From a bacterium (GTDB lineage: Bacteria; Sysuimicrobiota; Sysuimicrobiia; Sysuimicrobiales; Segetimicrobiaceae), in contig DASSXJ010000222.1 in assembly GCA_035703895.1 (NCBI GenBank), forward strand, positions 1 to 34,727: 34,727 nucleotides of DNA, written 5' to 3'. Of this stretch, positions 1 to 34,727 are shown in pieces. The translations under genes and the position numbers were made by a program. The notes under the pieces are model-generated. The model did no database searches and was not told where the DNA came from. It was given only the letters and a program-made list of their open reading frames with translations. The stretch's first letter is position 1. The number at the start of each line of letters is the position of its first letter.

Positions 1-373
1 GTTCCTCTTTCGTCTTGTTGCTTCCGTGGAGCATCAGCGCGTGTGCCGGCACGCCGGCGCGGAGCGCCGTGTGGATCTCCCCGGCCGAGACGACGTCCAC
101 GCCCATGCCTTCGTCGTAGGCCAGCCGGCAGGTCGCCATACAGCACAGGGCTTTGCTGGCAAAGATGGCCTGGGAATGAGGATACGCGTCCCGTAGCGCG
201 GTGACGTAGGCGCGGCAGTTGTTCCGTAGGCGCGCTTCGTCCATCACGTACACGGGTGTGCCGAACTCGCGGGCGAGGCGCCGGGCACCGACTCCGCCAA
301 CGACCCATTCGCCGTTCTGCTCCTCCCCGAGGAGCAGTTCTGTTGATTGCGCTGCCGCCAGCCTGCGCTCCAC
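1..373 (-). CDS. lysA: Diaminopimelate decarboxylase, N-terminal part (runs off the left edge)
   Basis: PLP enzyme converting meso-diaminopimelate to L-lysine, the last step of lysine synthesis. Only the first 124 codons are present. The translation has the family start FGTPVYVMDEARL, then FASKALCC, where the Lys is the expected Schiff-base residue, then MGVDVVSAGEIHTALRAGVP and LHGSNKTKEE, the start of the alanine-racemase-type barrel. The start is taken as GTG at 373 because a G-rich ribosome binding site (AGGGGGGT) lies 3-4 bases upstream; no ATG fits. A near-consensus promoter lies at 431-459, so lysA can be transcribed independently of the genes to its right. An insertion sequence sits just upstream of that promoter. 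Family call is firm; the rest of the gene is outside the window. Confidence 0.9.
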   Translation of the reverse strand, partial: MERRLAAAQSTELLLGEEQNGEWVVGGVGARRLAREFGTPVYVMDEARLRNNCRAYVTALRDAYPHSQAIFASKALCCMATCRLAYDEGMGVDVVSAGEIHTALRAGVPAHALMLHGSNKTKEE

Positions 374-430
374 TCGACCCCCCCTACACGACGGCGCCGG
401 CCCGGAACTCCCGGACTGGCGCCGCAACAG

Positions 431-459
431 AAGATAACATGGGCGGATTGAGGTGTCAA
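431..459 (-). promoter_or_regulatory. Sigma-70-type promoter of lysA
   Basis: On the minus strand a perfect -35 TTGACA (454-459) is followed after exactly 17 bases by -10 TATCTT (431-436), about 60 bases upstream of the lysA GTG. The -35 box abuts the left copy of an 11-base direct repeat flanking the IS, so the insertion left the promoter core intact. Transcription would start near 424. Confidence 0.65.
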
Positions 460-470
460 ATGGCCGAATC
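460..470. repeat. Left copy of an 11-bp direct repeat flanking the IS (candidate target-site duplication)
   Basis: ATGGCCGAATC occurs here and again, in the same orientation, at 1890-1900 on the far side of the IS. Identity stops at exactly 11 bases in both directions. Such a match within about 20 bases outside both IS ends is unlikely by chance. It is offset from the clear inverted repeats by 11 bases here and 18-19 on the right, so the exact element boundary is uncertain. Confidence 0.5.
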
Positions 471-481
471 GCGCCGTCTAA

Positions 482-530
482 AATCTTACCGTGAGGCCTA
501 TCGTCACGCCATCGAAAATCTTACCGGGCG
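482..530 (+). repeat. Left IS end: outer inverted repeat plus a second inner motif
   Basis: The outer repeat (482-510) begins AATCTTACC and ends ATCGTCACGCC. A second AATCTTACC begins at 517, exactly 35 bases after the first. The same pair with the same 35-base period occurs inverted at the right end. Paired motifs of this kind are plausible transposase binding sites. Confidence 0.7.
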
Positions 531-562
531 TTCTCCCCCAACCTATCGCCCCGGAGGCCCCG

Positions 563-1840
563 GTGACCCCTGCCGCTCGACGTGAGTATGTCCGTGCCGT
601 CCGCCCACGTTATACGCTGGTCCCACAGCGCGCGAAGCCCGCCATCCTGGATGAGTTCTGCGCCACGACGGGCTATCATCGCAAGTACGCGATCACCCTC
701 CTCAATGACCCGCAGCGGACGCGCCCCAAGCGGCACCGGCATCGGGCCCCCACCTATTCCGATGCCGTCATCACCGCCCTCGCGGCGATCTGGGAGGCGG
801 CGGGCTATCCGTGGTCGACGCGGCTGCAGGCGCTGCTGCCCCTCTGGCTGCCGTGGGCGCGCCGCCGCTTCGCCCTCCCCTCGGACGTGGCCCGCCGGTT
901 GCGGACGATCAGCCCCCGCACCATCGATCGCCGGCTCCAGGCGCGCAAGCGGCAGATCCGTCGCCGCTTGTATGGCCGCACCAAGCCCGGGACCCTGCTG
1001 AAGCATCACATCCCCATCCGCACCGAGCACTGGGACGTCACCACGCCCGGCTTCACCGAGGTGGACCTCGTCTCTCATTCCGGCAATTCGGCCGACGGCG
1101 ACTTCCTCCAGTCGCTCAATCTCACCGACATCCATACCGGCTGGGTCGAGTCGCACGCCGTGCTCGGCAAGACGCAACGCGCGGTCCGCGCCGCCCTGGT
1201 CGAGCTGCGCGCCGCGCTGCCGTTTCCCCTGCGCGGCCTGGATTCCGACAACGGCTCCGAGTTCATCAATACCTATCTCTTCCAATACTGTCGCGGGCAG
1301 GACATCCACTTCACCCGCGGGCGCCCGTACAAGAAAGACGACAATGCCCACGTCGAGCAGAAGAACTGGACGCATGTGCGCAAGCTGTTGGGCTGGGACC
1401 GCTATGACTCGCTCGAGGCGCAGGCCGCCCTCAACGATCTCTACCGCAAGGAACTGCGCTGGATGATGAACCTCTACCAGCCCTCCGTGAAACTCGTCCG
1501 CAAAACACGCGTGGGTGCGCGGCTCCGCCGCAAGTATGATCGCCCACAGACGCCCCTGGACCGGCTCCTGGCCTCCGGCGCCGGCGAGCCTGCCCAGCTC
1601 CGGGCCTGGCAACGGCTGCGCGCCCGCCTGGATCCCTTTGCCCTCGCCGCCACCATCGACCGCAAATTGACCCAGATCTATCGCCTCGCCAATCGCCGCC
1701 ACAGCCCTCGCCTCGAGCCCGCCGTCAACGGCGTTGGCAGCTCCCACCTCGTCCGCGCGCCCCGAAGCTGGAATCACGATTGGTTGTTCCGCACTCGGGC
1801 GTCCCGGCGCAGCGCCGCTGGGGCCCCGGTAAGAACTTAA
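563..1840 (+). CDS. DDE (rve-fold) IS transposase
   Basis: Transposase of the retroviral-integrase fold, 425 residues. An N-terminal DNA-binding helical region (TGYHRKYAITLLN, then basic RPKRHRHR) precedes the catalytic core. Visible catalytic residues are D168 (TEVDLVSHSG), D229 (LDSDNGSEF) and E265 (NAHVEQKNW), with exactly 35 residues between the last two, the classical D(35)E spacing. A longer reading from GTG at 491 starts inside the terminal repeat. GTG at 563 is preferred because GGAGG (553-557) lies 5 bases upstream. The stop TAA (1838-1840) runs into the inner right repeat, so the gene fills the element. No frameshift is visible. Confidence 0.88.
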   Translation: MTPAARREYVRAVRPRYTLVPQRAKPAILDEFCATTGYHRKYAITLLNDPQRTRPKRHRHRAPTYSDAVITALAAIWEAAGYPWSTRLQALLPLWLPWARRRFALPSDVARRLRTISPRTIDRRLQARKRQIRRRLYGRTKPGTLLKHHIPIRTEHWDVTTPGFTEVDLVSHSGNSADGDFLQSLNLTDIHTGWVESHAVLGKTQRAVRAALVELRAALPFPLRGLDSDNGSEFINTYLFQYCRGQDIHFTRGRPYKKDDNAHVEQKNWTHVRKLLGWDRYDSLEAQAALNDLYRKELRWMMNLYQPSVKLVRKTRVGARLRRKYDRPQTPLDRLLASGAGEPAQLRAWQRLRARLDPFALAATIDRKLTQIYRLANRRHSPRLEPAVNGVGSSHLVRAPRSWNHDWLFRTRASRRSAAGAPVRT

Positions 1841-1871
1841 ATGACGTGACGATACCCTCTCGGGTAAGATT
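1823..1871 (-). repeat. Right IS end: inner motif plus outer inverted repeat
   Basis: Read on the minus strand, the outer repeat (1843-1871) begins AATCTTACC and contains ATCGTCACG, matching the left end with mismatches in the middle. An inner TTCTTACCGGGG (about 1823-1836) lies 35 bases inside the outer motif, mirroring the left end. Confidence 0.7.
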
Positions 1872-1873
1872 CT

Positions 1874-2704
1874 TTAGTGGCTTGACAGGATGGCCGAATC
1901 CAGCCCAGCAGCTTTCCTGGCAATAAGGGTTTCCATTTGACCAATTTCACTTGCGGTGTCAGTAAATGAACTCCAGTAACTACCTATAAGCTTTCGGGTG
2001 CTGGATAGACAGTACAAATCAATCAGCGCATCCTGAATGGCCAGGGGGTTATTTCTGTCTAAGCTTAATTTGGCATGGGTAATGATCCTCGTCGGAAAGA
2101 TCTTCTTAATTTGGTCCTCAACTTGTGGTGAGTCAGTTGCGAGGAAGAATTTCACTTTGTTATCTTCATCGACTTCTCGTTGCATGCATTCAATGAAGCT
2201 CGACGTCGGGCTGTGTTCTATCGATTTGTCGTTATCTGTGCGTCGTATGTGCACCCCCACAACATTTTCAAAATTCCTGACATAGTGATCAATCTTTCTT
2301 TGCATAGGCGCGGCCACATGAAAGTCCGCAAAGTGCAATCTACCATAAGGAAGCCGGGAAAATGTCTCTACATAGATGAGTCCCTTTTGCTTCGCAAAGC
2401 GGCTCCGAAAAATGTCACCAAACCTCTCACCCACCTTCGCGCAATCAAGGAGCCGGCCTGATACAGAGAAGAGCTTTCTTATGCATCTTCTGCTGAACAT
2501 CTCGAAGTTCTTTTCAGCGGCGATCTGAATCAACATTTTAAAGCGTTTTGGAACAAGGAATAAATCCTCAAATCGACAGTTAAGATCCGGCCCCAGGGTC
2601 CATATCACACATATACCTCGACCCGTTTCTTTTGAGAACGCAATAGCAGAATCCAGCACACGCATTCTGTTGCAGAGCCCACCTGCAGGTTCAATGACTA
2701 GCAC
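1874..2704 (-). CDS. Fucosyltransferase-superfamily glycosyltransferase
   Basis: 276 residues. The pattern fits the GT-B O-/alpha-1,6-fucosyltransferase superfamily (NodZ, GT11, GT23, O-FucT types), which use GDP-fucose or a related GDP-sugar. Visible signs are an N-terminal GGLCNRM loop (residues 8-14), the hallmark H-x-R-R-x-D in GVHIRRTDND (H152-D157), LATDSP (188-193), and a C-terminal DALIDLYCLSS...SSFTDTA segment (225-251). The start is GTG at 2704 with no clear ribosome binding site. Base composition is visibly richer in A+T than the surrounding genes, suggesting transfer. Its last codons lie outside the IS inverted repeat but may be IS-derived: joining the two 11-bp repeats would end the protein at ...LDSAI. 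The upstream neighbour makes a GDP-hexose, which supports a GDP-sugar donor. The acceptor is unknown. Confidence 0.68.
   Translation of the reverse strand: MLVIEPAGGLCNRMRVLDSAIAFSKETGRGICVIWTLGPDLNCRFEDLFLVPKRFKMLIQIAAEKNFEMFSRRCIRKLFSVSGRLLDCAKVGERFGDIFRSRFAKQKGLIYVETFSRLPYGRLHFADFHVAAPMQRKIDHYVRNFENVVGVHIRRTDNDKSIEHSPTSSFIECMQREVDEDNKVKFFLATDSPQVEDQIKKIFPTRIITHAKLSLDRNNPLAIQDALIDLYCLSSTRKLIGSYWSSFTDTASEIGQMETLIARKAAGLDSAILSSH
1890..1900. repeat. Right copy of the 11-bp direct repeat flanking the IS
   Basis: ATGGCCGAATC, identical to 460-470. On the minus strand it falls in the last codons of the glycosyltransferase (LDSAI). Confidence 0.5.
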
Positions 2705-2825
2705 TGAGGGGACAACCGGTCGGTGATACAGTGCGGGGCCGCGGTCTCCACCTGCGCCCCCAGCAGAGGCTGGGATAACCTTGTTGCCCGCAGGTCATCG
2801 GCTACGCCACACGTGGGTGGGCCCT

Positions 2826-3860
2826 TCACTCATCTGCCGCGACGGTACTCACCGTAGATGCATTGATTCCGCGTCCCACTCCACGCACGCGAGGGATCCG
2901 GCCCATTTTGATAAGCGCCGACTCGATCCACAGGTATGTTGGGATCAGTCCTTCACGCAATAAGACCCGCGGCTCCCAAGCAAGCACTTGGCGGAGCCTA
3001 GTATTATCGCTGTTGCGCCCGCGAACCCCTTGTGGTTTCGAAAGGTCGTGTCGTTTTTTGACGTGCTTGCCGGCGATCTCTGAAATGAGGTCCACTAACT
3101 CGTTGATGGTGACCAGCTCGTCAGTGCCGAGGTTCAGCGGATAAGGATAGTCACAACGCATGATCCTCACGATGCCTTCGACGCAATCGTCAACGTACAT
3201 GAACGAACGGGTCTGCTCGCCATCGCCCCAGATCTCGATCTCCTCCCCGTCCGTCGCCACCGCGATTTTCCGGCAGATCGCCGCGGGGGCCTTTTCCTTG
3301 CCGCCTTCGTATGTACCCATGGGGCCGTACACGTTGTGAAAACGCACGATTCGGGTCTCAAGACCGTGATCCTCACGATAATATCCACAGAGTTTTTCCA
3401 TGAAGAGCTTCTCCCACCCGTAGCCCTCTTCTGGGTCCGCCGGGTATGCGTGTTCCTCCTTCAGCGGGGTGACATCCGGACTTTCTTGCAGATACTTAGG
3501 ATAAACGCACGCTGAAGACGAGAACAGAAACCGTTTCACGCCATTGAGACGCGACGCCTCAAGCATGTTCATGTTCATCATGGCGTTATTGCGCGCGATC
3601 TCGGCGTGGAACGCCGTGATGTACCCGATGCCGCCCATGTCGGCGCCCAGATGGTACACTTCATCTATCCCGCGCGTCGCAATAAGGGCGTGGTCAAAAC
3701 GGCGCAGATCCAGCGGCTCGAATTCCCAAGGGGTGCTCGGTTCGAACTCTGGATGCTTGACATCAACGCCGCGCACAGTGAGTCCGTTCCGCATCAGGGA
3801 CTGAGCAAGATGGTATCCGATAAACCCACCGGCGCCAGTTACGAGAACCCTCATCGCCAC
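2826..3860 (-). CDS. GDP-mannose 3,5-epimerase-like NAD-dependent sugar epimerase
   Basis: 344-residue extended short-chain dehydrogenase. The closest recognised family is GDP-mannose 3,5-epimerase (GDP-D-mannose to GDP-L-galactose/L-gulose). Visible: NAD-binding GAGGFIG (9-15), ADMGGIGYI, SSSACVYP with C118, the Y147-xxx-K151 pair in YGWEK, RFHNVYGP, GGKEKAPAA with K190, DGEQTRSFMYVDD and GVRGRNSDN. C118, Y147 and K190 have the same relative spacing as the catalytic Cys, Tyr and Lys of the plant enzyme as I recall it. The start is GTG at 3860 (GGGGGA 6 bases upstream); ATG at 3854 is an alternative. A promoter candidate lies at 3891-3919. The glycosyltransferase is 121 bases downstream on the same strand, consistent with donor synthesis followed by transfer. 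Substrate is by homology only. Confidence 0.82.
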   Translation of the reverse strand: MAMRVLVTGAGGFIGYHLAQSLMRNGLTVRGVDVKHPEFEPSTPWEFEPLDLRRFDHALIATRGIDEVYHLGADMGGIGYITAFHAEIARNNAMMNMNMLEASRLNGVKRFLFSSSACVYPKYLQESPDVTPLKEEHAYPADPEEGYGWEKLFMEKLCGYYREDHGLETRIVRFHNVYGPMGTYEGGKEKAPAAICRKIAVATDGEEIEIWGDGEQTRSFMYVDDCVEGIVRIMRCDYPYPLNLGTDELVTINELVDLISEIAGKHVKKRHDLSKPQGVRGRNSDNTRLRQVLAWEPRVLLREGLIPTYLWIESALIKMGRIPRVRGVGRGINASTVSTVAADE

Positions 3861-3890
3861 GGTTCATCCCCCGAACACATATTCACCGTA

Positions 3891-3919
3891 ATTATGTTGA
3901 AAGCCCGGCCCCCTTTCCA
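3891..3919 (-). promoter_or_regulatory. Candidate promoter of the sugar epimerase gene
   Basis: Minus strand: TGGAAA (3914-3919, 4 of 6 matches to -35), a 17-base spacer, then CATAAT (3891-3896, 5 of 6 to -10). It lies about 30 bases upstream of the epimerase start, in the 231-bp divergent gap 3861-4091 shared with the thiolase. The rest of this gap holds an imperfect stem (3995-4021) and an AAGGAGG (4025-4031) with no clear gene behind it. Confidence 0.4.
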
Positions 3920-4091
3920 GTGCATATGATGATGTTCTCGCGCCTATTTTCGACTCCTCCGAAGTTCCTTCCCTCATGCGTACGGACGAGGGTGTCGGCT
4001 CTTCGTTTGAAGGAGAACCGAGCCAAGGAGGTTTTGCGGTACCCGCAGGGGTAGTGTCGCGCCATGGGAATCGTTCGCCTGGAGGGGTCTC

Positions 4092-5270
4092 ATGCGAGAT
4101 GTCATGATTCTCAGCGCCGTACGCACGCCGATCGGGCGGTTTATGGGCGGCTTGGCCCCGGTGTCAGCTCCGCGGTTAGGGAGTGTCGCCATCGCCGCCG
4201 CGCTGCGTCGGGCCGGGGTCGCCCCCGATCGCGTCGACGAAGTATACATGGGCACCATCCTCGCGGCGGGGCTCGGCCAGGCGCCCGCCAGGCAGGCGGC
4301 ACTCTATGCCGGATTGCCGAACACGGTCCCCGCCACTACCCTCAACAAAATGTGCGGGTCGGGGCTCAAGGCCGCTATGCTCGGCGCCCAGGCCGTCATC
4401 GCCGGCGATGCCGACGTCATCGTGGCGGGCGGAATGGAGAACATGAGCGCATCTCCGTATCTACTCGACCGGGCTCGGGCGGGGTACCGGTTGGGGCACG
4501 GGTCGCTTGTGGACTCGATGATCAAGGACGGCCTGTGGGACGTCTACAACGACATGCACATGGGGAGCTGCTGTGAGCTCCTGGTCCGTGAGCACCGGAT
4601 CTCGCGAGAGGAGCAGGACGCGTTCGCGCGCCGCTCCTACACGCGTGCGCTTGCGGCGATCGAGTCCGGACACTTCCGGCGTGAGGTCGTGCCCGTCAAC
4701 GTAGGTGGCGACCGGGGCGCCCCGCAAATGGTGGTCGAAGACGAGGAGCCCCGCCGGTTCGACCCCGCGAAACTCGCGACGCTGCGTCCCGTCTTCGAGG
4801 ACGGCGGGACGGTGACGGTCGCAAACGCGTCCTCGATCAGCGACGGCGCCGCTGCGGTCGTGCTCGCGGCCGGTGATGTGGCCGCGCGGATCGGGGCGCG
4901 CCATCTGGCCCGGATCGTCGGTCAGGCGGTCTCCGCGACGGCTCCGGAATGGTTTACCATCGCGCCGGCCGCCGCCATCACGCGGTTGCTCGACAAGGTG
5001 GGGTGGACGCGCGACTCCGTGGACCTCTACGAGATCAACGAGGCGTATGCTGCCGTGGTGATCGCGGTGGCGCGTCAGCTCGGGCTCAACATGGACCGCG
5101 TCAACGTCCATGGAGGGGCGGTCGCGCTCGGCCATCCCCTTGGCGCCAGCGGCGCGCGAATCCTCACGACGCTGCTCTATGCGATGGAAGAGCGTGACGC
5201 CCGCCGGGGGATCGCGGCGGTCTGCCTCGGCGGCGGTGAGGCGGTCAGCTTGGCCGTCGAGCGCATGTAA
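4092..5270 (+). CDS. Acetyl-CoA C-acetyltransferase (thiolase)
   Basis: 392 residues, full length for a biosynthetic/degradative thiolase condensing or cleaving acetoacetyl-CoA (EC 2.3.1.9 type). The three catalytic residues are visible: C88 in NKMCGSGLKA, H348 in GHPLGASG and C378 in CLGGGEAV, at essentially the positions of the Zoogloea enzyme. The N-terminus DVMILSAVRTPIGRF is typical. The start is ATG 4092 with GGAGGGG about 5 bases upstream; a possible ATG at 4104 lacks such a site. It is the only plus-strand metabolic gene here and is transcribed away from the epimerase. Together with hbd, the acyl-CoA dehydrogenase and the mutase elsewhere in the window it fits short-chain acyl-CoA metabolism. 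Chain-length preference cannot be told. Confidence 0.9.
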   Translation: MRDVMILSAVRTPIGRFMGGLAPVSAPRLGSVAIAAALRRAGVAPDRVDEVYMGTILAAGLGQAPARQAALYAGLPNTVPATTLNKMCGSGLKAAMLGAQAVIAGDADVIVAGGMENMSASPYLLDRARAGYRLGHGSLVDSMIKDGLWDVYNDMHMGSCCELLVREHRISREEQDAFARRSYTRALAAIESGHFRREVVPVNVGGDRGAPQMVVEDEEPRRFDPAKLATLRPVFEDGGTVTVANASSISDGAAAVVLAAGDVAARIGARHLARIVGQAVSATAPEWFTIAPAAAITRLLDKVGWTRDSVDLYEINEAYAAVVIAVARQLGLNMDRVNVHGGAVALGHPLGASGARILTTLLYAMEERDARRGIAAVCLGGGEAVSLAVERM

Positions 5271-5335
5271 GGGCGAATCTACGAACGCCAGCCTCCGTCA
5301 GTCCAGGCGCCGCCGGACTACCGAGCACCCCGTGT

Positions 5336-6340
5336 CTACACCCTTGCTGCGGTCGCCTCCGATTGCTTCGCCTCGTCCGCCGATACGGGCGGGGTGCCAT
5401 ACATGAAGAACTCTGCAGGGAGCGCACCGCCATGCCAGATAATGCCCTTGTCCAAATCCTTCTCCCGCCACGTGATTGGCTTCCAGGCAGGGTCGAAGAT
5501 CAAGTAACCCGCATCGCCGAACAGTTCCACCCGGTTACCGCCGGGCTCAAGGACGTACATGAACGCGGCCTGGCTGATCCCGTGTTTGCCCGGACCGGCC
5601 TCGATCGTAATGCCGCACTCGTTGAAGACGTCCGCAATATCTGCGAGATGTTGAGGATACCCATACCAGTAGCAAATGTGGTGAAGCCTGCCGTGAGCCC
5701 CATGACCGTCTCGCATGAACGCGATTTCGTGAACCAGCGGGCTGACACTGAGCCAGGACCCAGCTTCCACCCCATTGTTGAGAATGATGTGCTCTCGCAG
5801 CCGGAATCCCAGCCGGTCCACCATGAACTCCTTGTTGGGCGTCACGTCTGAGGCGAGCAGATTGACGTGATCGATCCGACGGACCGGTACCCCCCGCAGC
5901 GGCCGCCTTTGCGGCCGGTTGAGCAGCCGGGTTTTTTGGGCCTCGGGAGCGAGGTAATAGTCGACATCCCAGAGGACCTCCATGAGATGGCCATCGGGCG
6001 TCGTGAACCGGTACGCGCGTCCATGTCCCCGGTCCCCGTCGGTCCAGCCTTGACCTTGGCCCCCTCTCTCGAGCGCCTCTGCTACTCGGTCAAGTGCCTG
6101 GGGGGAGGTGGCGCGCCAGGCGACGTGGCCAAGGCCGGGCTTCTGCCCCCATGTCACCTTGAGGCTATGGTGGTAAAAATCCTCGTAGGCCCGAAGGTAG
6201 ACCGACTCGCCGTTCCGCTCCGTCTCCTCCAGTCCCAAAAGTTCCTTGAAAAACCACAGCGTCTCCTCGACCTTCGGTGTGAAGATTTCCACATGCGCAA
6301 GCTGCGCGAGATCAAACTTCGGTTCCCTCACTTCAGCCAT
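5336..6340 (-). CDS. Catechol 2,3-dioxygenase-like extradiol dioxygenase (two VOC domains)
   Basis: 334 residues, the length of two-domain type I extradiol dioxygenases, which open catecholic rings next to the diol using Fe(II). Each half is a VOC module: the N-terminal domain starts [18 protein letters not shown], the C-terminal domain [16 protein letters not shown]. Expected metal ligands are present: H158 (DHVNLL), H220 or H221 ([11 protein letters not shown]) and E272 ([11 protein letters not shown]). H243-equivalent region [11 protein letters not shown] also fits. The start is ATG 6340: upstream AAGGCGGGGTGATC matches almost the whole anti-Shine-Dalgarno complement, whereas GTG 6346 falls inside it. 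It converges on the thiolase gene and has no other aromatic-pathway gene beside it, so the true substrate (catechol, homoprotocatechuate or another) is open. Confidence 0.8.
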
Positions 6341-6501
6341 GATCACCCCGCCTTTGCCTTCTCACGCAAAATTGGCCGCGCGGTTTGATACTCACCGAAC
6401 ACGCAGTTCACGGTGTCATTATCATTCCCCTCTTTGCCTTCGCGATTCGGTGGGATGAAAGCATAGCAACCTCGAAGTATCCACGCATCATATCGCTAAG
6501 G

Positions 6502-6522
6502 ACGCCCTTCCCGAGAGGGCGT
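6502..6522 (-). terminator. Hairpin in the 244-bp gap after the VOC gene, possible terminator
   Basis: ACGCCCT (6502-6508), loop TCCCGAG, AGGGCGT (6516-6522): a perfect 7-bp GC-rich stem. It lies 60-80 bases past the stop of the minus-strand VOC gene. The minus-strand tail is CCTTAGCG, a poor U-tract; the plus-strand tail TTTGATTT is better, but no plus-strand gene ends nearby. The rest of 6341-6584 shows no gene. Confidence 0.35.
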
Positions 6523-6584
6523 TTGATTTGGTTCACAAGCTCAACGTGCTCTTGCATCGAGCACGGAACGGGGGCCGCACCGGA

Positions 6585-6998
6585 TTAGAATTCTTTCCAC
6601 CAATCCTCCCGCAGGTGCTGCACCAGTTCAACCATGTTTCCGCCGGGGTCCTTGATGTAGACCTGCTTCATGAACCCCTCGCCCATGGTGCCGACCATGA
6701 ATTCGATGCCCATCTCGGTCAGCCGCCGCTTCCAGGCTTCGATGTCGTCCACTTCGAAAGCCAGATGACTGTCCCAGACGGTGATGCGCTGTCCCGCGCC
6801 GCCTAACGACCAGTGCCCCTCTTCCCACTGGGCCAGGTGGAAGCGAGTGTCGCCCAGCTTGAACCAAGCCCCCTTGCGGGCCGGATCGATCAGCTTGCGA
6901 GGGATCTCTTCCATGCCCAGCACGTCCGTGTAGAACTTGCGGGATGCCTCTAGGTCGCGGCAGAGATACATGGCGTGTTGCAGTCGCTTCAGCTTCAT
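6585..6998 (-). CDS. VOC/glyoxalase-family protein
   Basis: 137 residues, a single vicinal-oxygen-chelate domain with two beta-alpha-beta-beta-beta modules. It starts LKRLQHAMYLCRDLEASRKFY (module 1) and has ITVWDSHLAFEVDDIEAWKRRL (module 2) with YIKDPGGNMVELVQH near the end. Candidate metal ligands are H8, the His in FHLAQ, the His in DSHLAF and the Glu in MVELVQ. The start is ATG 6998, with GGAGACGAGGGG directly upstream; longer readings would run into trmI. It is the last gene of the ttuB-ttuA-trmI run, 64 bases after trmI. It does not have the usual N-terminal HIGIAV of methylmalonyl-CoA epimerase, so despite the nearby mutase subunit I do not call it that. The reaction is unknown. Confidence 0.72.
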   Translation of the reverse strand: MKLKRLQHAMYLCRDLEASRKFYTDVLGMEEIPRKLIDPARKGAWFKLGDTRFHLAQWEEGHWSLGGAGQRITVWDSHLAFEVDDIEAWKRRLTEMGIEFMVGTMGEGFMKQVYIKDPGGNMVELVQHLREDWWKEF

Positions 6999-7062
6999 CC
7001 CCTCGTCTCCTCCGTTGCCGAGGGCTGGCCCGCCGCCCCTCAGGTAAGGTAACGCACTCGGG

Positions 7063-7935
7063 TCACGCAGGTTCGGGCTCGCCCCCTGATTCGGTATCTT
7101 CTGGATCACCGAGGTCTACCTGATCGTCCTCCGGGCCCGACTTGATGGTCCCCTGGACTCTCCGGGCCGTGGTGAGAAAGCCCGTGTGCGCGACCATCCG
7201 GTGCGCGGGCCGCACGCTGAGGCCCTCGATGTTCCAGGGGCGCAACAGCATTTCCACGGTCTCGATCAAATCGAAGGCCCCGGTGTGTCGAAGCGCCTCC
7301 GTCGTCTGGACGACCTGAGGCACGGTGGGGACGTAGGAGCAGAAGATCCCGCCGGGGATGAGGGCCTCGACCGCGTGCCCCGCGACCCGCCACGGTTCCG
7401 GAACATCGAGGATGATCCGGTCGAGGGGCGCGTCCTCGCGCAGAATCCCGGCGTAGATGTCTTGCCGCCGGGGCACCAACGTGTCCGCGGCCCCGAGGAA
7501 CCGCCGGATGTTCTGCTCGGCGATGCGGGCGAACTCGTCGCGAACCTCGTAGCTCACGACGCGGCCCCCCGGCCCCACGGCGCGCAGGAGCGTCATCGTC
7601 AGGGCTCCGGAGCCGGTGCCGGCCTCGAGCACCCGCGCCCCGGGAAAGATGTCGGCGCCGATCAGGATCGCCCCGAGGTCCTTCGGATAGACCACCTGGG
7701 CGCCACGGGGCATCTCCAGCACAAACTCAGCGAGCGTCGGCCGGAGTACCCGGAACCGCTCGCCTCGGGTGGACACCACGGTGCCGCCGTCCTCCCGACC
7801 GAGGAGCGCATCGTGAGAGACTTTGCCGCCCCGAAGGTCGCTCGTGCCTCCCGGGCGCAGCTGAATCATGTAGCGGCGTCGCCGTCGGTCGATGAGCAGC
7901 ACCGGCTCGCCGGGCCGCAGCGGCCGGGATACCAC
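7063..7935 (-). CDS. trmI: tRNA (adenine-58-N1)-methyltransferase TrmI
   Basis: 290 residues. It methylates A58 in the T-loop of tRNA using S-adenosylmethionine. Visible: an N-terminal beta-barrel region (residues 1-70), PRGAQVVYPKDLGAI, the SAM motif VLEAGTGSGALT (102-113), EVRDEFARIAEQN, DRIILDVPEPW (catalytic-site Asp) and the C-terminal RPAHRMVAHTGFL. A roughly 30-residue acidic tail follows, longer than in most relatives. The start is GTG 7935, 12 bases after the ttuA stop. In Thermus, m1A58 promotes the thiolation of T54 by the TtuA system, so the gene order ttuB-ttuA-trmI makes functional sense. Assignment is firm. Confidence 0.9.
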   Translation of the reverse strand: MVSRPLRPGEPVLLIDRRRRRYMIQLRPGGTSDLRGGKVSHDALLGREDGGTVVSTRGERFRVLRPTLAEFVLEMPRGAQVVYPKDLGAILIGADIFPGARVLEAGTGSGALTMTLLRAVGPGGRVVSYEVRDEFARIAEQNIRRFLGAADTLVPRRQDIYAGILREDAPLDRIILDVPEPWRVAGHAVEALIPGGIFCSYVPTVPQVVQTTEALRHTGAFDLIETVEMLLRPWNIEGLSVRPAHRMVAHTGFLTTARRVQGTIKSGPEDDQVDLGDPEDTESGGEPEPA

Positions 7936-7947
7936 GTGAATAGAGCC

Positions 7948-8955
7948 CTACCCCGCGGGCGCCACGGGGTGCGCCGGCACGGGCCGCTCCTGGAACGGGG
8001 TTTCGGGAGGCGGCGCGTCACTGGGGGCCCCGGGGGCCGAATGCCGGCGGATCTGCATCCGGGCCGCCGCCCGCTCGGTCATGCGGCAGAAGGCACACAC
8101 CTCGGAGGTGGTCGGTTGTCCACAGTGCACGCACGCACGCAGGTCCGGATCATCTTGGGCTTGGACGAGGGGCCGTCCGCGTTCGAGGAACCCCCAATAG
8201 AGGCTTTGCTTCGTCCCCGGCGCGGCCCGCTCGAGCAGGTTGAGAGCCTCCTTGTACAGCAGGCTCTTTGCCCCCACGCTGTTGGGGCATTCGTCGATGA
8301 TGTAGTCGATCCCCCGGATGATCGCGTATGCCGCGGTCTCGCGCTCGGCGATCCGATAGAAGGGCTTGACCTTCTTGACGAGGGCGGGATGGGTGCTCGG
8401 AAGAACCGGCGCCTGCCGGGCCAGGTACGCGGTCTGCCAGTGCAACAGGTTCCCGAGCAGCACTGCCGCTTCGTCATCCAGGTTGTGCCCGGTGGCGACG
8501 ACGGAGAAGCCTTCGTCGAGGGCGACCTTGTTGAACAGATACCGCTTGCTCAGGCCACATGCCGAACAGCTGACCCGGCCGGTGGCCCGGGCAAAGGCTT
8601 CAACCCCCATCCCATAGTCGTGGGGAATATCCGCGATCAAAAGATCCATCTCTCGCCCGGCGGCGTACGCCTCCGCCTTCCGCTGAGACTCCCGCGAGTA
8701 GTCACCGATCCCGAGGTTGATGTAGAGGCCGGAGGTCCGGTACCCCAACCTGTGCAAGACGTCCCACAGCGCCAGGCTGTCCTTGCCTCCTGATACCACC
8801 ACCAACACCCGATCGTCCCGGGTGAACATGTGCCCGCCCTCGATCGCCCGCTCCACCTGGCGATCGATGAACTCGATGAAGTGCTCGTTGCAGAACGCGG
8901 TGTGATGCCGGCGCACTTCAACCGAGGCCTGTCCCTTGCACCTCTGACACCGCAT
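7948..8955 (-). CDS. ttuA: tRNA-5-methyluridine-54 2-sulfurtransferase TtuA
   Basis: 335 residues. A PP-loop ATPase with an iron-sulfur cluster that adenylates U/T54 of tRNA and replaces O2 with sulfur carried by TtuB. Visible: N-terminal zinc site C3, C6 and C22, H25; PP-loop SGGKDS (55-60); cluster ligands C130, C133 (SCSACG) and C223 (DECPNS), matching in number and place the three cluster cysteines of the Thermus enzyme; and a C-terminal zinc site C275, C278, C287, C290. TGHNLDDEA is the family signature. A proline-rich tail of about 40 residues is extra. The start ATG overlaps the ttuB stop (TGATG); its ribosome binding site GGAGG is made by the two last Gly codons of ttuB. The product m5s2U54 stabilises tRNA at high temperature. 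Confidence 0.92.
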   Translation of the reverse strand: MRCQRCKGQASVEVRRHHTAFCNEHFIEFIDRQVERAIEGGHMFTRDDRVLVVVSGGKDSLALWDVLHRLGYRTSGLYINLGIGDYSRESQRKAEAYAAGREMDLLIADIPHDYGMGVEAFARATGRVSCSACGLSKRYLFNKVALDEGFSVVATGHNLDDEAAVLLGNLLHWQTAYLARQAPVLPSTHPALVKKVKPFYRIAERETAAYAIIRGIDYIIDECPNSVGAKSLLYKEALNLLERAAPGTKQSLYWGFLERGRPLVQAQDDPDLRACVHCGQPTTSEVCAFCRMTERAAARMQIRRHSAPGAPSDAPPPETPFQERPVPAHPVAPAG

Positions 8956-9155
8956 CAGGCGTCGCCTCCGGACACGACCGGTCTCAGTTCGATCGTCTCG
9001 TTCTCACCCACCTGAGCATCATGCGTGAGCAACTGCGCGCCCCGGATCACCAGGACCGTTTCGGGATTGATCCCAAGTTCGATCAGCACATCGCGGACGC
9101 GCCGTCGGCCGGTGACCTCCACCTCACGCTTCTGATGGCGGATCAGCACCTTCAT
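8955..9155 (-). CDS. ttuB: Sulfur carrier protein TtuB (ThiS/MoaD fold) with a Gly-Gly-Asp-Ala C-terminus
   Basis: 66-residue ubiquitin-like protein. Ubiquitin-like sulfur carriers are adenylated and thiocarboxylated on a C-terminal Gly-Gly, then deliver sulfur to TtuA. The fold is indicated by [40 protein letters not shown] and [14 protein letters not shown]. Unusually the protein does not end at Gly-Gly: two more codons (Asp-Ala) precede the stop. Unless removed, these would block activation. The GGA GGC codons for the di-glycine also form the Shine-Dalgarno sequence of ttuA, and the extra codons provide its spacing to the ttuA ATG. The start ATG (9155) overlaps the stop of the mutase subunit gene by four bases (ATGA), so the genes are translationally coupled. 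Confidence 0.87.
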
Positions 9156-9574
9156 GCGGCCACCCCGCGCGGTTTGACGTGGTCGCGCACCCAGGTCACG
9201 ATCGTTTCCAGCGAGGTCCCGGGAGTAAACACCGCGGCGATGCCCGCCGATCGCAGCCCTATGATATCCTCGTCGGGAATAATCCCGCCCGCGAACACCA
9301 CGATGTCCCCCACACCCTGCTGCCGCAGCAGATCCATGAGACGGGGCAGCAGCACGTTGTGCGCTCCTGAAAGGATGCTCAATCCGATCGCATCGACGTC
9401 CTCCTGCATGGCCGCCGAGGCGATCATCTCCGGGGTTTGGTGCAGCCCGGTGTAGATCACCTCGTAACCCGCGTCACGGAGCGCGCGTGCCACGACCTTG
9501 GCCCCACGGTCGTGGCCGTCCAGACCGGGTTTGGCGATGAGGATCCGGATTCTCGGCGTGTCCACGCCTGTCAT
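9152..9574 (-). CDS. Cobalamin-binding small subunit of an acyl-CoA (methylmalonyl-CoA) mutase
   Basis: 140 residues, the stand-alone C-terminal B12 domain of split methylmalonyl-CoA-type mutases. The base-off/His-on motif D-x-H-x-x-G is visible in [12 protein letters not shown], followed by [24 protein letters not shown], and [13 protein letters not shown] ... [11 protein letters not shown]. The catalytic subunit is encoded separately at 11,621-13,354, with two other genes in between. This gene heads the ttuB-ttuA-trmI operon and overlaps ttuB by four bases, an odd pairing of coenzyme B12 metabolism with tRNA modification. The start is ATG 9574; GTG 9565 is possible, and the ribosome binding site is weak for both. 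Confidence 0.88.
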
Positions 9575-9596
9575 TATCCCATAGCGAAGATGGGCG

Positions 9597-9619
9597 GGAC
9601 AAGTCGCGGGGGCTTGTCC
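9597..9619 (-). other. Hairpin between the radical SAM gene and the mutase subunit gene
   Basis: GGACAAG (9597-9603), 9-base loop, CTTGTCC (9613-9619): a perfect 7-bp stem in the 63-bp gap. No T-run follows on the minus strand, so it is a weak terminator candidate for the upstream gene or a leader structure for the operon beginning at 9574. Confidence 0.3.
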
Positions 9620-9637
9620 TGCTTGCTCTGGAGGTGA

Positions 9638-10524
9638 TCAAAAGAGCCCGACTTGCTCCGGCTCGGCGGGAGGTTGAATATACCGGGGTTGAAGTGGACC
9701 GACCCGCGCCTTCTCCTGCGCGACGATCTCCGCAATCTCGCGCACATATGCCGGCGGCGCGTACTGTCCTGGATAGAGACGGCGGTACAGCGGAAGCAGT
9801 TCTGGGTGCTGGCGAGAGAGGAACCGGTGAAACGCATCCTTCGTCACGTGGCCCAGGTACAGGACGCGATGGCCGACGAAGCTCACCCCTGCTCCCGCGG
9901 CGGCCCGGATTACCTCCGCGAGAGATTCGGGGTTGTCGGTCAGCCCGGGGAGGACGGGTGCGAGAAGCACGCCCGTGCGGATCCCGCGGTCCACCAGCAT
10001 CCGGACGGCACGGAGCCGCTGAGCGGGCGGCGCGACCGTGGGCTCGATCTCTCGGGCTCGCTGCCGGTCCATCGTCGCAATGCTTACGCATACGGTCACC
10101 CCGGCGCGCCCAGCCATCTCCGCGAGAATGTCGAGGTCACGCACGATCAGGGGGCATCGGGTCACAATGCCGACCGGAGTGCGAAAATCGCGCAGTGCCT
10201 CCAAGATGCCCCGCGTGATGCGATACCGTCCCTCAATCGCCTGATAGGGGTCGGTGGCCGTGCCGAGGGCCACTTCCTCCCGCTTCCACGTCGAGCGGCT
10301 CAGCTCGCGCCGCAGCACCACTGGGGCATTCACCTTCACGAAGATCTTGGACGACCAGCCGTCTACTCCGTCCTCATCGAGGAACCAATGAGTGCGCCGG
10401 GCATAGCAAAAGGGCACGCATGCGAGCACCCCCGGTATGGGTTGATGGACCACCGGAACGGCATCCCGGTGACCCGGTTCAGGACGGACTTCACGTCGAT
10501 CTCGGCGAACTCTTTAGCGGCCAT
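9638..10524 (-). pseudogene. Rv2578c-type radical SAM protein (spore photoproduct lyase-like), frameshifted in the CxxxCxxC motif
   Basis: Two frames make one gene. From ATG 10524 (GGGAG upstream) the first frame reads FAEIDVKSVLNRVTG, then WSINPYRGCSHACPF. The second frame continues CYARRTHWFLDEDG and runs to the stop at 9638 with family features FVKVNAP, GTATDPYQAIEGRYRITRGIL, VLLAPVLPGLTDN and SFVGHRVLYLG. The expected C-S-H-A-C-P-F-C cluster motif is split by one missing base in a T-run (A4 on the plus strand, 10408-10411). One more T restores a full protein of about 295 residues. The third cysteine belongs to the 4Fe-4S cluster of radical SAM enzymes, so neither fragment should be active alone. 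A homopolymer sequencing error, a true mutation or frameshifting are all possible. The gene is divergent from a DinB-like gene, with an SOS-type operator between. The substrate of this family is not established to my knowledge. Confidence 0.82.
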
Positions 10525-10542
10525 GGTGCTCCCATGATAGTA

Positions 10543-10556
10543 CGAACACTTGTTCG
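10543..10556. promoter_or_regulatory. SOS box (LexA/DinR-type operator) in the divergent promoter
   Basis: CGAAC-ACTT-GTTCG: both five-base arms are perfectly complementary and match the Gram-positive-type LexA operator CGAAC-N4-GTTCG. It lies in the 49-bp gap between the radical SAM start (10524) and the DinB-like start (10574), where a bound repressor could silence both genes. TACTAT just beside it on the minus strand could be a -10 box. Confidence 0.65.
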
Positions 10557-10573
10557 AGTCAATGGGGGTCTTT

Positions 10574-11614
10574 ATGAAGGCGATCGAGCTGTTCCCTTAC
10601 TGGGCGGACAACCGGGCTCACCTGATGGAGGTCGCGGCCACGCTCCGGGATGAGGATTTGGAGTTCCGCCCCGCGCCGGGGTTTCGGTCTGTGGGAGAGG
10701 TGCTGCGGCACATGGTCACGACCGAGGAGAACTGGTGGCACGGTGGGATCCACGGGAAGCCCTATGACGAATGGCGTCCCGCTGGGTGGGAGCGCTTGAC
10801 CGATGAAGAAAAGGCCGAGTACCGGCGGCAGCAGTTTCCGACGGCCGGGGCGATTCTGGAGGGGCTCCGGGCGGCGCACGCCCCCCTGGAGTCCTTTCTG
10901 AACGAGGTGGATGCCGCCGACCTGTGCGAGAAACGCCGCGCCATCTGGGGCGAGGACAATACGCTTCGGTGGATCCTCTGGCACCTTGTTGAGCACGACC
11001 AGCATCATCGCGCTCAGCTCTACTCACGCGTGCGGATGCGCGGGTACAACCCGTCCCAGATCTGGCCACGGTCCGGCGTGATGGGACGGACCCCGGCGCG
11101 CGAGTGGCGTGGAGACGAGGTGGCGATCGCCGACATCGTGCCCTTCTGGAAGCAGGTCCATGGCACGCTGCGCCGGGCCACCAGCGCCCTGACCGACGCC
11201 GATCTCACCTTTGCGCATGCGCCGGGGCGCCCGACGATCCACGACCTCATCCTCCACATGTTCATCTGGGAAGATTTTCTGATCCGCCAGAATCTGGGGA
11301 AGCAGATGGGGACGGCCAGCGGCAAGATTCAAGGGTGGTTCTGGCGATCGGATGTCTCCCAGATGGCGCGCAACGTCGGCCCCTACTTCCCCACGGTCGG
11401 CGCGCTGATCGAGGGGATGGATGCGGTCCACGCCGCCACCCGGGCGTTCGTGGATGGGCTCGCCGTGGCGGACGTCGCGAAGGCCGTAGAGACGCCGCGG
11501 GGACCGGAAACGGTGCACCACGTGCTGTGGTACGCGCGCGAGCACACCGTCCACCACCGCGCCCAGCTGTTTTTCCGGATGCGGATGGCGGGGCGGACGC
11601 CGCCGGAGATCTGA
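10574..11614 (+). CDS. Tandem DinB-like four-helix-bundle protein
   Basis: 346 residues made of two DinB/YfiT-like domains in tandem, an unusual arrangement since most members have one. DinB-like proteins (DNA-damage-inducible in Bacillus) bind a divalent metal through three histidines and include thiol-dependent transferases. Domain 1 (about 1-165): VGEVLRHMVTTEENWW and WHLVEHDQHHRAQLY. Domain 2 (about 180-346): IHDLILHMFIWEDF and WYAREHTVHHRAQLFFRMR. Each thus keeps one His in helix 2 and the His pair in H-x-x-HH-R-A-Q-L. The start is ATG 10574, with GGGGG 5 bases upstream; ATG 10562 or TTG 10550 would extend it a little, the latter into the SOS box. Its promoter region holds a strong LexA-type palindrome, supporting damage-inducible expression. 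The reaction is unknown. It converges on the mutase gene with only 6 bases between. Confidence 0.83.
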   Translation: MKAIELFPYWADNRAHLMEVAATLRDEDLEFRPAPGFRSVGEVLRHMVTTEENWWHGGIHGKPYDEWRPAGWERLTDEEKAEYRRQQFPTAGAILEGLRAAHAPLESFLNEVDAADLCEKRRAIWGEDNTLRWILWHLVEHDQHHRAQLYSRVRMRGYNPSQIWPRSGVMGRTPAREWRGDEVAIADIVPFWKQVHGTLRRATSALTDADLTFAHAPGRPTIHDLILHMFIWEDFLIRQNLGKQMGTASGKIQGWFWRSDVSQMARNVGPYFPTVGALIEGMDAVHAATRAFVDGLAVADVAKAVETPRGPETVHHVLWYAREHTVHHRAQLFFRMRMAGRTPPEI

Positions 11615-11620
11615 GCGAAG

Positions 11621-13354
11621 CTACAAGACTGCCGACTCCCGGTACTCGCCGTAGACGGCTCGGAAGACGTCGCAGATCTCGCCCAGGGTGACCCGTGCGC
11701 GAACCGCGTCTACGATCGCGGGCATCGTGTGTCCCCCCTCCGCGGTCACACGGTGGAGCGCGTCCAGCGCGCGTCGCGCGGCCGCCTGATCGCGCGTGTT
11801 ACGGACGCGCTGCAGACGCTCGATCTGGCGGCGCTCGACGGCCGGGTCGATCCGCAACAACGGGATGGGCCGCTCCTCCGAGGAGACGAACTCGTTCACC
11901 CCCACGATCACCCGCTCTTTCCGCTCGAGGGCCTGCTGGTCGCGATAGCTGCTCTCGGCGATTTCCCGCATCGGGTAGCCCCGATCGATCGCGGCCAGCA
12001 TCCCTCCCATCTCATCGATCTTGTGGATATAGGCCCCCGCCTCGGCCTCCATCCGGTCCGTCAGATGTTCGATGAAGTACGCGCCACCGAGCGGATCGAC
12101 CGTGTTTGTCACCCCGGTTTCGTGGGCAATGATCTGCTGCGTGCGAAGCGCCAGCGTGACGGCGTCCTCGGTGGGCAGCGCGTAGGTCTCGTCCATAGAG
12201 TTCGTATGGAGCGATTGCGTCCCCCCGAGCACGGCCGCGAGCGCCTGCAGCGTCGTGCGCACGACGTTGTTCATCGGCTGTTGGGCCGCCAGGCTGACGC
12301 CGGCGGTCTGTGCGTGGGTCCGCAGCGTCCACGACCGCGGGTTCTTGGCATGGAACCGGTCGCGCATGATGCGGGCCCACATCCGCCGGGCCGCCCGGAA
12401 CTTGGCGACCTCTTCGAAGAAGTCGTTATGGACGTCGAAGAAGAACGACAACCGGGGCGCGAACGCATCGACGTCCAGTCCGGCCTCACACCCCGCCTGC
12501 ACGTACGCGATTCCGTCGGCGAGGGTGAACGCCAGTTCCTGAACCGCGGTGGCCCCGGCCTCGCGGATGTGGTACCCGCTGATGCTGATCGTGTTCCAGC
12601 GCGGCACCTCGCGGGTGCAGTAGACGAGAATATCCTGGATCAGCTTCATGCTGGGTCGCGGGGGGACGATCCATTCCTTTTGCGCGATGAACTCCTTGAG
12701 CATGTCGGTTTGGCTCGTGCCGCCGATCGCCCGCGGGCTGATCCCTCGGGCCGTGGCCACCGCGACGTACATGGCGAGGAGGACGTTGGCCGGGGCGTTG
12801 ATCGTCATCGAGGTCGTCACGCGATCGAGTGGGAGATCGCGGAGGAGCAGGTCCACGTCCTCCACGGTGTCTACCGCGACGCCTTCCCGGCCCACCTCTC
12901 CCAACGCTTTGGGGTGATCGGAATCGTATCCCATCAGGGTCGGCATATCGAACGCGACCGAGAGACCGGTCTGGCCCTGGCCGAGCAAGTAATGAAATCG
13001 CGCGTTGGTGTCCTCGGCGCCGCCGTATCCCGCAAACATGCGCATCGTCCATAGACGGCTGCGGTACATCGTGGGGTAGATCCCCCGGGTGAACGGGTAG
13101 CCGCCGGGGAGCCCCAGGTCGCGGGCCTCATCGAGAAGGACCAGGTCCGCCGGGCCGTAGAGGCGGTCGACCTCGAGGCCGGAGAGGGTCGTGAATCGCC
13201 CGCTGCGTTCGGGCTGGCGCGCGAGCGTGGGGCGCAGCACAGTCTCCTCCCACGCCGCGCGCCCCGCGTCGCCCTGGGCGCGGCGCTCCGGCGGCCGCTT
13301 TCGGCCGGCGGGCTTCCGGCGGGGTGTCAGGGGCCGGCGCTTGGCTCTAGCCAC
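11621..13354 (-). CDS. Methylmalonyl-CoA-type mutase, large (catalytic) subunit without B12 domain
   Basis: 577 residues. Coenzyme-B12-dependent carbon-skeleton mutase; the likely reaction is (R)-methylmalonyl-CoA to succinyl-CoA. Visible: a basic Arg/Pro-rich N-terminal extension of about 35 residues, [15 protein letters not shown] with Y97, [22 protein letters not shown] (about 128-148), [13 protein letters not shown] with H262, [30 protein letters not shown], and [11 protein letters not shown]. The protein ends after IGVNEF-type sequence with no DxHxxG domain; that domain is the separate protein at 9,152-9,574. Position 225 is Gln (FIAQKEW) where animal and Propionibacterium enzymes have a CoA-carboxylate-binding Arg, as in many archaeal-type mutases. 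The SVAFD motif argues against 2-hydroxyisobutyryl-CoA mutase. GTG 13354 overlaps the etfA stop by 8 bases with GGAGG upstream. Confidence 0.87.
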
Positions 13355-14345
13355 GCGAGGACCTCCGGAGCTTGCGCACTTCCTCCGTCAGGAGCGGCAG
13401 CACCTGAAAGAGATCGCCGACGACGCCGTAGGACGCGATCGAGAAGATCGGAGCCTGGGGATCCTTGTTGATCGCAACGATCCACCGCGACCCCGACATC
13501 CCAGCCAGATGCTGGGGCGCCCCTGAGATGCCGCAGGCGATGTACAGCTGTGGATTCACGGTCTTTCCCGTCTGGCCGATCTCATAGTCGTGCGGCACCC
13601 ACCCGGAGTCCACCGGAGGGCGGCTCGAGCCCACCGCGGCCCCGAGGACGCGCGCGAGCTCTTCCAGGATCGAGAAGTTTTCGGGCCCTCGAAGCCCCCG
13701 CCCGCCGGAGACGATGATATCGGCTTCGGTGAGCGGCAACGTCTCTCGCGCAATCGCCTTGACCTCGAGAACCTGCGTGCGCACCGCCGCCGGATCGAGC
13801 GTGACCGAGACGGGGAGTACCTCGGGAAGCCGCGACGAATCCGGGGCGGTGGGAGGAAAGATGTTGGGCAGGACGACAGCGATCCTGGGCCCCTCCCCGC
13901 GAAAGGCGACGCGGGCGAGCGCCTTACGCGTCATCACCGGTCGGGTCACCTCCACCTGGTCGCCGTCGATCTCGACCGCGGCACAATCGGTGACGATTCC
14001 GGCGTCCACGCGGGCGGCGAGCCGGGGGGCGAGGTCGCGGCCGGACGCGGTGCTGCCGACCAACAGCAGGAACGGCTGTTCCGTCGTCACGATGGGCTCG
14101 ATCACCGCGAGATACGCGTCGGTCGTGTACTGTCCGAGGAGGGGATCGTCGGCGACCCTGACCACGTCCGCGCCGTGGGCCCCCAGGTCCTTCGACGTCT
14201 CCTGAATCCCGGACCCCAGCGCCAGGGCTACGACCTGTCCGCCGAGTTCCTCCGCAAGGCTCCTGGCTTTGCCGAGGAGCTCGTACGTGATCTTCCGCGG
14301 CCGGCCGTCCGCATACTCCGCAAGCACCCACACGTCACGGCCCAT
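13347..14345 (-). CDS. etfA: Electron transfer flavoprotein alpha subunit
   Basis: 332 residues. It binds FAD and, with EtfB, carries electrons from acyl-CoA dehydrogenases to the quinone pool or other acceptors. The N-terminal domain starts [23 protein letters not shown]. The C-terminal FAD domain is unmistakable: [18 protein letters not shown], then [22 protein letters not shown] (about 239-260), [23 protein letters not shown] and a late [19 protein letters not shown]. It lies 38 bases after etfB and overlaps mcmA by 8 bases, and so belongs to the acyl-CoA oxidation operon. Confidence 0.95.
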
Positions 14346-14383
14346 CAGTCATCCGTTGCCTTTCACAAGCGACCTGGCTCACG

Positions 14384-15169
14384 TCAGAGCACCTTGGCCT
14401 CGTCCCGCAGGAGTCGCACTAGTTCCTTGACCATCTCGGCCGGCTCCCCTTCGAGGATCCGCCCCGCCTGCCGCTGAGGGGGCGGCGTATACCCGAGCAC
14501 CTCGGTCCGCGCGGCGACGCCGCCCGCCTCTTGGAGGGTCAGCCCGAGGTCCCCCAACGTCTTCACAGCGATCGCGGTCCGCTTCGCCTTCATGATGCCC
14601 GGAAGCGACGGGTATCGCGGTTCGTTGATGCTGCGCTCGACGGTGATCACCGCCGGAAGGGTGACCTCCAGGACCTCGACGGCGCCCTCGACTTCCCGGT
14701 GCGCCATCGCCTTTCCGGTGGACAGCTCCAGCTTGGTGACCGCGGTCGCCTGCGTGAACCCCAGGAATTCCGCCAGCGCCGGACCGACCACCGCCGCGTT
14801 GTCGTCGGTGGACAGCTTCCCGCAGATGACGAGATCGCACCCCTGCGCGCCGATCGCGGCTGCCAGCGCGCGGGCCACGCCCAGATGGTCGGCGCCGTCC
14901 AGCGCCGGATCCTCGATATGGATCGCGGCATCGGCCCCCATCGCCACTCCTTGGCGCAGCGCCTGGGCGGCCGCGGACGGGCCGACGGTGACCACGGTCA
15001 CCGTTCCGCCCGTTTTCTCCTTGATGCGCAGGGCTTCCTCGACGCCGTGCTCGTCGTAGTAGTTCAGCTTGAAGGGGAGCCCGCTTTCCTCGATCCCCCC
15101 GCCGTCCGCACGGATTCGAATCGGCGCCTCCGTGTCGGGCACGTATTTGACGCACACGACGACGTTCAT
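14384..15169 (-). CDS. etfB: Electron transfer flavoprotein beta subunit
   Basis: 261 residues. AMP-binding partner of EtfA. Visible: VVVCVKYVPDTEAPI at the N-terminus, FKLNYYDEHGVEEALRIKE, VGPSAAAQALRQGVAMGADAA, CGKLSTDDNAAVVGPALAEFLG and the ETF-beta signature region VEVLEVTLPAVITVERSINEPRYPSL with IMKAKR after it. The start is ATG 15169, 21 bases after the acyl-CoA dehydrogenase stop. The acd-etfB-etfA order is typical of beta-oxidation operons. There is no sign of the extra modules or neighbouring ferredoxin genes expected for electron-bifurcating types, but this cannot be excluded. Confidence 0.95.
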   Translation of the reverse strand: MNVVVCVKYVPDTEAPIRIRADGGGIEESGLPFKLNYYDEHGVEEALRIKEKTGGTVTVVTVGPSAAAQALRQGVAMGADAAIHIEDPALDGADHLGVARALAAAIGAQGCDLVICGKLSTDDNAAVVGPALAEFLGFTQATAVTKLELSTGKAMAHREVEGAVEVLEVTLPAVITVERSINEPRYPSLPGIMKAKRTAIAVKTLGDLGLTLQEAGGVAARTEVLGYTPPPQRQAGRILEGEPAEMVKELVRLLRDEAKVL

Positions 15170-15190
15170 TTCACGGCACCCGTGCCTCGC

Positions 15191-16339
15191 TCATGATGAC
15201 GTCCCCAGGAGCTGGCGGGCGATCACCATCCGTTGGACCTCGGATGTCCCCTCGTAAATCTCCGTGATCTTCGCATCTCGAAAGTGCCGCTCCACCGGGT
15301 AATCCTGAATATACCCGTACCCGCCGTAGATCTGCACGGCCTGCGTCGCCGTCCACATCGCCGTTTCGGACGCAAACAGCTTCGCGACCGCTGCCTCTCG
15401 GGTGTGGCGGCGACCCTGATCCCGGATCCATGCCGCTCGGTAGGTCAGCAACCTCCCGGCCTGGATCCTGGTGGCCATGTCGGCGATCTTCCACTGGGTC
15501 GCCTGAAACTCGGCGATCGGGCGCCCGAACTGCCGGCGCTCCTTGGCGTATGCCACCGCGTCTTCCATCGCCGCCCGCGCGATCCCGAGCGCCTGCGAGG
15601 CGATCCCGATTCTGCCGCCGTCCAGGGTGGCCAGGGCGATATGAAACCCCTTGCCACGCTCTCCCAGCAGCCGGTCCTTGGGCAACCGGCAGTCTTCCAG
15701 GACGATCTCGCACGTGCTGCTCGCGCGAATGCCGAGCTTGTGCTCGACCTTGCCCACCGCGAGCCCGGGATCACCCCGCTCGGCGATGAACGCGCTGATA
15801 CCCCCGCTTCCCGATGCCGCTTCGCTCCGCGCGTAGACGATGAGCACGTCGGCCTCGACGCCGTTCGTGACGAAGATCTTGGTCCCGTTTAGGACCCAGT
15901 GATCACCCGCATCCTGCGCGGTGGTCTGCAGGGAGGCCGCATCGGACCCCGCGGTAGGCTCGGTGAGACAGTAGCACCCGATCTTGCGGCCGCGCGCGAG
16001 CTCCGAGAGGTACGTGCGCTTCTGATGCTCGGATCCGAACGCGAAGATGGGGTAGCAGTCGAGCGAGTTGTTGACGGACACGACGGCCGACAGCGCCGCC
16101 TCGGCGCGCGCGATCTCCTCGATCACGATGCAACAGGAGACGGCATCCATCCCGCCACCGCCGTACGCCTCGGGGATGAATACGCCCATCAATCCCATCT
16201 CTCCGAGCTCTCGAATCAACTCCGGAGGATATCGTCCAGCGCGGTCCATCTCCGCGGCCAGAGGAAGCAGCCGGGAGGTGGCCCACTCGCGAACAGTGCT
16301 CTGGACGAGGCGATGTTCCTCGCTCAGATCAAACTCCAC
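15191..16339 (-). CDS. Short-chain acyl-CoA dehydrogenase
   Basis: 382 residues, full length. An FAD enzyme making the 2,3-double bond in an acyl-CoA and passing electrons to ETF. Visible: N-terminal EEHRLVQSTVREWA, CYCLTEPTAGSDAASL (FAD/substrate motif), WVLNGTKIFVTNG, HKLGIRASSTCEIVLEDCRLP, GGRIGIASQALGIARAAMEDA and the C-terminal IYEGTSEVQR in which E363 is the expected catalytic base, at the site used by butyryl-/short-chain enzymes rather than the isovaleryl type. It lies between hbd and etfB in one run. The exact substrate (butyryl, isobutyryl, 2-methylbutyryl) is not determinable; ilvE upstream and the mutase downstream make branched-chain acids plausible. Confidence 0.92.
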   Translation of the reverse strand: MEFDLSEEHRLVQSTVREWATSRLLPLAAEMDRAGRYPPELIRELGEMGLMGVFIPEAYGGGGMDAVSCCIVIEEIARAEAALSAVVSVNNSLDCYPIFAFGSEHQKRTYLSELARGRKIGCYCLTEPTAGSDAASLQTTAQDAGDHWVLNGTKIFVTNGVEADVLIVYARSEAASGSGGISAFIAERGDPGLAVGKVEHKLGIRASSTCEIVLEDCRLPKDRLLGERGKGFHIALATLDGGRIGIASQALGIARAAMEDAVAYAKERRQFGRPIAEFQATQWKIADMATRIQAGRLLTYRAAWIRDQGRRHTREAAVAKLFASETAMWTATQAVQIYGGYGYIQDYPVERHFRDAKITEIYEGTSEVQRMVIARQLLGTSS

Positions 16340-16387
16340 CGATGCTCCTTCCCACGCCGATGCGTCCCCGCGGCCCCGTAGTGGACG

Positions 16388-17242
16388 CTACGCGCGCGGG
16401 TACTCATAGAACCCCTTCCCCGTCTTTCGGCCGTGGTACCCTGCGAGCACCATCTTGCGCAAGAGGGGCGGGGCCGCGTACCGCGCGTCCTTGAACTCGG
16501 CAAACATCGCCTCCGCAATATAGTATGTCGTATCGATCCCTACAAAGTCCAGCAGCGTCAGAGGTCCCATGGGGTGGTTGAGCCCGAGTCGCACCGCGAC
16601 ATCGATATCCTCCTTGCTCGCCACCCCCAATTCGAGCGCCCGGACCGCGTCGAGGAGATACGGCACCAGGAGGAGGTTGACGATGAACCCTGGGTAGTCT
16701 TTGCAGGCGACGACGGTCTTCCCCAGCCCTTCGCAAAACGCCCGTGCCTGCGCCAGAGTGTCCTCCGCGGTGCCGAGACCCCGGATCATCTCGACCGGCT
16801 GCATCACGGGGACGGGGTTAAAGAAGTGCAGCCCGAGGAACCGATCCGCCCGCTTGGTGGCCGAGGCCATCTCCGTGATCGACAACGAGCTGGTGTTGCT
16901 GGCGAAGATCGTCTTGGGAGGACAGAGCCCGTCCAATTCAGCAAACAGCCGCTTCTTGTCGTCCATCTTCTCGATGATGGCTTCGAGCACGATCTCGCAC
17001 CCGCTGAGGTCGGCGAGCCGGACGGTTCCTCGGATCCGGGCGCGCGCGGCCTTTCGGTCCGCGTCGGTCAGCTTCGCCCGCGCCACCCCCCGCTCCATCG
17101 ATTGATCGACCCGTTCGAGGCCCCGTCGCAGGAGGTCGTCGGTGACTTCGCGGACGATCACCTGGTATCCGGCCCGGGCGCACACCTCGGCGATCCCCGA
17201 CCCCATCAGTCCGCACCCGATGACGCCGACCGTCTGAAACAT
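16388..17242 (-). CDS. 3-hydroxybutyryl-CoA (3-hydroxyacyl-CoA) dehydrogenase
   Basis: 284 residues, the stand-alone bacterial type. It oxidises 3-hydroxyacyl-CoA to 3-ketoacyl-CoA with NAD(P). Visible: dinucleotide motif VGVIGCGLMGSGIAEV (GxGxxG about 9-16), VLEAIIEKMDDKK, FASNTSSLSITEMA, GLHFFNPVPVMQPVEMI with catalytic H139 and E151, and the C-terminal LGLNHPMGPLTLLDFVG and GRKTGKGFYEY. The usual GFIVNRLL reads GFIVNLLL here; the catalytic Asn is kept. The start ATG 17242 has a GGGGGGTGA site upstream. With the thiolase it supplies two adjacent steps of the cycle; the enoyl-CoA hydratase between hbd and the dehydrogenase is not in the window. Confidence 0.93.
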   Translation of the reverse strand: MFQTVGVIGCGLMGSGIAEVCARAGYQVIVREVTDDLLRRGLERVDQSMERGVARAKLTDADRKAARARIRGTVRLADLSGCEIVLEAIIEKMDDKKRLFAELDGLCPPKTIFASNTSSLSITEMASATKRADRFLGLHFFNPVPVMQPVEMIRGLGTAEDTLAQARAFCEGLGKTVVACKDYPGFIVNLLLVPYLLDAVRALELGVASKEDIDVAVRLGLNHPMGPLTLLDFVGIDTTYYIAEAMFAEFKDARYAAPPLLRKMVLAGYHGRKTGKGFYEYPRA

Positions 17243-17291
17243 CTCTCTTCACCCCCCAAGATGCCTGACGCACCCGCCGCGCCGCTTTGGT

Positions 17292-18596
17292 TTACGTCAC
17301 CACCGAGTCGACGAGTGGAGGCCTCGTGGAGATGCCGGCGCCGACACGATAGGCAGACCGCACCCGCCGGATCCCCTCGTCCACCCGCTGCGCCTCGCTC
17401 GTGTGGATGACCGCGAGCGCCTCCCCCCGGTCGACATGGTCCCCGAGTTTCCGCTCGATCACGAGCCCCGCCGCCGGGTCGATCCGGTCTTCCGCCCGCG
17501 CCCGTCCGGCTCCCAACACCATCGCGGCGCCGCCGAGCACCTCCGCGTCCACCGCGAGCACCGTGCCCTGCGCCTCGGACGAAACGGGCTGCCGGATGGG
17601 CGCCTGCGGCAGCCGCTCGAGGTGGTCGACGACGGCGCGGTCCCCTCCCTGAGAGGCCACCATCTCACGAAACTTGGCGAGGGCGGCGCCGCCGCCGAGC
17701 CGGTCTTCGAGCAAGGCGCGTCCCGCTGGATCGTCGGGCGCGATCCCTGCGAGGACCAGCATCTGCGACCCCAGGACGAGGCAGAGCTCTCGGAGGTCGG
17801 CGGGACCGTCCCCCTGGAGCGTGCGGATCGCCTCTGCCACCTCGAGGGCGTTGCCGACCGCTCGGCCGAGAGGTTCGTCCATCGCGCTGATGATCGCTAC
17901 GGTTCGGCGGCCTGCCGACCGGCCGATCTCGACCATCGCCGTGGCCAGGGCTCGGGCCGCATCTGGCGTCTTCATGAACGCGCCGCTTCCGAACTTCACG
18001 TCGAGGACGATCGCCTCGCTCCCCGCCGCGATCTTCTTGCTCATGACGCTGCTCGCGATCAACGGCACGCTGTCCACGGTCGCCGTCACGTCGCGGAGCG
18101 CGTACAGGCGCTTATCGGCCGGGACGAGGGAAGCGGACTGGCTCACGATCGCGCAGCCGATGCGATTGACCTGCGCGATGAGCTCGTTGCCCGACAGCTC
18201 AATCCGAAACCCCGGGATCGATTCCAGCTTATCGAGGGTCCCGCCCGTGTGCCCAAGGCCCCGCCCGGAGAGCTTCGCAACACGCGCCCCGCAGCTCGCC
18301 ACGAGCGGCACCAGCACGAGGGACGTTTTATCGCCCACCCCGCCCGTGCTGTGCTTGTCCACCGTCCGGCCGCGTACGCCCCGGAGGTCGAGCCGCTCTC
18401 CGCTGTCGACCATCGCGATCGTCAAGGCGGTGGTCTCCGCGGCGCTCATCCCCCGAAAATACACCGCCATCAAGAACGCCGCGATCTGGGCGTCGGAGAT
18501 CTCCTCCCGCACGAACCCGTCGATCAGCCAACGGATCTCGGCCTCGGTCAAGGTACCGCCGTCGCGCTTTTTCTGAATCAACTCATAGGCGCGCAC
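17292..18596 (-). CDS. pdp: Pyrimidine-nucleoside (thymidine) phosphorylase
   Basis: 434 residues. It splits uridine, thymidine or deoxyuridine with phosphate into base and (deoxy)ribose 1-phosphate. Visible: N-terminal [40 protein letters not shown] (phosphate/nucleoside binding), the family signature SGRGLGHTGGTLDKLESIPG, KKIAAGSEAIVLDVKFGSGAFMKT and the C-terminal alpha/beta hammerhead region. The start ATG overlaps the end of punA by 14 bases. deoB-punA-pdp form a complete salvage unit delivering pentose 5-phosphate. Confidence 0.94.
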   Translation of the reverse strand: MRAYELIQKKRDGGTLTEAEIRWLIDGFVREEISDAQIAAFLMAVYFRGMSAAETTALTIAMVDSGERLDLRGVRGRTVDKHSTGGVGDKTSLVLVPLVASCGARVAKLSGRGLGHTGGTLDKLESIPGFRIELSGNELIAQVNRIGCAIVSQSASLVPADKRLYALRDVTATVDSVPLIASSVMSKKIAAGSEAIVLDVKFGSGAFMKTPDAARALATAMVEIGRSAGRRTVAIISAMDEPLGRAVGNALEVAEAIRTLQGDGPADLRELCLVLGSQMLVLAGIAPDDPAGRALLEDRLGGGAALAKFREMVASQGGDRAVVDHLERLPQAPIRQPVSSEAQGTVLAVDAEVLGGAAMVLGAGRARAEDRIDPAAGLVIERKLGDHVDRGEALAVIHTSEAQRVDEGIRRVRSAYRVGAGISTRPPLVDSVVT

Positions 18597-19428
18597 GGTC
18601 CGCTCCCGACGCCGGCAGGTCGCGCACGATCCGGCGGATCAGCCTGATGAAATGCGGCTCCAGGTCCCGAGCAGCCCGTAGCACGGCCTCGTGCGACGGC
18701 GGCTCGGCCCCGCCGGCCACATTCGTGATCGCGGAGATCCCAAGCACCCGGATCCCGGCGTGCCTGGCGACGATGACCTCGGACACCGTGGACATCCCGA
18801 CCGCATCCGCTCCCCACCGGGCCATCATCGTCAATTCGGCCGGCGTCTCGTACGACGGCCCGGACACCGCCAGGTACACGCCCTGCCGCACCGGCACCCC
18901 CTCGTCGCGGGCGGCGCGCAGCGCGAGCACGACGAGATCGGGATCGTAGGCGCCCGACAGATCCGGGAAACGGGGGCCGAGCGCCTCGTCGTTGGGCCCG
19001 ATCAGCGGGTTCGTCCCCGTGAAGTTGATGTGATCGGTGATGACCATCAGGTCCCCGGGCCGGAACCTTCGCGTGATGCCCCCCGCCGCGTTCGTCACGA
19101 TCAGGATGCGAACGCCGAGCGCCGCCAGCACCCGGATCGACAGCGTCACCTCCGCGGAGGTGTACCCCTCGTACAGGTGAACCCGTCCCTGCATCATGAT
19201 CACCGGCCGGTCTTCAAGCCGGCCCACCACCAGCCGACCCGGGTGCCCGGACGCATTCGGCACCGGGAACCGCGGAATGTCCGCATAGGGAATCACGACG
19301 TCTGTGGCCGCCGCGTCGGCCAGCGAGCCGAGGCCGCTTCCGAGGATGATTCCCAACTGCGGGAACGGGATGCCGGTCCGACGGCGGATCGCGGCGACGG
19401 CCTCGTCGATCCGCGCCCGGTCCGTCAT
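18583..19428 (-). CDS. punA: Purine-nucleoside phosphorylase (trimeric type)
   Basis: 281 residues. It cleaves inosine/guanosine and deoxy forms with phosphate. Visible: [14 protein letters not shown] (phosphate loop), [31 protein letters not shown] with the conserved His and Arg, [26 protein letters not shown], and [16 protein letters not shown] plus [21 protein letters not shown] in the substrate site. These are the marks of the PNP/MTAP trimeric family rather than hexameric DeoD. The start ATG overlaps the deoB stop by four bases. Confidence 0.94.
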
Positions 19429-20609
19429 CCGGTGAGGACCTGCTCGAGGAAGCTCGTGCCGGCCGCTGGTGCCGGGGTCCCGAGTGCCGCCGCCACGGTC
19501 GCACCCACGTCCGCGAACGTCGACCGGATCGCGAGGTCGATCCCCCCCGCCACCCGCGGCCCCGCGACGAGGAGGGGCACGTACTCCCGGCTGTGATCGG
19601 TGCTCTGACTCGTCGGGTCGTTTCCGTGGTCGGCGGTAATGATCAGGAGATCCGGCGGTCCGAGCCGCGTTACGACGGCGGCCATCGCCGCATCGATCTG
19701 TTCGAGGTCCTGCCCGTACCCGCGCGCGTTGTTCCTGTGCCCGAACAGCGTATCGAGATCGACGAGGTTGGTGAAGATCATCCCCGTCTGCGTTGAGTCC
19801 ATCGCGCGGAGGGTGGCCTGCATCCCATCGAGGTCGTTGTGCGTGTGGATCGACTCGGTGATTCCCCGACCGGCGAACAGGTCGTGGATCTTCCCGATGG
19901 CCACGACCGGATGTCCGGCCTCCTGCACGCGGTCGAGCACCGTGGGGACCGGCGGGGGCACGGAGAAGTCACGCCTGCGGTCGGTGCGCACAAACGCTCC
20001 AGGCGCACCGATGAACGGTCTCGCGATGACGCGGCCGACCGCATGGGGACCGGTCAGGATCTCGCGCGCGATTCGACAGTCCCGGTACAGCTCATCGACC
20101 GGGGTACGCGCTTCGTGCCCCGCGATCTGGAACACGCTGTCCGCGGACGTGTATACGATGGGGCGCCCCGTTCGCAAGTGCTCCCCGCCCAGCTCCTCGA
20201 TGATCTCGGTGCCGGAGGCGGGGCGGTTGCCGAGGACGCGATACCCGATGCGCGCCTCGAACGGTTCGATCACCTCCGGCGGAAACCCGCGCGGGTACGT
20301 GGGAAACGGCCGATCGAGGACGACCCCCATCAGTTCCCAATGTCCGGTGGTGCTGTCTTTTCCCGGGGAGCGCTCGGCCATCTTCCCAAACGCCCCGGCC
20401 GGCGAAGGATCGGGTGGCACGCCCAAGATCGCCGCGACGCGCCCGAGCCCCAGATGTCCCATCGTCGGCAGGGCCAGCCCGCCGCAGGCCGCGGCGGTGT
20501 GGGGCAACGTGCTCGCTCCGTCGTCCCCGTAGCGGGCGGCGTCGGGGAGGGCGCCGACGCCGCAGCTGTCGAGCACGATCACGAGGATACGATCGGGCGA
20601 GGTCACCAC
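19425..20609 (-). CDS. deoB: Phosphopentomutase
   Basis: 394 residues. A two-metal alkaline-phosphatase-fold enzyme interconverting (deoxy)ribose 1- and 5-phosphate, linking nucleoside cleavage to central metabolism. Visible: metal site [15 protein letters not shown] near the N-terminus, [56 protein letters not shown] and [24 protein letters not shown] with the metal-binding Asp/His set. The start is one of two consecutive GTG codons at 20609/20606, 21 bases after the Nudix gene. Confidence 0.95.
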
Positions 20610-20630
20610 GTCCGCCTCGGTCGAGCCCGG

Positions 20631-21179
20631 TCAGCCGCGGTGCGCGAGGCGCTCCCGCGCCATCGTGATGCCGATGATCGTCTTGGCATCCCGAATCTCG
20701 CCGGCGTCGATCCGGCGATACGCCTCCTCGAGCGGCAGGGACTCCACGCGCAGATCTTCCTCCTCGCGCGCCGCCGCCTCCGGGCGCAGGTCCTCCGCCA
20801 GGAAGACGTGGATCTCCTCGGAGAGCACTCCGGGCGAAGGGTAGAAGGAGATCAGGGGATCCCATCGTCCGGCTGCGCGACCCACTTCCTCTGCCAGTTC
20901 ACGGCGCGCGCATTCCAGCGGGGTTTCACCCGGCTCGAGGGTGCCTGCGGGGACTTCCAGAAGTTCTGCGGCCACCGCGTGGCGGAACTGACGGACCAAG
21001 AGCACGTCCCGGTCGGCCGTCAGCGCGACCATCGCCACGGCCCCCGGATGTTCGACGACCTCCAACACCTTCCGCCGGCCGCTCGGGTACGCCACCTCAT
21101 CGAGGCGCACTGAGATGCGACGTCCGTCATACCCCCGGCGGCTCGTGATGAGGCGCCGCCCAGGGGGAAGAGGCTGCAT
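20631..21179 (-). CDS. Nudix hydrolase, ADP-ribose pyrophosphatase type
   Basis: 182 residues. It probably hydrolyses ADP-ribose to AMP and ribose 5-phosphate. A perfect Nudix box G-x5-E-x7-R-E-U-x-E-E-x-G spans residues 79-100 (GTLEPGETP...RRELAEEVG). GAVAMVALTADRDVLLVRQFRHAV before it and YPSPGVLSEEIHVFLAEDL after it are typical of the ADPRase (NudF) group. The gene lies between ilvE and deoB, 21 bases from each; its ribose-phosphate product fits the neighbouring nucleoside salvage genes, and the nudF-deoB neighbourhood is common in Gram-positive bacteria. Confidence 0.87.
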   Translation of the reverse strand: MQPLPPGRRLITSRRGYDGRRISVRLDEVAYPSGRRKVLEVVEHPGAVAMVALTADRDVLLVRQFRHAVAAELLEVPAGTLEPGETPLECARRELAEEVGRAAGRWDPLISFYPSPGVLSEEIHVFLAEDLRPEAAAREEEDLRVESLPLEEAYRRIDAGEIRDAKTIIGITMARERLAHRG

Positions 21180-21200
21180 CAGGCGCAGGTCAGCCGCGGC

Positions 21201-22103
21201 TCACGCCTTGGCCGGGGCTTTGGGCGCTTCGTAGACAGGTGTGCCTTCTCTGAGGGCCAGCTCCCGGAACGCCGCGAGGATGCGTAGGGTCATGGGACCG
21301 GGCCGCCCCGTGCCGATCTTCCGTCCGTCCAGTTCGACCACGGGCCCGAGTTCCGCGCCGGTCCCGGTCAGGAAGCACTCGTCCGCCGTGTACATGTCGT
21401 GGAGGGTCAACACCTGCTCCACGGCCGGGATCCCCAGGCCCGCGCAGAGATCGAGGACGGTCTGGCGCGTCACTCCCTGCAGAATGCCGAGGTAGGCCGG
21501 CGGGGTCAGCGCGCGTCCCGCCTTGACGACAAACACGTTGTCGGCCGTGCATTCCGCGACGTACCCCTCGGTGGTCAGCATCAGGCCCTCGTCGACCCCG
21601 ACGAGATTGGCCTCCATTCTGGCCAGGATGTTGTTGAGGTAGTTGCAGGTCTTGATGCGCGGGTTCAGCACATCGACCGGACGCTGGCGGGTGGACGTGG
21701 TAATCATGCGGAGGCCTTTGCGATATGCCTCCTCCGGATACAGCTGAATCGAGTCCACAATCACGACGACGTTCGGTCGAGGGCATTTGCGCGGGTCGAT
21801 CCCGAGGTCTCCGGGGCCCCTCGACACCACCGGGCGGATGTACGCATCCCTGAGGCCGGTCCGGCGCACGGTCTCGAGGATGGCATCGATCATCTCCTGC
21901 CGGCTGAGGGGGACCTGGATCCCCAACGTGTGCGCGGATTCGAAGAGCCGATCCACGTGCGCGTCGAGTTTGAACACCCGGCCGTGGTAAGCGCGGATCC
22001 CTTCGAACACGCCATCCCCATACAGGAACCCATGGTCATAGACGGAGACGGTCGCTTCCTCTTTCGCGACGAAGCGGCCGTTCACGTAGATCACCGTAGC
22101 CAT
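21201..22103 (-). CDS. ilvE: Branched-chain amino-acid aminotransferase
   Basis: 300 residues, fold-type IV PLP enzyme transferring the amino group between Leu/Ile/Val and 2-oxoglutarate. Visible: MATVIYVNGRFVAKEEA, VYDHGFLYGDGVFEGIRAYHG, YIRPVVSRGPGDLG, NPRIKTCNYLNNIL with the Schiff-base K151, NLVGVDEGLMLTTEGYVAE and the phosphate-binding FLTGTGAEL. The start is ATG 22103 because GAGGGGAG lies just upstream; a longer reading to 22142 would overlap pyrG and has no support. D-amino-acid or aminodeoxychorismate relatives share the fold, but the overall pattern fits IlvE. It may feed the acyl-CoA dehydrogenase/mutase genes downstream. Confidence 0.9.
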   Translation of the reverse strand: MATVIYVNGRFVAKEEATVSVYDHGFLYGDGVFEGIRAYHGRVFKLDAHVDRLFESAHTLGIQVPLSRQEMIDAILETVRRTGLRDAYIRPVVSRGPGDLGIDPRKCPRPNVVVIVDSIQLYPEEAYRKGLRMITTSTRQRPVDVLNPRIKTCNYLNNILARMEANLVGVDEGLMLTTEGYVAECTADNVFVVKAGRALTPPAYLGILQGVTRQTVLDLCAGLGIPAVEQVLTLHDMYTADECFLTGTGAELGPVVELDGRKIGTGRPGPMTLRILAAFRELALREGTPVYEAPKAPAKA

Positions 22104-22138
22104 TGCGCTCCCCTCTCTGTGTGCATCATGCTCGGACC

Positions 22139-23812
22139 TCACCTGTTCGCCGCTGGCGTAGAGCGCTCCTTTGGTCTGCGTTCCATCAACCGCTGTTGTT
22201 CACGAAGCGCGGCGGCGATGAATGCGCGATAGAGCGGGTGCGGCCGGTTTGGCCGCGATCGGTACTCGGCGTGAAACTGCGTGCCGAGGAACCACGGGTG
22301 GTCGGCGAGCTCGACGATCTCCACAAGCTCCCGGTTGGGATACAGCCCGGTGACCCGCAGGCCGTGCTGCACGAGCGTCGGCAGATAGTCGTTGTTGACC
22401 TCGAATCGATGGCGGTGGCGCTCCTGCACTTCCGGCACGCCGTAGGCTTCGCCGGCCAGCGATCCGGGCGTGAGCCGGCATGGATAGAGGCCCAGCCGCA
22501 TCGTGCCGCCCTTGTCGGTGACGGCCTGCTGTTCCGGCAGCAGGCTGATCACCGGATGCGGCGTGTGTGGATCGACCTCGGTTGTGTTGGCTCCGGCCAG
22601 CCCGCAGACGTTCCGCGCGAATTCGACGACCGCCCACTGCATGCCGTAACAGTCGCCGAAGAACGGCACGCGGTGCTGCCGAGCAAATTGAACCGCCTTG
22701 ATCTTGCCTTCCACCCCCCGCGACCCAAACCCGGGACACACCAAGATGCCGTCGTACGCCCCGAGCAGGCCCGCCAGGTCCGGCTCGCTGAGCGCCTCGA
22801 GCGCTTCCGAGTCTTGCTTCGTGATCGCCACGCGTGCGCCGGTGACGATCCCGCCGTGGCGCAGCGCCTCTTCGATGCTGACGTACGAATCCTCGTTGCC
22901 CACGTACTTGCCCACCAGCGCGATCCGCACCGCCGCGGTCGGATGCCGGAGGCGTTCGACCATCGTCCGCCACTCCGCCAGCTCGGGTGGGCGGGCCGGC
23001 AGCTGAAGGCGGCGCTCGACGATCTGGGGGAGTCCTTCGTCCTCCAGAATCAAGGGAACCTCGTAAATGCTCTGCGCATCGATCGCCTGGATCACCGCCT
23101 CACGCGGCACGTCGCAGAACAAGGCGAGTTTGTCACGAAGGCTCCGGCCGAGCGGGCGCTCGGTTCGGCAGACGATCACGTCGGGTTGAATGCCGATCCC
23201 GCGGAGCTCCTTGACGCTGTGCTGCGTGGGCTTCGTCTTCAGCTCCCCGGCGCTCTTCAAATAGGGGATCAACGAGACGTGGATATACATCACGCTCTCT
23301 TCCCCGACGTGAAACTTGAACTGCCGGATCGCCTCGAGGAACGGCAGGCTCTCGATGTCGCCCACCGTTCCGCCGACCTCCACGATCGTGATCTCCGCCG
23401 TCTGGGCGCGAGCGACCCGCGTGATCTCGTCACGAATCTCGTTGGTCACGTGGGGAATGACCTGGACGGTCCCGCCCAGGTACTCTCCCCGCCTCTCGCG
23501 CGCGATCACGGCGCCGTAGATCTTCCCGGTCGTGGTGTTGTTGTCGCGGCTCAGGTTCGCGTCGATGAAGCGCTCGTAGTGGCCGAGGTCCATGTCCGTC
23601 TCCGCCCCGTCGTCGGTGACGAACACCTCGCCGTGTTGAAACGGGTTCATGGTACCGGCATCCACGTTCACGTAGGGATCGAACTTGAGAAGCGTGACCC
23701 GCCACCCGCGGCTCCGGAGCAGGCGGCCCAGCGAGGCGGATGTGATCCCTTTGCCGAGCGCGGAGGCGACGCCCCCGGTGACGAAGATATACTTCGATCC
23801 CTGCGGCGTCAT
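22139..23812 (-). CDS. pyrG: CTP synthase
   Basis: 557 residues, full length. It aminates UTP to CTP using glutamine. The N-terminal synthetase domain starts [23 protein letters not shown] and has [35 protein letters not shown]. The glutaminase domain has PGFGSRG, nucleophile C388 in [18 protein letters not shown], and H514/E516 in [10 protein letters not shown]. The nucleophile elbow (usual form GICLGMQ) and the HPE motif (HAE here) are non-standard, though the triad is kept. A run of eight G lies a few bases upstream of the start in the 53-bp gap after nadK. Confidence 0.95.
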
Positions 23813-23865
23813 CGACGAGGCCCCCCCCGTGCGCCTGATTTGCTCGCGCTGCGTTGCTGCATCCC

Positions 23866-24735
23866 CTATCGTTCACCCCACGTCAGTTTGGTGCGCAGGA
23901 GGCTGTAGAAGCCTCCGGGTCCCAAACGGACGAGCCGTGTGTGGTGGGGTGAGCGTTCGACCCGCACCTCATCCCCCGGCTGAAGGGGGTAGCCTTCCTG
24001 CCCGTCCACGGTGAGAATGGGCGGGGCGCCGACCGGGTCGACCTGGATCACAATCGTGTCGCCGGCGGACACCAGCACGGCCCGCCCGTTGAGCGTGTGG
24101 GCGCAGATGGGGGTGAGCACGAGTCCTTCGACCGCCGGATGCACGATGGGCCCGCCGGCGGACAGGGAGTAGGCGGTGGATCCCGTCGGCGTCGCGACGA
24201 TCATGCCGTCGGCGAGATGGGTCGCCAGGTGCTCGGTATTGACAAAGGTGCGCAGTTTGACCAGCCGGGCATAGCCGCTCTTGGTGATGACGATGTCGTT
24301 GAGCGCCAGAAACTCTTGACTCGTCCGGCCCTCGCGCTCCACGCGGGCGCGGAGCATCATGCGCTCGTCCAGCCGGAAGTCGCCTTCCAGGAGGCGGTGC
24401 AGGGCCCGTTCCACCTCCGGACCGTTGACCTCGGCGAGAAATCCAAACCCGCCAAGGTTGACCCCGAGGATGGGGATGCCATAGGGCGCCGCGGATCTCG
24501 CGGCGCGCAGAATCGTCCCGTCCCCGCCAAAGACGACGACCACGTCCGCCCGGCGCACGAGCTCGCCTTCGGGCACCCCCAGGGCCGCGTGTCCCAGAAT
24601 CTCGGCGCTGCCCGCGTTGAGCACCACCGCGACGCCACGCTCGGTGAGGAGGCTCACCGCCTCCCTCGCCAGGCGAGCGACCTCGAGGTTGGCGTGGAGC
24701 TTGTCCACGTTCACGTGGAGGCCGACGGTCCTCAC
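23866..24735 (-). CDS. nadK: NAD kinase
   Basis: 289 residues. It phosphorylates NAD to NADP. Visible: [15 protein letters not shown] (GGDG), [57 protein letters not shown] and the C-terminal [19 protein letters not shown]. The start is GTG 24735, which overlaps the tlyA stop (GTGA); the ORF is open much further upstream but only in the tlyA shadow frame. The tlyA-nadK order is common in Gram-positive bacteria, but the usual argR-recN that follow are replaced here by pyrG-ilvE. Confidence 0.94.
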
Positions 24736-25586
24736 GCGCGTCTCCCGCGCCCTGCCACGCGAGCGTGCGCCTCCGCCACGGCGGCGTCGAGCGCGGCGTC
24801 CGGCAGGACCGCGTCTGCCCCGCGGACGAGGTGGGCGAGGAACTCTACATTGCCGGCGGGGCCCAGGATCGGCGACGGGACGACGCCCACAGGACCGAGG
24901 CCGGCGGCCAGAGCGGTTTCGAGGACGGTGCGAAGGACCTCGCGGTGGACGCCGGGATCTCGCACCACGCCGCCCCGCCTGACGTGCTCCCGTCCCGCCT
25001 CGAACTGCGGCTTTATGAGGGCGACCGCGCACCCCCCGGGGGCGAGCAGGGCCGCGATCGGCCTCCAGACCAGCCGCAGGCTGATGAACGCGAGGTCGGC
25101 GGTGACCAGGCCGCACGCCGCGCCGACCTGCTCCGGCGTGAGGTAGCGGGCGTTCGTGCCCTCAAGGCACACCACCCGGGGATCGGTTCGCAGGCGCCAG
25201 GACAACTGGCCGCGCCCCACGTCCACGGCGTACACTCGCGCCGCCCCCGCGCGCAGCAGGCAATCGGTGAACCCGCCCGTGCTTGCGCCCAGGTCGACCG
25301 TCACCTTACCCCGGACGTCGATCCCAAACGTGCGCAGGGCATGGGCGAGCTTGACGCCCCCGCGGCTTGCGTAGGGTTCCTCGCGCCGGTGCACCTCCAC
25401 TGTCATCTGCGGGGTGATCCGGCGGCCCGGCTTGTCGGCGACCCTCCCGTCAACGAGGACGAGCCCGGCCATGATCGCGCTCTGGGCTTCCCTACGCGTG
25501 GCTGCGAGTCCGTGCAGGACGAGCCATTGGTCGAGTCGACCTGCTTCATCGATCACGGCGGACGGGGAACGCGGCAGGCGGGTCAT
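24732..25586 (-). CDS. tlyA: TlyA-family rRNA 2'-O-methyltransferase (S4 domain plus FtsJ-type domain)
   Basis: 284 residues. TlyA methylates ribose of rRNA cytidines in mycobacteria. Domains: S4 RNA-binding (about 13-75: RLDQWLVLHGLAATRREAQ, VLVDGRV), linker PYASRGGVKLAHAL with K79, and Rossmann methyltransferase with VTVDLGASTGGFTDCLL (96-111), YAVDVGRGQL, DLAFISLRLV, ALIKPQFEAG and GPAGNVEFL. The K-D-K-E catalytic set looks present. A hemolysin role has been claimed for the family but methylation is better supported. It is 5 bases after acyP and overlaps nadK. Confidence 0.9.
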   Translation of the reverse strand: MTRLPRSPSAVIDEAGRLDQWLVLHGLAATRREAQSAIMAGLVLVDGRVADKPGRRITPQMTVEVHRREEPYASRGGVKLAHALRTFGIDVRGKVTVDLGASTGGFTDCLLRAGAARVYAVDVGRGQLSWRLRTDPRVVCLEGTNARYLTPEQVGAACGLVTADLAFISLRLVWRPIAALLAPGGCAVALIKPQFEAGREHVRRGGVVRDPGVHREVLRTVLETALAAGLGPVGVVPSPILGPAGNVEFLAHLVRGADAVLPDAALDAAVAEAHARVAGRGRRA

Positions 25587-25591
25587 CCTCG

Positions 25592-25858
25592 CTAGCGAAT
25601 CATGAACGTTCGCTCGCGCGCCGGTGCGTCCTCCCAGTCGATCCGCACGTCCCGTACCAGCGCCCCCGGGGGTCCGTCGCGAACGATCCCGATCAGTGTC
25701 TCGAGCTTCGCTCGATCGCCTTCAGCCGTGATCTCGACGTGTCCGTCGGGGAGGTTGCGGGTCGTTCCCGTGAGCCCCAGCGCGCGGGCGCGCGTCGCCG
25801 TGAAGTGACGGAACCCCACGCCCTGGACCCGTCCCGTCACCACGATGTGGATCCGCAC
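25592..25858 (-). CDS. acyP: Acylphosphatase
   Basis: 88 residues, the usual length. It hydrolyses carboxyl-phosphate bonds in acyl phosphates. The signature GRVQGVGFRHFT contains catalytic R17, and TTRNLPDGHVEI contains catalytic N35. The start is GTG 25858. It sits between nusB (16 bases) and tlyA (5 bases). The second signature normally begins with G-W-V-R-N; the Trp is replaced here by Thr. Confidence 0.93.
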   Translation of the reverse strand: MRIHIVVTGRVQGVGFRHFTATRARALGLTGTTRNLPDGHVEITAEGDRAKLETLIGIVRDGPPGALVRDVRIDWEDAPARERTFMIR

Positions 25859-25874
25859 GCGATGCGAGCCTGCC

Positions 25875-26297
25875 TCACACGTCGGCAGCCTGTCCTACCA
25901 GCGAGAGCATGCCGGAGCGAACGACGTGGCCCAGAAGTCCGTTGACAAATCGGCCTGAGTCCTCGGTGCTGTAGCGTTTGGCCAGCTCCACGGCTTCGTT
26001 GATGATGACGCGAACGGAGGTGGTGGTGTGTTGCAGCTCAAAGATCGCCATGCGGAGGATGTTGCGATCGACGGCGGCCATGCGCTCGATCGTCCAGTGC
26101 TCCGCCACCTGGGCGATCATCACGTCGATCTCTGATGCGTGCGCCTGCGTCCCTCGAGAGAGGGTCTCTACGAGGGCCCAATCCTCGGGGAGCCAGTCCG
26201 GCGCGGCGACCGAGGCCAAGGCGTCCTCGAGGGACAGCTGCCCGACGTCCAGCTGAAAGAGGACCTGTAGCGCCGCCTCGCGTGCCCGCCGTCGCAT
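25875..26297 (-). CDS. nusB: Transcription antitermination factor NusB
   Basis: 140 residues, all-helical. NusB binds boxA RNA with S10 in rRNA antitermination complexes. Visible: RRRAREAALQVLFQLDVGQ at the N-terminus, HWTIERMAAVDRNILRMAIFEL and VIINEAVELAKRYSTEDSGRFVNGLLGHV, the last two being the family signatures. The start is ATG 26297 with GGGAG upstream. It is the first gene of the long minus-strand unit; a terminator-like hairpin ends 5-6 bases upstream of its ribosome binding site, and a promoter lies in the last codons of ribF. Confidence 0.95.
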   Translation of the reverse strand: MRRRAREAALQVLFQLDVGQLSLEDALASVAAPDWLPEDWALVETLSRGTQAHASEIDVMIAQVAEHWTIERMAAVDRNILRMAIFELQHTTTSVRVIINEAVELAKRYSTEDSGRFVNGLLGHVVRSGMLSLVGQAADV

Positions 26298-26302
26298 CGT
26301 CT

Positions 26303-26335
26303 CCCAAACAAACTGACCACCAGATCGGTGGTCAG
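26303..26335 (-). terminator. Rho-independent terminator or attenuator hairpin immediately upstream of nusB
   Basis: Minus strand: CTGACCACC, loop GATCT, GGTGGTCAG (26313-26335), a perfect 9-bp stem followed by TTTGTTT and then GGGAG, the nusB ribosome binding site. It could end the rimP-ribF transcript. Because the best nusB promoter lies upstream of it, it may instead act in the nusB leader. A second GC-rich hairpin (GGGGC...GCCCC) lies just upstream, about 26345-26361. Confidence 0.72.
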
Positions 26336-26396
26336 GCTCTCTCCTGTGGGGCCTGGCGCGCCCCGTTGGCTTTCCTGCGGTTGTCCCGCGCCTGCA

Positions 26397-27356
26397 CTAC
26401 AGTATTATACCTTGGTCCCTGGCGACAAGCAACTCCCGTACCTGCGAGACGTCCCGGCGGATTTGCCGGCTCAACGCCTCCGCGTCCGGAAACGCGCGTT
26501 CTTCCCGAATTCTCCCCACGAACTCAACCTGTATCGGCTCGCCGACGAGATCTCCACTGAACTCGAGCAGGTGGGTCTCGATCGAGATCTCCGTCCCACT
26601 AAACGTCGGTCGTCTGCCCACGTTCGTCGCGCCTCCGAATCGCCGACCGCCCACGTCGACGATTGAGGCGTAGACGCCGATGCGGGGGAGGATCTTGCGA
26701 GGCGAGTCTACGGCGAGGTTCGCGGTGGGGAACCCGATCGTACGCCCCCGCCCCTCGCCCGAGGTCACGCGTCCCCGAAGAGCGTACCTTCGACCGAGCA
26801 GCCGCGCGGCCTCATCGACCAGTCCTTCCCGCAGCGCCCCGCGGATGCGGCTGCTGCTGACCGGTTCGCCGTCGATCAACACGGCGGGCACGAGGGTGAC
26901 GTCCACCCCCCGCGTCCGCCCCCACTCCACGAGGCGCTGCGCGGTACCTTCCCGCCGGTATCCAAACGTATACGACGACCCCACAAAGACCGCCCGGGCG
27001 CGCAGGCGCTCCCCCAGGATCTCGTTCATCCAATCCCGCGCGGCCGTCTGGGAGAACGCCAGGTCGAAGGGAAGCACGAGGGCCACATCGACCCCGAGTC
27101 CAGACAGCAGCGCGAGACGCTCCTCCACCGTGGTGAGCAACACCGGCTCGGGGCTCGGGCGGAGCACCTCGAGCGGATGCGGCTCGAACGTCACCGCCAC
27201 CGATTGTCCCCCACTATCGCGCGCACGGGTCACCGCACCCCGGATGACCTGTTGATGGCCGAGGTGGAGACCGTCAAAGGTGCCGAGGGCAAGGGCGGAA
27301 TCCCCTGGGGAAAACTCATCGAGGCCGCGAGCGGTGAGCAACGAGCCCTCCTCCAT
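26397..27356 (-). CDS. ribF: Bifunctional riboflavin kinase / FAD synthetase
   Basis: 319 residues. It phosphorylates riboflavin to FMN and adenylates FMN to FAD. The N-terminal nucleotidyltransferase domain has ALALGTFDGLHLGHQQVI (H-x-G-H) and VAVTFEPHP, then VFVGSSYTFGYRREG and SSSRIRGAL. The C-terminal flavokinase domain starts ALRGRVTSGEGRGRTIGFPTANL and continues VGRRPTF and ETHLLEFSGDLVG. The start is taken at ATG 27356, overlapping truB by 41 bases. TTG at 27341, with GGAGGAGGG just upstream, is a serious alternative. The final codons contain the nusB promoter -10 box. Confidence 0.92.
   Translation of the reverse strand: MEEGSLLTARGLDEFSPGDSALALGTFDGLHLGHQQVIRGAVTRARDSGGQSVAVTFEPHPLEVLRPSPEPVLLTTVEERLALLSGLGVDVALVLPFDLAFSQTAARDWMNEILGERLRARAVFVGSSYTFGYRREGTAQRLVEWGRTRGVDVTLVPAVLIDGEPVSSSRIRGALREGLVDEAARLLGRRYALRGRVTSGEGRGRTIGFPTANLAVDSPRKILPRIGVYASIVDVGGRRFGGATNVGRRPTFSGTEISIETHLLEFSGDLVGEPIQVEFVGRIREERAFPDAEALSRQIRRDVSQVRELLVARDQGIIL
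26404..26432 (-). promoter_or_regulatory. Promoter of the nusB transcription unit, inside the 3' end of ribF
   Basis: Minus strand: TTGCTT (26427-26432), a 17-base spacer, then a perfect TATAAT (26404-26409). The -10 box encodes the last residues of RibF (Gly-Ile-Ile-Leu). Transcription would start near 26397, giving a leader of about 100 bases with two hairpins before nusB. Confidence 0.6.
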
Positions 27357-28263
27357 CGCCGGCCAGCACCTTGAATGGTCGAAGCGCTCCTCCGTGCACG
27401 CGCGCCAGGGCGATGAGGGCCCCGCGCCGGCTGCGGAGGCGGACCGGACCATCCTCGGGTACCGTGGTCCCGGCCACCTTCCATAAGGGCACGGAGTGGC
27501 CGTTCATCACCTCGGCGACGCTCCGGTCTGAAAGGTCGACGGCAGGGAGGTGGGCAACGGCCTGGTCCATCGGGACCACGGCGTCCCCCAGTCCTCCGGT
27601 CGCGGCCGCGGCGGCCAGCTCCTCGAGCGTCATCGCGTCGCGGATCTCGAACCCGCCGGCCCTCGTGCGGACCATGAAGTGCGCGTATCCCCCCACCCCG
27701 AGGGCGTCCCCGACATCCGCACAGAGCTTTCGAATATAGGTCCCCTTGCCGCATGCGACCTCGAGCAGCGCGGCGGCCTGCTCCCGGTCGAATCGGAGGA
27801 TCTCGATCCGATGCACGGTCACCGAACGCGGTTGGAGGTCCACCATCTCTCCGCGTCGCGCCAGTTGGTACAGCCGGGCCCCCTCATGATGAATGGCCGA
27901 CACCATCGGGGGCACTTGAAGGATCTCCCCCGTGAATCGCTTGAGGACGCCCTCGAGTGCGGCCCGGGTGAGCGCACGCCGGACGCCGGGCGTCCCGGAC
28001 GCGGGCAGGACCTCGCCGTACGCATCCCCTGTGCTCGTCCGGGTTCCCAGGCGGAGCTCCACACGGTACTCCTTGTCGGCCTCCATGAGATACTCGCTCA
28101 ACCGCGTCGCACGTCCCAGGCAGCAGACAAGCACGCCGGCGGCGCCGGGATCCAGCGTCCCCGTGTGGCCGACGCGCCTCTGCGCGGCGGCCCGACGCAC
28201 GACGTCGACCACGTCGTGTGACGTCATCCCGGGGGGCTTTAATACGACGAGGACGCCGTCCAT
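27316..28263 (-). CDS. truB: tRNA pseudouridine-55 synthase TruB
   Basis: 315 residues. It isomerises U55 in the tRNA T-loop. Visible: GVLVVLKPPGMTSHDVVDVVRR, VGHTGTLDPGAAGVLV with catalytic D38, KEYRVELRLGTRTSTGDAYGEV, a GEILQVPPMVSAIHHEGARLYQLAR motif and RSVTVHRIEIL, followed by a C-terminal PUA-like region. The nearby TtuA and TrmI act on neighbouring T-loop positions 54 and 58. The start is ATG 28263, 8 bases after nrnA; the end overlaps ribF. Confidence 0.95.
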   Translation of the reverse strand: MDGVLVVLKPPGMTSHDVVDVVRRAAAQRRVGHTGTLDPGAAGVLVCCLGRATRLSEYLMEADKEYRVELRLGTRTSTGDAYGEVLPASGTPGVRRALTRAALEGVLKRFTGEILQVPPMVSAIHHEGARLYQLARRGEMVDLQPRSVTVHRIEILRFDREQAAALLEVACGKGTYIRKLCADVGDALGVGGYAHFMVRTRAGGFEIRDAMTLEELAAAAATGGLGDAVVPMDQAVAHLPAVDLSDRSVAEVMNGHSVPLWKVAGTTVPEDGPVRLRSRRGALIALARVHGGALRPFKVLAGDGGGLVAHRSRPR

Positions 28264-28271
28264 GGGACCGC

Positions 28272-29243
28272 TCAGAGCGTCGCCGCGCTGAGTTCGCGGC
28301 GGACGGCCGCGAGCGTCTGGCGGACCACGTCGTCGACCGGTCCCTTCACGGTGAACCCGGCTGCGGCGGCGTGCCCTCCGCCTCCGAACGCCTCGGCGAT
28401 CACGTTGGCCCGGACGCTTCCCACGCCGCGGAGGCTCACGGAAATCTCATCAGATTCTTCTTTGAACAGGATCGCGACCTGAATCCCGCGAACCGTCCGC
28501 AGCGCCCCGACGACGCCCTCGGACTCTTCCATGGTGGCCCCGGCCTCTTTGAGCATCGCCTGGGTGATGGTGGTCCACGCCACGCGGCCGTCTTCGCAGA
28601 TCGTCATCCGGACGAGCGCCATGCCGAGCAGGCGGAGGGACGACGTAGACCGGTTTTCGTACACCTGCTCGAAGACGGCCATCGGGCTGGCGCCGGCGCG
28701 GACCAGCTCTGCCGCCAGTTCAAAGCTCTTCGGTGTGACGCTCGCATAATGGAAACTCCCCGTGTCTGTCAGAAGCGCCGTCATCAAGCACACGGCGGTC
28801 TCGGGATCCAGGCGCGGCTGGAAGGCGGTGACGATGGGGAAGACCACTTCCGCCACCGCGGCCGCCCCAGGGTCCCACAGGACCAGATCGCCGTACCCGG
28901 TGTTGCTGACGTGATGATCGACGTTCACCCAGAGGGGGACCCCCGCGGCCCTGGCGGCCAGCGCACCCGCGCGCTCCGGGGAACTGCACTCCATGAACAC
29001 GACGGCGTCGAACCGCTCCCCCTCTGGGATCTCGGCGAGGACCGTGCTGCTCCCCGGGAGGAACCGGTACATCTCCGGGACGCCGTCGGAGCTCCCGACC
29101 GTCGCCCGCCGTCCTGCGCCCCGCAGCGCTCTCGCCAATGCGAGCGTGGAGCCCAAACAGTCACCGTCGGGCGAGACATGGTTGAGGAGCAGGACGTGCT
29201 GCCGGCTTTTAAGCGTCTCCGCGATCTTTGCGGCCGGGGACAT
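28272..29243 (-). CDS. nrnA: DHH-family oligoribonuclease / pAp-phosphatase NrnA
   Basis: 323 residues. It degrades very short RNAs and dephosphorylates 3'-phosphoadenosine 5'-phosphate in Gram-positive-type bacteria. Visible: LLLNHVSPDGDCLGSTLALA (first metal site), DAVVFMECSSPERAG, VNVDHHVSNTGYGDLVLWDP (DHH), LMTALLTDTGSFHYASVTP and the DHHA1 domain ending AEAFGGGGHAAAAGFTV. The start is ATG 29243, since GGAGAGGAGG lies upstream, overlapping rbfA by 35 bases. Longer readings use the shadow of rbfA. Confidence 0.92.
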   Translation of the reverse strand: MSPAAKIAETLKSRQHVLLLNHVSPDGDCLGSTLALARALRGAGRRATVGSSDGVPEMYRFLPGSSTVLAEIPEGERFDAVVFMECSSPERAGALAARAAGVPLWVNVDHHVSNTGYGDLVLWDPGAAAVAEVVFPIVTAFQPRLDPETAVCLMTALLTDTGSFHYASVTPKSFELAAELVRAGASPMAVFEQVYENRSTSSLRLLGMALVRMTICEDGRVAWTTITQAMLKEAGATMEESEGVVGALRTVRGIQVAILFKEESDEISVSLRGVGSVRANVIAEAFGGGGHAAAAGFTVKGPVDDVVRQTLAAVRRELSAATL

Positions 29244-29601
29244 CGCTGGCCTCCTCTCCCTTGGCTTCGGCGACCCGGCGCAGCAGATGCTGAACCCGGA
29301 CCCCACGTTCGATCGACTCGTCCAACCTGAAATGCACTTGGGGAAGGTACCGGAGCCGGATCCGCCGCCCCAGCTCGGTGCGGATGAACCCCTGGGCGCT
29401 CGCCAAGGCGGCCATCGTCTTCGCTTTGGCTTCCTCATCGCCCAGGATGCTCACGAAGACCTTGGCATGCCGGAGGTCCTGGCTCAACTCGACATCGGTG
29501 ACGGAGACAAAGCCGACGCGTGGGTCCTTCATCTCACGCTGCAGAATCGTGCTGATCTCCTGCTTGAACAGCTCACGGAGTCGCGCGAGACGGACGCTCA
29601 T
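29209..29601 (-). CDS. rbfA: 30S ribosome-binding factor A
   Basis: 130 residues, KH-like fold. It matures the 5' end of 16S rRNA and the 30S subunit. Visible: RLARLRELFKQEISTILQREMKDPRVGFVSVTDVELSQDLRHAKVFVSILGDEE in outline, and GFIRTELGRRIRLRYLPQVHFRLDESIE. It lies 9 bases after ylxP in the canonical infB-rbfA neighbourhood and overlaps nrnA at its end, with a basic-acidic tail of about 20 residues. Confidence 0.94.
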   Translation of the reverse strand: MSVRLARLRELFKQEISTILQREMKDPRVGFVSVTDVELSQDLRHAKVFVSILGDEEAKAKTMAALASAQGFIRTELGRRIRLRYLPQVHFRLDESIERGVRVQHLLRRVAEAKGEEASDVPGRKDRGDA

Positions 29602-29610
29602 CGATCGACC

Positions 29611-29892
29611 TCACCGCATCTCGACGGCATAATCGAGGACCACGAGATCGCTGTGCCGGCCGATCGCGTCCGCGACGTGGGCGAGCACCTGGTCGGCATG
29701 CCGCACGTCCGTGCTGATGTACGCGATCGCCAATCCGGCGCGCCGCCAAGACTCCTGGTGCGCGACTTCGGCCGCGGCCACGTGAAAGCGGTGATGGAGG
29801 CGATCGAGGAGAGATTTCAGGATCCGTCGCTTGTCCTTGATGCTCTGTGTGCCGGGAAGGCTACACTCGACGTGTAGGACGCCGACCACCAT
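29611..29892 (-). CDS. ylxP: YlxP-like DUF503 protein
   Basis: 93 residues. A conserved small protein of unknown function found between infB and rbfA in Gram-positive bacteria and Thermus relatives. Visible: VVGVLHVECSLPGTQSIKDKRRILKSLLDRLHHRF with the family's S-L-K-(D)-K-R pattern, then VAAAEVAHQESWRRAGLAIAYISTD. No catalytic motif is evident. Position and length match the family exactly. Confidence 0.9.
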   Translation of the reverse strand: MVVGVLHVECSLPGTQSIKDKRRILKSLLDRLHHRFHVAAAEVAHQESWRRAGLAIAYISTDVRHADQVLAHVADAIGRHSDLVVLDYAVEMR

Positions 29893-29932
29893 CGTCCTCG
29901 CCTCCCGGTCCCCTCAGGGACGCTTCCCTTCC

Positions 29933-32533
29933 TCAGACCGGCTTCGCCTCGATGTCGAACGCCTCGATGACGTCCCCCTCCTTCACGTCGTTGTAGCGCT
30001 CGAGTCCGATGCCGCACTCGTACCCTTCCGTGACCTCGCGCACATCCTCCTTAAACCTTCTGAGCGACCCGATCGTCCCTTCGTGGACCACGACGCCGTC
30101 CCGAATCAGCCGCGCCCGGGCGCCCCGCAGCATCCGTCCCATGGCCATGTAGCTCCCCGCGATCGTGCCCACCCGGCTGATCGAGAAGACCTTGCGAACC
30201 TCCGCCCGCCCCAGGATCACCTCGACCATCTCCGGCGCAATGAGCCCCGTGGCGAGCTTTTTGATGTCGTCGAGCACTTCGTAAATCACCCGATACAGCC
30301 GCACGTCGACGGCCTGGGTCTCGGCCAGGCGCCGGACTTGGGGTTCGGGCCGGACGTTGAACCCGATCACCCGGGCAAAGCTGGCCGCGGCAAGCATGAC
30401 GTCGGACTCGGTCACGCTGCCGACCGCCGCGTGCAGGATCGTGATGACGACCTCGCGGCTGGTCAGGCGTTCGATCGCCGCGACGAGCGCCTCCACAGAG
30501 CCCTGCACGTCCGCCTTGACGATGAGGCGGAGTTCCTTCCGCTCGGTGACCGCCCCGGTCTCTTTGGAGATCTCCTCCACGCTCAACTGGCGGATCCTCG
30601 ATTGTTCGGTCGCCCGCCGCCGCTCGGTCCGCTCTTCCGCCACCGCCTTGGCGATCCGCTCGTTTGTCACGACCTCGACCAGATCGCCGGCGGCCGGTAC
30701 GTCGCTGAGTCCGATCACCTCGGCCGGTATGCTTGGACCGGCCATCTGGATCCGCGCCCCCTTGTCGTCGGTCATCGCGCGAATCCGCCCGAAGGTCTCC
30801 CCGACGACGACCGCATCGCCGACGTGAAGCGTCCCATCCTGGACCAGGACCGTGGCCACCGGACCTCGGCCTTTGTCCAGCCGCGCCTCGATCACCGTGG
30901 CCTTCGCGGGCCGTTCCGGCGTCGCCCGAAGGTCGCGGAGCTCCGCGACGAGGAGTATCATCTCGAGCAGCGTGTCCAGCCCCGTCCCCTGCCGGGCCGA
31001 CACCGGGACGGTGATCGTGTCGCCGCCCCATTCCTCGGGGACGAGCCCAAGATCCGCCAGTTGCTGCTTCACGCGGTCGGGATTCGCCTGCGGCAGGTCG
31101 ATCTTGTTGATCGCGACGATCACCGGCACCCGCGCCGCCTTCGCGTGGTTGATCGCCTCGAGCGTCTGCGGCATCACGCCGTCTTCGGCGGCGACCACCA
31201 GCACCGCGATATCGGTCACGTGGGCGCCGCGAGCCCGAAGCGCCGTAAACGCCTCGTGACCGGGGGTATCGAGAAACGTGATCGGCTTGCCTTTCGCCTC
31301 CACCGTGTAGGCGCCGATATGCTGGGTGATCCCCCCGAACTCCTTCGCCGCGACGCTGGTCTTCCGGATGGCATCGAGGAGGCTCGTCTTTCCGTGGTCC
31401 ACGTGCCCCATCACCGTGACGACGGGGGGTCTGAGTTCCCGCCCCTTCTCCTCGGCGGCGTCCGCCACAGGGACATCCAGCGTTGGGGCGAGTTCCGTTA
31501 CTTCGGCGACTTCGGCGACTCTGGGAACGAAGTTGAACGCCGCCATGACTTTGCTCGCGATCTCGAGCGGGATCATGTGATTGATGCCCGCCATGACGCC
31601 AGATTCGACAAGACGCTTCACGACTTCTCCGGGGGGCACACCCATGCGCGCGGCCAAATCGCCAACCTGAATCGGCCCATCCAACTCCAGATACCGGACC
31701 GGTTGCGGGGCCGCGGCGGCGGGCGCGGCCGGGATCTCGGGGGCCGGGCGCACAGGCTCGGGGGGCCTCACCGGTTCTGCCCTCGGCTCCACCCGTGGAG
31801 TCTCCACGGGTGCCGGCGCGGGGGGCCCTTCGGGGATCACGCGAGCGCCCGTATCTGCGGCCGCGGACTCGTACCGGTGCGTTCTCCGGACGTCCGCAAA
31901 CCGAATGGTCGGCTTTTCTTTAGGCGGCGCGGACGGCGCAGCCGCCTGGGCGCCAGCGGGGGCTGCCGCGGCCGCCGGGTGCTCCCTCGCCGGCTTGCCG
32001 GCCGCGACCCCCGACGGGGGGGCGCCGGTGTGAGGATCCCCGCCGGCCCTCTTGGGCTCGACCTTGGCGTCTCCCGCTTTCTTTGGAGCCGCGCGCTCCT
32101 GAGTCTTTGCCGCCACTTTGCCGCCGGGGGCCGCCGGCGCCACAGGCGCTTTCTCGGTCTTGGTCGGTGGTGCCTGCGGCGGGGCGACATCCGCCGCCGG
32201 GGCTGCCTCCGCGCGCGGCGCCCGGATGACCCGAACGCCTTTGATCTCGGATCCGTAGCTGGCCTGGAGAAACGCGCTCTGCCGGACTTTTTCCGCGTCG
32301 ACCGAGGTGGACTTGCCGCGGGGGGATTCTCGTCCCGGGGTGCCGGCCGCGGCCGGCCCTCCGGATGGGGGCGCTTGTCCCTTCGCACGGGTGGCGGCTT
32401 GCCGCAGTCGCCCCACGACCGCATCGTCGAGGACGCTCATATGGTTCCGGACCGGGACTTTCATGGCCTCCAGCCGTCCGATCAGTTCCTTGCTGGTGAG
32501 GCCCAGTTCCCGGGCGAGTTCATGAACTTTCAC
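29933..32533 (-). CDS. infB: Translation initiation factor IF-2
   Basis: 866 residues. GTPase that places initiator tRNA on the 30S subunit. N-terminal IF2N region [20 protein letters not shown], a long Ala/Pro-rich low-complexity linker (about 50-275), a second IF2N-like segment (about 280-335), then the G domain with GHVDHGKT (376-383), DTPGHEAF (422-429) and NKIDLP (476-481), and the C-terminal domains ending [23 protein letters not shown]. The start is GTG 32533, 5 bases after GGGAGGG. The neighbours are rnpM upstream and ylxP downstream; ylxQ is absent between rnpM and infB. Confidence 0.97.
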
Positions 32534-32551
32534 AATATCCCTCCCGTGTGC

Positions 32552-32914
32552 TCACAGCGCCGGCCGTCGTCGAGGGTGTGGCTTCCCCGACGGCGGCTCG
32601 GGGCGGGGCAGCAAGATCCGTCGAACCACCGGCGCTCTCGGCGGCGCCGGGCGGACCTGCGCGCCTCGCAGTCCCTCTGCCACATCTTCTGGAATCGAGC
32701 GTTCAAGCGTTCGCGCTAGGCGCTCTTCGTGCAGCGCACGGTCGATGCACGGGGCCTGTGGACAAACATAGGCGCCCCGCCCTGAGAGTTTCCCTGTCGG
32801 ATCGACCCGGACCTCGCCATCGGGCGTACGGACGATCCGGATCAGCTCTCGTTTGACCCGCATCTGGCCGCACGCCACGCACTGCCGCTGGGGAAGCCGC
32901 CGGACCTTTGGCAT
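32552..32914 (-). CDS. rnpM: YlxR/RnpM-family RNA-binding protein
   Basis: 120 residues. The family includes RnpM, reported as an RNase P RNA-binding modulator in Bacillus. Visible: [44 protein letters not shown] in outline, with the C-V-x-C and G-R-G-A-Y-V-C marks. A C-terminal Pro/Arg-rich extension of about 35 residues is beyond the usual length of about 90 and may bind nucleic acid. It lies 3 bases after nusA. Confidence 0.92.
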
Positions 32915-32917
32915 GGC

Positions 32918-34129
32918 TCACTCGGCGACCGACTTCTCCTCTACGCGAGGCGCTCCCCCGGGAGCCTCCTCCCCGGCGGGTGCCGCAGCCACCGGGACCG
33001 ACTCGGGGCCGGGGACCGCTTGGCCTTCGGCGGCCGCTGGGACTTCCTCTTCCGGAGGGAGGTCGGCGAAGATCTTCTTTGCCTCCTGCTCCTTGATCTG
33101 CGACTCGCTCTTGATATCGATGCGCCACCCGGTCAGTTTGGCGGCGAGCCGGGCGTTCTGCCCCTCTTTGCCAATGGCCAGCGACAGTTGGTTATCCGGC
33201 ACGATCACCAACGCCGTCTTCGTCTCCTCGGTGATCTCGACGCGGATCACCTTCGCCGGGCTCAGGGCGCTCGCGACGAAGATCGCGGGATCACTGGCCC
33301 ACGGCACGATGTCGATCTTCTCCCCGCGCAGTTCGTCCACGATCGACTGGACCCGCGAGCCCTTCGGCCCAACGCACGATCCGACCGCATCGACGTTGCG
33401 ATCGCGGGAGACGACCGCGACTTTGCTCCGCGCGCCGGCTTCGCGGGCGATCGCCTTGATCTCCACGATGCCTTCGTAGATCTCCGGCACCTCGATCTCG
33501 AACAGCCGCTTCAGCAACCCGGGATGGGTGCGTGACACGACGATCTGAGGCCCGCGCGTGCCCTGCTTGACCTCGACGACGTACGCCTTGACGCGATCGT
33601 TCTGCCGGTACCCTTCCCGCGGGACCTGCTCGGTCGGCGGCAACACCGCCTCGATCCGCCCGAGGTCCATGTAGACGTTCCGCCGCTCCACGCGCTGCAC
33701 CGTGCCGGTAACGATATCGCCCTCCCGGTCCCGGAACTCCTTGTAGACCATGTCCCGCTCGGCCTCGCAGATCCGCTGCACGATCACCTGCTTCGCGGTC
33801 TGGGCTGCGATCCGACCGAAGTCCTTCGGGGTGACCTCGACCTCGACGATGTCTCCGACTTGGCTCTCCGCATCCCATCCCCGCGCCTCCGCGAGGGGGA
33901 CTTCGCTGTTCGGATCGGTCACGCTCTCGACGATCGTTCGGACGCTGAATACGTGCTGCTCGCCGGTTTCCCGGTCTAGCTCGATTCGGATGTTTTGGGC
34001 CGCCGATCCGAAATTCTTCTTGTAGGCGGAGAGCAATGCCGCCTCGATGGCCTCAACGAGGACGTCCTTGCCGAGGCCCTTTTCTTCCTCCAGTTGCTGG
34101 ATGGCCTTGATCAGCTCCGCGTTGTTCAC
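32918..34129 (-). CDS. nusA: Transcription termination/antitermination factor NusA
   Basis: 403 residues. Binds RNA polymerase and nascent RNA, modulating pausing and termination. Domains: N-terminal polymerase-binding domain ([31 protein letters not shown]), S1 domain ([29 protein letters not shown]), then two KH domains ([47 protein letters not shown]). The end is an Ala/Pro/Glu-rich tail. The start is GTG 34129 because GGAGGTGA lies 7 bases upstream; a longer reading overlaps rimP. Confidence 0.96.
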
Positions 34130-34136
34130 TTGCCGC

Positions 34137-34712
34137 TCACCTCCAGCCTGCCCGGCTGTCCTCCGCATGGAGGGCCCCGCGCCCTTTCGCGGTCGCCCTG
34201 GAGCGCTTGAAGTCCTCGCGCAACTCTGCCATCTCGACGATGAGGTGGGCCTGAGCGATCTCGTCCTGTGCCAGGCGCACCTCACGCCCATCCTCCAGCA
34301 TGATCGCCACCCGGCCGTCGACGAGCCCGAGCAGGCGTCCTCGAAACCGCCGCTGCCCCTCGATGGGGGCGACCGCCGTCACCGCGACGTTCCGCCCCGA
34401 GAAACGGATGAAATCACGCGGCCGGCGGAGCGGGCGGTCCAGCCCCGGGGAGGCGACCTCCAACGTGTACGAGTCCACGAGCAGATCGTACAGGTCGAGC
34501 TCCCGGCTGAGGTCCTCGCTCACCCGGGCGCAATCCTCCACCCCGGCGCCCCCGTCCCGGTCAACCAGCACCCGAACGATCTGGTGGCGTCCCGTCCCCA
34601 TGAGCTCCACATCGACCACCTCGAGACCGCGTCTCGCCGCGATCGGCCCCGCCAGTCCCGCCACGTGCTCAGCAATCTCCTGGCGCCTCACCGATTTTGC
34701 CCCCACAAACAT
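34137..34712 (-). CDS. rimP: Ribosome maturation factor RimP
   Basis: 191 residues. Needed for 30S subunit assembly. Visible: LAGPIAARRGLEVVDVELMGTGRHQIVRVLVDRDGGAGVEDCARVSEDLSRELD in outline and YTLEVASPGLDRPLRRPRDFIRFSGR, the family signature. The start is ATG 34712, with AAAGG about 9 bases upstream; GTG 34706 is possible. A C-terminal tail of about 20 residues follows the conserved domain. First gene of the transcription-translation operon within the window; its promoter would be to the right of the window edge. Confidence 0.94.
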   Translation of the reverse strand: MFVGAKSVRRQEIAEHVAGLAGPIAARRGLEVVDVELMGTGRHQIVRVLVDRDGGAGVEDCARVSEDLSRELDLYDLLVDSYTLEVASPGLDRPLRRPRDFIRFSGRNVAVTAVAPIEGQRRFRGRLLGLVDGRVAIMLEDGREVRLAQDEIAQAHLIVEMAELREDFKRSRATAKGRGALHAEDSRAGWR

Positions 34713-34727
34713 GCGCCCCAGCCTTTG

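Follow-up and report, generated by a model that had tools for sequence, protein, structure and literature searches.

A LexA-type operator and a probable end-joining scar at an intein insertion point in a radical SAM gene of an uncultured bacterial phylum

Here we describe a radical SAM gene, found in a 34,727-nucleotide stretch of bacterial DNA (the window), whose promoter carries an SOS operator and whose reading frame is broken at the very point where relatives harbour an intein. We consider it likely, with good confidence, that the broken gene is a null allele, left when end joining sealed the cut of a homing endonuclease in a gene under SOS control. We also lean, by a small degree, towards a broader interpretation, natural resistance to a gene drive: the intein endonuclease would repeatedly reinvade an SOS-inducible and dispensable gene, and end joining, in the window's family itself controlled by LexA, would leave behind null alleles that can no longer be cut.

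Results

The two divergent genes under study are separated by 49 bp (10525-10573), the leftward one starting with an ATG at 10524 and the rightward one with an ATG at 10574. The initial annotation had placed a LexA-type palindrome in this gap, and it is indeed there: CGAACACTTGTTCG, at 10543-10556, is the sole exact CGAACN4GTTCG within the window, while shuffled versions of the window contain 0.03 such sites on average. The palindrome fills the 17-bp spacer of a leftward sigma70-type promoter, TTGACT...TATCAT (Table 1). The exact operator precedes the radical SAM gene in 18 of the 23 orthologues of the order, and in one further orthologue with a single mismatch; the spacing of the -35 element, the box and the -10 element is maintained across them. 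Given this order-wide conservation of the layout, the earlier proposal of SOS control holds for the radical SAM gene, though not for its genus-limited DinB partner (see below). Among 80 named relatives, exact sites were present in all six Eremiobacterota that had a recognisable motif, many Chloroflexi and Actinobacteria had a one-mismatch form (mostly CGAACN4GTTCT), and none of the 25 Acidobacteria had the operator. Within the 624 kb of these 80 loci, 11 of the 12 exact sites precede the radical SAM gene. Judged by its sequence and position, 10543-10556 is almost certainly the LexA operator of the radical SAM gene, to which LexA would bind; DNA damage would trigger cleavage of LexA and so relieve repression of the gene. 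We infer that this gene, of the COG1533/SplB-Rv2578c kind, is SOS-inducible.

Table 1. Position of the features discussed in the text (window coordinates unless a contig or locus is named)
Feature	Position	Strand	Remarks
Rv2578c-like radical SAM gene with 1-nt deletion	9638..10524	-	N-terminal frame from ATG 10524; C-terminal 271-aa frame 10453-9638
Lesion at TTT^TGC (third Cys of CxxxCxxC), lacking one T	10406..10411	-	exact intein insertion point in relatives
-10 element TATCAT, radical SAM promoter	10534..10539	-	LexA box in the 17-bp spacer to the -35 element
Candidate LexA operator CGAAC-ACTT-GTTCG	10543..10556	no strand	fits the genome's SOS consensus CGAACANNTGTTYG; conserved in orthologues
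-35 element TTGACT, radical SAM promoter	10557..10562	-	most orthologues of the order have TTGAC/TTGA- in the corresponding position
Tandem two-domain DinB-superfamily protein, 346 aa	10574..11614	+	conserved DinB His residues in each half
LexA-type site before ku	G000 C255:339-352 (L243)		one mismatch
LexA-type sites before ku in relatives	L276, L278, L279, L280, L283		upstream of ku

The genome from which the window comes (G000; 4.38 Mb, 97% complete) has genes for two LexA proteins, seen as two profile matches above the cut-off, and contains 10 exact CGAACN4GTTCG sites versus 2 for the reversed control. A tighter consensus, CGAACANNTGTTYG, is found at the window site and upstream of lexA (CGAACACATGTTTG), recA (CGAACAAGTGTTTG), ku, dnaB and a gene for an HRQ1-like helicase, and close variants of it precede dinB (pol IV) and ruvC. 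The initial annotation had suggested looking for a lexA gene and for the motif before recA and lexA, and both are present in this genome. The second lexA gene (C64:12387-12986; L012) has the variant sites CGTACATACGTTCG and CGTACTAGTGTTCG upstream. A consensus site (C233:11725-11738; L006) lies directly 5' of the HRQ1-type DEAD-box helicase, and a LexA-type site (C17:17547-17560; L208) lies 5' of dnaB, the same dnaB holding a LAGLIDADG intein. We discarded as an operator a site inside recA (C81:18346), which falls in coding sequence, the true recA box being upstream; no convincing repair gene adjoins the exact sites on contigs C214, C241 and C271, which may be there by chance.

Within the window's family, ku is preceded by exact LexA sites in four genomes (G005, G006, G009 and G011) and by one-mismatch sites in G000 and G001; no exact site was found before ku in the sampled genomes of the order's other families. 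These sites point to a possible SOS induction of end joining in the window's family. To our knowledge, neither ku nor an HRQ1-like helicase gene is a standard member of LexA regulons.

The leftward protein matches the radical SAM Pfam domain PF04055 (31.8 bits versus a gathering score of 29.5) and, over its C-terminal part, the Rv2578c family NF038135 (E 2e-73, 247.5 bits). Its earlier assignment to the Rv2578c group thus stands as far as the superfamily and the relationship are concerned, but not as membership of the family proper, for which the equivalog cut-off is 430 bits; no orthologue of the phylum reaches this value (best 324.6). No solved structure matching the radical SAM profile was found. 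By analogy with SplB, and given the predicted SOS control, the likely area of action of the enzyme is DNA repair.

The stretch 9638-10524 is, however, not one reading frame, and the frameshift had been missed by the initial annotation. The N-terminal frame runs through ...NPYRGCSHACPF into AMPGALIG... (around the lesion, ...SINPYRGCSHACPF-AMPG) and stops at codon 54, and the C-terminal frame begins one base off it. The window has TGC CCT TTT GCT ATG, versus TGC CCN TTY TGC TAY in relatives, and the third Cys of CxxxCxxC is out of frame, while intact relatives have the whole motif in a single frame. The same loss, without a homopolymer, is seen in G005, a member of the same family but of a different genus (TGC CCT TTC GC TAT). 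No second copy of the gene was found in the G000 or G005 genomes. As read from the DNA, a normal full-length radical SAM enzyme could not be made in G000, and the gene appears to be a recent null allele that has lost its function.

Seven orthologues of the phylum (G004, G006, G009, G011, G023, G038 and G042), one of them from the window's own genus (G004), contain an intein directly before the third Cys. The junctions follow the pattern F/Y-C...HN-C[YF]AR, where hyphens mark the boundaries, and most of these inteins have LAGLIDADG motifs (LAGLIDADG_3). The T missing from the window falls exactly at their insertion point. The same site is occupied in many actinobacteria (Actinomycetota sample, 397 genomes); in one actinobacterial order the intein was present in about 46 of 141 gene-bearing genomes (table count, 232 genomes sampled). 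Across the two phyla the inteins are mostly 50-62% identical versus 35-50% for the host proteins and, being more alike than their hosts, as mobile elements should be, have moved horizontally.

Mini-inteins of about 150-166 aa without an endonuclease occupy the same site in G023, G443, G638, G471 and G702 (L054, L235, L236, L237 and L227), and would represent decayed stages of the homing cycle. The starts of three contigs (L084, L085 and L225, from G011, G038 and G569) lie at the gene's intein junction or within it, possibly reflecting intein-plus and intein-minus strains that coexist in the samples. A more distant radical SAM gene on L092 (G038:C189) adjoins a separate intein-like open frame.

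The lesion of the window is one of seven out-of-frame indels of 1-5 nt in intein-free alleles of two phyla: -1 in G000 and G005, +1 in G506 and G836, +2 in G800, and +5 in G799 and G825. They represent at least six independent events, G506 and G836 being of the same genus and having the same lesion type; G799 and G800 are also of one genus, and their lesions differ. Relative to the insertion point, all seven fall at -6 to +1, that is, in 8 of about 930 nt. If indels were spread evenly over about 930 nt, the probability of six independent ones all falling in 8 nt would be about 4e-13, a rough figure for which G506 and G836 were counted once. The five actinobacterial scarred alleles were found by looking for partial matches, and the survey is blind to in-frame indels at the site and to very short end fragments. 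In the alleles surveyed, the rest of the radical SAM gene showed no small frameshift, and the other breaks (G702, G501, G918 and G904) are large deletions or are located elsewhere. Six candidate breaks (G756, G569, G984, G891, G961 and G957) proved to be alleles with the intein, several of them at the end of a contig. Two candidate scars were rejected, G916 with a frameshift inside the intein region and G904 with a deletion at the intein's 3' side. Two further actinobacterial lineages yielded no new scars in small samples of 16 and 40 genomes.

For each scarred genome, close relatives have either an intact gene or one with the intein. Apart from the lesion, each scarred frame is open, and six of the seven alleles have retained the LexA box (the contig of the seventh starts too close); with frames and promoters so preserved, the events look recent. 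Since the third cluster Cys is put out of frame, each scar should abolish the enzyme. Ku is encoded in all seven scarred genomes.

The rightward gene encodes, as first annotated, a two-domain DinB-like protein: two DinB_2 stretches were recognised (E 1e-31), and the DinB superfamily profiles PF12867 and PF05163 score 110 and 104 bits, above the cut-off, with two stretches each. The initial annotation had further proposed that a shared operator couples the DinB-fold and radical SAM enzymes as a two-gene damage-response module. The divergent pair does surround a single operator in G000 and G004, with a looser pair in G002, and the name DinB originally referred to damage inducibility. However, DinB orthologues adjoin the radical SAM gene in the window's genus only (G001, G002 and G004), whereas the operator and the radical SAM gene go together throughout the order; the box is consistently part of the radical SAM promoter, while its distance to the DinB gene varies (about 17, 50 and 165 nt). 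With a pairing confined to one genus and a distance that is not constant, there is no sign of a conserved module, and we rejected the pair as a conserved unit. Moreover, no conserved rightward promoter towards the DinB gene was noticed, and the radical SAM frame is broken in the window's own genome. We therefore regard the module as improbable.

Discussion

The above observations could be explained as follows. The gene of other strains and species is occupied, directly before the third Cys, by an intein that contains a LAGLIDADG homing endonuclease. The endonuclease would cut intein-free copies at the insertion point, and wherever Ku-type end joining closes the break before an intein-bearing template is copied into it, a small indel would result that destroys the gene and the cut site together. 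The T missing from the window would be such an end-joining scar, and the same would have happened repeatedly in other lineages. A site-specific double-strand break repaired by end joining is expected to leave just such a set of small and varied indels at one point. The cutting, the joining and the spread of the alleles by resistance are steps that we infer.

An origin of the indels in sequencing or assembly errors, or in chimeric assembly of mixed intein-plus and intein-minus strains, deserves attention, as most of the genomes were assembled from metagenomes, and all, as far as visible, are either drafts or metagenome-derived. Several contigs from relatives (G569, G011) terminate precisely at the intein junction, and three of the seven lesions (G000, G506 and G836) lie in runs of T, where sequencing and slippage errors are commoner. 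Such errors, however, would have had to strike one 8-nt spot in seven genomes of two phyla, in forms that vary from the loss of one base to the gain of five; four of the lesions are outside homopolymers, one scarred genome (G506) is a single contig, and the frames of the genes neighbouring the radical SAM gene in the window are open. An artefact of this kind therefore seems to us improbable. Still less plausible is a programmed frameshift, in which ribosomes would slip by -1 at C CCT TTT and yield a fixed proportion of full-length protein. The heptamer CCCTTTT is of the slippery type, and a slip there would restore CPFCYAR exactly, but the same slip in G005 would give Arg and not Cys, the remaining lesions call for a shift in the opposite direction (+1) or come after +2 and +5 insertions, one of which creates a stop, and relatives in the same genus have a plain frame. 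We consider this explanation very improbable.

Imprecise loss of an intein at the DNA level, as opposed to failed homing into an empty site, would likewise place indels at the intein position, and is compatible with the alleles of G000 and G005. In the five actinobacterial alleles, however, the TAY-TGC junction is intact, and the added bases are about 2-6 nt upstream of it and contain no intein-derived sequence. The untouched junction favours the cut of an empty site over imprecise loss, which we hold to be unlikely. Our preferred reading thus remains end joining after an endonuclease cut.

If confirmed, this reading would mean that an escape route from gene drives seen in the laboratory occurs repeatedly in nature, and the scars would indicate where an uncharacterised endonuclease cleaves. 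They would also account for the disruption of a conserved SOS gene in some species. Independently of the scars, the order-wide operator brings an uncultured phylum within the range of the SOS regulon, which here has an unusual member in Ku. End-joining null alleles are familiar from engineered gene drives and from laboratory plasmids. For natural recurrent scars we found no report in a literature search limited to open papers.

The regulon resembles the Gram-positive-type LexA regulon of B. subtilis and mycobacteria in its operator (CGAAC-N4-GTTCG), in the position of the operator in the promoter spacer and in its lexA, recA, dinB and ruvC content, and differs from it in that the window's family adds ku and the HRQ1-like helicase. 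SOS control of SplB/COG1533 radical SAM proteins has already been published (PMC8565304), and the Streptomyces venezuelae radical SAM gene vnz_31145 is a listed LexA target (PMC9380542); the literature searched contained no paper linking Rv2578c to LexA. Our case has in common with these systems a radical SAM gene under LexA control, but concerns the Rv2578c-like subgroup, an uncultured phylum and a broken allele. The DinB protein has the four-helix fold and conserved His of the DinB/YfiT superfamily (mycothiol S-transferase, 8f5v; DR0053, 6iz2; ClbS, 7mtl), and differs from these proteins in having two domains in one chain, in an AlphaFold model of moderate quality (pLDDT 68).

The published homing cycle comprises empty, active and decayed alleles (PMC3229294), and in Haloferax, on laboratory plasmids, cutting by an intein endonuclease is followed by end joining and escaper mutations (PMC10643990). 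A site-specific endonuclease and empty alleles are common to these systems and to ours, whereas the published cycle has no class of natural intein-free null alleles produced by end joining. Finally, NCBI already recognises an intein-containing Rv2578c family radical SAM protein (NF038136); in contrast to the members of that family, the window allele is free of the intein and bears its lesion at the intein's insertion point.
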